DNA of 64,000 bases, taken from positions 496,001-560,000 of the forward strand of contig JABSSW010000021.1 in NCBI GenBank assembly GCA_018902385.1, given 5' to 3'. The stretch comes from Physcia stellaris. Its lineage: Eukaryota; Ascomycota; Lecanoromycetes; Caliciales; Physciaceae. Shown here piece after piece: positions 1 to 64,000 of the stretch. Numbering within the stretch: the stretch's first letter is position 1; each line of letters opens with the position of its first letter. Both the position numbers and the translations under genes were made by a program. The notes under the pieces were generated by a model that saw only the letters and a list, made by a program, of their open reading frames with translations, was not told the origin of the DNA and searched no databases.

Positions 1-1092
1 GCCAGACAGCACGACACCTTTCAGACCATCTTGGAGATCATTGAAAGAGCCATAGCTTCTGCAAGAGAGCGCAAGGCGAATCAGGTATTAGCTGACCTGC
101 TTCTTTGTCAAGGGGTTGCGCTAGCTAGATATAGCAGCGACGAGAACCGTCACGAGTCTGCTCTTAGTCGATGGACGGAGAGCTACGCACTGGCCTTCGA
201 ATCTGGCTTGTTGTATAATGCGCGATCAGCCACAAGCTACGCTTTCAATTACCACTTCACCAAAGTTCGATCAAAAGGAATCGCCGCTCACGAGGTTGAC
301 AGTCACCTAGAGAAGGTTGAAGCAATCGTGGAAAGCACAAACAGCCCTGAGGTCGCGCCGGGGCTCCGTTTGATGCTTGCCAGTCTTTATAGGCTAGTGG
401 GGAACCATGACGCAGCGCAGATATTGCTCACGAAGGACCTGAAGATGGGGATTGACCTGCTCTCAGACGACGATCCCGAGAACGATTATATGGGCTATAA
501 AGCCATCGCCAAGATTTTGATGCATACAGGCGATGATCTGAACGCTTTGAGCGCGTGGTCACTATACGGCCCATATGAACGCAGGAAGGAGTATATTGTC
601 CAAAGAACACAGGATGGCATGGATGTCGACGCCCAGCGCAAGGCCTTTCCTCTCACTCAAAACAGTATAGATGAAGCTACTGCTCGGTATTGTGATGGGC
701 GCTGTAGCGGGTACGAATTACAATGGGGAGAAAGGGTCTGGATGTGTAAAGTGTGCGAGGATGTTGGTTTCAATGACGAGTGTCTCGAAAGGCTTCGAAA
801 AGGCACATTAGCTCGCTTTGTGTGTAGTCCAGACCATGAGTGGCTGCTTGTCCCTTCTTGGGCAGATGAATACCGGGCTACTGGTAAAGGTCGCGTGCGC
901 ATGGGTGGAGAGCTCATAGACGGGCAGCGCGTTGGAGGGCAGATTGTGCCTGTTGAAGAGTGGCTCGACACGGTCAGACAGAAGTGGGGAATCAATAAGC
1001 CCGCATTGGACGCACAGACTGACAATGACAAGGAGGCCGGGGACAATAATGGTATCTTGTACCGGACAACCTACTCATACACCACCGAGTAG
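1..1092 (+). CDS. C-terminal part of a large TPR protein with zinc-binding tail (5' end outside window)
   Basis: The frame is open from base 1 to a TAG at 1090–1092, so the gene enters from the left; no internal ATG needs to be the start. The first ~200 residues are alpha-helical and resemble TPR/MalT-like superhelix (repeated A/L/Y spacing). Then comes a Cys-rich tail: CDGRC, WMCKVC, an F-x-D-E-C, and a final C-x3-HEW block followed by LLVPSW. This ZZ-like zinc module at the end of TPR arrays is, from memory of the family, common in large fungal STAND-like proteins that carry an N-terminal Goodbye or NACHT domain. I infer a regulatory or allorecognition-type STAND protein; the NTPase part, if any, lies outside the window. 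No intron is visible in this part. Confidence 0.7.
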   Translation, partial: ARQHDTFQTILEIIERAIASARERKANQVLADLLLCQGVALARYSSDENRHESALSRWTESYALAFESGLLYNARSATSYAFNYHFTKVRSKGIAAHEVDSHLEKVEAIVESTNSPEVAPGLRLMLASLYRLVGNHDAAQILLTKDLKMGIDLLSDDDPENDYMGYKAIAKILMHTGDDLNALSAWSLYGPYERRKEYIVQRTQDGMDVDAQRKAFPLTQNSIDEATARYCDGRCSGYELQWGERVWMCKVCEDVGFNDECLERLRKGTLARFVCSPDHEWLLVPSWADEYRATGKGRVRMGGELIDGQRVGGQIVPVEEWLDTVRQKWGINKPALDAQTDNDKEAGDNNGILYRTTYSYTTE

Positions 1093-1847
1093 AAAGGCAT
1101 TGACGCTCACCACTTCATGTTCGATTCCCAGGAATACAAGCTCTTCTGCTCTGTATCCAGGCTTATATTATTGAATGCCTTTGTACTCTAGATAATATAT
1201 GAAAGTGGCTATTAATACGATTTATAGCGCTTTGGTGACGGGGCAACCTCCCTCTGGTAAGCTTGGCAACAACAATCCCGCGCCAGAATGACTTGGCCCC
1301 TGTAAGTTGTGTATTATACCTAGCAATCTCGACACGAAGGAAAAAATAAATATTGTAAAATTTGCTTAAAATCTTCTGCATTCACACGGTCTTGTCAAGT
1401 TCATATCCTTGACACTCATGTATATATAACCACATCCAAGACAAGCAACAACGGGCAGAGTAAAGCGGCAGAAAACTCCAGCCAAAATCGCGGCAACGGA
1501 GATTCAGTTGCTTTTTATCCTTCACTTATCTTTCTCTGTGTTCATCTTAGTCTACATGTTAAGCACTCTGAGTCAAAACACTTTCCACAATGTGAATCAA
1601 TGTAGCCAGTCAACCGCCCTTTTGTGCCAAGAAATTAGACCCCGTAATAAGACAATAGGCCTTTGTGAACACAGAGAACACCAGCACCCATCACAAATGA
1701 CAACTAGAACAATGACATACTTCAATCCTTCACACAAATTTCATTGCTATACAGCACTTTATCGATAGCTCAAACCAACTCCTCTTACTCCCCTCCCAAA
1801 AAAGCCTCCCACAACCCTCCCCAATCAACACGCACGCACCACCAACA
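1093..1847. other. Intergenic, no supported gene
   Basis: No ATG-initiated reading frame with recognisable content. A TATA-like string sits at 1421–1429. The stretch ends in a pyrimidine-rich leader before the small frame at 1848. Confidence 0.5.
1421..1429 (+). promoter_or_regulatory. Possible TATA box
   Basis: TATATATAA on the plus strand, followed by an A/C-rich leader-like segment. It lies about 420 bp upstream of the small frame at 1848, which is far for a TATA box unless the 5' UTR is long. Weak assignment. Confidence 0.25.
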
Positions 1848-2120
1848 ATGGAAAACGATACCCAGCAGGTCGCCCAAATGCGATTCAACCCAGTACAATC
1901 CATACTAATCAGCATTGTTTCACTTACAATAGGCGCCTCGACCCGGTGGATGGTTGTCTGTATCATTATTTGTGGGATACTGAGCTACTGGGATAACGAT
2001 TCGAACCTAAGCGATACTTGGATTCTTGGGGGTGGAAGTTTGATGTTGATTGCGATGCTGGCTATGAGTATGAGGCCGTTGAGTCGGGGGTTGCAGTTCT
2101 TTGCGATGTGGATTGAGTAG
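1848..2120 (+). CDS. Small putative membrane protein, 90 aa
   Basis: Single-exon frame with a good start context (ACAATGG preceded by a CA-rich leader). The 90-residue product has three hydrophobic stretches (about residues 18–30, 34–47 and 60–75) separated by polar turns, so two or three membrane passes are likely. It ends at TAG 2118–2120. No family recognised. It could be a chance frame; support is the start context and the ordered hydrophobic segments. No relationship to the neighbouring paralog family is seen. Confidence 0.4.
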   Translation: MENDTQQVAQMRFNPVQSILISIVSLTIGASTRWMVVCIIICGILSYWDNDSNLSDTWILGGGSLMLIAMLAMSMRPLSRGLQFFAMWIE

Positions 2121-2778
2121 ATGGTGGTCTTCCTTGATTTTGTTATTAAGAGATGAGACGGCAATCTCAAAGCATTTTGGGAGTCTGTCCAATATGACTC
2201 AGTGGGGGTTTGTGGGCCTTGGATTTAATTTTAAGGAACTTCGTGGCTTTTGTAAAGTGTGACAGCTGTGATTGATGGGTTCATCATCGACAACCCTTTG
2301 TACAATACTACACGAGCCATCGGCTCTGGTCTACCTTTCTTAGGTGAGGGCGAATGTATTCCCTTTTCTGAGCCTCTTTGTTCATGCTTTAAGAAAACGG
2401 ATGAGATAGACCGCACAACTCTACATAATCATGGTTTGTTTGGTTTATGATGGACCAGAGCGAGAATTCTTTGAATCTCCCTTAGCTTTCGAAAAAAAAA
2501 AAAAAAAAAATAAGAAAGGATTCAATCAACAAAGTAAGAGATATTTGCGGGTTTGACCCTCAACAAGCTTATCTATTACAGATAGACATATTAGGATAAT
2601 ATATACAGCAGGTGTCCAGATCTAATAGGCCAACGTCTTAGTAGAAGCCTTAGTTCACAAGGATGATAATGTTCACTCTAGAACACAGATATCAATGATG
2701 TTTACAAATGAAGTACGGTGCAGGAGGTTAAGATTGGTCAGTGGGGCGCCATGGATAGACAAAGACTATATCAGTGCG
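2121..2778. other. Intergenic; contains a poly-A tract
   Basis: No gene seen. A pure A run of about 19 bp lies near 2491–2510. The stretch lies beyond the 3' end of the minus-strand gene that stops at 2779. Confidence 0.5.
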
Positions 2779-4041
2779 CTATTTGGCTTGATATACCCAA
2801 GGCTCTCCGTGGGGATGACTCAGAGTAACTATCCCGCCTTCTCTGACCAACGCGCCTTTGAAGCGTTCAATATTCTCTTCATTTTTAACCCCCATTAAGA
2901 TCAAGCGATCGAGCCCCGATTTTCCTCTAAACTTCCCAACGAATGGTTTAATCTAACAGGAAAAAATTAGTGGCCATTCGTATCGAGTTCGAGTAGTACT
3001 CCGAACAAAGGGGATGCGTATACCGGTAACCAGTCTTTTTCCCCTAGACCCCAATCTTCAAAATCCAATAATAGTCTATTTAGATTAGGGAAACAGACAA
3101 AGTTGACGCCACAGGCGTTGATCTCCTGGTATAAAAACCGTTGCCATCCGCTTTTAGAGATGTGTGCTTCTGGAGTATGGCTGGCAGAACCTAAAGCAAG
3201 CTTGATCATCAAGCATCGAATCATGGAAAGCCGCCCTTGAGGAGACGGAAGAAGGCTGAATGTAGGTACTTTGGGATCTACCGTCCCAGATTCTGTAACA
3301 AGCTTCAGTTTGAGTACATACTAAATGCTCAATAACTGTAAATCGAGTCGAAAAAGTGAGGTGGCAATAGAGATCTCCCACAAATATAGAACCTGGAACA
3401 AGACCCCACTCACCTGGCGTCTTTATGATGCCGTCCAGCTTGAATGTATCAATCTGTGCCGGATACCAGAAGTAGAAAGTATTGCCCAAATAGAGGATTG
3501 GTACTGCTTCGTAGTAGATTTTACGGCAAGTACGAAGTATTGTGGCATCGATTCCTGGATCTGGATCTGGAGCGTCGTGGTCGCGGTTGTTTTTTTGATA
3601 GACAACACCAGATCTCTTGTTTAAGAGTAGCAGGTCTGGGCGCTTGATCCTCCCGCGCTTGGACTTCAAGAGGTAATCATAGATTTGATTCCGGACCTCC
3701 GCTGGCATTTTCGAGAACAGTGGACATGCAAGTTGCTGCTGCTGCCATATATGAGCGAATGATAGCGACAGATGACATATTACAGCCTTCAAGACTAGCT
3801 TAGGAAAACATACCTCATTACGTATAGCCGAGATGTTGGGTATCACGCTTCCATTCTCAGACTCCAGCTTTATAACAATTCTAATTTCCGTAGACAACAG
3901 GCTTCCACCTACGCTACCTTGGTAGTTGTTGGATAAGCAGTAGAGCAAGGCGATAGCAAGTATCGCAGCAGACGTTGGCGCAAAGGCTACCAGGGCTAAA
4001 ATTGCAACGATAGCCTGTACCATGCTGACTTGAAACTCCAT
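2779..4041 (-). CDS. 2EXR/DUF7730-like fungal protein, paralog A (4 exons, 330 aa)
   Basis: Exons on the minus strand: 4041–3814, 3735–3414, 3292–3024, 2952–2779; introns have GT–AG ends and the sum is 331 codons. The splice model is supported by paralog B (5245–6536), which has the same exon number and the same phases (0, 1, 0). Exon 1 encodes a long hydrophobic N-terminal segment (about residues 7–35). Exon 2 starts with the family signature PLFSKMPAEVRNQIYDYLL, followed by a 'T-I-L-R-T-C-R-K-I-Y-x-E-A-x-P-I-L-Y' segment. Exon 3 holds SPQGRLSMIR and a 'V-C-F-P-N-L' block. Exon 4 contains a G-x-F-x-G-K-S-G-L motif. Known relatives (2EXR, DUF7730) are of unknown function, with an F-box-like start. 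I infer a membrane-anchored protein of unknown role. Confidence 0.8.
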
Positions 4042-5244
4042 GACGGCGTTGTTTGTACTGTGGACTCTGATTGCAGATGTTGTATTTTCAATTGATGAAT
4101 GAAAGAGAAAAGTGGCTCAGCAGCACATGGTAACAACGTGCTAAATCGTATGAGGTAATGGATTCAAAGATAACTCTATGAGGTGCTCGTAATGGGGGTG
4201 CATGTATGTACAAACTGCAGGTCTCATGATGGTGTTTTATAAACAGCCAATTGTCATCCCAAATAGGGCTAACCCTATTGATCCTAGCGTTTCGTTGCTC
4301 GGCTATTTTCGCACTCTTTCCTGCCAAGTTGGAGAGGTTAGATTCCAGTAAGACTCTGTATATGACTCAGCATAAGGCAAAGCTGTACTTATATGGAATT
4401 ACTCCCAGAGCATTAGTGAAAGTCGTCGGTACCTTGTAACACAAGAAATGCTCGGACGCCTTTATGCCAAATTCTTTCCGTTCTGATTATAACTGATTTA
4501 ATATGTGTCGAGAATATTGTCTACAGGATTCAAAGCAGCTTGCAACACTCTAATGAAACTGAAAAGTTCCCAACATATTATACTGTTATATGTCAAATTC
4601 ATATCTGTACATGTCTCATGATGTCGATGTTTTGCTGGAGCTGATATGTTTGCAGTGTTCGCTTGAAAGTCAACAGAAATGAAAAGCGTCATATCAAAGA
4701 ACTTCTGTGTGATCTTATCGAATTCACGCTGTGTACACGGGCGAAAGAGCAATCAGCTCATTCTCTCACATCAAACATACATATCAATATTTGCTGTTTG
4801 CTAATGAAAAAAAAATCTCAAGCAGCTAGTGTGTGACTACGCTGTCAGTGTGATCAACTCTGACAATATCCCGATCACTTATTAATTCACTGGGTTAATG
4901 CCGAGGCTTTTCATACATAGATTTTAGTACTCATATGATTCACCAGTTTACACTGTCACTTTCAACGGTCATAGCAATTGAAAACCGAGTGCTTTGACAC
5001 CATCTATATACATCAGACACTTCGTGAGTCACAGAACTAGAAGCGATGTTACGAGCTACATGTACAGGTCATCAGATTCTTGTCATACGACAGATAGAGT
5101 CTCTTGCGAATATATTTTAGTTGTATAAGTTCTCTACAGTGAGTTTCCTAATACTTAAGGTACCTAATGTCGTTAAGTCTAGCGAGAATCACTCATAAGC
5201 AAATGGCGATATCAACGGACGTCAATGCTCATGGCCAAATGATT
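4042..5244. other. Shared upstream region of two divergent paralogs
   Basis: About 1.2 kb between the starts of paralog A (minus) and paralog B (plus). No gene is supported here; a minus frame at 4088–4327 and another at 4498–4752 lack any recognisable content. The two starts point away from each other, so this stretch must contain both promoters. It is moderately AT-rich. Confidence 0.5.
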
Positions 5245-6536
5245 ATGGAGCTACGGTTCAGCGTGGCACAGGCAATGATTGTATGTCTGGTCCTGATCGT
5301 ATTTGCAATCGCAGCTACTGCAGTACTTGTCGTTGCTTTTTTCTACTACAAGCTAGACAGTCAGAAGGCAGTGGATCTTGCAGGTCAAAATCTAAGCATG
5401 AAGGGAAGGAGTGCGATAAAGCACAGCGGAATCAGATCGGCGGGCCAGAATGCAAAGTCACTATTCACAAGACAAGGGCGAGTGGATGAGGTATGGTTTT
5501 TGTTACTCAATATTGCTCAACTACACTCTAACCTATCTCAATCACGTTCGGGGGGTTTTGTTGTTGGATTGACTGACATATCTTAGCAACCTGAGTCTCC
5601 ATTCTTCAACAAGCTCCCAGCCGAAATACGGAGCAGTGTATACCAATATCTGCTCCGATCCAATCGAGATAGAATCCTAATCCGTACCACCCGGCTGATG
5701 TCGCCGGCTGTGATCGAATTGGTCCGCAAAAAGGTTTATAGCGACGACAGCGAGTCTCTAGATTTCATGGATGCAACCATTCTTCGTACATGCCGCAGGA
5801 TTTATCAGGAAGCTCTACCTATGCTCTACGGCGACAACCTATTCCAATTTTACACACCGGCTGAACTCAATTTGTTCAAGACACATAGTATAATGAAGAA
5901 CGATGGTAAGTAAATTCCTTCATCTCCCTTCTCAAGCAAGTTTTGTATCGTTCGCTCCCTCCCATGGCGATGCAGCATGGCTACATTAGAAAGAAAGGAA
6001 GCTATACTTAGCAATCAAACTGATCCATTGCTTGCAACAGCAGCGAAGAAGAAAGGCTCCAATATGCCAATTTTCAATCTTCACCCAAGTCCTCAAGGGC
6101 GCCTCTCATGGATCCGGAGGCTGGCCCTCAGATTTAGCGACGATATCTTTCACCAGCAAGAGCAGTATCACTCCTATATGGGTGATTGGAGGGACTGTTT
6201 ATACGAGGCTTTCGATGCTAATGGGCTTGAATACCTCTGCTTCCCCAGTCTCGAACAACTTATGCTTAATTTTCGGTACTGGAGGTTGGAGAAAGATGAT
6301 TGGGTACCTGTAAGTGACTTACGTCTTCCACTCAGCTGGACACCACTGACATCTATTCATTTTAGGTTAAACCATTCGCTCTCAAATTCAGGGGGAAGTT
6401 CGGGTTGAAGCTTCTTATGATAGTTGGAATGGAAAACGAAGAGAATCTCGAGCGGTACAAACGTGCACTGCTTAAGGATGGGGGCGAGTTCGTCCCAGAT
6501 GCACCCCCGGTTCGGGGACAGATTCATCGAGCGTAA
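5245..6536 (+). CDS. 2EXR/DUF7730-like fungal protein, paralog B (4 exons, 351 aa)
   Basis: Exons 5245–5490, 5587–5905, 5990–6309, 6366–6536; introns of 96, 84 and 56 bp, all GT–AG, phases 0/1/0; total 352 codons. I chose the ATG at 5245 because its product (MELRFSVAQ…) aligns with the start of paralog A; in-frame ATGs at 5167, 5206 and 5239 are possible. Order: membrane segment (about residues 9–33), polar linker, then SPFFNKLPAEIRSSVYQYLL at the exon 2 start, the 'A-T-I-L-R-T-C-R-R-I-Y-Q-E-A-L-P-M-L-Y' block, SPQGRLSWIRR in exon 3, 'L-C-F-P-S-L' and a 'K-F-R-G-K-F-G-L' element in exon 4. Function unknown. Likely arose by duplication with paralog A in opposite orientation. Confidence 0.85.
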
Positions 6537-6986
6537 GTGTTCATTATTGGAGATAAGAATCGAGGGGAAGATCTCTCACCATGACGTTGTGGTCCTACCA
6601 TACAAATCCTGCAACTGTTGTTTAGTGCAGTTATTTGGCCATAAATATCACTACATTACGAGGAATTTGGAACAACCAACGATTATGTATAAATAATCAT
6701 AAATAAACTAGTTAATGATCAATCAGGTGCTCAGACACAGAACTTCAGACCTCAACTTTCCTTTCTATAACCCTAACTCTAATTCAGAAGCTAAAGGTAG
6801 AGCATTAATAGTGTAATTAACAATTGAGAACATTGGTTTCCATTCCGGTTGGCCTCTTCCGTCGTGTCTTTTTAGGTGTCTTAAGACCGGTCTTGGGAAG
6901 CCAGGAGAACAATTCCCAGCAACCAGAACGACGCCTGAAGAAGAACTCTAGCACTGACCCCGATATTTACTCTAGAGGCAAGCAAG
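6537..6986. other. Intergenic
   Basis: No gene seen. It contains the 3' region of paralog B and the upstream region of the gene at 6987. Confidence 0.5.
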
Positions 6987-8033
6987 ATGGCGCTTGAGAC
7001 CGATCCCCGAGTCGAGGTTCAAATGAGGGTAACGAGGATTTGTTACCTATCTGGAAGCCCTCGGTTCGATTTCGTACTTCTGCTCACTCTCAGCAACTGC
7101 AAGGAGCCTATCCTATTTCTCAAGAACTGTCTGCAGTCCATCAAGCAATTCCAGTCCATCAATTCAGACCAGATCGTACAATGCATCGACCATGATACCG
7201 GTGAGCAGCTGCAAATCCTGCGTCAGGCCCCGAAGCCTTCATATTTGAGACTCGAGCCCAATCGAGGTGGATACGTGACCTTCACAACTTGCGGATCCCC
7301 CAAGCCATATGAACTCGCATTCGACACCTCGTCGCTGCTTCCAGATCACCGTTATAGACTCCACTTCAATCAGACAGTCTCCATCACGCACTGGCTGTCA
7401 ACAAGTGAAGAGTCAATGGACGCCCTATCCCCGGGCCCCGAATGGGATATCCCTACGCCCTCACCAACCAAAATCACCTGGACTCTAATTGGCGATAACG
7501 ATGCTACCTTTAAGACACTTACCTCCCCCTCAGCACCCCCCATAATCACCGCCACGCTCTCAGCCCCTGCAACCTTTTCCCTCTCAAGCAACCCTCCCTT
7601 TACATTCACCCTCACCTTCTCCACCGACCCTCAAGTCGGGATAACAGTACTAGCAGAACGTCCCCGTGTCGCACGCAGTGACCTCGACATAGAGATCCTA
7701 GACGCCGAAACAGGAGCCCGTATCGGACCTGAGCCGATCGAGGAGAATTTAGATGGACCGTGGCAAAGGGAAGAGTTTTTGAGGATTGACGGGACTTACA
7801 CGGAGACGAGATCATTGGATGCGAAGCGGCTAATGGAGTTTGGGGGCCAGGGGATGCGGGTGGGGCAGGAGTATGTATTGCGGCATTTGGGAGAGAGGTG
7901 GGAATGGTGGAGTGAGGATTTGGTTGATGAGGTTATGGAGTATGCGGGGGAGAGGGGAGGGATGGGATTGGGGAGGATGGAGGGGATTACGGTTGAGAGT
8001 GGAGGGGAGATGAGATTTAAGGTGGTCGAGTAG
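6987..8033 (+). CDS. Uncharacterised β-rich protein with an internal duplication, 348 aa
   Basis: Single exon, start context AAGATGG, stop TAG at 8031–8033. No signal peptide or membrane segment. Two halves look like diverged copies of one module: each has an 'F-x-F-x-L-T-L-S' strand, then an 'I-x-D-x-x-T-G' or 'I-L-D-A-E-T-G' motif, and ends in a 'L/V-x-x-x-x-Y-x-L-x-x' strand (near residues 25–125 and 200–310). A Pro/Ser/Thr-rich linker separates them. Codon use changes to strongly G-ending codons in the last 80 residues. Proteins of this look are frequent in Pezizomycotina, but I know no function. I infer a cytosolic, mostly β-sandwich protein. Confidence 0.75.
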   Translation: MALETDPRVEVQMRVTRICYLSGSPRFDFVLLLTLSNCKEPILFLKNCLQSIKQFQSINSDQIVQCIDHDTGEQLQILRQAPKPSYLRLEPNRGGYVTFTTCGSPKPYELAFDTSSLLPDHRYRLHFNQTVSITHWLSTSEESMDALSPGPEWDIPTPSPTKITWTLIGDNDATFKTLTSPSAPPIITATLSAPATFSLSSNPPFTFTLTFSTDPQVGITVLAERPRVARSDLDIEILDAETGARIGPEPIEENLDGPWQREEFLRIDGTYTETRSLDAKRLMEFGGQGMRVGQEYVLRHLGERWEWWSEDLVDEVMEYAGERGGMGLGRMEGITVESGGEMRFKVVE

Positions 8034-8624
8034 TGGGTGGTTCTCGAATGCGACGCTTACATTTAATATTTACAAGGAAATTGTGGGCTGAGAATAAGAA
8101 TCCAGTAGTAGCAGGATACAGTAAACCTTCGTTATAGGGAGTCGGAATTTCGAGGCTTTGAAGTCCTTGTAACTCGAGACTTCTTATAAGTCAGATTTTC
8201 ACATCTCAGGATTAAGCTGTAGCTCAACATTCAATTGTATAATCCTGGTGAAGCTCTAGATAATTCTAGCGAGCACAAATAGATCTTAGCATAGCCCTAA
8301 CAGAATTGTAAGAAATTGAAATCGAGCTATTATGAATTATTACACGGATTTTGCTTGATCGCGTTATAAGAAATTTCGTCAAATTTATCTAAGTTAATCC
8401 AGTACAAGAATTATTTCCTAGCGTGAGATGCACGGCTTTCGGATAAACCTGATTCCGAAACAGTCTATTTCGTATTCAGGCTAAGAATCCTGAGACAGAA
8501 CGAAAATTTTGAAAAAATTCTCAAATCAACTGTTTGATTATTATACAATTTGTCATACAAATTGAACAATTGAATCGAAAATATTGTTCATTATTGCGTA
8601 TGTTTTTCATTGACAATTACAGCT

Positions 8625-8666
8625 ATTTCATGTTTTGACACAGTGAACTTTGTCAAAACATGAAAT
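8625..8666. repeat. Perfect 16-bp inverted repeat inside the pogo-like element
   Basis: The arm 8625–8640 (ATTTCATGTTTTGACA) is the exact reverse complement of 8651–8666, with a 10-base loop. It remains perfect although the surroundings are heavily mutated. Confidence 0.85.
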
Positions 8667-8910
8667 TATCAAACGCATCATTCATCTTTACTGTTGATGT
8701 CGCTGTTGAGCAATTGTGAAAATACTTTGCAATACAAATTAATATGAAAAATGACATGAAAACTTGTTAAAAACGAATACAACGATTCGAAATCATGCGA
8801 TGTTTGACGCATTGATGTATTAACGATATGCGATAATCGTGTTCAACAACGTTAACGTGCTCAACAACGCTAATGTGAAATGCACGCTAAAAGAGTTTTT
8901 GTATATATAT

Positions 8911-8972
8911 TGCAATTGCAATAGAAATTGCAATAGAGATTGCAACAATGTTGCAATTGCAATTGCAATAAA
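8911..8972. repeat. TTGCAA/GCAATTGC short tandem motif cluster
   Basis: Overlapping copies of TTGCAATTGCAA and its one-base variants. The flanking sequence (about 8805–8960) reappears inverted at about 18,220–18,440 in the AT-rich block, with mostly C→T type differences. Confidence 0.7.
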
Positions 8973-9340
8973 ATGATTCAATCAAAAATCAATTGTCAAT
9001 TGCTTGAAAAAATGCTCGATTTTTGCGATTTGAACGTAATCATGTGTATATTCGAACGCAAAATCAACAATGTCTCAACGTATAATCGTGAATTGTCAAT
9101 AATGTGATGTTTCGTACAAAACGATGATCGTGATGATGATGACAAAATCATAATGTCAAATGAAAATGACAAAAGTTGTGATATTTGATAATTTCAACCT
9201 TAAGATAAAACGCTGTTGCAATTTGCAAGCGTTTGCCTTGTTCTCTTTATAAGTCGAAGTTTCCATGATTACATCAGAGAATCAGAATTTCGACGTTGAG
9301 CACTACTTGTAACTCGACTCTCTCTAGCAAAGGTTTACTG

Positions 9341-10881
9341 TATCACATTTTTGTTTTTGATATGAGGACGCATCCCAGTTGCTCTGAAATGGGCATCTGT
9401 GAAAAAAGCAGTGACGAGCAGCAGATCAGTTTCTATCGATCTCAATCATTGGTCTTGTCCTCGAATTGAACATCTATGGCGAGAAAATCTTCGCTCCACA
9501 TCTTCGAACCTCTCCATGCCTTCTCATTTCTCTCCCTAATCTTCTCCCAAGTCGAAAGGCCCCACAAAAACCACACCAGCACCTCTCGAACCCTCTCCAA
9601 TTCAACCTCAGTCCCCCACCCATCTCCACCACGTTCACCGAATCTTCTAGTCTTTGATACCTCCACGATTCAATCAGAAACAGAAATTAAATTTGCAGGA
9701 AATTGCATTGTGCCTTGTCCTTTACATTACTGTACTCGGTACCTCATTCCCTATCTTATTTTCTTCTACTTCGGTTTTATCTCTCATGTCCGATAGAACG
9801 TACAAGTACCTCAATGGCAAATGCAGATTTGGACGCATGAGTAGAGGCACCTATCATTCGCTTCTGCGCTTACAGTTCTCCTCACGGCGTCTAATCCACC
9901 ATCATCTCCTTGACCAACGCGCCCCCTCTCTCCCCCTGAGCAGCGTATAAGTCCCGTCAACAGATGCACATGTATCCATTGCTTGGATCGATATGAACTC
10001 TTCCCTCTCTTCAAATCTCCACATTTCAATATTTCTCTCGACGGCTCTCCTTCTCACTGCTCTCCCCTTTCCTAATCCCTCATTAGTATTTCATCTCGCT
10101 CCGTTCGGTTCTATTGTGTACTCGTAGACTTCCAATCTCGCACTTCAATTCCAATTTATCGGTTGATTTGCACAGATCTCCAAGGCCAGAAACGAAAGGA
10201 AAAAAAAGAGGGAGACAGAGGTGAAATTGACACTTCTCCTGAGATGTGAACAGCTTTTTGATGATCAAGTCTAACGTAGAGTAGATATACCCTGGATCTA
10301 ATGGGTTAGTACGTTTAATAGGAGGCGAAAACTCCGTTTGGAGTTCTCCAGCTACTGGACACTTACATCTTAGAATGGATAGGTTTTCAAGACCAGTAAA
10401 TATGGGTAATCCTCAGCACAACGTCGAGGTTTACGATCGATATAGCCTAGAATTTTCGATGCTTGACACTTCAAACTGATTTAAACAATCGATATATGAA
10501 AAGGTCAATCAAAGGTGGATGCTCTTAACAGAGTGCTGCGGTCTTATTTGTCGTCAATGGAGGATTTTTGATGATTCTAAGAGATCTTCAGCATGGGAAT
10601 GTGGTCCAGATCGTGATACTCGTAGTTTGTCAGTGTTCGCGACCACCCGTTCTGAAAACAGACTTTGAGTTCCATCGAAATGCAGTTGAAGTTAAACCAG
10701 AAATTTTCGCGACAAAAGTCATACGTGTGAGTAGCGTTCTTCCAATTCCGTATACATCAGTCAACCACAGCTGCTCCGACGCCTTCGAACATGGTATCTG
10801 TGATCAGCAATAATACGAATGAGTGGGGTATACAACTCAACGCCACACTACTACGCCTCAAAAGACCCAGCACTTTACCCT
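9341..10881. other. Intergenic, no supported gene
   Basis: Several short open frames on both strands, none recognisable. A minus-strand frame at 9442–9666 (W-rich, charged, 74 codons) looks protein-like but is too short and isolated to call; it could be a gene fragment cut by the element insertion at 9340. Confidence 0.4.
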
Positions 10882-12150
10882 TCAAGAAACCCACTCATAC
10901 TCCGGCAAAGGAAACCCATCACTCTCCGCAAAAGCGCCCGCAAAGAACCTCTGCACAAAGTCCAAAACCCTACTCCACGTGATAAAAGCAAAGATCCAAT
11001 TCCTGAGCCACACGCCCCAAGCCGTTTGCGGCGCCATGATCCCCGGAACCAGCGGCGGGATCTTCTGCATCTCGGTGATGATCGGTCTCATTCGTTGCTC
11101 ATAGCCGTTCAGTCCAGCCACGATATCTCCTTGATGCTTACTTATCTCGCCAGCCAGCAAGTAAGCGCCAGCGAGCGCGAGCGTCGTTCCTCCACCCGTG
11201 GGGCCAGGCGCGTAACCCGCATCGCCGACCATCACGAATCGGCCGTTGCTTAGGGAAGGAGGTTTGACTTGCACTACCTCACTAGCGTAGAAGTCGTTGG
11301 ATTCCATCATGCCTTTGACGATTTCGTCACTCCTCCATCCGGTACCGCTGTAGTGCTCAGCGATGAATCGCTTCAACTCCGCATCTCCCGCCTTCATCGC
11401 TTGCCTGAACGATAGTGTTGCGTCCGCGTCGTTACGCGGGTGGATCTTCATTAAGCAGATGCGGCTCACGCCCTCGGGATCGGGACCAATGGCATAGAAG
11501 CGGCCGGGAGCGGCACTGTAAGCTTGCCCGATCCTACTTCCCTGCAGGAGGTCTCCAGGGACAGAGAAATAGGCTGACCAGGTGTTTACGGATGAGATGT
11601 GAGTGCGGACACCGCAGCCGAGGCCGATTGCGCGCGTGCGAGAGGTCGCACCATCAGCAGCGACGACGAGGTCGTATTTCGTAGTTGGCAGTTTGCCGTT
11701 CGCGAATTCAACGGTGATGGGCCCATCTTTGTCCTCGCTTTGCTGCATTGAGGCGACTTGCTCCCCGAACACATACCTAATGTTCTCATCGTCTTTGGTT
11801 AGGTCATACAGTATCCCCGCCAGATCGCCCCTGAAGATCTCATACTCGGACACCAAGCTCTGCTGATCCGGGTTCCCCGTCGCCCTGATCGTGCCATAAG
11901 GCCGGCCGTCAGAGCGCACGAAGCTGAGACCGTCGAGCGGGCAGAGTTTGGAGCGGACGGCGGCTTCCATACCAGCCATCCGCCGCATGACGGTCACGCC
12001 ACAGGTGCGGATATCGATGTTTTGGCCGCCGGGGCGGAGGGCTGGGAAGCGCTCGATTATGGTGATGGAGAAACCGGCGCGCGAGAGCCAGTAGGCTGCT
12101 GTGGGGCCAGCTATCGAGGCGCCGACGATAAGGGCCGTTGGGCGAGACAT
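10882..12150 (-). CDS. FAD-dependent monooxygenase (PHBH-fold group A), 422 aa
   Basis: Single exon. The N-terminus carries the dinucleotide-binding motif VGASIAGPTAAYWL (residues 9–22), followed by the E-R of strand 2 (IIERFPALRPGG). The middle holds the DG-type motif 'D-L-V-V-A-A-D-G-A-T-S' (about 160–170). The C-terminal half has the FAD ribityl-binding GD motif VGDAGYAPGPTGGGTTLALA (about 310–330). These are the three hallmarks of class A flavoprotein monooxygenases, which hydroxylate aromatic or polyketide-like substrates using NAD(P)H and O2. Length fits the family. No signal peptide is seen. The substrate cannot be told from the sequence; no biosynthetic cluster partner is adjacent, so detoxification or degradation of an aromatic is as likely as secondary metabolism. 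Confidence 0.92.
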   Translation of the reverse strand: MSRPTALIVGASIAGPTAAYWLSRAGFSITIIERFPALRPGGQNIDIRTCGVTVMRRMAGMEAAVRSKLCPLDGLSFVRSDGRPYGTIRATGNPDQQSLVSEYEIFRGDLAGILYDLTKDDENIRYVFGEQVASMQQSEDKDGPITVEFANGKLPTTKYDLVVAADGATSRTRAIGLGCGVRTHISSVNTWSAYFSVPGDLLQGSRIGQAYSAAPGRFYAIGPDPEGVSRICLMKIHPRNDADATLSFRQAMKAGDAELKRFIAEHYSGTGWRSDEIVKGMMESNDFYASEVVQVKPPSLSNGRFVMVGDAGYAPGPTGGGTTLALAGAYLLAGEISKHQGDIVAGLNGYEQRMRPIITEMQKIPPLVPGIMAPQTAWGVWLRNWIFAFITWSRVLDFVQRFFAGAFAESDGFPLPEYEWVS

Positions 12151-13934
12151 CTAGTTGGTTGAGGTGAAGAAGGAAGGCTAGGAGGTAAGCGAACACAGTG
12201 CAATGAGATGTAAAAGTCAATGATCGAATTGAGCAGCAAAGAGACGATAACGAAGATTCAGAAGGAGGGTAATGAGCACCAGGAGGCTGAGAACAGAGCT
12301 TAAGGAGAGAGGAGCCACTTATATAGGATCTCAGCCCACAATATTACTTAGCTAATGTTGTCGCCTGCTGCCACTAGGGAAACCTTATCGACGGCAAATC
12401 ATGCCACAACGCGCCTATCACTCCCAGCGAGTTACCTCGAATTAGGCTATAGTTGACTCAAGAGTTTGCATTAGCATTGAATCAGAAGCATTTCCGATAT
12501 TTAAGTTACCATCTCTTCTCGCGGCTCAAGTCAAGCAATTGCAAGTGCGGCGTCGGGCTAAAAACCGTCCGAGGGTTTCTGAGGTTTGATTGGTGGACTC
12601 GGGTCCCTGTTTCGGGCGTTTCGCAGTCACTAAATCCGATACCGGCCGAGGGTGGCCTGTTTCAACAAGAACCATGCAAGCCTTGGGTATCACCGCTGTT
12701 CGCGCCAAGCAGAATCCTGTTAGTCTACCCTGGGAACACGGGTTCGAGCCAAACCAAGGCAGCTCTGCACCTTTCTTTCTCGACTTGACCTTTGACGATG
12801 TGGGCAATCTTTTCATACTCGAAGACATCTACATCCCTGGCCCCAGAACACTCGATGATAGTCTCCCCGTGATACACTGGTAGGGTCCATGTACAGGCTT
12901 GAATGCACTTGTGGAGAATGGCGGTATGAATACCTAGGTCAAACGCTTACAAGCATATACAGCTCGGGAGGTGCCCTCAAGCCAACACAACGACAGAGAC
13001 AAAGATCAATGATGCCTGGGGCTTGTCACATGAAAAGCGCTTGAGTCAGGAGTATTAGACTCTGCTTTCTGTTTTGTGTTCATCTTAACGTCCAGTTTCA
13101 GGCTTGGAGGTTTATACGATGTTAGAAAATGCGGATCCGAAAATATACAAGGTCAAAGAAATATATGTACACAGCTGATGTGCTGATCTCGATTGAACTC
13201 AACACTATTTTTAAGCTCACAAAAATGTTTGATATTGATCACGCTTTAAATGTGTGATGAAAATTGTGTTTTGATGTTTGGAAAAAAATAAAATTCGATG
13301 AATGATGAAAAGATCATTTGAATATCTTAGCACGAGATTGAGATTCCATTGAAGATAGCCAATTTCGGAGACGGTTTTTCAAACACTATGTGTGTTTTGG
13401 AAGCCTTCTCTCGATGTTAAACATCTCCAATCGAGCTATCAAGCTCTACCAATTCATTTTGTCGCTAACACTCATCTTGGTACCGAAAAGATGACTTCAA
13501 AAGCGCGTTTTGGTGTCAGGGCGGCCTTCATCGTGTCTTTTCTCCATTGAGATGAATGAGAATCATGCGCTCGAAGTCTATCATTGCATATGATAACACT
13601 GAGAGCACTGTTTTGATCTTAGATATGCCCGACACGAGTTTTCTGATACAGTCTTGTGAGGTGTTATAGTTTCGAATTTCCCTGTCTCTCCTTTTTTCGC
13701 CTGCTTAATCACCGAGATCAACGACTTAGGATATATTTCCAGTTCTTGCTCACGTTCGATTAGGCTTTACTTTTTTTCGTATGATGAGTCTCAAGATCTG
13801 GACCAAGGTCTCTTCAAGGCCTCGGCTTGATTGAAGGGTGTTCTTTGCGTGTCAACCATTCTCGCCTTATAGCTGATTTGCATAGTACTCATTCTGGTAT
13901 TATTTACGTTGGAGAAACATCTGCTCAGCACAGG
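12151..13934. other. Intergenic, no supported gene
   Basis: Open frames near 12,453–12,883 on both strands overlap one another and match nothing I know. From about 13,130 the DNA becomes more AT-rich and may include old repeat material. It holds the promoter of the FAD gene at its left end. Confidence 0.4.
12318..12325 (-). promoter_or_regulatory. TATA box of the FAD monooxygenase gene
   Basis: TATATAAG on the minus strand, about 168 bp before the ATG at 12150. Confidence 0.45.
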
Positions 13935-15153
13935 ATGACACAGATGACCGTCCACGAGGGATCGATAGATTGGGGGTTCAAAGCTAGCGAAGGAATGGCA
14001 CGGCTCTACCACACGGGCTGCTCCATGTTAGCTCCTGCTTTCATCGCAATCATCGGCTGGCTTCTGGTGGCTTTGGATAGCATCGGAAAGTTGACTGCGT
14101 ACTGGCAAGGTTATCTGCAGCGCCTTCAGCCTCGCGCATCCGAGACGAAAGCTCTTGTACCCAACCCAGTAAGCTACCTGTTTGCTAATATACCCCAGTC
14201 AGGTTCTGCTGAAGGGTTAAGGCATCGACGTAGAAGTCCTGTATACTGACAACGACATAGCAACTTGCGAGCCCGCTGTTCAAAATACCAGGAGAGACTA
14301 GGATGGCAATCTATAGGTACCTGCTGATCTCAACGAATGATCAATTCCTCATCAAGTATCCGGATCAGCTTCTACATGCCAGGGAGAGTAGACTTCGTCG
14401 ACGTGAGGTATTTTCCAAACGCGGCAAGAAACCACTTCAGGCGGGAACGGACTCAACTCTCCTCAGAGCGTGCCGCAGGATCTATGAAGAGGCTTTGTTC
14501 ATCCTTTATAGCGAAAACACCTTCCGTTTCGATGGCCCTGGCAAAGTGGACTATTTCAAAACGACGGGACTAGATTCTTTGCAAAGTAAGTTACGTGAAG
14601 ACTAATGAGCATGCGGACCCAACTGACAGGTTCTAGTGACCAATTGTCTTGGAACGGCGTCTCCCGTCTTTGGCCTGCAATCGAATCCATTGGGACGACT
14701 GAGTCTGATACGACATCTAGAACTCGACTTGAGGATTGGGGATGCTGCAAACATGTCTAGTTTCAGTGGGTGGTTACCTCGTGAGGTGGTGATGGAAGAA
14801 GGCATAGAAAAGACATGGGCAGATTTCATCCACCAGAGCAGGATAGTCCATGGTCCCGACCACGTATGCTTTTCAGCGCTAGACACTTTGAAGCTTGATT
14901 TCAGTAGCTGGCTTTCCGGTGGAGAAAACCTGGAAGTAAGTCAAGCGCCTGGAGATGTGACGGAACTTTGCGTAACTTCACATACTGACTTGAGTAGGTG
15001 CAAAAGTTTGTCAGAAGGTTCCGACCACATGGAGGACTTTCGGCGCTCTACATTATTGGCATTAGAAACGTAGAGGTTCAAGATGCGCTAGGACGAGGAC
15101 TTCTTAAGCCAGGTGGGCTTTTGTTGGCCTATGAGCGTCGGAAGTCATCCTAG
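13935..15153 (+). CDS. 2EXR/DUF7730-like fungal protein, paralog C (4 exons, about 337 aa)
   Basis: Exons 13935–14168, 14261–14585, 14637–14935, 14998–15153; introns GT–AG with phases 0/1/0, as in paralogs A and B. The start is uncertain: in-frame ATGs at 13827, 13944 and 13995 are alternatives; I prefer 13935 for a short leader before the membrane segment (GCSMLAPAFIAIIGWLLVAL). Exon 2 begins QLASPLFKIPGETRMAIYRY, then 'T-L-L-R-A-C-R-R-I-Y-E-E-A-L-F-I-L-Y'. Exon 3 has NPLGRLSLIRHLEL and 'V-C-F-S-A-L'. Exon 4 has RPHGGLSALYIIGI. All splice junctions restore the frame, so it looks intact although it sits only ~300 bp from the mutated block. Function unknown. Confidence 0.8.
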
Positions 15154-15424
15154 ATAATCTGAGTTAAGGATTTTGGGTGACTACCGAATCATCAACGATT
15201 GGCTGTCATATTGATCTCCGGGTGATCTATAAATGACTGATGTATACAGTGACCGTACGTGACCTTGCAATCAATTAGCGTTCGTTCTCGTTGTATTGTC
15301 GACAGTTGGGTGAAGATGTGGGCACTGAGTCTCCTTATTCATCATGTGATGGGACTGGGGTCAAGGAAAGCTTTTACTATAAAGCCCATAACCACCCACG
15401 CTTTCGAAGCCTGATGCCAAAATC
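15154..15424. other. Transition between paralog C and the AT-rich block
   Basis: Normal-composition DNA without a supported gene. Confidence 0.4.
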
Positions 15425-15525
15425 AGAGAAATTTAGGACTTGCTTATTAACCCAGTACAAGAATTCTTCCTTAGCGTGAGGTGCAGAGCTTGACGTCCGA
15501 GAATTAGAATTACAGCTTTATCGAT
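15425..15525 (+). repeat. Fragment homologous to the pogo-like element at 8119–9340
   Basis: Aligns by eye to about 8370–8490: AGAAATTT, then CCAGTACAAGAATT, then TAGCGTGAG and GTGCA/ATGCA blocks in the same order. It marks the left border of the AT-rich block. Confidence 0.6.
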
Positions 15526-18219
15526 AGTTGAATGATCATGATAAATTCAACGAAAATGAAAATAATCACGATGTTTTCGAGCAAAAAATTGATAATTCAA
15601 ATGAACGAATACAAAATAATTACGAAAAACAAATTCACGAATGTAAAAAATGTTTGAATTGCAAATTGTTAAAATGAAAAAATGAAAAATTGACGAAAAT
15701 GCGATTTTGATTGAAAAAATGTAAATATGTTTGAATGTCGCATAATGTATATATATGCAAATAAAAAATCAATATTTTAATGAAACGAATTTGATTGAAT
15801 GATTTAACGATTAAAATTGTAAATAAACATTTTTCATTCAAAAAATCGCGAATTCGAATCGTATAATGAACAAAAAAAAATTCGAAAACGAATGAACAAT
15901 TCGTTGATTATTTCATGATTACAAATGTTTTTTGATGCGAATGAAAATTTTCAAAATAATCGAATTGATAATTTGAAATCATTGTTAACATGTGAAATAT
16001 AACAAACAATAAACATTATTTTTTTGTTGTTGTGACAACGTTGAAAATTGATATTGAACGCAAAACAAAAAAAAAAATAATTGAAACGTTGACGAAACAA
16101 CGACGATTGTACAGAAAAATGTCAAAACAAAATCGTGACGAAATGATGTACGAATCGAAAAAAAAAAATGTTGAAAACGTCGATCGAAAAAACAAAAACG
16201 ATGTAATGATATTGACGAAACGAATAATACAAAAAGAAACGAAAAAAAAAAATGAAAAAAAAACGAAAAAAAAACGATTTCAACAAATGTTTCGACAAAT
16301 TTCTTGATTTGAAATGAAAAAAAAAACGCAACAAATCGTAAAATTGTTATTGATTAAAAAAAATTAATTTCATGTATTGATGTCGAAAATCATTTATTTC
16401 GTCGTTATCGAAAACACGATCGCACGATCACAATTAAACGTGTGTGAAATTTACGACGTGATAAAAATTCAAAAACGCGTTGAATCGTGTCAAAAATACG
16501 TTTTTCAAATTCAAAATTTCGTATTACAACTCATCGTCAAAATGTGAAAAATGAACGATTTTGTACTATGTTGAATGAAAAGCAAAAATTGAAATAAATG
16601 AAAAAAAAATTGCGAAAACGACGATTTTTGAATTAAACGAACGTGCGAAAAAAAAAATTTTCGATTTCGAAATATCAATTCACGACATGACGATCATGAA
16701 ACAACAATTGAAATGAAATGTTTGTTTTCAAATTGATTTTTTGAAAAAATTTTTTTTTCATTCACAATTGACGATGTATTGACGCGAAAAAAAAAATATG
16801 ATTTTATGAATACATGCATTATGACGTTTTATTTGAAACGATTATTTTTGACAATTGACGCAATTGTGTGAATCGTGCAATTGTCATTGTTGAAACGTTT
16901 TTTTTCGCGCAAAAACAAAACGTTTTTATTGTATTATTTTTAATTTTCGAATTGTTATCGCAAAAATTTATCGAAATACGATCGTTATAATGATTTTTTA
17001 TTTCATTCAAACATTTGTTCGTTTTTTTTCATTCATTTTGCGTCAAAAATATTCAAATATTTGTTTTTCAAATTCAAATTCATTTCAATCATGTTCATTT
17101 TCGATCGAATTTTTTTGAATAATGTGTTTCGCAAATAATTTTTTTTTGAAATTATGATATTATTGTTTAACGTTTTAACAACATCGTAAATTTCATTCAT
17201 TTCATTTAAAAAATTTCGTTTTTCATTTTGAAAAAATAATCGTAAATTTTTTTTCGTCGTTATAAATTTTATTTTTCAAAATTCAAATCATTGTTTTCGT
17301 TTTTTGCATTTGAATTCAAACGTGTCGTCGAAAACATATTCGAACAAATGAATTGAAAAAAAATCGCGATGTATGTGATCAACAACAAAAAAAACAAAAT
17401 GTACAAACGAATGATAACGACATTGTTACAAAAAAAAATCGACGAATTTTATAACAAAAAAAAAATCAAATGAAATTTGAACAAACGTTTCAAAAAAAAA
17501 AAATTTGAACAAAATACGCAAAAAAATAAACAAATTGATTCAAATTAAAAACAACAATGTTCGATAACAAAAATAAAATAATTTTTTCATAATATATTGC
17601 AAAACATATTTTGTCGAAATTTTTAATATTTTATTTTAATATTGTAAAATATTGTACGCAATCAATGACAAATATTTATAAATGTAAAAATTAATTTTTA
17701 TGTGAAAAATTTGTTGTTAATGTGATAAAAACGTTTGTTTCACGATTAAAATTCGAAACGACGATAATTTATTTCAACGACAATTTATTGTAAAAATAAA
17801 AATAACGTTTACATCATTGATTGCAAAATTTTTTTTTCGACAACGTTGTTCATTTTGCATTTCAATTGCATAACATTTTGTACGAAATCAACGACATATG
17901 TGTATGAATGTCAAAATCAAATTTCGTGTGAATAACATGTTGTTACAACGTTTAAATTGTTCGTTTTTTGACGTTTTACAAAATTCGTTATTATATTTTT
18001 AAAATTGTAATTAACATTTTTCATTATCAATCATATCGATTTTGATGTTTAACTTTTACAAACAATTGCAATTTTTTGATTTCACGAATTAACGTTGATA
18101 ATTTCACGTTTCAAAATATTCATTTTTACGTTCAAATTGCAAAAATCAAATTTTTCGTTCAAATAAATGTCGTTTGATTTTTGATTTGATTATTGTTGCA
18201 ATTACAATTGTAATTGTTC

Positions 18220-18440
18220 ATTTCAATGCAATTGCAATTGCAATTGCAATTTTTAATAAAATGTATATACAAAAAAATTTTTAGCGTGCATTTCACATTA
18301 ACGCATTTTTAAAAATTTTTGTCGTTGATTGATTACAATCATTTGTGTTATAATATTTGATCGAAATAATCGTATTCGTGAACAAAATTCAACGATTTAA
18401 TCGTCGTTTGTCGTATATCGCGTACATGTATCAACGCATG
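18220..18440 (-). repeat. Inverted diverged copy of the pogo-like element interior
   Basis: Reverse complement of this segment matches about 8805–8960: TTAATGTGAAATGCACGCTA is nearly identical in both, followed by a TTTTTGTATATA stretch and TTGCAA repeats. Where they differ, the copy here often shows T for C before T (for example acgCTaatg versus gcgTTaatg). Confidence 0.65.
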
Positions 18441-20829
18441 AATTTGTTTTATTTTTCAAAATTTTTTAATCATTGCTTATTTCAAAATAAAAAAATTTAA
18501 AAATTGTTATTTTTTTTTCAATGCGAAACTTTTTTCAACACGTAAATCACAAATTGTGAATGATCAAATTATTCAAAATCGAAAATCGAACGATTATTTT
18601 CGAATTTTCAACGCATGAACGTGTTTTATTTTTCAACGTTCGTTAATCGTTATTTATTTCAATATAAAAAAATTCAAAAATGATCAAATTTTTTCAAATG
18701 CGAAAATTTTTTAAACACGTGAATTACAAATTGTTGCGATCAAATCATTCAAAATCGAAAAATCAAATTTTCATTTTTCAATATATAATTTTTTTTTTCG
18801 TTTTTTTCATTGTTTGACATTCAAATAAAATTTTTGCGCATTATTTTTCATATAATTTTTTTTTTTTTCGTTCGCACAATTTTTTTTTTTTTGATTTTAT
18901 TGTTTCAAATTTGTCGTTATGCATTTCATTTCAATTGTAAAAATCGACGATTAAATCGTCACAATTAAAAATTATCGAAAATTTGAAATAATGTATGTTC
19001 AAAAATGAAAAAAACGAAAAATCGTTAATTGTTATCATTATCAAAACACAAACAGAAAATATTCAAACGATTTTATTATAAATTCAAAATGTACATATTT
19101 GTTTATCGATAATATATTGTTCAAAAACAATTTCATTTATCAAATTTGATTTTTATCGCGATTTTTTTGATATTTTTATTAATGTCGTTAATTTTTTTTT
19201 TCGTCGACGATTTTGTTTGACGTTCGTCAAAACAATAAAATCGATTTGCAATTGAATAATTGCGTTCGAATGACAAATTTCGTCGAAATTCAAAAAAATA
19301 AAAATGCAACGTTTTTTGTTCAATGATATTTTTACGATTTCGATCGTGATAATCAACGTGTTGTTTCACGTGATAATCAAAAAATCGATTTAAATATAAA
19401 AATATTATATTTTGTTTTTTTTAAATTTATTACATCATTGAATGATTGAATAACAAAATTTCAATTTTGAATACGTTTATCATTTTTCGAAATACGTTAA
19501 GAAAAACTTCTTTTTCGACGAAATCGATAATCATTTTTTTGTTAATAAAATTTTTCACGTAACGATCAATTATATTATTGTATTCGATGAAAAATGTTAA
19601 TAATTTATTTCATTGCGTATTCATTTACGATTTATAATTAATGAATCGATTTGATTTTTAATTTTCAATCAAATTGTCAATTTTAATTTTATCGATTTCA
19701 TAACACGTTCGTTTACGACATTTTCATTTTCGTTTACAAATCGTTTGAGCGAAACGATATCGATTTCAAAACGTTTTATTTTTTTAAATTTTTTCAAAAT
19801 TCAAATTTTTTTTTTTCGACAATTTTTTTTCAAATATCATTTATATCGATTATTTCGTTCAAATTAATTGTCGTCAATCGAACGCAACAATTTTTTTCGA
19901 TTTTTTTCAATTTGTTTCAAACACAAATTCAAAAAAAAAAAATTTCGAAATCACGTTTTTCAATGTTTTTAATGATAATCAAACAAATTTCGTGAAAATG
20001 AATATTGAAAACACAATTGCGAAAACGTTTGCAAAAAAATTAAATTTCGAATCGTCGATTTTCAAAAAAATTCGACGACGAAAAATTACTTGATGACAAA
20101 AACACAAAAAATAAATTCGTTAAAACATTTATTGAAAAATTGAACATTAAATTTTTGCAAATTGCAATGTAACGAAAAAAAAATTGACGATTTCAATGAT
20201 TTTTTCATGTGACGTTTAATTTTTTATTAAAAATAAAATTTTTCGTATTGATTTGTATTTTATTGTTTGAATTCGTTTCATTGTCAAAACGTTATACATT
20301 TACGTAAAAACGTCGAAATTATTATTTTTTTGTATTGAACGAAAATCATTTTTATCATTATTAATTCGTCAATGTTTTTTTTTTAAATTGTCAACGTTTT
20401 CACAATGAATTATCAATGTTCGTATAACATTTTTCGTTTCAGAAATAGAAATCGCTTTCATCACAAATATTGTAACGATTAATTGAATCGAATCATAATC
20501 ACGTGATTTTTCAATCGAAATAAAAATTATTTATTTTATTTTCATTCAAATTATTTTGTTTTCATTTTCAAATTTTAACACAAACGACACAAAAATAACA
20601 TTAAATTTTTGTTCACAAACATTTTTTCGATTGTATTAAATTTTTTGTTTTCATCGAAAAAAAATCAAAAAAATACGTTGAAACTTTTTCAAATTGAAAT
20701 TGTTTGTTTTTTATTAAAATTATTTTTACATTTTTTTCATTGACACAGATGAATTTTTATTTTTCAAATTGTTTGAATTTTTTTGTTTAATTGTCATTAT
20801 CGTCGAAAAAATGTTTCATTGTTTATCGA

Positions 20830-23400
20830 CATAAAGCGTACAAACGAGTTATGCAAATTGTATAAACGTTATAAATCGACTTTTTAGTCATTAAACAATG
20901 AATAACAATATTTAAGTCGATTTCGAGTCATTTAATCAACAATAACAAGTATTTAAATCAAAATAAAACGTCAAAAGTCGAAAATCAGTTGTAGAAATTC
21001 GACATCAATTGAAAAAATCTCAATTAAGTTTAGCGTTTTCGCGTTTTTGATGTTCGTTGTCAAAAAAAATCAAAAAAATTAACGAAAACGCGTAACGACG
21101 TCGTTATAGAATACAATCTATAAAAAAATATTTATCGTTTTCTTTACAAAAAGTTTATTTTCTTATTGAATTAAACTAATCTTGACGAAAAACATCAAAG
21201 TTTTGATGCAACTTTTTCGCACATTGCACATCAATCAAGAACTTGATATGATTTTTGTTTATGTAATCAAAGTTGTAAAGTTTAATGAAAGAAATTCAAT
21301 ATTGTAACGTTTGTTAAATTCTGACGTGAACGCATCGAATTATTGAAATGCGAAATTTTGATCGCATACAAATTGATGAATTCGAAATTCGATGATTCAA
21401 ACATCAACAACAACATCAATTTCAATTTCATATCAATTCAATCACGAAAATTTCAACGAATTTCAACAAATCATGCAATTGACGTTGAATTTAAATTTTT
21501 CTATTACGACGCGTTCGCGTGATGCAGCAAATCGTCATGTCAAAAAACGAGAAAAACGAAATGTTCTTCAGAAACTTACTTCTACTTCTATTTTTACTTT
21601 TATTTTTATTTCGACTTTTGCATCGATCGAAATCAACGCTTTCTACGAATGTCATTCAATGACTGTTACATTTCAAACATTCGTCGAGTTTCGAGAATCT
21701 CATTACACAATCAATGATCGAAATGAAATGACGTTGAATAAACAAAAGTCTGAAATTTATTCGATTTCACAATCAACTCATATTCAGAATTCATTGATTA
21801 AAGCACGTTTCATGTTTGACGTTGCATTTGATGTTTCAAAAATTAAAACACATACGCGTTTTCAAATGAAATCACAGCAAAAACAGCTGCAAAAAAATCA
21901 AAAAGTTTGAAAAAATCAAATTTTTCAATACTTTTGACGATTGAAACGATTTGAAATCATACGAATCAATGAAGAACTTTTTTCGAATCTCGAATATCGA
22001 TTAAAACTGTCTGAAAAAACTTTGTTTCAAAAGCATTTTCGTTTTCAATCTTGAACGAAACGTTCTGTATGAAATGATTATGCTCATTGCAAATTCAAAA
22101 AGTATTACTCTTTTCTTTTTATCGCTGTTCGAGTCAACGATGAGAACGAAATTCGCTTGCATATGAGAAAGAAAATAATCAGACATAACAATCGTTTTCT
22201 TTTTAAATCGTTGACGAAATACGTTTGCAATGCAATGCAACGAAAAAAATGAAAACTTGATTTTTCACACAATATTTCAACTCGCGAAGAAATTCAACTT
22301 GCAAAAATATCAAGCGAACGAAAAAGACGAACGAAAAATAAATGCGAAAACAACAAAAATAGAAAGAAAAAAGCATTCAGCTTGATCAAACGAGTCGAAT
22401 GATTCTGATGAGTCGAACGATACATATATGATCGACGAATCGATCGATTCTGACAATCGTTCTGACGACGACGAAAAAATGCAATGAAACGAATTGATTG
22501 AATTGAAAATCGAAACAGACGAGCATAAATGAAAACAAAAAAAAAAACTTTACTCGAATATGTCATGATCGATATAATTTTCACGAATTGTTTTTTTCAA
22601 ATCGAATCGATTTTCATCAAATGTTTTATCAAATGTTTCATCAAATGTTTCATCAAATGTTTCAACAAATGTTTTATCGAATGTTTCATCGAATGTCTCA
22701 TCGAATGTCTTCATGCGCGAATCACTTTCGCAAACATACATCGATGCAAAGATTGCAAATTCGAGCTTTTGAAATCTTAATAAGTCAGAAAATCTCGTTG
22801 AAGAAACAGATTCGATTTGTATGACATATTCTCGATATCTTCGTCGCAAATGATCAGATCAGTCAGAATTTTGAGATCAGCATATGTACATAGTATTCAG
22901 AATGATCAATATCAAAACAAATACATTTTGATATTTTATTGCGTTATATTCAATCGAGAATCATGATATGTTTCGAAGATGTGATCAAATGATTGCAATT
23001 TTTGCAATTCAGACTTCATGTTTGACATTCAAATTTTCATTCAGATTTTCAAGTTGATTTGCGACATTCTTTTTTGATTTGATTAATTCAAAATCTATTT
23101 GACGTTTTATCATCGAACGTAATGCGTCATACAGTTGTTTCGCATCTTGCATTTCAATCAACAATCATTTATGATTTTCACTTATTTAATCAAAATTGTA
23201 AAACAAAATGAGCGCATTTCAACGTCGTAAAAATAACAAAAATCGATTCATTATCGCAATAGTTTTGAAATTTCGAAAATTACGTCGTTGTCAATTTTGT
23301 GTTCGTTTCGAATTTTGCAATTTTATCAGATTTGACTTTAACTTTGAGATTTTCCGACAAAGTTTTTTTAAAAAAACTTCCGAATCTACTTGTCAACGTT
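20830..23400. repeat. Less mutated island inside the AT-rich block
   Basis: CT and AG dinucleotides return in numbers (for example in 21,541–21,600 and 22,021–22,320) while CC and GG stay almost absent. A 172-codon plus frame at 21,392–21,910 and Ser/Thr-rich frames survive here, but nothing is recognisable. It probably came from a different or younger repeat, or was exposed to fewer mutation cycles. Confidence 0.6.
22609..22710. repeat. 12-bp minisatellite, about 8 copies
   Basis: Head-to-tail units of ATGTTTCATCAA with variants at two positions (C/T and A/G). On the minus strand it encodes a T-F-D-E/K tetrapeptide repeat within an open frame of 99 codons (22,550–22,849). Unit variants toward the right end carry GA instead of AA, so the copies diverged in order. 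Confidence 0.85.
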
Positions 23401-25859
23401 ATGAAAAAAATAACTTTATTTTTGAAAATTTCACGTATTTTTCACATAAAAAGATGTAATTTATGATATAATACGTGTATCATACATTACATAATAATTA
23501 AATAAAAAAAATGCTTTTGATCATTAAATGACTTAAATACGTAAATGATTTGTTTAATTGATTTAAATTTTGTTATTCATTGCTCAAAGTTGATTCAATT
23601 AATTCAAAATCGATTTAAATACAGTCATTTTCGATTCAAAATTACGAAAAAACAATGTTTTTGACTAATCGATTAATCGATTCGAAATCGAATTTAAGCG
23701 CACAAATCAATAAAAACATTTTTTCGACAATCGTTTTTTTGTTTTTCATAATTTGACAAACAATCAAATCGTTTCGTATCATAATCATTGTCGTTTTTTC
23801 AATATGAAACGATTTTTTCAAAACGTCGTGAAATTTAATTAATGTTCATTTCATGTTGTCATAAAATTTCAATTCATCAACGATTCATTATCGAATCGAA
23901 TTTTTTTGTTGCAATTTTATTTGCGTAAATTATCATGACGATTATTAAATAACTCGATTTTATCATTGCAATTTACGATATTCGAATTGCAATTAAAAAT
24001 TTCAACGTTCAACACGCGATCAATATTTAGCGAAAAAATCGTTACGTTTGCAACACATGTGACGTTGTTTTTTGAAAAAAAAACGTCAAAACAAAACATT
24101 TTTTAATTTATATCAACGATCGATTTTGAAAATGCGAATATTGTAATCGTTTTTTCGACGTCGAAATCATATGAACAAACATATATTAATTCATCAAAAA
24201 AAAAATGAAATTTCAATTTATCGTTTTCAACAAAATTGCATATGTATGTAATATCGACGTGTCAATGTCGCAATTGTATTTACGACATATCGTTTTTCAA
24301 AAATTGTTATAAAAATTTCAAACAAAACATAATCGTCGTTTTTTCAAAATTTTTTGTTCGTTTTGTGACGTTTTCATGTTTTTGAACGAATCGAAATGAT
24401 TTATTTTCGACGAAATTTTGCAATACGATTTTTGCATTGTGTTTCATTAACGTTTGCATAATAAATTCGAAATCAACGAAAAGCGTGTCGTAATCGTATG
24501 CGATTCATGTAAAAAACATTCACGATTTATGTTTCGAATAAAATTTTGATTTGACGAATTAATGTTTTTTTTTCATCGATTTCGAATTTTTTTATCGTTT
24601 TTGAAATTCATGACGAATTTGAAAAAAACACAAAATGTTGACAATTTTCGAAATAATTGAATTATTTACAAAATCGTTTCAAATAAATTGTCACAATTTA
24701 TATTTTGTTCAATTTAATTCACGTTTACGTCAAAATTTCATGTACGTTTTCAAAAATTCGCGAATTTTGATTTTTTATTCGAATATTATCGAAAATTTTT
24801 TTCAATTATTTTTTCAAATTTTCGATAAAAATCAAAATGCACAAAATTTCACAATTGCAACAAATTGATTGAAAATTCACAATCGATTTTTACAAAATTA
24901 TATTGTTTCGATTATCGACATTTTCATTGTCAAATTTTCAATTTTCGAAACGTTCGATTCAAATGAAAAAAAATCATGTTACAAATTGAATTTGATCGTA
25001 AAAATCGATCAATATGATTCGAAAATTCATAATAAAAATTTTCGTTTCGATCGATTTTTGAAAAACAAAACATAATCAATGACGATCGTTAATATTCAAA
25101 AACGACAAAAATTTTAAAATTCGCATATTTTCTTGATTATATTTTTACGAAATAAAACATTTTCGAAAAAACGAATTTGTTCATTTTAAAATTGTTTTTA
25201 AAAAAAACGCACAATACAAATTTAATTGAATCGTTTCGCATTTTCGTGACGATCATTATTAAACAACATGAATGTACATGCGTGCGAAAATTTTTCGCAT
25301 TTTTCAAAATATTAACAAATTGATGATCGAACGAAAAAAACGTCAAATGATTGAACGTTTGTTCACGACGAAATTATTAAAACAAAACGTTTATGAAATT
25401 CACGCAATTATTAACGAAAATTTAACAACAATGATTTCAATTCAATTTCGAATCGATGTTATTTATTGAATACAAACAAAATAAAAAATTAACATTATCA
25501 TGAAAACAACATGTCGATTTCAATTGTTTTTCATCACAATTTTTTTCGAAAAATAATTTGAATACGTCGAAATTTTTGTCAACACAAACAATCGCGACAT
25601 CATTTCGAATAATCGATTTTGAAAAATTGTAATATATTATCATTTTCGATGAAAAGCATTTAAAATTTATTTTTTGCGAAATTCGAAAATATTCGATTTC
25701 GAAAAATTGAAAAAAATGATAAAACGAATGAAATTTCAATTAAAAAACGTTATTTATATTTATGTTTCATTTTGAATTCAAAAATTCATATTTCAAATAA
25801 TCGTTGAAAATTTTATTCGAACAAATGTTTCGAACAAAAACAAAAAATTTGAATTACAC

Positions 25860-26340
25860 GTTTTAATTATAAAACATCAAATTCACACATGTCGTTCGAA
25901 CATGTGTCGCAAAAAATTGATTTTCGAAACACGATACAAAAATAAATTTTTTCAATCATTGTTATTCGTAATTGAAATCGTGAATAATAATCAACGTTAC
26001 ATTTACAAACAATTTAAAAAAAAATCGTTGAATTTTTTCATATAACGTTTAAATGTTTTTGATTTGAAACGCACACATGAATATTCAATACATCACGAAA
26101 ATTTATTTTGTCGTTTATGTCAACAAATATGTTATCAAAACAAAATTCAACGAATTGTACAATTTATCAATTCAAAACGTCATCAAAAAACATTTAATGA
26201 TTCGAAAAATGAATTTCATAAAAATCATGATGTTAATGTTAAATTACGAAATATTTCGATGCAATAAAATTGTAAAATATTTCGATACGACGTTGTCGAA
26301 AAAACGATTCGTTTTCGTGAAATTTTTTGACAATTAAAAA
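25860..26340 (+). pseudogene. Helitron Rep-side remnant (region between Rep and helicase)
   Basis: Two plus-strand fragments. The first, from about 25,873, reads KHQIHTCRSNMC, the 'H-x-x-H-x-C…C' segment typical downstream of the Helitron Rep domain. The second, in the frame of 26,077, begins MNIQYI and continues with a V-N-K-Y-V segment and 'K-H-L-M-I-R-K-M', matching the 'H-x-N-I-Q…Y-x-x-K-Y' and 'H-x-x-x-R-R-M' blocks of fungal Helitron proteins. A Rep HUH motif upstream is not recognisable. The frame is broken by stops, so this is a dead copy. The identification rests on motif order and my knowledge of the family. Confidence 0.7.
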
Positions 26341-27146
26341 AAAATTTACTTGAACAAAAAATAAAAAAAAATGAAAAATTTGATTTTTTTTACAAAAATT
26401 CAATCGAAAAATATTTCGTTCGTTTTTCAAATACGTTTTACGATCAATTAACGTATTTTGATTATTATTCTCAATACAATTTAACAAAATCGATTTTAAA
26501 TTTTCGACATGAAATTATAAATGATGTAAAAAACATTGTAAAAAAAAAAAAAACAAATACGATTTTTTTATTGACATTTTATTCAACATGATTTAATTAT
26601 ATTAACATGTTTTGATTCGAAATATCGAACGACGATTAACAAACGACAAAACGTTTTTTTACGAAAAATTTTTCATGATTCGATCATGACGAACAAAAAA
26701 CGAAATTCGAAAAATTATATCGAATTTCACAATTTCATGTTATCGATATCATTTCATGACGTTTTATTCAAACGAATATCGAAATTTACATTTTTGAATA
26801 ATCGTTCAAATTATTCGACGCGTCGTAAAAATTAACATTTTTTATTTAAAAATCGTACATCGTTTGTTTTTTGAAATATTACAAAATCAAAACGATTGCG
26901 TTTATCAAAGACTTTTTGAAATGTAAATCAAAATTCGATCGATTTTAATATTCGACGACAATTTAAATTTAAATGAAAATCAATACGTAATATATTAACG
27001 AATTATCAACAATTTTTTTTTCGTTTACATTTCGAAAATTTCGAAACACAAACTTTTTCGTTACGAATTAAAAAAAAACGAAAAAAAAATTTTTATTACA
27101 CATTTTCGTGACATGATGCAATGATCGTAAATTAAAAATTTTAAAA

Positions 27147-28222
27147 ATGATTTCGATCGATATTGTCGCAAAAAATGTAAAAAAAAAAACAATTTACAAC
27201 AATTTGCATATCAATTTTCAAAAAAATTCAAATCATGAATTATTGTTGTTCGATATATTTCGCATGAAAAAAACGATGAAAAATTTCAAAAAAATCAAAA
27301 TTTTTATTATTGATGAAATTTTCATAATTAACAATGAAATGTTCAATTTTGTTTCGAAATTGTTCGTCAAAATACACAAAAATGTATTTGCGTTTGAAAA
27401 TTTTCATGTTATTGTTTTTGACGATTTTTTGCAATTATTTTCAATTCGAAATCGTCAAATTTTTCATTTTTTTGTTTGAAAAATTTTCATTTCGTTGTTT
27501 TTAAAACGTTCGAAAAAACACAATAACGATTCGAAATTTGAACGTTTTTTAAAAACAATTCGATTCGACAAAATCATTGACGAAATCATGAATATTTTTC
27601 ATCGAAAAAAAAACAAAAATTTCGAATCGAAAATTTCATTCATATGTGTATTTTTTTTTCATTTTCGAAAAAACGAAATTTTCCGTTTGAACGCGTTATT
27701 ATTACAACGAATTTGCAATTTCATTGTTGTCGTTCACAAAATTAAAAATAAAAAACGAAACGAGAAATTAACAAAATTAATTTTCAAACAATTCGTCAAA
27801 AAAAACAATTTGTTCAATAAAATTGTAATGATTTTTGAAACACGAATGATGTTTTTAAAAAACAATTTCATATCACGAAATTTGATCAACGACAATTGCG
27901 AATTGATTACAAAAATGAACGACAAAAATTTTTTTACGATCGTTTTTTCATTGATCGAACGCATAGAAATTAAATTATTTTTTTCGACGAAATATGATTA
28001 TTAATTTTTCGTATTTAGAAATTGTATGTAATTTTTCACACAAATTACAAAATTTTATATGAAATTTTTTACATTCGAATTCAATTTTCGATTTTAAACG
28101 TTTTCGTTTTGATCGTTTACAAAATTCAATCGTTTATTATAATCGACATTTTTATCAATTTTGACAACAACATGTTCGTTTCAAATCACGTTTACACGAC
28201 ATTAAACAAAATTCAACGATGA
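27147..28222 (+). pseudogene. Helitron PIF1-like helicase remnant
   Basis: Three open pieces in order. 27,147–27,479 carries a Walker B-like IIDEIFI and then VIVFDDFLQL, the degenerate form of PIF1 motif 'V-x-F-G-D-F-x-Q-L-P'. 27,495–28,004 is in the same frame after a single TGA at 27,477–27,479 and carries the 'V-M-I-F-E-T-R-M-M-F-L-K-N-N' and 'R-N-L-I-N-D' segments matching 'G-A-R-V-M-x-x-x-N…G-L-V-N-G'. 28,022–28,222, in another frame, has RIQFSILNVFVLIVYKIQS, the mutated 'Q-F-P-L…A-x-T-V-H-K-x-Q-G' motif, and an N-N-M-F…Y-T-T-L-N-K segment matching 'Y-V-A-L-S-R'. Typical glycines and prolines are replaced as expected if GG and CC were mutated. No function can remain. Confidence 0.8.
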
Positions 28223-31200
28223 AATCAAATGTTCATTTTCGTCGTATACAAAAAAATTTTCAAAATGAACGAAAAAACAATATCGAAATATGAACGTTTA
28301 AAAAATATTGTCAAAAAAATGTTTGAAAAACAATTTTTCGAATTTGTTTAACGTTTGAATGAAATCGCAATTTTCATTTTTGACGAATCGTTTTCAATTT
28401 TTTCAACTTTTCATTAATTTCGTTATTGTTTAATTTTTTCATTTTAAATTTTGTTTTATCATTAATACGAAACACATTTATGTTTCATTAAATTTCAAAT
28501 TTTTGATTTGCGATTTTGATACAAATTTGAACGTAATGAAACAAATTTGTCGAAAAAACAAATTTCAAAACGAATTATTACAATATGTGAACATCAATAT
28601 TCAAATGCGAAATTGTTTCATTCATAATCATTTTTATGTAACAATGTTTAAAATCACGAATAAACACAATTTTTACATTTTTATATTTGAATTGCATATG
28701 TTGTCAAACGATTTTTCGCAAACAATCATTAATCACAAATGAAAAAAAATTTTATTAAATAAAATTAAATTCGATTAAAATTCATGTTATGTTTCAAAAT
28801 TGATGTCAATCGATTGCGATTTACGAAATTTGATTATTTATTTATTTATTTCGCGATATTTTTTTCATTCAATTTTTCGTTTTTTTATCATTTTTAATTC
28901 GCGTTTTGTTTTTTTTGCATTCATTTTTTTCATTCAATCAATTTTTCGCATTTTTCAAATTTTTCGCAACATTTACAAATTGTTTCGTCGTTGTTTCATC
29001 GCGTTCAATGTTTGTTTTTCAATTCATTTCGCGAAAATTCGTATCAATTAATCAATATTACGATACGATTTGAATACGAATTTAATTCGTTTGAAATTTT
29101 CATGAATTGTTTCGTCGAATTTCTATAACAAAATTCAAAAAATTTCGATTTGAAAAGTTTCGTTTTTTACGAAATTTATGTTCAAAAATCAATGTTACGA
29201 AATTATTTTAATTTTTGAACGTATTACGTTTAATCAAATCAAATATACGAAACATGCGCAATCAAAATCAGAAAACAAACATTGAAAATGATTGAAAAAC
29301 GACGAAACAATTTGATGTTGTTGCGAAATTGCGAAAATTCGATTATTTGATCGACATGTTGTTGTGTGAATTATTTTTTCATATGAAAAATACATGTATA
29401 TGATCGTTAATTTCGACATGTCATAAATAATTTGTAATTGACGTGTGATAATCGTCGTCGTCGTCGATAAAATCGAATTTATTTGAAATTTTGTCATTTT
29501 CGCAAAAAAAATTTTTTTGCAAAATTGATTTTCGCGACATTATTGTTTAATTAAATCAAAATCAAAAATCAATTTTGCGTTTTTTCGTTTTTTCAAAAAA
29601 ATGCAATTTGAATCAAATGTTACGATTATGCGCATTTTTCGAATTCGATTGCAATTAAAATTTACAAATGTTTCAATTCGTACGTTGTAAAATTTTCAAA
29701 AAATAATGACGTATTGTTCGAAAAGTTGTGTGAATACGAAATATTGATTGTTCGATTGTTGAAATTTCGAATTTCAAAAAAAAAATTTTCGACATTCGAT
29801 TTCAAAAATTTCGAAAAAAAAATTTCAAATTGTTTTAAAATGAAATGAATTAATTTTGAGAAAATAAATATAACATATCATTTTGTTTTTAATATTTTTT
29901 ATGAAATCAATTGATTTTTCATTTTTAATTTGATTTTGACATTGATACGAAACATGTTTATGTTTTACGAATTTTTCGAAATCAAATTTGTAATCGTGAT
30001 GAAAAATTAAATTTAATAAAACAAATGATCGCGAAACAATTCGAATTTGAATATAACGATTTTTTTAAAATATGTTTGTTGATGAAATTTATTCAAAACG
30101 TGTGCGTTATTTTAATTTCGTATTATTATTAATATTTTCAGCAAACATATTTCGATTTTCATAAATTTTTATACGAAAAAATTGTAAATAATGTGTCAAT
30201 TTCAATTCTTAAATGTAAATACAAAATGTTCAAATATTTCGTTCAAACTGTTGTGAATTGAAACGAATAAATTTTTTCAACAAAAAATATTTTCTTTTTC
30301 TTTTTATGTCGTATTCGAATTCTGAAATTCTGTTTGTAAAATATTCAGATTTTTTTGTAATTATCGAAAATCTTTTTAATATCATTATTTTTTTGAAATC
30401 AAATTTGTACGATTGTAATGATTTATCAAAACGAATCGTAAATTTAACGTATGTAAAATTGATTTTATCGAATTTTGAATAAAATAATTTTTTTTAATCG
30501 CATTGTAATTGAAAATAAATTTTCGATTGTTTGTATTGTTCATATTTATTCGATCAATAATTTATTAACGTGTTTTCACGATCACATTTGATTGCAATTT
30601 TTTTTTTTTTATGCATTACGATATTTAATCAAACGAAATTTTGAATTATTTGTGAATTGAATTTTTATCGTATCAATAAAATGTGTATTAATTGAATCAA
30701 TAAATTATAATGAAATCGCGATTTTCATCAATATCGCGTAAATAAATAAAATTACGAAAAATCGAATAGCACAATTTGACGACGAAATAATTAAAATTTC
30801 GTTTTTTTTTCGATCGTTTTCAATTAATCAATTTTTATGACACGCGTTCGATGATTTTGCATTTTGCGAATCGAATATTCGTCGATTTGACGCATTTTCA
30901 ACAATTGCAAACGTTAATCATTCAAATACGCAAATTTATTTGAATTTTAAAAAACGATTGTTTTAACGTCAAAAAAATCGTTGAAAATTCAATATTGTCG
31001 TTTTGCAATCGATACGCGATCACAAAAAAAAAACAAAATCAATTTCGTTTTTTTTCGATGCGTTCAAGCACGACGTCGTTTCGAAATTTGCGAAAATTGC
31101 GTATTCAAACACAAAACGTTGAATTGTTTATTTAATAAATGTTTTCAAATTTTAACGTGTAAAATATTGAAATTTTTTCAAATTCGATGCGTGTTCGATT

Positions 31201-32424
31201 CGAAATCGTGAAAATAATATTTCAAATTATCGTCACAAACGTAAAATTCGTTGACGAAAACAAAAAAATTAAAATTTCGATCAAAAATGATGAAAATTAT
31301 TTTGTCGCAAATTTGTTTTTTTCGCGACGATTATTCAACAAACGTCGTCGATTGTTATTTTTAATAACGATTGCAACAAATGATCGCGCGCGATTCAATA
31401 AAAACGATATCGACGACGAATTATTAAATAATCGTTCGAACGTTGTCAACGATTTATTATTATTTTTGTTTCAAAACGAAAAAAAAAACGAAAACGAAAA
31501 TTTTTAATTTGAACAACATCATGACGATTACGACGTTAAATTCGATTTTGATATTGAATTTGATTCAAATAATATTGTTTTTATTATCGAAAAAACAAAA
31601 TCGACAAAAACATTTTTTTCAAAACGAAATAAATTTTGAATTTCAATTTCGCGACGATCAATCGTCGTAAAAAAAAATTTATTTTCGTTTTTTGAATGTT
31701 TTCGATTCGAATAAATGCGTAAAATTTACGCGACGTCGAATCGAATTGTGACGAAAAAAAAAACGAAAAAAAAAAAAATCGAAATGAAAAAATAAATATG
31801 TCGAATGAAAAAATAAAATCATATTTTAAAAATTTTTGTATTAAAAAACGATTTTATTGCAAAAATCGTTATATACGATATTGCAAAAAAATTTCAACAA
31901 TTTTTGAAAAATTTATTTTGATTTTTTTTGTCATAAACAATTTCATTGTTTGTTTTTTTTTTTAATTTTTGCAAAATTTATCGAATTGATACGAATAAAC
32001 ACATTATTTCATTGATTCAACAAAAACAAAATTTTATTGTTTAAAATTCAATTGATTTTATCAAACAAATGTTTTTTCAATATCATGTTTTGACACAAAA
32101 AATCTATGAAATGATTTCGATTGTACATATTTTTCGTTTTTATTTTTCGAATTAATTACGTTTTAACGAATTTTCAATCAACATAAATGAATTGTACGAA
32201 TATTTTTTTTTTCATTATAACAATCATTGATTCAAATTTCAAAATTGATGCACATCAATTGCAATCAAATTGATTTTTTCATTCATTTTGTTTCAAATCA
32301 TGATGTTGACAAAATGAAATTGATGCAAATATCGACGAAAATAAATTTTATTTCGATATCAATTTTATCAATTTTAACTCTTTGCTTTTTCCGCTTAGAA
32401 CGCTGTTGCGTATTTCACGTCAAT
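28223..32424. other. AT-rich decayed DNA downstream of the helicase remnant
   Basis: Numerous short frames. One on the plus strand at 30,981–31,211 is Cys-rich (C-x2-C-x6-… pattern with CENC and several later Cys) and might be the relic of a zinc-binding protein carried by the Helitron. Otherwise I see nothing interpretable. Confidence 0.4.
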
Positions 32425-32449
32425 GTCTTGTTGTGTATTACAACAAGAC
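32425..32449. repeat. Perfect 10-bp hairpin at the right border of the AT-rich block
   Basis: GTCTTGTTGT (32,425–32,434), five-base loop, ACAACAAGAC (32,440–32,449). Helitrons carry such a hairpin close to their 3' end, and the helicase remnant points toward this side. The canonical CTRR end right after it is not seen (CTTG follows; a CTAA occurs about 40 bp further), so the link is suggestive only. It could also be an unrelated terminator-like palindrome. Confidence 0.55.
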
Positions 32450-32497
32450 TTGTTTAAAAGTCAATTCAAAAAAACGATGAGTTGATGTAACTTACTA

Positions 32498-33671
32498 ATG
32501 AGTTATTGGAGTCTGTTAGCTGTGCTACTCCAAATTACTTTCGACGTAGGCGTCGGACTTCTCCTTTTCAAGCGATCAAGTGGAGTACGCAGGTCCGAAT
32601 CCAAATATTCTTCTCCGACAAAGCGAAGCCTAATAAGGTTACCGAGTGAAGATGGGTTGGCAATACTGCGCCAGAATGAAGAGACCACACCAGAGCTACA
32701 GCGATTGGAAAGCAGCTTTCGGAAGCCGAGTCTTTCGGTGTGTAACTTGTGGAAGCATTCTCGTGATCCGTAAATGGAGGGGGTGTTTTGTCAGCTGACC
32801 ATCTTCGCAGCAGGACCAAAGCTCATTCTTCCAAAAACTCTCCTACGATGTCCGTAAGATGATTTACTGCGAGATCCTCGTAGCCAGGGATGCGGTTCGA
32901 CCCAGAGTGTTTGTTCCGAGACATGGAACTTCATTTATCATACCTGGTTACGAGGTCGCCGTTGGCATCGATGCTTCAATACTTCGAAGCTGCCGGCTGG
33001 CGTCCAAGGAAGCTACATGGATCTTGTACCAACTCAATGAGATCGTGTTCACGAACGCAGAAGAGATAGAAGACTTTCGTTCAGGGGTCTACCTATGGGA
33101 TCTGTTGTTGCAGAACAAAAGCGCAATGTGGAACTCCAGCCCTTCTATCATTCAAGATTTAATCCTAATGGAAGGCTCGCCATGCTTGGAAAGCTCCACT
33201 TTATGTTCAAGGATTTCCTCGAATGGCCTGGATTAGATTCCGACGAGCTGTCAGCGGCCCCACGTCCAACCAGGGCATCCATAACACACGCTTGGTCCCG
33301 CCTTCTGGTTCGGAATCCCGATACAAGCCCCAGTGAGCGTTTATCTTTCCCGGCTTTGCGGGAGCTGGGACTTGACTTTAAAAATTTCAACTTACAGGAA
33401 AACGAAGGTGTCGCGGTATGCTGAATGAGCTAATCGGCTCGCCAAAGGAAATACTGCAGCTGATAACCACCAGGTTAAAGTATTTACCGACATTTTCAGG
33501 AATTCAAAAAGGCTTCAGCATTTGTATATCATTGGGATTCGGCACAAGCCTACACTTCGCAAATTCAAGAGTGGATTGCTTCCAAAAGGCGGGTCGTTCA
33601 GGGTCTTGGAATGGACATTAGATGGCAATCAGTGGAAATGGCAGATAAAGAAAGATTGGGATAAGAATTGA
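32498..33671 (+). CDS. 2EXR/DUF7730-like fungal protein, paralog D (about 328 aa; one doubtful junction)
   Basis: Exon 1, 32498–32737, encodes a hydrophobic N-terminus (MSYWSLLAVLLQITFDVGVG). Exon 2 from 32814 begins DQSSFFQKLSYDVRKMIYCE, then 'A-S-I-L-R-S-C-R'. Later exons are in another frame: one ending at 33415 with FNPNGRLAMLGKLHFMF and 'L-S-F-P-A-L', then, after a 58-bp intron, 33474–33671 with LQHLYIIGIR and a WQIKKDWDKN end. The frame change between exon 2 and exon 3 needs either an intron at 33087–33139 (weak GTCTAC donor, phase 0) or a frameshift; the other paralogs have a phase-1 intron here. So it may be functional or a young pseudogene. The key LP of the signature is LS here. Confidence 0.65.
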
Positions 33672-34237
33672 TGTATGGAAAGCGACCTTGCCTTGAGTTT
33701 TCAATGTTGGAATATCCAAAAACAAAATCCTGATGTACTTAGGATCATGCTTTCGAGGCTGTTGCAATAGAGCTGACCGAGTTTCGAGCTTGTAGGATTG
33801 ATTAGTCGTATTGTATTCGGACCTGAGAGTCTTTGCAGATCGTGTTGTTCCGTGCGTGCGCCCAAAAGAAGCCTCCATAGACAATCTGCAGCATAGACGA
33901 CCACCCGGCTTGGACAAAGCTAAGCACGGGAGGAAGGCGAACACCAGGGAATCTGACTCGGGATGCATGGAAGCTCTCAGGCCTCGCTCGAATCAGCTTT
34001 GATCATACAAGGTCGAGCTATTGGGGTTTTGTGTAGAATCGGCCAGCAGTCGTGTTCAAGCAAGAGAAATGTCCAGCTGTTTACGAGTAGCAGCCGAGGC
34101 AGCTTCGAGGCATGCGTCCTTATCGATAAGCTTGCGCCAAGCCAGCAGCTTTCAGCCTTGTAGGGAGTCCCTCGTATTTACTATTACTGTACCGCTTGTA
34201 CATAGTAAGTACTCAAATATCATCAACCAAGCTCACA
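33672..34237. other. Intergenic
   Basis: No gene seen. A possible 5'-UTR splice donor (TAGTAAGTACTC) lies just before the DCP1 start. Confidence 0.4.
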
Positions 34238-35263
34238 ATGCCTCGAGCTTCCCGCCATCCCAAGTCGCATCACGTCTCTCCTCAGCCCGCTCACTCCGCT
34301 CCTCACCAACCTCACCCTCAATCTCATCCCCAGGTCCATCCACCCCAACCCAACTACACCCACCTCCAATCCTCCACCATCTCCGCCTCTCCCGCTCCAC
34401 CACCCCGAACAAATGCATCGCTCAACCTCTCCGTCCTGCAACAACACTACCCCTCAACCTCCCAAATCCTAACCCTCGCGCCCTTCTCCGTCCTCTACAC
34501 CTTCTCCCCAACGACGCAAAGCTGGGAGAAATGCGAAGTCGAAGGGACACTGTTCGTCTGCGCCCTCAGCACCAACAACCAAAATATAAAAGACCAGGAA
34601 GATTGGGAAGAGAGGGAGGAAGAAGAAGGGTACGCAGTGGTGATACTCAACCGCAAAGGCCTCGATAACTTCTACCTCGAGATCAGCGCCGCGGGCGAGG
34701 GCGCAGTGGAGGTAGAAATCACAGCAGAATTCACGATCCTGCAAGCGGCGGATAAAGTCTGGGGGCTGTGGATCTACGGCGAGGCGGGGGAAGGAACATC
34801 AAAGACCATCGCGGCGTGCGCGGAGCGCGTCAGGACGCACGCTGAGGAGCAGGAGGAAGATGGGGACGTCGATGCTCCAGAGACGGCGCCCCACCTCCCA
34901 ACTCTTAACCACGCTACTGCCCATCACCAGCAACACCCATCCATCTCCTCCCCTTCCCCTCCTCCTCCCCCTCCTCCTCCCACTGCTTCAAAGCCACACG
35001 TCTCGCCCCCGGACATACCGCTCGATACCAAGCCCGAACGACCCGCTCTCCCCATGTTCACCCCGAGCGCAGACACGCAATTCTTCCTCTCTCAAGGCCG
35101 GGGCGGACTGCAGCAGATCTCTCGGGGCCGTCCACCCATTGCTAAAGAAAGCGGTGAAGCGGAGAGCAGCGGTGGGAGGAAGGGGGTTGGGGAAGATACC
35201 CTTGGGGCTTTATTCGCGAAGGCGGAGAGGGAGTATTTGGGGAAGGAGAGGGGGAGGCTGTGA
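34238..35263 (+). CDS. DCP1: mRNA-decapping complex subunit DCP1
   Basis: Single exon of 341 codons from the ATG at 34238 (context CACAATGCC; an in-frame non-ATG extension upstream is not needed). After a His/Pro-rich leader (about 45 residues), the EVH1-like DCP1 core begins with NLSVLQQHYPSTSQILTLAP and continues 'F-x-V-L-Y-T-F', 'W-x-K-C-E-V-E-G-T-L-F-V', 'V-I-L-N-R-K-G-L-D-N-F', all DCP1 hallmarks. A Pro-rich low-complexity linker follows, then a C-terminal helix DTLGALFAKAEREYL, the DCP1 trimerisation motif. It activates DCP2 to remove the mRNA 5' cap in P-bodies. An acidic insert (EDWEEREEEEG) sits between two core strands. Expected to be essential or nearly so, so this marks ordinary core genome. 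Confidence 0.9.
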   Translation: MPRASRHPKSHHVSPQPAHSAPHQPHPQSHPQVHPPQPNYTHLQSSTISASPAPPPRTNASLNLSVLQQHYPSTSQILTLAPFSVLYTFSPTTQSWEKCEVEGTLFVCALSTNNQNIKDQEDWEEREEEEGYAVVILNRKGLDNFYLEISAAGEGAVEVEITAEFTILQAADKVWGLWIYGEAGEGTSKTIAACAERVRTHAEEQEEDGDVDAPETAPHLPTLNHATAHHQQHPSISSPSPPPPPPPPTASKPHVSPPDIPLDTKPERPALPMFTPSADTQFFLSQGRGGLQQISRGRPPIAKESGEAESSGGRKGVGEDTLGALFAKAEREYLGKERGRL

Positions 35264-35540
35264 GCCATTGCTATGGAGAAGGGAGGGGGGTTGCAAAGGG
35301 GATGGGAATTTTCGTCACGAGGGCGTGTATTACTACTTAGAACTGAGCCCAATTATGGGATCAGGATCGTGGGGTGGAAAGCGGTCAAAAGGTTGGTTAC
35401 CTTATGCAAGCAGAGATGGCAAGGTCATCGTCGACGTAGCGAAAGCAATCCATCTTGAACAGCTCTATTCACCCCCCTCACACCCTCCCCAAATCCCGGC
35501 TGTCGCTAAGCCCTAGCCGTGCTGCAATGGTGATTGCAAG
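35264..35540. other. 3' flank of DCP1
   Basis: No gene seen; it leads into the repeat array. Confidence 0.4.
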
Positions 35541-35543
35541 ACC

Positions 35544-36780
35544 GTAGTCTCGACAGATATCTCCTGGGAAACCTCAAAGGGGCTAGACTCTTTATCTATG
35601 TTTCCGGGAATCTTGACAGTGAGACCTCTCCTTGAGCTAAACTTGCATGCGCAGTTTTGATACATTTTTGACTGGAAACCTCGAATGGGCTAGATTTCTT
35701 GTTGTTAGGAATCGGGATCTCGAGAACACTGCATGACCGTAGTCTCGACAAATGTCTCCCGGGAAACCTCGAAGAGGTTAGACTCTTTATCTAAGTTTCA
35801 AGATAGACTGCATACATATGCAGCAGACAGTTTCGACGCGTATCTGCTCGAAAACCTCAAAGGGGGCTAGCCTCTCTAATTTCAGTCACTCGTAGGGCCA
35901 GCTGGAATGCGTTGAAGTTTCGATGCATATTTGCTGGGAATCTCGAAGGGGCTAAACTCTTTATTCAATTGGGATCTCTAAACTTCTGTCTGAGCCTGCA
36001 GTCTGCATATATGCAGCAGCCAGTTTCGACGCATATCCACCCAAAAACCTCAAAGAAACTACCCTCTCTATTTCAGTCCCTCGTAGGGCCAGCTGGAATG
36101 CGATGTAGTAACGATGCATATTTGCCGGAAACCTCAAAGAAGATAGACTCAGCCTGCAGAGCGCAGACGCGTGTCGAATCTCGAGACATATCTGCTTGGA
36201 AACCTCGAAGGGGCTAGACTCTTCTATCTTGCTTGCAAAATGCAGACGAACAGACAGAGAATGTCGGCCGTCTGCAGTCTCCAATCTCGATATATGTTTA
36301 CTAGGAAACCTCAGAGGGGCTAGACTTCCTTATTTAAGCCTGGATATGAACATTGCAGTCTGCAGGACTACTGCAGCAGACACTTTCGCTGCAATGACCA
36401 TTGCATGACTGTAGTTTCGATGTATATTTGCTGGAAACCTCGATGGGGCCAGTCACTGGGATATCTACCTTAGACTACTGCAAAGTATTCCCGATCGAAA
36501 TCTTCGCAACAGAAACCATCGCAACTTCCTTCAATCAACTAAACTACCACCAAAGATCAAACATCTACCCACCATATCCATAGCTCCAAATCATCTCTAT
36601 ACTCCTTTCAACCCAAATCCCATCTCATCTCCTCGTCCGCCAATCAACACCTCCTCATCACCCTCGACACGATAGCCCCGTCGATGAAAGTACTTCGCAA
36701 TCGGAGTCCGCGATCTACGCGCCTCCTCGAGTGCACTAAACCCCTTCGAGGTTTCCAAGCGGCTATGCGTCGAAACTGTT
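35544..36780. repeat. Array of about 11 degenerate ~50-bp repeats, spaced 85–100 bp apart
   Basis: The core, as a consensus in two parts, is GTTTCGACGCATATNTGCT then GGAAACCTCGAAGGGGCTAG, often followed by ACTCTTTAT. Copies start near 35544, 35651, 35738, 35826, 35914, 36020, 36105, 36174, 36282 and 36411 on the plus strand, and one inverted copy lies at 36735–36780. In addition, 35,808–35,930 and 35,998–36,120 are a larger duplicate including CCTCGTAGGGCCAGCTGGAATG-like text. No protein frame runs through. It is not CRISPR (eukaryote, degenerate units). It could be a decayed tandem repeat, a satellite, or repeated binding sites. Confidence 0.75.
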
Positions 36781-36789
36781 GGGCCTGCT

Positions 36790-37168
36790 ATGCGCAAAGG
36801 GGGTGGGGACGCGTATTTTGGGGATGGGGTACGGTAGTGGGATTAGCGCTATCAGAGTAAAGTAATTTTGGGCTGTGATGGCATCTGCTGGATTGAAGAT
36901 CGACGAAGGTGATATCGATGTAAACATAGCTGTACCTAGTGAAACATTCTAGAAAACCGTCTTTGATCTTGGCTACGTCGTTGATAAGTACCTCATCGTC
37001 ATACCCCGTAAAGCATGCATAGATCCTGTAAAATCCATTCCGCACCATTATCCAGCAAGCTTCCCCAGGAAACCAGCACTCATTGAAGGGTGTGCATTCA
37101 AGCCTCCCTCTCCGTCCTCCAATCACGATTCCTCACGCCCTCCCTTTCCGCACGCCCAACCCACCTCC
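36790..37168. other. Intergenic, 3' flank of the GIY-YIG gene
   Basis: No supported gene; a minus frame spans 36,788–37,126 without recognisable content. Confidence 0.4.
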
Positions 37169-38581
37169 TTATGCCACCCCCTCCGCCCACCCAACCCACC
37201 GCCTCACAACCTCATCCACAGCCCTAACCCCCTCCCTCGACCCCTCGACCTCAAACCACTCCCTATGCTCCTTCCCACACGCCTCACAGCTCCTCTTGAC
37301 CCTCCTTTCCGCAAGCTCAATATGTATCAACCTCTCCACCTTATGCACGTGCGGGACTTTATGCGGCTGCGTCTCCGACGCCCTCCCAGGCCCCCGAGGC
37401 CCAGCTGAAGGCGATGGTAAAGGCGATGGCGAGGGAGAAGAGGGGTGATAGGGGTAGAAGCGCACGAGGGAGAGGTTATACCCGCACTGTCTACTCCACT
37501 CGTTCATGCGGCGTTGGACGTTGGATGCGCGCCCGATTTTCAGCAGAAGGGTGTTTGGGGCTTTGGGTTGCTGGGTGGTGCTGCTGCCTCTGCGGCGTGG
37601 GGAGGGGGTGGTGAGGAGGGTGGATACGGCGTTTGGGGAGGTGGAAGTGGAGGTGGAGTCGTTGGGGTTGAGCCAGAAGATGTAGATCCAGCCTTCTTCG
37701 TCGTGCGGCGAGACGGGCTTTGCGAGCTCGGCAAGGAGCGCGGATGTTGTTTGGGGTGAGAGGGTGGCAGGGATCAGCGCGAGGAGGTTTTGCGTGTGGG
37801 AGGATGTGCGGCGGATGTGGTTTGGAAATGGAGCTGGGGGTGTCAATGGGGGATGGGAGCTAGTGGAGTGTCGTCCGGGGCTTGCAGGCATCTGCGTTGA
37901 TGGCGGACGGACGCTGGATGGCAGGGAAGACGTTGTGGGAACTGAGTTGGCGGGCTTTTGTGGTCGGGTTTTAGCTGGTGGCGTGTTTTCATATCCAGCA
38001 CTGACGCAGCAGAGAGATTCCCAGAATCCTGGTTTTCGCTGCCTCTCTCTTCTGGGCGGTTTCTCGGAAGTATTTCCAGCAACCGGCAACGCCATTAGCG
38101 GTCCTTGCACCTTTTGCCAGTTTTGTGGCAATGTCTCCTTCCTAACAGGTCTTGAAGCCTGCTTCGTCTTCTTTCTGCTCCCACTTCCTTGCCCATCTGG
38201 CCCTTGGACATCCATCACACCAAGACGATCGACTAAGGTATCAATACTCGTTCTTTCCGTTAACGGAAATAAAGTAGTATTATTACCATTCCTACGGTCC
38301 GGGGTCCCATTTTGACCACCTTGCAATGTTGCAGCTTGATCTTTGTGCTGCCAGCAGAAGAACGCAGCGGCACCCTCATGCTCGTCGTCACCTGGTAGGA
38401 CAGCTAATACGCCATCCTTGGTTCGCCGGTTGAGTTTCTTCAATGGAGACGAGCCAGACGAGGTTGCGAGATCCCGACGACACGGCCGGCCGCTTTCTGT
38501 GATACCTTTGCAGGTTGTCGCAGGGTTCTTGCTATCGCTACGTGAAATCAGAGATTCGGGTGTGTTGGGTATGAAAGGCAT
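37169..38581 (-). CDS. GIY-YIG / T5orf172-like (DUF1766, Mug113-like) protein, 470 aa
   Basis: Single exon. I start at the ATG at 38581 (MPFIPNTPESL), since the upstream in-frame extension has no family character. The N-terminus has a CxnC zinc-binding-like part (CKGITESGRPCRRDL, later FFCWQHKD). A long Ser/Pro-rich linker follows. The C-terminal domain, about residues 290–465, has GWIYIFWL (the GIY-like strand), LLKIGRASNVQRRMNEWSRQ (the K-I-G-x-T/A-x-x-x-x-R-x-x-x-W core), and HKVERLIHIELAERR, followed by CEACGKEHREWFE. This is the T5orf172/DUF1766 fold; the fission yeast relative is Mug113, up-regulated in meiosis. Nuclease activity is not proven for this group. Confidence 0.85.
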   Translation of the reverse strand: MPFIPNTPESLISRSDSKNPATTCKGITESGRPCRRDLATSSGSSPLKKLNRRTKDGVLAVLPGDDEHEGAAAFFCWQHKDQAATLQGGQNGTPDRRNGNNTTLFPLTERTSIDTLVDRLGVMDVQGPDGQGSGSRKKTKQASRPVRKETLPQNWQKVQGPLMALPVAGNTSEKPPRRERQRKPGFWESLCCVSAGYENTPPAKTRPQKPANSVPTTSSLPSSVRPPSTQMPASPGRHSTSSHPPLTPPAPFPNHIRRTSSHTQNLLALIPATLSPQTTSALLAELAKPVSPHDEEGWIYIFWLNPNDSTSTSTSPNAVSTLLTTPSPRRRGSSTTQQPKAPNTLLLKIGRASNVQRRMNEWSRQCGYNLSLVRFYPYHPSSPSPSPLPSPSAGPRGPGRASETQPHKVPHVHKVERLIHIELAERRVKRSCEACGKEHREWFEVEGSREGVRAVDEVVRRWVGWAEGVA

Positions 38582-39602
38582 GATTGATTTCAGGTTTTTG
38601 CCTTCAGCTTCGAAAACGATTCGGGAAAATATACAAAGAGTATAGCTCAAATCGAACAAAAACAATGGTATTGTTCAGAAATATGAAAGAAAATAAAAGG
38701 ACTTGTTTGGTGAACAATGGCCAAAGCAGACCACCAACGAAGGAGAGTGACTAGTCTAGGGTTCCATATCACGCGAATGTGGAAAGACTATGAATCAAGG
38801 TAAGTAGGAGAATGAAGAGTCAGTGAATTTGATGACTCTGTGCTGTTACTTGGGAGAGGCGACTGATGCCTGGTGCGTGCAGAATCCGGTGGCTGGGAAC
38901 GTGGCGACAGCGTGGCTCGCGCCTCACAAACTACAGATAATAACTTCCGACTATCTTCTGAGATGAGATCACGCTGGATGGGATTTGAGGCGACGCTGAT
39001 GTGAATTGTAAAACTCTCGTTGGTGGTTTCATAAAGTAGAAGCACTTTGTTTTCGATGGTGATGCCTTCGAGTCACACCCTTGTCCATTCCATGTAAGCG
39101 CTCAAACTCCCGGGCGGCTCGCGGGTGCCATCGCGCCGAAATGCCGCCTGTTTCGGATCGTTCAGTTGCCCGCGGAGGAGCAAGGTAAGGTCAAGATTCT
39201 GGCCAAGGATAAATATAGGCGTGTAGGGATAACGAAAGTTTAATACGTTGATTGTTTTTACAAAAAATCTATGCTGAATTGAAGGCTTGAAAAATAAAAT
39301 TGCTGCCCCCCAGTACAGAAAACCTCCCAGCCAGCTCTCTTTGGAGAATCCCTTTCCGAAGCATAATCCAGATGCTCCCCAGCGCCAGAACCTGTTGCTG
39401 ATTGTCAGTTACCCAAGCACCCTATGCCAGTTACCCAAGCACCCTATGCTTCCCGATGCCCGATGCCCAATCCCAGGACCAGTATGTACCAGAGCGCCAT
39501 TTTATCCTACTCGGCTTTGTTTTTGTTGTCATTTCATCCCTTTCTCCCATGGCCGCTCCTCCCCTGCGTGATACTGCTTCCCTGTTGTTACGTCGCGGTA
39601 GA
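38582..39602. other. Intergenic between two minus-strand genes
   Basis: No supported gene. It holds the promoter of the GIY-YIG gene and a direct repeat 'GCACCCTATGC…GCACCCTATGC' near 39,417–39,450. Confidence 0.4.
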
Positions 39603-41150
39603 TCATCCCAACCTCCCGACAACATCCAAACAACCCTCCAACGCCCCTTCCACATGTGCTACCCTCTCCTTCAAACATCGGTTCTCTTCTTTCAGCATCC
39701 CGACCACGCCCCAGGCTTCGGACGCTGCGCCCCCTTGGCAATTGGCACAGCTCCATACACAACCCTCCTCTTGGTTACGTCGGTGCTTGGTTGATAGCAA
39801 CCCAGAACCAGTATTCTGCCGGTGGGTTGTTTGCGTTGGGGGGATACTAGTGAAAGAGAGGTCTGGCTGATGGTAGGTCTCGGGTGAGCTGATGGTTGAG
39901 ACACTGGAGAGAGACATCCGGGGGCTAGTGTTTCGAGTTTTGGAGAACACGCTGTCGTTGTCGTCGGACTCGTAGTCTGTGGTACTGCTGGTGGAACTGA
40001 GTCTTTCTCGCCTTGATCGCCTTCTGTTTGTGACCTCGGCTTCCTCTTGTTGGATAGCGTTGTTGAAGGGCGTAGATGTCGATGGTATAACCGGCCGTAT
40101 CGTGCGCTTCCTCGCTTCTTCCTCTTCTACTCTTGCCCGCTTTAGATTAGCTAATTCGTCCACGAGCTCCATCATTGCCTTATCCTGCTCGACAACTCGG
40201 GCAGAAAGGTCATCGAGTTGTATCTTTAGATGCTTAGACCGTGTTTCTGCGCCCTCTAGTTCTTCTGCGATCGTCTCCTTCTCAGCCGTTGTGTCGCGGA
40301 GTGAGATTGTTCGCTCCTTGTAGGCGGCTTGGAAGCGCGAAAGCACGCCTTCGGCGTTTAGTTGGAGATTCTTGAAGGACGCTGGGGAGAAGGGGTCTGC
40401 AGCACCAGCTGGAAATAGCGCGGTCGAGATGTCCAGATTCAGGAATTCATCATTCTGGTCAATGTCCAACTTGGGGGGAGTAGACTTGGTGGTGAAGAAG
40501 GAGAAGCGGCTCGAAAGGCCAGGCTTAGGCGTAGTTGGTGTGGGTTTCGTAGCGGTAGGCATGATTTCAGACAAGGGATCCACTTTCTCCTTTGTGGGCG
40601 ATGGTAGGAGGCCGATGTTGATTGGTGAGGACTCGCCGTTGAACCAGCCTGCCAGCTTACTAGTCGAGGGCTCCTTCTGTATTATTTTGGTGTGATCGCC
40701 TGTGAGTAAAGAAGGTGAGAACTGTTTGGCTCGTGTTGGGGAGGGCTGTGGTGATCTTCGAGGTGATCGTTCAGGTGATCGTTCAGGTGAATAAGCAAAG
40801 TCCTGAAAGTCAGTGCCTGGTCCAGGGTTATGCCTGTTTGTTGCGCTCGGAGCTATTGGACTGGATAATAATGGAGGCAGGTCCCTGGTGAGCTTTCTTG
40901 CCGGGTTTAGATCGGATTGGAAAGCATTTGCAGGCTCGGTGAGAATACTGGCGTCGAATGAGTGGTGTAGCTGTCCTCGTCCTCTTTCTTGACCCCTCCG
41001 TACGGGTGCTATGGGCACATCGTCGCTGAAGACATTGTCAGAGAGCGCGGAGCCAGACGGGAAGAAGCCGTTGCGGAGTGAGTCGCGAAGATGGGGATTG
41101 GACTCGGAGCGAGCATGCGACTTGGGCAATTTCTTGAAGAGCTCCAGCAT
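39603..41150 (-). CDS. Coiled-coil Ser/Pro-rich fungal protein, 515 aa
   Basis: Single exon. The ATG at 41150 (MLELFKKLPKSHARS) is chosen because the frame upstream looks like non-coding leader. The first 280 residues are disordered and Ser/Pro-rich, with SPERSPERSPRRSPQPSP (about residues 115–135) and WFNGESSPINIGLLPSPTK. Then FSFFTTKSTPPKLDID, and a predicted coiled coil at about residues 270–360 (heptad-rich E/L/K segment from FQAAYKERTISLRDT to LKRARVEEEEARKR). The C-terminus has an 'W-S-C-A-N-C' segment and a final leucine-rich helix. It is a conserved-looking Pezizomycotina protein of unknown function; I infer a scaffold or cytoskeleton-linked role only from the coiled coil. Confidence 0.75.
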   Translation of the reverse strand: MLELFKKLPKSHARSESNPHLRDSLRNGFFPSGSALSDNVFSDDVPIAPVRRGQERGRGQLHHSFDASILTEPANAFQSDLNPARKLTRDLPPLLSSPIAPSATNRHNPGPGTDFQDFAYSPERSPERSPRRSPQPSPTRAKQFSPSLLTGDHTKIIQKEPSTSKLAGWFNGESSPINIGLLPSPTKEKVDPLSEIMPTATKPTPTTPKPGLSSRFSFFTTKSTPPKLDIDQNDEFLNLDISTALFPAGAADPFSPASFKNLQLNAEGVLSRFQAAYKERTISLRDTTAEKETIAEELEGAETRSKHLKIQLDDLSARVVEQDKAMMELVDELANLKRARVEEEEARKRTIRPVIPSTSTPFNNAIQQEEAEVTNRRRSRRERLSSTSSTTDYESDDNDSVFSKTRNTSPRMSLSSVSTISSPETYHQPDLSFTSIPPTQTTHRQNTGSGLLSTKHRRNQEEGCVWSCANCQGGAASEAWGVVGMLKEENRCLKERVAHVEGALEGCLDVVGRLG

Positions 41151-44100
41151 GGCCGCACACAGCCGTGGAATGCAGGCACGGCCGGGGAATGAAAGGGGCG
41201 CGGGGTAGGGTTCAGGGTTTGAACCTCTTCTTATCGATAGGACAATCCCCACCAAATCCCTGAGAGCAAAGCTTTCAACCTCAGTGTGCGAAATCGAAAC
41301 AAAAGTCAATGGTGATGAAAGCTGAGGTGCATTCACTATACTTAACGGAGAATATTCGTGGTTCTTGAACAGTTGTGGGGGTTGGCCGTTTTTCAGTGGC
41401 TGGTGCGGTCATCCCGAAAAGATGGCTGGCAAAGTGACAGGGAACTAAGGCAAACATCGTCCACCGAAACAACACCACGAGACCACTACCTTACGGAAAT
41501 ACCTCCGTACAAAGATGAGGCAATGTACGGAAGGCCTATACACTATCACGAAGCTGCGCTACTGCTTCTCTAATGATGGAAAAGCCTATTGCGACGATGC
41601 TCACGATCGATGCCTTTTCTGTACGAACCCGTCTCGATCTTCTGGAATTACAAGATTGCTTCCTTTTTACCTTCCCAACGCATCACATGAGCAAGGTCGG
41701 TCTGAGCGTCTGTTGTGTCCTAAGTTGATTTTACATTCGAGCGATGGGACCACAAATTCGGGCAGCGAACGATATGAACAACAAAAATAATCTCTAAAGA
41801 TGCTCTCGTATCATACACAGTCATTTTCAGTCCTAGGACGGGCTACCATGATCTCATCTCTGCCCGTAAAACTTTTTCCTGCAGCTATTGCTTTTGGTTG
41901 GTGGAAAGGCGTGCGTTGAAATTCCTCCCGCCTTTGACCTTGAGACTCCCAAGGTAGGCCAGGACCGCTTGAGCGTCCATGATGTAAGAGAGCCGGGTAA
42001 TTTCACCATTGGATATCATCTTGCCACCCTGTTGAAGCCCAGCCCACCGGCGGTGGACTGGGATATGCAGGACCCACCGCTAATTTCTTCTATATCGTCT
42101 CAGGGTCGGCTACAAAGCAATATTTGGTAGAACATGGTACGTCCCTGCTACCCACGTTTTCTCATGTCTGGTTTTGGCTGCTCGGAGCCATACGTCCCCA
42201 TCCTGGTCGTTTGCTGTTGAGTACTGTAAGGGAGAACTTGTCGACCCGAGTAATTTCATTTTCCCAATGTTCTACCCCCCTAGCGTGAAGTATCTGATGG
42301 ATATTCAAAATTAAATCTAAGTGGATCTATTGACGCTAATAGCAAGAACTGAAGTGCTGTTATCCCAACCCGAAAGCGCCCAGCCGACCAAGAAACGGAT
42401 CCATCCGATAGTGTCGAGCCGTTGATCACATCGGAGCCTACCAGGACAATCTAGAGTTCACCATGCACTGAGTGCAAAGCCGGGTCCCCGTGTTTGGGAT
42501 GACTTATTCAAATGCGATAAGAATGGAGCTGCTGGCAGTGCTCGTTTTCCCAGCACTGGGCGATCGTCCTTCCATTCTCGATTGGCACTCATGGACCACT
42601 ACGAAAAGAGACAGATATTTACGTCCCTAAAACGCTAGAGTCCTGGATGCCACGTCACATGCTGATGCCACCCGTAACCGAGCCAGAACTAGAAGTTTCT
42701 GAAACGATGTCGGCCATCTACGTGTTTGAGTAGATCTCGCTCCTGGACAAAGATATGAGCGTCGCCAGTGTGTCTGGAGCTTGATGATATCGAGAGCCCC
42801 TTTGATCCGGGAAGGAGCGTCGTAGATATTGTGGATGAAGCTTTTTGAGCGTTGGGTTCCTGAAGTCGAGTTATTAGCTACTCAAAATCTTCAAGAAAAT
42901 CATATGTTAGAGGCGAGCTACATATCTTTGCGAAACATGGATGCAATTTGGAGAATGAGTCAAGTATCTAATTCCAGCCTTGGAAGTGTGCTACTTCAAA
43001 AGTTGCCGGATATGATCTGTTGCGCACCGCTTTTACAAATATTTCATAAGCCATTCTCCACCAATGTGAGTTCCAAATCAAACCTAAGAACCCTCCAACA
43101 AAAGCCGCATAAAATCAGTTGATAATCAGCAAAAAGTGTGTTACGTTGTTCGTCGCACTCTAAACATTTCCATTTACCGGGCAGAAGACCCGAATTCATC
43201 ATATGCAAAAATCATCTGTACAAAAGTGAAAATGCGTGACTTGCTGAAGACTTCTGTATAGAGACTCTCGTAATTAGATCGCGCGAGCATCTACTTCGCA
43301 GGAATCACTATATGAGTTTAGGAAACACCCACGTGAGCTCGGCTGAGTGGTAGCATGGGCGGCTATCTTTTCACGAATTACGAAAGTTTTATATTACAAG
43401 AACAATCGAATCCTCGGAAGCGAACGAGCGAGAAACGACCATTCTTGAAGAAGGAAGGACGAAGAACAAAGAACAAAACCCAGTGAGACGACAGCCAGCA
43501 ATATAAAAGCCAAAAACTTCGAGCATTCCCTCTCCTCGTTGATAAACCACTGCACCTTTCCAGCATCAGCACCCTCCATCCAGCACGCCAATGAGTCTTC
43601 ACACAACAGAAACAAAGGAAGAGACAAACTACCGTGAAGGAACTTACAATGAAAGGGAAAGGAGGCAGGAAGAGTGAAGCGGCGAGTTGGAAGGAGGTAA
43701 TGAAGACTGGATTTCAGGGACTGAGATCATGTAGAGCATGTAGACTAGTGCAGATAGATTAATCGTGCTGGGATTACTTGGGCGGTGCTTTTTTCTTTGT
43801 ATGCTTGACGTGATTATTGGGATGGGGAGGGGAGGAGAAGTTGCTGGTTGGTTGAGCTGGGAAGAAACGCCTAAGAAACCCCATGCACATACCTTACCCA
43901 TTTTGATCTATATAGAACATAGAGCAACCAACACAGCAGCAGTAAAGACAGTTTGATTCGCGAAACCGAGCTCGAGCTACAGACGAAAACGAAAGCAGCG
44001 AAAATATTCCGTCTCCAGCGCTATCCAAGCACCGTCGAACGGTCTGGCAACCTTCCAGCTTCCACCCCAGTCCCCGTGTGGAAAAATTCGCTGAAGCAAG

Positions 44101-44163
44101 CCCGTTCCCCATCGCTGGATGGAGGCCGTCTTGCTTGATGTATACGTGTAGCCGGGGATAGAT
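41151..44163. other. About 3 kb without a supported gene
   Basis: Normal base composition and many short frames on both strands. A plus frame at 42,829–43,122 and one at 42,462–42,641 (both protein-like in parts) are interrupted by stops and could be remnants of a decayed gene; I recognise no family. A tRNA-like A box near 43,343 was rejected. Confidence 0.35.
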
Positions 44164-44559
44164 CTAGTGGTTGCAGATACAAGTCCTAGAACATGTGAAT
44201 GTTAGTTAAGGTCCGCAAGGACTGACTGGGGGGAGTGGGTGCATGGTCGATGCTTACTCGTGCGAGTTGCAGTATCCGCCGTGGATATGGCCCTTGGCGA
44301 CGCACTAGGATAGTGTTAGTGATCTAGAGGTGTCGTTGGAGGGAGCATCAGGAGGGAGAAGACGTACTTCAGCGGAGCATGCCTTGACGCCTCCGAGTTG
44401 GCAGACTAGGGCTGCGGCGCGGGCTTCGAGGATTTCGTTGGCGCGAGCATCGAGCTCGGCGGAGCGGGCTTCGATGTTTGGGGAGGGGGCACCGATGGTG
44501 GGGAGGGCGAGGAAAGCCATCGCGGTGAAGGCAGCTGTGTAGATGGTGGAGAACTGCAT
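44164..44559 (-). CDS. CSαβ defensin-like secreted peptide precursor (3 exons, 86 aa)
   Basis: Exons 44559–44368, 44304–44258, 44185–44164; introns 63 and 72 bp, GT–AG, phases 0 and 2. Residues 1–24 form a signal peptide (MQFSTIYTAAFTAMAFLALP, cut near IGA). An E/A/R-rich propeptide (about 25–50) follows. The mature part has six cysteines at 53, 61, 65, 76, 82 and 84: C-x7-C-x3-C-x10-C-x5-C-x-C, with Gly-Gly-Tyr just before Cys76. This is the Cys-stabilised αβ signature of fungal, insect and mollusc defensins (plectasin type). The 'C-x3-C' and 'C-x-C' elements are split over exons, which explains why a simple frame scan misses it. Such peptides act outside the cell, mainly against bacteria (plectasin binds lipid II). 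The target here is unknown. Confidence 0.85.
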
Positions 44560-47500
44560 TTTTGGTGGTGTTTGGATTTGGAAGAGTGGAGTCTTGGAGT
44601 TTGGGAATTTGGGAAGTTGGATTGGGGAAGGTGTGAGTGATGCTGTTGATGATGATGGAGAATGAAGGGAGAAGAGCTCTTCTTTATAGACGTTTAGATT
44701 TTTGGGAGTGTAAGTCAATCGTCGATGATCCGTGGTTGAGCGTGCTGAGCTTGACAGAGTTGATGACGATCGTCCTCGTCATACTGTCTGTCTCTGAAGA
44801 TCTATGTCATGATTGACGGTGCATAGGCGAGGGTGTAGTCAAATCTCGCTGTGTTACCGAGGTGTCTCTTTATTTTGAACTCAGCTGTCACGCTGAGTTG
44901 TCAACGAGAGTTAGGGACGGTGGAGGTAAGCGGAACTCAAACGTGACGATCAGATCATCGTCTTGACTCCTGAGACATCGATGTCATGGTTGGCGTGATA
45001 CTGATGACGGCTTTACATTCATCTACGGCGTTTCCTCGGTCTATGCTCGATGACATTGATGATACCCAAATCTCCTACCAATGGTAGTAATAAGGGGCTG
45101 TATATCAAACATCTGACACTAGAGAAGCATAGGACGATCCGCGGATAATGGTGATACAGAGAGTGCATGACATCCACGGGCTTAAAATAAAATTTGAGCA
45201 CAAAGCTCGGCGACAGGTGATCTTGGAGCTATGTATCATCGTACGTAGAGGTTGGAGCTATAGCCTGACTCATATCTCTATGATCAGCGATGCTTACTCC
45301 CGCCCCTATGACCAATGTAGTTCCACCTAATTGAGTCTTGTGAAGACACAAGCACTATGATTGAACTGTGCAGATAAGATTGTCATAATCTTTCACCACT
45401 AATTGTCCCCCGCCGTAGCTTTACGAGTCATGAGCTAAGAAAACCTGCGAGGTAAGATATGGCCTTCCTTGCGTACAAGAGAATACCATACAAATGAAAA
45501 TGACAAGTATACCCCACACCTCAAGCTGATCGAGGCTGACCCAACAAGCTGGTTGGTAGAAGTAGATGCAGCATGAGAGTAGACAGGGTAACATCTTTAG
45601 AGGTAAGGAGCCGAACGGGGCTAGTAATGCGCAGCTTGTAAGCTTTGACTGAAGAAACTGAAACAACAAACACGGAGTGTAAGGTCCTCATCAAATAAAA
45701 TCTACTACCTTACAGCAACTATCAAACTGTAAATCGAGTCATGCTGTTTTCAGTGATCATCTGCGTGACCAGAAGATCGGAAATTGTCTGGCTCAAAGTA
45801 AGCCATGTGTCATTTTTGAGAGGCATAACATTTGAGTATGACAGTGATCTGAATTGGGGAGGAAGAGTAGATAGGTCACATTGCATTAAGATATCATAAA
45901 CAAGGAGAATACTCGAAGAAATCCACATAAACCTTGGCATTCACGCAATTTACCAAGGTCAAACTCTGAGCACTGTCAGAGATGTCGTGGCCCGCAATTC
46001 TAGCCCCAGACGCAAGCTAGCCAAGACGATGCACCTCTACGCATGCATGGAGATCCGTTGGAATGCGAATGAGATACCTCGTTTGGCGAGGCTCTTGAAT
46101 CCACGTGAGAAATTTGGGGCTCAGATGCAAAATGCTCAACAAGAAGAAGGTCGGTGAGAGTGGGATATTTCAAGTCTGACCGGTTGTAGTTGCACGGTGA
46201 CTGATCAATGTCATAGCGCTAGAATGGTACTACGGAGAGCTCTGAGGGGATGCGCATGGCTGATTGGCCCGAAGTTAGCGAAAAGCCACGAACGCCTGTG
46301 TGCCTTGCATGAGCTCCCGCTATACCGCCCGACCCAAAAGCTTCACATACTTGGCTGTGCTCCATCGGGCATAATCTGTCGAAGGCTCGGCAGGGAGTGT
46401 ACGTACGAGTCGTTCATCACATTCTACGGGCAAAGAAGCGCAAAGATGGCACCTGCCTTTCGCAGAAGCGGGATTCCAATGGTCTGTCGGTAGTCTGCGC
46501 AGTAGTGTCCTTTGAAACAAATAGACAGGAGAATCAATTGTTACTTACTTCTTTACGACGGCATGTGTGTGATTTCTGAAAAAAAAAAAACCCAGGATTG
46601 AGCGGTGGTTATGGCCCTGTTGTGAAGCTCTATGGTAGTCGGTCCCACCCGAGATAGACTAGCAATGAGATCGATCCAACTGATCTAGTCTGGGATCCTG
46701 TATTATAGTGCCAGCCATTCTTCAGGTCTATTGAGCCATCTGAAACGGTGATCTTGGTAGGGAGTCAAGTAAAGCGATAAGGCTGTGCGAGTAATGCAGA
46801 TTGTACTTCGATGAATGGAGGTGTGGTTAGTCTGTGGCAGTAAGACATGACTCGAACATCAGGGCGGGGACAAGGTCCCCCAGTCAGGATGATCGCGTCG
46901 ACAGAATTGGAAGCTGATTGACGCGGGGTTTTGGGCCACAGCCAAGCTTGATAGCCGAGAATCCCCCGACTGGGGCAAGGGTGTGATAACGGCATCACGA
47001 TCCTTGACTGTCGATTGCGAGTGAGTACTTCGACAAGCAAGGAGTGAATTGGCCATGCTCCGTACAGTGATGGGTCGTTCAGTACTTTGATGTGAGCATG
47101 GCTCGCCAGTCGCCTGAGATTTCAAAAGGTTCAGATTGCGCTAGCCGATCTAGCGCCTAGTTTAATTTAAGCTTGGCGCTTATCGCGCAAGAATCTCTGT
47201 TTTTAAGTCCTTCAATCGGCTCAACCAAGCTTACAGAACAGTAATTAATCGTTGTTGGAACACTCGTGGCCACCGTGTCTTACTCGCACCTCCATGACGC
47301 CTCTAGCTTGTACCGAGAATCATTGAAGCCGTGGACACCAAAATTTCAACCCTGACCATGAAAGGCCCGACCCTTGTTCAAACAAGACTCCCAAAGCCTG
47401 TAATTTCAGGTCAGAACCTCAGTACAGACCTCCTCTACCGCGGGTTGCTAGAACCTCTTGGTGCATTCTAACTGGGAAACGTAAAGACTCATCGAAACAT

Positions 47501-48908
47501 ATCCTTTTAAACAAGGATTCTATCGCTACGCCTTCAAGGGCGCCAGCAATCCGCTGTGGGAAAGAACTGTATACTTCGAAGCGATACATGAAGAAACGGG
47601 TTTTAGTCCAGGTCTTAAATGATCAATAAGCCATCTACACGAAAGTTCAAGGTGGCCACACTACCGGACAATATATTCACCTCTCTCCCAAAGCCTGACG
47701 CAGCCCCAGCCGCGTCACATTTCTTGGAAGCAACGACTGGTTGCCCCTAAACCACACGATTACACATGCGAAAGAACCTTGTGGAAAGCATTTGTGGAAA
47801 CAGGCACGCAGAGGATGCACTCAACATTGAAAGCAACCGGTCGGACCTGACGTGGTTGAATCTTGAGCTGCGCGATGGCACTCCTCTGTCTGATAAGCAT
47901 GGCCTGATGCAGGAGGCCCGCCAAGTGGCCAAAGATTAGTAGCGACCGGGCGGTTGAAGAGAAGATTCATGATACCAGTGGAGACTTTTAGAATGGCACA
48001 CTCAGTGGTGGAATTGGCACTAGATCGGGTTAAACATGTCGGAAAGTATCAGGACATCCTCTGTCCGACGAAACTAGGCTATTCGTGAGTCTTGTGTATG
48101 TCTTCTCCTCCTTAAACTGCTCTTACAGAATGCAAGTCCGGCCTGGAACTATATCAAATTCTTCATACAAGATTTAGTGGCCATTTCCAAGTAAGTTTAT
48201 TGTAAAGCCAACAACTCAAGGCTATTCAAGCCGTAGGAGGTGGGTTGATCACTTATGATTCCGTGGGGCTTACTAGCCAACGAGCCAAGCGGTCTCGCTT
48301 TTGGAGCAAATACACGTAAACATAAGTCAAAGATTCTGGAGAGTATCATCAGCGTCAACGAGATAAAGACGATTAACATACGGGCGCTACTGGTTCCAAG
48401 ACATTACTTCTGTCTAGGGTTACAAAGCATCCTAATTGTCTCAAGCCCTATCACGTGGCTGTCACATGTTCATAGGCGTAGTACGGCAGGAGGCTAGGAG
48501 TAGATGTGCAAGTCGTGCATGGGGGCTTGACTCTATTAAAGCAAGCGAGAATTCTAGCTACGGGCCAGAGACGAAAGCTTTGACCACGGCTGAGCTGCAC
48601 TGAAACGCTGTACAGCTCTACAGAATATTTCGGAATCGAGCTACTTGACTCGTGATGTCTGGTCTAGCCCCATTCAACATGCCACCGTATCCAGGCGATC
48701 GTCGACTACGATTGCTTCTTGCCAGACCTTCGGCATTTCGCGACGAGTCACTCTAAAAGTGTGCTTTGGGCCTCCAGCTTCCACGAAACAACAACATGTG
48801 TATGAGTGAGGGTTTGAGGAAAGCTCATAGGCTTCACGAGATCATTGTACGGCTCAATCCATTTCTCATGTGAGGTTTTGTGCGTGTTGAACTATGATTG
48901 TGTATAGA
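44560..48908. other. About 4.3 kb without a supported gene
   Basis: Starts with the promoter of the defensin-like gene. The rest has normal composition with short frames (for example 46,197–46,493 plus and 46,765–47,125 minus) but no family match. At 47,520–47,940 short protein-like segments occur in different frames, which may be a decayed gene. Nothing more can be said by reading. Confidence 0.35.
44681..44688 (-). promoter_or_regulatory. TATA box of the defensin-like gene
   Basis: TATAAAGA on the minus strand, about 125 bp before the ATG at 44559. Confidence 0.5.
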
Positions 48909-50036
48909 TCACCTCGGGGAAAGCATCAGACTGCATACCTCATCAAGTCCTCGAGCTCCAGCCCCCGACTCGAACCACAGATGTGGCTCTATCGCCTCGA
49001 CCTCCATGAGCAGAAAGTGGCCATCCTTCATGATCCCATCGATCCTCGCATAAACCAGCTTAGCCCGGACACTCCCATCCCTGAGGATTTTAGGTGGAAA
49101 TTTCTTTCTAAGATGGGCCATGATACCATGTCCAGTTTCAAGGGCAGCCTTAGGTACGTCGTTCTTCGCTATCTCTTTCACCGAACCTCCGAATTCTCCT
49201 TGACATCTGAACTCCCCAGACTGCGGCGTCTTCAGAATGGTATGAACATACTCGTCATTTATGAAAATCAGCGAATATTCTCCGTCCGAGATGGTTTTTT
49301 GATACTCTTGTAGAATAAGGTCACCATCCATTCCTTGGCTTAGGGCTGTCTCGAGAAAATCCAGATCATTGGATGATGGCGACCGAGGATTCTCAAGCCA
49401 GTGAGTCATCTTTGCGGAGCCTGAAATAGCGGGCTTTAAGACCTGGGGGCGTGAACCTGCTATCGAGCCGATGTGCGCCAAGAGAGATGATATATTGTAT
49501 TGACGCAAATCCAGAAAAGCTGTCTGCGGGATGCCAAATCCGGCCTTAGCGAGACCTAGTAGGTAGTGCTTGTCCGTGTTCCAGAGTGCAACCTCTGGGT
49601 CGTTCATGATGTGAATATCAGGCTTGAGCTTTTGCGCGGGAATCAGAGTATTTCGCAAGAAGTTGGGAAATTCGATGGGGTGATTGTGGTAGTTATTACA
49701 CCATAAGAAAGAGACCACGTCGTACTGTGAAACGGTGTAACCGTTCATGCTGGGGTCCCGCCAGCAGAGTATGTCGACGTCTCCGCCGCGGTCCTTGACT
49801 ATGGAAGGAAGCATCCAATTCTGGTAGTAGGGCCATTCAGGTCGGATACTCTTTGGATCTTGGGTTACCAGGAACAGGATTCTTGGTCGGGAGGCTCCTG
49901 ACCTGAAAATAAGCGATACTAGATTGCCCATCTTTTCAAGGCAATTGAATCTGCGAGGCTCGGGGAGGATTACGCAATAGATGGTCTTCTTGACCTTTAT
50001 ATTCTTTGCTAGCACCAGAGGTGAAACCCTTTCCAA
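48909..50036 (-). CDS. ATP-grasp-fold ligase-like protein, 375 aa
   Basis: Single exon. The N-terminus has RILFLVTQDPKSIRPEWPYY and 'D-V-D-I-L-C-W-R-D', typical of a preATP-grasp domain; a second ATG at about residue 36 (MGNLVSLIF) is an alternative start. The middle has IHIMNDPEVALWNTDKHYLL and 'V-L-K-P-A-I-S-G-S-A', the ATP-binding lysine strand. LILQEYQKTISDGEYSLIFI follows, and the end has KLVYARIDGIMKDGHFLLME–VEAIEPHLWFE: the D and E metal-binding residues of the ATP-grasp fold ('Y-A-R-x-D…L-M-E-x-E…E-P'). The closest known groups are bacterial glutathione-synthetase/RimK- and DcsG-like ligases, which join a carboxylate to an amine or thiol with ATP. The substrate is unknown. No intron and a mostly bacterial family suggest horizontal gain, an inference only. 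Confidence 0.82.
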   Translation of the reverse strand: MERVSPLVLAKNIKVKKTIYCVILPEPRRFNCLEKMGNLVSLIFRSGASRPRILFLVTQDPKSIRPEWPYYQNWMLPSIVKDRGGDVDILCWRDPSMNGYTVSQYDVVSFLWCNNYHNHPIEFPNFLRNTLIPAQKLKPDIHIMNDPEVALWNTDKHYLLGLAKAGFGIPQTAFLDLRQYNISSLLAHIGSIAGSRPQVLKPAISGSAKMTHWLENPRSPSSNDLDFLETALSQGMDGDLILQEYQKTISDGEYSLIFINDEYVHTILKTPQSGEFRCQGEFGGSVKEIAKNDVPKAALETGHGIMAHLRKKFPPKILRDGSVRAKLVYARIDGIMKDGHFLLMEVEAIEPHLWFESGAGARGLDEVCSLMLSPR

Positions 50037-51193
50037 AAGAGGGTCACAGTCGGACTAGACACGCATCACCATTAAGGAAACGATAAATCACTATCTCTCC
50101 ACACACGTCAGCTGAATCTCTCATGAAAATCAGATGCTAATATCATATCCGCGCAGTATATTAGTCAAGCTATGTCTTCCAGATCCGGACGAACGCCGGC
50201 GAAATCTTCCCATCAGGCCCTATTTGATCTACGCTATTACGATCGAGAACATGATCTATTTTCCCTTATTTCGCTAGAGTCGCGAAGATCGCGCGAATTG
50301 GGTTCTGTTACTGCTCAGGGTTTCAGCAGAAGAAGAGAAAAATGACATCCTTCTCTCAGCTTGACCTTCATGGAAGACGTTTTATGGTTTGTCAGTTGAA
50401 GGTGCGTTGTTGCTGCATAGAACGCTCTCGAACCAGTATTGACGATACTGCAGACGCTCATTGGACCAAGGTGTGACACCACCTCGCTTAGATATGCAGT
50501 GTGCGCTTGAAGATAGCCGAGCTAAGTACCTTTCCAGCCAGCCAACCTGTCAGTCTCACACCCTCCGCTTCTGTACTGTCTATCATCCAGTTTTTGTATA
50601 ACAGTCGCCCAGCGCCATGGGACTCCTGTCGATGATGATACACAGTACTGGGCAATCGTCAATGACGAGGCCAATTGCAAGGACAAGAACGCGGTCTGCC
50701 GCGATCCGGCAATTGTTCGGACTGTACGACCAACCTGTCAGTGCATCTTCGCCGCACATCATCCGATGCAACTAGTGGACTAGTACACACATGTAAATCG
50801 CTCGCTAGTCTCATCAGTCGATGGTTAATGGCCGAGTATTCTCGTACGCTTTCTTGTTTACTGCTTTCAATGAGCGCCAAACGCTATACTAAACATCTTA
50901 GGGTGCACTTTATCTTTGTCTACTAATATGCCGGCCAATGAAGCACCGAACGCGGCAAGGCTGGACATCGACACCACGATGAAGATTATAATAGAAGAGC
51001 TATTCCAAATTAGACAGGTCGTGAGTTAGTGAAATGCGAAGCGTCTTCTCTCTAGTTTTTTTTCTCGATTATATCTCAATGGCCGCCCAGATTTTCTTCA
51101 GGGCATCTTGCCTCGCTCCAGAAACAATCCGCGAAACAGCTGCAAACGAGAGGTCATTTTGGCTGAACAGTGCCTTGACATCCGCTATCGTGG
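50037..51193. other. Divergent intergenic region between the ATP-grasp gene and the P450 gene
   Basis: No gene supported. It must hold the promoters of both neighbours; no clear motif seen. Confidence 0.45.
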
Positions 51194-53224
51194 ATGAAAA
51201 GTGCATTATCCCCTTCAATGGCGATGACTATCCCCTCGTTGAATGGCAAAGCTACCTTGACTTTGTTTACTGGTCGATGGCTTCTCCTTACAACATCTTT
51301 GCTGCTAGCTTCGTTCCTCTTCTTAGTGTTCGCTTTGATCATCTACAATGCCCACTTCCACCCCTATGCACGATATCCAGGCCCTTTTTGGGCTCGGGTC
51401 TCACCACTATATGCATTGCTCCACGCTTACCGGGGTGATCTGCATCTGGATGTGACTCGGTGTCACACTGTATATGGTCAGTACTGAGTTCCCAGGTCTC
51501 CCATATTACGTATACTTACAGATAGCTCGAAAGGCTCTGTCGTGCGGTACTCCCCAAACCGACTGGTTTTCAACACGCCCACGGCCCTCAGAGGTAAGCC
51601 AAACCCAGCTACCAAGTCAATCTTTACCAACAGACATATAGATATCTACGGCCGAGGACGCAACACCCAGAAGTCCCAAGGATATGCTCCGCATCCTTAT
51701 TTTCCGGCAGTCTACAATACCCACAACTGTATTGACAAAGAGATGCATGGGCGTAAACGACGTATCGTAAGCCAAGGATTCGCTCCCTCAACTATACTCG
51801 CGTCCGAACCCATGATCCTTGGCCATGTGCGCAACTTATGCGCCGCATTGCTGGGTGAACCGGATGCTTCGCGACCTTTTGATGGTCATCAGTGGTCAGT
51901 TCCCAAAGACATGGGGTCTTGGAGTGAGTGACATGTACTCTCCAGGATTATGATAATGATTTTCTGACCCAGGTCTTCTCTAGCAAATTACTTCACTCTC
52001 GATGTCATCTCGGACCTTACCTACGGCCAACCTTTCGACCTCATCAAGAAGCCAGGCCTACGGTGGCTAGTCAACGCGATAGGGGCTGGCAATCGACGAA
52101 TCTATTTACGCTTTGCCTTTCCAACTCTCTTCAACGTCAAGCCAACCAGATGGTACAGTCCAGATAAATGGATTTTCCCGGAGATGGCTTGCGAGCGGAG
52201 CCAGTTCCTTGAGATCTCGAACAAGTACTCCAGGGAACGCAAGGAGGCAAACGGCGCGATGAGCAAGCGGAACGATATAATGTCAGCTCTGCTCGCAGCT
52301 CGTGATCCCAAGACAGGGGACAAGCTTACTGATAGCGAGGTCTGGGGCGAGGCGCATCTGATGATTGCCGCAGGTATATACTAAGCATTGCGCCCAGAAT
52401 CCTCGAATGCAAGCTGACCACCGTTTCAAGGAGGAGATACTACCTCCACTGCGCTAGCGTCCGTTCTCTTCTACCTTTCCCGCAACAAGACGGCATACGA
52501 CACCCTAGCACAGGAGATTCGCACCACCTTCCCCAGCGCTACTTCCATCCGCCAAGGCACCCTCCTCAACTCCTGCCACTACCTCCGCGCCTGCCTGGAA
52601 GAAGCAATGCGCCTCGCCCCTCCAGCACCAGGAGCGCTGTGGCGAGAAGTCTGCGCCGGCGGAGCGACTATCGACGGCAAGCACATCCCAGCAGGCTACG
52701 ACGTGGCCGTGTGCCTGTACGCCATCCACCACAACCCAGCCCACTTCCCGGACCCATACGCGTTCAAACCAGAGCGCTTCCTCAGCCACACTCCCCCCTC
52801 TGCACCCAGCGGCGGGCACGATTATTTCTCTCGTCCTCCCACCACGAGCGGCACGCCTTCCACAGCGCTGTCGCCCGCCACCCTGTCTCCGAACGCGGTT
52901 CACCCAACCCCTCTCCCCGGAACGACCCCCATAGCGCTTACGCCCGGGGGAACAGAGCAGCCCGCCGCCTTCGCGCCCTTTCTGCTGGGGCCCAGGAGCT
53001 GTCTTGCGAAGCCGCTAGCGTATCTGGAGATGAGCCTCGCGCTGGCGATGATCTTGTGGATGATGGATTTTGAGGCTGTGGATGGGAGGGGGGAGGGGAG
53101 GCCGGGTTCGGGCGTCATGGGCAGGGAGAGGAGGGAGGAGTTTCAGATTGTGGATATGTTTAGTAGCTCCAAGGAGGGGCCGGTGTTGAGGTTTCGGGGG
53201 AGGGAGGGGGTGCGGGGTTGGTAG
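51194..53224 (+). CDS. Cytochrome P450 (5 exons, 606 aa)
   Basis: Exons 51194–51476, 51522–51593, 51642–51923, 51984–52373, 52431–53224; introns 45–60 bp, GT–AG. A second in-frame ATG is at 51218. The N-terminus has a membrane anchor (about residues 27–50: WLLLTTSLLLASFLFLVFAL), then PYARYPGPFWARVSPLYALL. Next are VRYSPNRLVFNTPTALRD-type substrate-recognition text, an I-helix AGGDTTS across the exon 4/5 junction, the K-helix E-x-x-R (EEAMRL), the 'F-K-P-E-R-F' segment, and heme-binding FLLGPRSCLAKP (F-x-x-G-x-R-x-C-x-A; cysteine is the heme ligand). It is an ER-bound monooxygenase. An unusual Pro/Ser/Thr-rich insert of about 45 residues lies between PERF and the heme loop. No cluster partners are next to it, so the substrate is unknown. 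Confidence 0.92.
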
Positions 53225-54732
53225 GCGATGGGGAGGGGTGGTGTAGAGTTGTTGGGGGAGGGTTGCGGGGGATTGAGATGGTGGGGGAGGTTGGGTTGTT
53301 GGTTGAGGATGGTTACGTCGATGCAATTTCTCTGTACTTCATTGTTAGCTTTTTTACTTCTGGCCCCCAGTAAGTCGTTCGTTGCCAGTGAAAGATATAT
53401 ACGGGGACTTTGATGCTTTCTTGCAACCGCGATTCCGCGGTTCAGCTAAGTGTCAAAAGTGTTTCTTTTTGAAAGGTTCGAGTCCGGTTTAATCTGGAAC
53501 TTACCGTCAAGGTCCTACTATGTATACCATAGAGAGAGCGGTCGACCCTGAAACTCTCTCCCAATCAAGAAGGAACGGAGAGCAAAAAAGGAATAGGTAT
53601 CCACCATTCTAGATACCGCTTGCAGTCAAGGTGGCACTTCAGATTCCGCCCGTTACAGGTTCCCGGCAGCGGAGCGGTCTAGGCGCGATCCCGGGCCTTG
53701 CCCCAGCCAAGTAACACCTAGAACCGCATACCCCATCAGTAATGCAGTCTTCTCCCCACCACTCCCACCAATCACCTCGTCCACTCTCCAAACCATCACA
53801 ATCTCCACCCCGCCCCCCGAATTCAATTCCCAACCACAAAGACCACAACCCCTCAATAACCTCTGCACTGGTGTATCCACTCCCTCTACTAACTTTATCG
53901 GAGGTATAGGTCCGCTTCCAGGGGTGATAGATTTCATGTCCCCGGTATTAATGCCTTCGCACTGTGTTTTGCTGATATGATGCTCGATTGCACTTTTGGT
54001 GGTGGCTTTGTGGTCTTTTTGGCGGGTGATGGTTTTGGGGGATGGGGGTTGGAGGTTTGGGATGCGGGAGATGGGGTTGGCGTTTTAGATTGGTGCTTTG
54101 GAGATAGGTCCGGAAATTGGAGGTAGGGCTGGGCAGGAAGTATCTGATAATAAGGTTTACACGGAGAGAAGGCCGTTGAGTTGGTGCGCTAGGTCCGATA
54201 TCTGAAGCATTCTCCATCCAAGTTTTGACCAGATACACGATGCATTCGCTTGGCTTTCAAGAATAGTGGTGTGTTTCCGTCTTGCATGACGGTGAGAAAG
54301 GTCATCGTTTGCCGTTTAGAAGGTGCGATCACATTGTCCAACAGAGTAGGAAGTCAAGGAGTACATGTAGCAAACGCCTTATATAGTGACCATCTTTTAA
54401 TAAAAGACTCGTCATCATCACGCCTCGGTCAAAGAGATTGTATATCGTGTACGAGTCGATGTGCCTTAGTCTCCGGCCACCCCTAACAAAAGTGGGTTGA
54501 AATATTCAAAAAACTATCACGACTGAGGATTTGCTTCAATCGCTTTCAAATTTTTCAGTCATGTAATTAAGATATTGAAGTATCTTTGTGAGTTTTTTTC
54601 TGAATAATAGAAAAGTGCGTCACTGTTTCAATTATTGCGTTGAAGTGAAGAAATATCGTTCAAAGGCTGTTACGATTTTCTAGGCGAGGTGGCCGAAGAC
54701 TGCCTCTACATCAGTGCAAGAGCATCAGTGGC
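53225..54732. other. Intergenic, no supported gene
   Basis: A perfect tRNA-like B box (GGTTCGAGTCC near 53,475) lacks a matching stem and is not called. Short minus frames at 53,639–54,238 are low-complexity and match nothing. Confidence 0.4.
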
Positions 54733-55882
54733 TCACTTATCAAACCCAGTCGCAAACAACGCGATCTCCAACTTCAAAGCAGTTCGGAACAGCGTTCTCC
54801 ATGCCCCCATTCCACTTCTTGTACCGGTGTCGATGCCATCCTTCCACACCGCCTCATTGGCATTTAGAAACGCTGGTTCTCGTCAGTATGTAATTTGTCT
54901 GCTCTACATGCTGGCACAGTAACGAACCTGTGAGATTGTTGGCGTAGGATGGGTCGCTGTTTGGTTGGATCCAGGTCTTGTAGAATATGGTGTCTGCGAG
55001 AACCAGATCAGTATTCGGTGTCCACGAATTCGGATTAGTAAGGTATCCTACCATTCCTAGTTAACGGGTCGTGCAGTAGCTTTTGAGCGAGAAGTGTCCA
55101 TCCCTAGCTCTCTGTTAGCATTTTACTACAGGAGAAGAAAACTCCCGCCTAGGATAAGCTCATACGTAAATGCAAGGAATACTCAGAATATGCAGATTAT
55201 ACCAATCCTGCTGCGACGCCGCATTCTGCAGTACATTCCCATACGCCAGCTCCGCGACGCTGCGGTTCTCTTCTGCCAGATCCGTAGCTTTACCATGTAG
55301 GTCCGTGACGTAGGATTGGCTAGCGCTGATAGCGTACCCGGCGTCGCTGAGTACGGATTTGGCTTCTCGCTGAAGCGTGTTTAGGTCACCTGCGGGGATG
55401 GAGATGAGACGGTGGGATTTGTATTTGACGTAGTCTTCGAGGAAGAAATAGTCTTGCTAGGTGCATTGTCAGGTCGTTCGTTCAGCAGGGTAGGAGGGGG
55501 AAAGGCAAATGCTGACAACGGAGTATTTGCGGTACAGCGGAAGGCAGACTTCGTCGCTGCTGCGAGCGCAGGTCGTACAGAAATTGTTGTTGAGGAATTG
55601 ATTGACGAGATCTCGGTTTGAAGGGTCGTTCCAGAGGCTATCAACGACGGCGGAACTAAGGACCGATCAGTCACCGGAGGGCGGCAAATTGGGGCATTGA
55701 GATGATGCGTACGAGTCTACCCGCTTTCTCAACTGGTTCTGGAAATCCTCTTCAGATGCGCCTCGAGCTGGGTCAAGAGTGTCTGTATTCATGTTTGCAA
55801 TAGCGACTTGAATCCGCGCTGGTGCAGCGTAGAAAGGAACCGGGAGGGCGGAAGCCATAGTGCTGAAGGAAGCCAAGGCCAT
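54733..55882 (-). CDS. TenA/THI-4-like (heme-oxygenase-fold) protein (6 exons, about 286 aa)
   Basis: Exons on the minus strand: 55882–55713, 55655–55520, 55456–55166, 55103–55052, 54993–54928, 54878–54733; introns 49–63 bp. All junctions restore the frame; the second intron has a weak donor (GTTGTC). The helical core has VDSLWNDPSNRDLVNQFLNN (exon 2), a QDYFFLEDYVKYKSHRLISI segment at the exon 3 start (the TenA 'Q-D-Y-x-Y-L' helix), GWTLLAQKLL in exon 4, FYKTWIQPNSDPSYANNL in exon 5 (the TenA 'Y-x-x-W-I…Y-S-D' motif). Family members hydrolyse or salvage thiamin pyrimidines or act as pyrroloquinoline-type enzymes; many fungal relatives are uncharacterised. The N-terminal 56 residues are not part of the fold. 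The last exon could continue via a GTGAGC donor. Confidence 0.75.
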
Positions 55883-56683
55883 CTTGATATACTGGATAGC
55901 TTTTCGACGTGAGGATAGGTTTTGGGCATATGGGGCTTTTAAGTACTCAGGTTCAGCCGGAACCCCACAAGGCGCAATGCAGTGCAACCACACCTGTGAA
56001 TGTGCGTCACGATCGCCAAGGAATAACTGGACGGCGACCCGAATGGCGGCTTATAGACTGCTCGATTATTGGGCTGACAACATCCATTCAGGAAACCAGA
56101 CGCGAGCATCTTGACAAGAAAACCCGAGCATGAAGCCCAACGCAGATGTGCCTGCACACTATTCCAAATCAGTCGCTCGTAAGCACCGGTCATCTCAGAC
56201 ACGAGGAATGTGACTTTGTTCTGAACCAATGTCTGATGCCCGGTTCTCCGTCAATCCAGTTCTAAATAAGCTTACCACCTCCCGAGTCATTGTCTTGTGG
56301 ATGATGGGAGACACAATTTGGCGATAGCTTCTCAGCTGATTTCTATGCCAATCAGCCGAAAGCGTTACCAAGTCGTGTGCACTAAGTCCCTTGCTCGAAT
56401 TCTTGCTGCGGCCGCTAGCAAGTCCTCTCCACCTAGTCTAGCCTGCTGTGGTTGAAATGACAGCCACAGACAGCCAAAGTAAGACCCCAGCGTGAACATC
56501 GCTTCGAAAGCCAACATCTGATTCGAAAATTGATAAAGGTGTCAGATCCGACTTCATCGTTTGCACGGCATGCAAGAGGAGGGTTGCATGTGGCAAAATG
56601 CTGATATAGTGGTGTATGTTAAGATTTGGTAGATATTGTTGATATTTCGAGATTTGAAATTCTAGCAGCGCTCGCGTTATTCC
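55883..56683. other. Intergenic, no supported gene
   Basis: Upstream region of the TenA-like gene and 3' flank of the HET gene. No gene seen. Confidence 0.4.
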
Positions 56684-56986
56684 CTAGAAGAAGAACGAAA
56701 GAATGATCCTCGTGAAGATTACCGTCACATACATATTCACCAGTTCCTGCATCGGAAACAGAGGCAGCCAATATAGCGTGACAACCGCCACTCCTGACCA
56801 ATCTTTGGCTTGGAAGCTAAGAAAGAAACGAAAAGAGCACCACCATTTCATCAAAGTCCTGAAAGGAATCGGTGGTTCCCAGTTCGATAGCTTCCAAAAC
56901 CATTTCCATCGTCCGTTAGGGTCCCAATCTGGCTCGTATGTTGCCATCCATGCTCGGTGCACGAACGCATTAACAGCCCTCTCCAT
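56684..56986 (-). other. Possible true C-terminal segment of the HET protein, in another frame
   Basis: Frame of about 100 codons overlapping the end of the HET frame. It has W/R/F-rich text (WDPNGRWKWFWKLSNWE) and a hydrophobic stretch with a probable membrane helix near its end. No acceptable intron joins the two frames by eye (only a ~36-bp GT–AG candidate), so a −1 or +1 frameshift in the window or a sequence error is possible. Confidence 0.35.
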
Positions 56987-59688
56987 CCATTATTAAATTG
57001 ATATCGCTTGTAACAGCAGAAGCCGTAAAATATGTAGAAGAGCGCGCTCATGGAGTTTTCATCGCCCCAGATCGCTCGTATCAAGTAGCGCTCTCCCAGA
57101 CCTACTACGCCGCAAATGGCCTGACCGATGACTGTCAGCCTGTCCGAATATTGTTCTGGATTTTGGGGACGCGATATGCTCAGGTCTTGTGGCTCGTGAT
57201 TGCGCTCAATGATGAAGTCCCCATTCAGACTGACAGCACCACATTCGTGCTTTGGGTCCTGTTGTGCATGACTAGGAGTTTTCGAGTCATCGATCTCGGT
57301 CAGGCGCAGAGGGCAGTCGAAGTGGAGGAAGTACTTGCCGCCCACAACTCGATTGATGACAAATCGTGCTCCTCGTTCGGGCGATTCCTTGTTGACTACA
57401 ATGCACCATACACTTGTGGGTGCAGTAGGTTGCTCGTCTTTCGATCTCCGAAGTGCTTCAACGTTGTATTTGAGAAGTTTTGCATCCCTCTGATCCGGTA
57501 GCAGGAGCCGGAACCGATCGGATTGATGCGCTGACGATAGCAAAAAGAAATCGAGAGCTTGGGCGCCTTTCTTAGTCTCGAAGAGGAAGCCTGCTGAGCC
57601 AAGCTTGAGAGTGTGCTTGCCTCCAAAACTCTCAGGAGCAATCTCCCGTGATATCCAAGCATCCACAGTGCACGAACCCAGTCTGGCGCAATCAGAAAAG
57701 AGAAGCTCGGTCGGAAGTGACTCGAGGCCATAAAAAAGTTGCTTCATCCGTGCATCATTGGTTTTTCTTTGTGATATGGCATTCGCATTCATGCACGACA
57801 TATTCATCAAAATCAGTGGAATATCTTCGGCCTGAGTTGTCGTTCTAGATTGGAGGAGAGTGTGAGCTTTGACAAACCTTGCTGCTCTGTCGGCCTGCCC
57901 GGCATTAGTCAAAAGCACTTCTCTTAAAGAATCGAGCATACCACTTACCCGTGTTCGCGCGTAATCTCCGTACTCTTCGACATGCAAAGACTTGCTCATG
58001 TGTGTAAGGAGTTGATGCCGCACCGGCTCCCGGAACGGCTCAGATTCGTCTTGCAGGCGCTCACTGACCTTGATCTTACGGGGAAGTAAATCGCCAGCTG
58101 ACCGCCTGAAGTCCTTCGGGATCCTAGTCATGATATATTCCCAGACGCTACCAAAGCCCTCATCGTAATCCGGCCTTAACGACTTGAGGTACCCTAACGA
58201 CCCGCGGAGTGGGAAAACAACCTGTCCTGAGAGGATGCCCTCCTGCAAAGTCCACGCTCTACCCATCCAATTTGAAGCATATATACATGCGACAACATCC
58301 AGTAAGTTTTCGTCTTGAGGGCTATAGTAGGTCGGACGCCCACCATGCGTAAGGGAAGACGGGCGTCGGCCAGCGTCCAAGGCCTGTAGCCCCTTATCAA
58401 AGACGATGGTATGGGATGCCGCAGCGTAACTGAGATTCATTGACTGAATGGCTTTGCTTCGGAGGTCGGCGTGTTCGACAGCTTGAGGTATACAGAAAGT
58501 GTCCAACCAGAAGTATTCGTATGCGCGACTCGGCGGTGCGATCTCGCCTGGCCGAGAAGACCGCCAGTCTGTGGCCCATTCGCGCAACCCCCAGTCTTCC
58601 ACGGGGGTGGGCAAACTCGAAAGCACCTCTTCCAGGTATGCTACCTGACATCTGGGTAAGCAGTTCTGAGCAGATCCGAATTGTCGATCAGCCCAGACGT
58701 GAGATATCGCGATAAATCTGGAGGACGGCGTATATGGAACTACCTCGAGCTCAGTCTTGCCAAGAGGTGACTCTGTAGTCCTGACCAAAGGAATACCTCC
58801 GGAAGCCACGATGCTATTCACCCTGTCGACCTGGACAACCACATCATCACAAAGACATTCGTCAGTGCGGTGGAGAGGCTTAGACAGTTTGTTAGTTACA
58901 AGACATTTCGCGCTGCTGCAGCTCGAGTGGTCTTCTGCATTGACACGAGGTGGCTTGAAAGACGATAGGAAGTAGAATGCTGGATAAAACATTGGAGATG
59001 CATCTATGAAGTTTAGCCTCTTTTCGCACCATCCATTCTTGACCATTCTGCGTTTGAGTAGCTTTGTTGATGCTGAATTTGTGTTCGTCTGGATGACCTT
59101 GAGCTTGTTAGAATCGACCACATTCCCCACAAGATATAACAGCATGTGCATTGAGAGGAGGATTTCTGTAAGTATATCGCCGCCCAGATCATTTGCCAGA
59201 AGATCCATGTAGATGACGATAGTCTGCGCGCTCTCGTGAATGCTTTTTAACTGAGCCCTCTTGGCTTCGAACTCCGTAGCAGTGAGGTTGTCATCTAGTT
59301 CATCCCATCGACCTCTAAGCTCCCGCCAGTACCATTCCGGAATGCAAAGATCAATGGAAAGTTGAGATCCATCAGGATCGGCGCTAGCAAACTCCTCGTG
59401 TCTGACGTTTCGACCTAGCGCTTCAGATGCCATACCGAAGAACAGCGATGATTGAACGACTGAAGCCAGAAAGTGGCTAACAGAGAAGCTAGTGCACTCC
59501 TGCCCACTTTGTGCAGCAGCCCTGATCTTTTGCGCCTCTGCATCAAGGATCCTTATGAAGAAGTCCGAAAAATCGACTTGTCCCGTCATTGAGTATTGGG
59601 TTCGCGCTACTAGGGGTATCCGAATTGGTTCCACATTCGTATCTCGTGGGTACGGGAAGCAGGACATTTTCAGAGTTCGTGGATCCAA
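56851..59688 (-). CDS. HET-domain protein (heterokaryon-incompatibility type), 945 aa
   Basis: One long exon from the ATG at 59688. The HET domain lies at about residues 320–480: RFIAISHVWADRQFG (first block), YEYFWLDTFCIPQ (second block), SHTIVFDKGLQ and ASNWMGRAWTLQEGIL (third block, R-x-W-x-x-Q-E). This is the fungal TIR-like domain that triggers growth arrest or cell death when activated. The N-terminal 300 residues are helical with no known domain. The middle C-terminal part is helical and Ser-rich. The last ~50 residues in this frame look random, while the minus frame at 56,684–56,986 carries a better-looking hydrophobic end, so the reading frame may switch near 56,990. Its neighbour in the opposite direction is a NACHT protein; I infer a self/non-self recognition locus. 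Confidence 0.9.
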   Translation of the reverse strand: MDPRTLKMSCFPYPRDTNVEPIRIPLVARTQYSMTGQVDFSDFFIRILDAEAQKIRAAAQSGQECTSFSVSHFLASVVQSSLFFGMASEALGRNVRHEEFASADPDGSQLSIDLCIPEWYWRELRGRWDELDDNLTATEFEAKRAQLKSIHESAQTIVIYMDLLANDLGGDILTEILLSMHMLLYLVGNVVDSNKLKVIQTNTNSASTKLLKRRMVKNGWCEKRLNFIDASPMFYPAFYFLSSFKPPRVNAEDHSSCSSAKCLVTNKLSKPLHRTDECLCDDVVVQVDRVNSIVASGGIPLVRTTESPLGKTELEVVPYTPSSRFIAISHVWADRQFGSAQNCLPRCQVAYLEEVLSSLPTPVEDWGLREWATDWRSSRPGEIAPPSRAYEYFWLDTFCIPQAVEHADLRSKAIQSMNLSYAAASHTIVFDKGLQALDAGRRPSSLTHGGRPTYYSPQDENLLDVVACIYASNWMGRAWTLQEGILSGQVVFPLRGSLGYLKSLRPDYDEGFGSVWEYIMTRIPKDFRRSAGDLLPRKIKVSERLQDESEPFREPVRHQLLTHMSKSLHVEEYGDYARTRVSGMLDSLREVLLTNAGQADRAARFVKAHTLLQSRTTTQAEDIPLILMNMSCMNANAISQRKTNDARMKQLFYGLESLPTELLFSDCARLGSCTVDAWISREIAPESFGGKHTLKLGSAGFLFETKKGAQALDFFLLSSAHQSDRFRLLLPDQRDAKLLKYNVEALRRSKDEQPTAPTSVWCIVVNKESPERGARFVINRVVGGKYFLHFDCPLRLTEIDDSKTPSHAQQDPKHECGAVSLNGDFIIERNHEPQDLSISRPQNPEQYSDRLTVIGQAICGVVGLGERYLIRAIWGDENSMSALFYIFYGFCCYKRYQFNNGWRGLLMRSCTEHGWQHTSQIGTLTDDGNGFGSYRTGNHRFLSGL

Positions 59689-60629
59689 TGGTGAGCATAA
59701 CAGACAGGTAAACGCATGGAAGACGATGACTCGCGGTGTCCGGTCAAGCGAGACAGGAGTTCCTTATATCGGATGCTGCGCCCACTTCAAGGTGGTGGCT
59801 GGAGCAAGCCACAGGCCCACAGCAAGGACATCGCGAGGCATACTCCACAAGCCAGCTGAATTGGAGCTTCGGCGCCTGCACTTTTACTGCAGCCCAGATT
59901 GAGTTGATTGGTTGACTTCTCTTCCATCCCCCGGGCAGGATCCTTGATCGCGTATTTGGAGGTAGCGGCAGATGTGACGTGGCAGGACAGTACACATCGC
60001 AACGCCCGCTATGGCTGATCAAAAGTCTTCTTGGTGTTCAGTGAGACTAGAAACCCTATGCCAGCTGGATTATAAGCCCGATGGTGGTGCTATAGGTCGT
60101 GGAGTCTTTTCTGTGATCTTTGTCCGGCTCTCCGGGTGGAAAGTGCTCGGATGATCCGCTAAGCTTGATGGGGAGGACTAAGCGAGGCTTGGCATGCTGC
60201 TGGTCACTCGTCACACTCCCACCTCCACAGCAACAAAGATACCAAAAACTACATAACATGACTGGTACAATGTGTTCAGAAACTTTCAAGCTCTTAAAGA
60301 GTTACAATCGCTTGAATTCAAAGTGCCCGTGATCGTCGCCTCTCGATACAGGGATAGCGTTAATCTGGGAAAAGTGGCTGTATGCCTTTACGTTCGGGGA
60401 AGTTTTCCGAGCGCGTGGTTACTTCACCTTATCAGATAGAGAGTATCACAATAAGAGCCTAATGTGGCTGATCGTGGCTGAGCGCAGTCGAGTGCGAAGC
60501 CTCGTTGAGCGCATTCCTTCCTATTACTTCCTTATCATGGAACTCTCCCAACCACCAGAACAACGAGATGTGTAATCTTCGACTGATGGCTAGCTACAGC
60601 TTCTATGCGGGCCAGGATCTGATCTGTCG
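59689..60629. other. Divergent intergenic region between HET and NACHT genes
   Basis: About 940 bp. No gene supported. It must carry both promoters; the pair could be co-regulated. Confidence 0.45.
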
Positions 60630-63602
60630 ATGGAAACTTTCGCGGCGATTGGACTCGCCGGCAATGTGGTGGCCTTCATTGATTTTGCTGGGAAGCTGAT
60701 CACTGGCAGCCTGGAACTGTACCACTCTGCACATGGTACAGCTGCGGAAAACCAAACTCTGGAGGATGTCGTGAAGGACCTTGAGCATATCTGCTTCCGT
60801 CTTTCTCCTCCAGAGTCTGCCGAGGGCAATATCATAGGCAGCGATCCTCCGGATTTCGGATCCACCCTGATTCCTATATTATTAGCATGCCGTTCTCTCG
60901 GCCAACGGCTCTTAGCCAGGTTGGAGAGTCTCAAAGTCAAGGACAAGCACAGGGCGTGGAAGAGCTTTCAGCAGACCTTGAAATGTGCTTGGAAGGAAAA
61001 TGAAATTAGGACGTACAAGGAGCAGTTGGACTTATACAGATCACAGATTACAGCTCATCTTTTGACAGTCCTTTGGTAAGTCCACAATATGCTCCAGTCA
61101 TCGCTCTTCTTAGCTCATTCCATGACATGAAACAGGGGTCGGCAAATGCATCTGATTGCAAGTCAATCGAACATTGCACAAGCACAAGCAGAGACTGGAA
61201 AAACTCTCAATGAATTGATAGAAACATGTAGCAATCTTGGTATTAATGTTCGCAGAGACATCTGCGACCTTCGAAATGACATTAATCAATCACTTGCTGG
61301 GGTAATGGTAGGCCACAATGATTCCTCCAATGACACTACGGCGACAGGATTTCCCAAGGAATTACCAATGTGGCTCTCGAGACTCTACAAGGAAAGCTCA
61401 GCATTGCAGAAACAGGTTGATATCATTTCAAGTCTGCACTATCCCAGCTTTTCGGAACGGGAAAGAACCCTGAAAGCTCCTCACCCTCGAACATATGATT
61501 GGCTTTTCGATTCTGATAAGGAGACAACTAAGATGCCAGGTTCCTCAAATGTGTTTAACTGGCTCCAGAAAGGCAAAGACGTTTTCTGGATTAGTGGAAA
61601 AGCAGGGTCTGGCAAGTCGACTCTGATGAAGTATCTCTACAACCATGCCAGAACTCGTGCTGCCTTGAGTAGGTGGGCCGATGGAAAGGAGCTCGTCATC
61701 GCAGGATTCTTCTTCTGGAGTGCTGGTACATCGATCCAAAAGAGTCAGCAAGGTCTACTGCAATCGCTCTTAATGCATATTCTGAAGCAATCCCCTGGTC
61801 TGATTCCCTCTATCTGCCCGCAACGCTGGAATGTGAGCCGCAAGGCAGATGAAGAAGAACCGTTGTGGTCTATGAGCGAGCTTGAGGATGCTCTGATGAA
61901 GCTGAAGACACAAATATCTATTCCCTTCAGGCTCTGTATCTTCATCGACGGACTGGACGAGTATGATGGAGACTTATCGGACATTTTACCCTTGATCAGG
62001 GATTTGGCGGATTCAGAATCCATCAAAGTTTGCGTGGCTAGTCGGCCCTGGACTATGATCGAGAAGTTCTGGGGCCAGAACGATGGGAAGAGGATAGTGC
62101 TTCAAGACCTTAACCGAAGTGACATCTGGCAGTTCACACACGAACAACTCTCGGAGAAAATACCAAGCCGCTTGGAAATCGTCACAGCAACCGAGTATTC
62201 GAATCTGGTTCGGGAAATAGTTGAGAGATCCTCCGGTGTTTTCCTATGGGTCTTTCTTGTGGTCAGATCACTCATCCGAGGCATGACAAACTACGACACC
62301 ATAGAAGAGTTGTGGGCGCGTCTGCTGGAATTACCAACGGAATTGGAAGAGTTCTTCAGGCGCATTTTGGATAGAGGAGACAAGGTGTATAGGAGGCAAA
62401 CGGCACGCCTCTACAATACACAGCTCAATGCAATGGACAGTAATCTTACTGCCCTCGACGTTGCCCACTTTGCGCAGGAGGATCCATACTATGCTCTAAA
62501 CAACCTTTTCTGTTCCAGACATGCTAAAATGGTCGGAAAGCTTGAGGAAATCACCCGGCAAAGAGTTCTCGCCCGTTGTCAAGATCTTCTGGAATTCACT
62601 GATAAAGGCGTCCTCCAGTTCTTGCACCGTACCGTCAAGGACTTCCTAGAGACGCGTGGTGTCTCTGATGAATTGATGGAACGAGCGGGTTTGGACTTCA
62701 ATGCGCATATTTTTATCTGTACTTCGATGCTGGTTCAGATTAAGGCGACTTTGCAGCAACAGGAATCGAAAACCCTGGAACAAAATATTGCTCAAGGCTG
62801 GTACCCAATAAAGCATATTGTAACATGTTTTTGGCATCATACTGGAAAGCTTGCCTCACACCATCGATTGTCACCTACTATGCTCGCGGCGTTCGACAAC
62901 GCAGCATCTCTACTTCATGCAAACGCTAGATCCGGCAGCGTCCATTCCTTACTTTGGAATGAAATATCAAAGGAAGATTACCATAACGGCTGGCTTATGG
63001 ACCAAGGAGTTGGACATGGTGTTCCTGAAGTTCTTGCTGTTCAATTACCGAAAGCGGGATGTCTGTACTCTACTGATGTGACAGCACGTGAGCTGCCCTT
63101 GGAGATGGCGTTGACGAGCATGCGATCTCACAATCGTCTTGCTACGATTAACGGACTCTTGAGAAAAGGAGCGAACCCAAATGAAACGAACGATAACAAC
63201 AAATCTGTATGGAAATCCTACCTGTCTCAAATGACGATGCCTACCACGCAGAGAGAATGGCTATTGGAGAAGAAGATCTTAGAGAGCCTCCTCCTTCACG
63301 GCGCAGAGCCAACTCTTCTCAGTCATGATATCCTAAGAGAACTCAATTTATCACCTAGTAGAGAAGAAAGACTACACCCTGATCAGACCATGCCAAATAT
63401 TGGTCCAGAAATCTCATTCCTACGCTCAGATCTCCCCTTTCGATCAAGAAAGAGATTGCAAGACACAGCAGACACAGCAGACACAGCAGACGCAGAGTGT
63501 CCCAAACGCCAGAAAGCGACTCAAACGAAACTTACGCCAACCGCATCGCCTTCGTCGTTCACTAATCAGCATGATTCGTTTTATGTGTCGCCTCATGCCT
63601 GA
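60630..63602 (+). CDS. NACHT-type STAND protein with fungal N-terminal domain (2 exons, 970 aa)
   Basis: Exons 60630–61075 and 61136–63602 (60-bp GT–AG intron; the junction restores Trp). Residues 1–150 form the helical N-terminal domain of fungal STAND proteins (METFAAIGLAGNVVAFIDFA, …LEDVVKDLEHICFRL). A coiled linker follows. The P-loop NTPase has Walker A SGKAGSGKSTL (about residue 303) and Walker B LCIFIDGLDEYDG (about 415), then CVASRPW, the NACHT sensor-1-like motif, and a helical tail. Near residue 820 an ankyrin-like RKGANPNETND and a second LLHGAEPT occur. The end is disordered with a DTADTADTADAE microsatellite (63,461–63,496). Such proteins are fungal NLRs; they form oligomers on ligand binding. 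The effector is likely the N-terminal domain or the neighbouring HET protein. Confidence 0.9.
63461..63496 (+). repeat. 9-bp microsatellite in the NACHT C-terminus
   Basis: GACACAGCA repeated three times and once as GACGCAGAG, encoding Asp-Thr-Ala repeats. In-frame length variation would not disrupt the protein. Confidence 0.85.
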
Positions 63603-64000
63603 AGCAACATCAATAACGTGCCGATCGTTTTCACTCAATAACAGAGCTGGGAGTCTCAAGACGATTTTCAATTCATACAAGCTTCATTGAGACTAAAGAG
63701 AAAGTCAAATTCAAAATTTGGTTTTTGCTTCTCGTTGAAACTCTAAACCCGAACTTTCAAGAGGTGAAAAAGAGCAGTAAAAGTTGTCAAGCTTTACCCA
63801 AAAGCCTACACAGCACTTGGCTCTACGCTAGTCTCGGAGACTTATCAATGCTTGGGCGCATTCCCGCAAGTGTCAAGCCTTCTAACTTCTCATTACCCCT
63901 ACCTGCAAGCATACGGAGCCAAACGCAAAGGAGAATGACGCAGCGACCTATCATTGACAGCCTTAGACGATTATCACGATCCGATTTAGACAATCTAGGA
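63603..64000. other. 3' flank, no gene seen
   Basis: Nothing recognisable up to the window end. Confidence 0.4.

Follow-up and report, generated by a model that had tools for sequence, protein, structure and literature searches.

The window, a stretch of 64,000 nucleotides located at C21:496001-560000 in a genome of 43.97 Mb (147 contigs), contains ordinary gene-bearing flanks that together span 47 kb, with a GC content of 48% and normal dinucleotide composition (observed/expected, O/E, of 0.98 for CC and 1.06 for CT), and a block of nested mobile DNA in which cytosines followed by a pyrimidine (CpY) are almost absent from both strands (Table 1). It also carries a HET-domain gene and an NPHP3_N/NACHT-type gene, recognized among the nine of its 14 long open reading frames (ORFs) that were searched; these genes, along with the DIM-2-like and RID-like genes of the same genome described below, point to a filamentous ascomycete. 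An Rfam search of the window returned no matches.

Table 1. Coordinates of the mutated block, its nested elements and a related short element in the window
Feature	Position	Strand	Remarks
Block of CpY hypermutation, matching repeated (mobile) DNA in extent	15447..32377	.	GC 24%; CC+GG = 4 in 15,482-32,377
Helitron-like element, left part	15447..20803	+	Best-shared portion 15,482-18,184; copies on C31, C42, C46, C26, C2, C71 and others
Later insertion inside the Helitron-like element	20804..23729	.	Alignments of L013, L036 and L038
2.2-kb repeat, incompletely saturated (hardly any CpC, but roughly half of CpT remaining)	21104..23394	.	Intact and ruined copies elsewhere
Helitron-like element, right part	23730..32377	+	L050, a less mutated homologous copy, codes for a Helitron_like_N (PF14214) fragment
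1.26-kb nested repeat, almost CpY-free	28557..29820	.	Own copies on C62, C12, C11, C42, C55 and others
Second short mutated element, partly related	8400..9220 (limits approximate)	.	

The assignment to a Helitron-like element rests on a PF14214 match (E 5.6e-8) in one of the eight ORF pieces of the L050 copy that were searched (22 listed), the remaining seven giving no Pfam matches. The sequence shared among copies begins near 15,447, slightly to the left of position 15,480, where the first-pass annotation had placed the start of the block. A near-complete second copy (C80:78079-94432) is 90-94% identical to the block and lacks the later insertion at the corresponding point, so that 20,803 adjoins 23,730; it carries its own intact 2.2-kb repeat at the place matching window position 19,964. 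All 26 Helitron-like loci fetched are poor in CC and GG (CC O/E at most 0.21 and GG at most 0.26, with CT O/E of 0.02-0.57), and no intact copy of the element was found among them, although these loci are not 26 independent events, as two belong to the window itself and several are pieces of the single C80 copy. For the 2.2-kb repeat, two of the ten ORFs in the L020 copy were searched against Pfam and yielded no families. An ORF in L029 resembled ribosomal DNA, but Rfam searches of L029 and L051 produced no matches. The short element has CC+GG = 0, CT+AG = 24, CA+TG = 126 and CG = 27 between 8,501 and 9,180.

The first-pass annotation had described a region in which CpC and CpT were erased while CpA and CpG were kept, and a full tally of positions 15,480-32,380 agrees, with CC present four times (O/E 0.02), GG once (0.00), CT 103 times (0.13) and AG 108 times (0.15), against 1082 CA (1.35), 899 CG (3.75), 928 TG (1.27) and 1083 TC (1.37). 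An exact recount likewise returned zero CC, CT, AG and GG across 16,921-17,760, as it had stated. These counts lie far from normal: shuffling the mononucleotides of 15,482-32,377 (GC 23.8%) 500 times gave minima of 423 for CC+GG (observed 4) and 1441 for CT+AG (observed 210). Within 28,001-30,000, CC and GG are absent and only two CT and five AG remain, and 156 of the 211 residual CT and AG dinucleotides are concentrated in 20,001-24,000, a stretch that contains the less saturated nested insertion. A single rule, by which every CpC and CpT becomes TpC and TpT on both strands, reproduces the composition of the block: when applied in silico to the 47-kb flanks, it yields a GC content of 23.7%, a CpG O/E of 3.60, CA of 1.48 and TA of 0.33, compared with 23.8%, 3.77, 1.35 and 0.43 in the block. 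An index defined as (CpC+CpT+GpG+ApG)/(CpA+TpG+2CpG), which takes values of 0.056 in the block and 1.046 in the flanks, separates the two and could be applied to all fungal genomes.

The end of the mutated zone is the end of the repeat. At the left edge, the sum of CC, GG, CT and AG per 50 bases falls from 14 at 15,451 to 0 at 15,601, and at the right edge it rises from 0 at 32,301 to 12 at 32,501. Elsewhere in the genome, at L027, L034 and L035, the passage from normal sequence to almost CC-free DNA takes no more than one or two bins of 250 bases. Neither the 1.5 kb of unmutated sequence on each side of the block nor the unmutated 1.4 kb beside L027 matches anything in the genome other than itself (one candidate of one in each search). 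Mutation is confined to repeated DNA and these single-copy flanks are spared, yet many repeat copies are themselves unmutated.

The nested 2.2-kb repeat allows the mutated sequence to be compared directly with intact relatives. A genome search with 20,400-23,800 gave 75 matched pieces from the 40 candidates scored out of 292, among which at least 28 near-full-length copies are present. Twenty copies were fetched for comparison, one of them (L005) being the window's own. Thirteen of the 20 are of normal composition, such as L010 (GC 45%, with 98 CC, 107 GG and 127 CT), so that relatives with normal CC and CT counts do exist; six (L005-L008, L012 and L014) are ruined, retaining 0-2 CC and 0-2 GG each. 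L023 starts at a contig end, and its composition tally, which covers flanking sequence, was left unused, but it is intact by alignment. Most of the 20 copies are thus either intact or ruined, L015 being lightly hit.

With L010 as the intact reference and sites on both strands grouped by the base following the cytosine, L005 shows C-to-T changes at 184 of 187 CpC and 136 of 248 CpT sites, but at only 8 of 299 CpA and 3 of 217 CpG sites, and 331 of its 348 changes are C:G-to-T:A, the other 17 being of other kinds. L006 is similar (CpC 180/185, CpT 148/242, CpA 7/295, CpG 1/216), with 336 C:G-to-T:A changes and 10 others, and the spectrum extends further in L007 (CpC 181/183, CpT 219/242, CpA 21/296, CpG 6/214) and in the most mutated copy, L008 (CpC 182/186, CpT 231/238, CpA 58/296, CpG 17/217), where the sparing of CpA is visibly incomplete. 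In L012 (CpC 157/183, CpT 162/248, CpA 29/303, CpG 28/192) and L014 (CpC 170/185, CpT 187/237, CpA 24/287, CpG 28/216), which are more diverged and carry more background, CpG is not below CpA. Five comparisons between intact copies show no such pattern, except for a light lean toward CpC in L015 versus L016 (CpC 23/202, CpT 10/252, CpA 2/301, CpG 7/214). The changes in L005 are alike on both strands (CpT 64/124 and 72/124). CpT sites changed in both L005 and L006 number 96, versus 80.9 expected; most of these CpT changes look independent in the two copies, some being common by descent or preference.

These spectra bear out the target proposed in the first-pass annotation, a cytosine before a pyrimidine on both strands, in that CpC and CpT are both hit and the changes do not fall mainly at CpA; the two are, however, not equal targets. 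The per-site hazard in L005, relative to CpT, is 5.2 for CpC, 0.034 for CpA and 0.018 for CpG, and the CpC/CpT rate ratio is 5.2 in L005, 3.8 in L006, 1.9 in L007 and 1.1 in L008, with CpC saturated. CpC appears to be mutated before CpT, since 1.4 kb of another repeat (at least 73 matched pieces) lying beside L015 is poor in CC and GG (O/E 0.28 and 0.27), while CT stands at 1.03, AG at 1.17 and TC at 1.60; this segment is read as an early stage of mutation. The target is set chiefly by the +1 base and the -1 base matters little, although ACT is hit less in L007 (44/56, versus 176/187 for other NCT).

The AT-rich DNA across the genome carries the same pattern as the block. When dinucleotides between two 11-base A/T arms (W11) were counted genome-wide, with both strands included, CT occurred 192 times versus 1728 for the reversed TC, CC three times, and CG at 1112 sites versus 277 for GC; some of the CT matches represent a few recurring sequences. 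Setting the W11 counts against the 21 CA matches found locally in 95.7 kb, our rough guess is that a quarter of the genome is affected, a figure that may be well off.

Two familiar processes were rejected on these data. Classical CpA-directed RIP is contradicted by the L005 spectrum (CA 8/299 versus CC 184/187), by the W11 counts (CA 2389 versus reversed AC 830) and by the standard RIP indices. The latter were computed with a custom script applying the RIPper thresholds (TpA/ApT >1.1 and (CpA+TpG)/(ApC+GpT) <0.75; PMC6714961); the block scores 0.465 and 1.369, and none of 127 windows was flagged, because TpA is not enriched. Decay at CpG is rejected by the near-complete retention of CpG in L005 (3/217 changed), and the CpG excess of the block likewise argues against loss of 5-methylcytosine at that context.

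A search of the genome with PF00145 returned four matches that are read as three genes, on C3, C5 and C6. The C3 gene matches structure entry 9bap (E 2e-181), whose molecule name is "DNA (cytosine-5-)-methyltransferase", and we take both to be DIM-2-like. The C5 and C6 genes are shorter and split by introns; they share 40% identity in the methyltransferase part and 34% in the N-terminal part, and C5 is 27% identical to the C3 gene. Both carry the motifs PPCQ and EQT or EET, which we assume to be typical of RID/Masc1, and are accordingly labelled putative class I enzymes on these motifs; the NCBIfam search matched nothing beyond the general dcm superfamily model, at a score under its cut-off, and one far weaker entry. 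In Neurospora, RIP involves the Dnmt1-class protein RID, with DIM-2 contributing at repeats that are already heterochromatic, and CpT is the reported preference of DIM-2 (PMC13297926). In Zymoseptoria, Dim2 methylation of transposons falls on CG and next on CA and CC, and the enzyme also promotes C-to-T mutation during vegetative growth, at CpA (PMC8016269). Context variation within the DIM-2 family has precedent in these cases.

Taken together, the block is best read as repeated DNA attacked by an active, repeat-targeted, RIP-like cytosine mutator with the preference CpC > CpT >> CpA > CpG, to which we assign a probability of roughly 0.8. The argument rests on the spectra against intact copies, the likeness of both strands, the dependence on the +1 base, the limits at repeat ends and the genome-wide signature, and the RIP-like process with an unusual target envisaged at the outset is thereby supported by the spectra, by the existence of normal relatives and by the block counts. 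Passive decay, in which a DIM-2-like enzyme methylates CpC and CpT in heterochromatic repeats and slow deamination of 5-methylcytosine then removes them, could draw on the DIM-2-like gene in this genome, on the CpT preference of its Neurospora counterpart and on the vegetative mutation promoted by Zymoseptoria Dim2, although the latter acts at CpA. We nevertheless consider it unlikely, as slow decay should have added many more changes of other kinds than the 17 and 10 seen in L005 and L006, and the division of most copies into intact and ruined, with L015 lightly hit, does not fit gradual loss.

Enzymes of the APOBEC/AID family read the base before the cytosine. A stand-alone cytidine deaminase of this type, acting on single-stranded DNA, would account for changes that are nearly all C-to-T and lie in mobile DNA, but it is very improbable here, since the +1 base decides: mutation rates in L005 after A, C, G and T are 0.36, 0.32, 0.35 and 0.35, and within CCA the first C changed in 74 of 75 cases, while the C before A changed in one of 75. 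UV or other dipyrimidine damage would have CC and CT among its natural substrates, yet TpC before A or G is retained in L005 (TCA 3/84 and TCG 3/92 changed) and such damage would not respect repeat limits, which leaves it hardly any weight. Equally negligible is a native composition, either of elements that never contained CC and CT or of a donor genome so composed; it can appeal to the uniform CC/GG poverty of the Helitron-like loci, but normal composition is seen in intact relatives of the nested 2.2-kb repeat, and the in silico conversion derives the block from ordinary DNA.

Under the preferred reading of a repeat-targeted mutator, the C-to-T change would be started by an enzyme of the DNA methyltransferase type, the likeliest candidate being either of the two RID/Masc1-like proteins, perhaps together with the DIM-2-like one, and the preferred cause would be a RID-type enzyme with altered recognition of the next base, which may act before meiosis. 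A more specific version, which we offer only tentatively and would not yet back at even odds, is a RIP-type defence in which a change in a RID-type methyltransferase has switched the target to a cytosine before a pyrimidine, beginning with CpC; one RID/Masc1 paralogue may have specialized for CpC, and the second paralogue or the DIM-2-like enzyme may have added CpT afterwards. Such a defence would leave AT-rich, CpG- and CpA-rich isochores that surveys based on CpA indices would miss. The mutator does not act on all present-day repeats: intact copies persist, L017-L023 show no private changes, and intact copies lie inside ruined DNA (L009, L011, L013 and L016). It is therefore dormant, past, rare, restricted to a phase like the sexual cycle, or misses many repeats.

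This genome, in which intact and ruined copies lie side by side, is a clean counter-example. If this reading holds, an almost complete reversal of the RIP target is possible, which means that the enzyme's way of recognizing the next base is able to evolve, and the genome offers a natural comparison for finding the residues that set this recognition. Tools that rest on TpA/ApT and CpA can, moreover, report no RIP in saturated DNA, as in the windows left unflagged here.

A process with CpC first and CpA spared was not found in the open-licence literature, to the extent of the excerpts consulted. A survey of 1,239 species gives results that strongly suggest a CpA preference shared across the kingdom (PMC12543289), and the closest that the excerpts come to CpC is a CpC-to-TpT double change described alongside classical CpA mutation in Monilinia (PMC8959702). 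The CpT part of the target has precedent: CpT signatures, accompanied by CpA signatures, are described in Botrytis, Sclerotinia and Magnaporthe, each species having one or two genes of class I (RID/Masc1) (PMC4352252, a text in which "CpC" does not occur), and likewise beside CpA in Anisogramma (PMC10998396), Colletotrichum truncatum (PMC6180176) and Tad1 of N. crassa (PMC2621366); in the alignments of PMC7882544, CpT-to-TpT is the dominant form in RIP-capable fungi. The present case resembles these fungi in the prominence of CpT and differs from them in that CpA is spared and CpC leads.

Membership of canonical RIP is not claimed, as the CpA context fails; judging from sequence, the process probably works like RIP. 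With RIP of N. crassa it shares C:G-to-T:A changes on both strands, the restriction to repeated DNA, sharp limits, AT-rich relics and the presence of putative RID-like and of DIM-2-like genes. Its order of contexts is nearly the reverse of the CpA > CpT > CpG > CpC given for N. crassa (PMC5496416), much as the first-pass annotation had held in calling it the opposite of Neurospora-type RIP, and TpA is not enriched; in Trichoderma reesei, too, CpC comes last, the leading contexts being CpA and CpG (PMC5496416). RIP-like mutation in the basidiomycete Microbotryum also consists of C-to-T changes in mobile DNA within a fixed context, TpCpG (PMC4352252), whereas here CpG is the best-kept context and the -1 base is minor. 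In MIP of Ascobolus, the class I methyltransferase Masc1 acts on repeats and methylates them without mutating them (PMC4352252, PMC13297926), unlike the present block, where the sequence itself has been changed.

Seven copies of the 2.2-kb repeat (L017-L023) each carry 0 private changes; they represent a recent burst of this repeat, untouched by the mutator. An intact copy at another locus, L010, contains an open frame of 503 aa, and two frames of the L020 copy matched no Pfam family. A stretch of repeat DNA at L015, where CC and GG are mostly lost and CT and AG stand at their normal level, may represent an early, CpC-only stage of the mutation process.

The window holds another, short mutated element, whose left end and an internal segment are shared with the large Helitron-like element, and within which dinucleotide counting found an interval with 0 CC+GG. 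A gene encoding a T5orf172/MUG113 domain flanks the mutated block. At L029, where the left end of the Helitron-like element is less mutated, the sequence reads GGGTTAGGGTTA and resembles a short telomere-type repeat, a likeness from which a subtelomeric origin might be proposed for this element.

Positions of the features, in the window or within the named locus
Feature	Location	Positions	Strand
Short mutated element	window	8400-9220	
Interval with 0 CC+GG	window	8,501-9,180	
T5orf172/MUG113 domain gene	window	37172-38674	
CC- and GG-depleted repeat DNA	L015	3760-5164	
Open frame, intact 2.2-kb repeat	L010	1965-3476	minus
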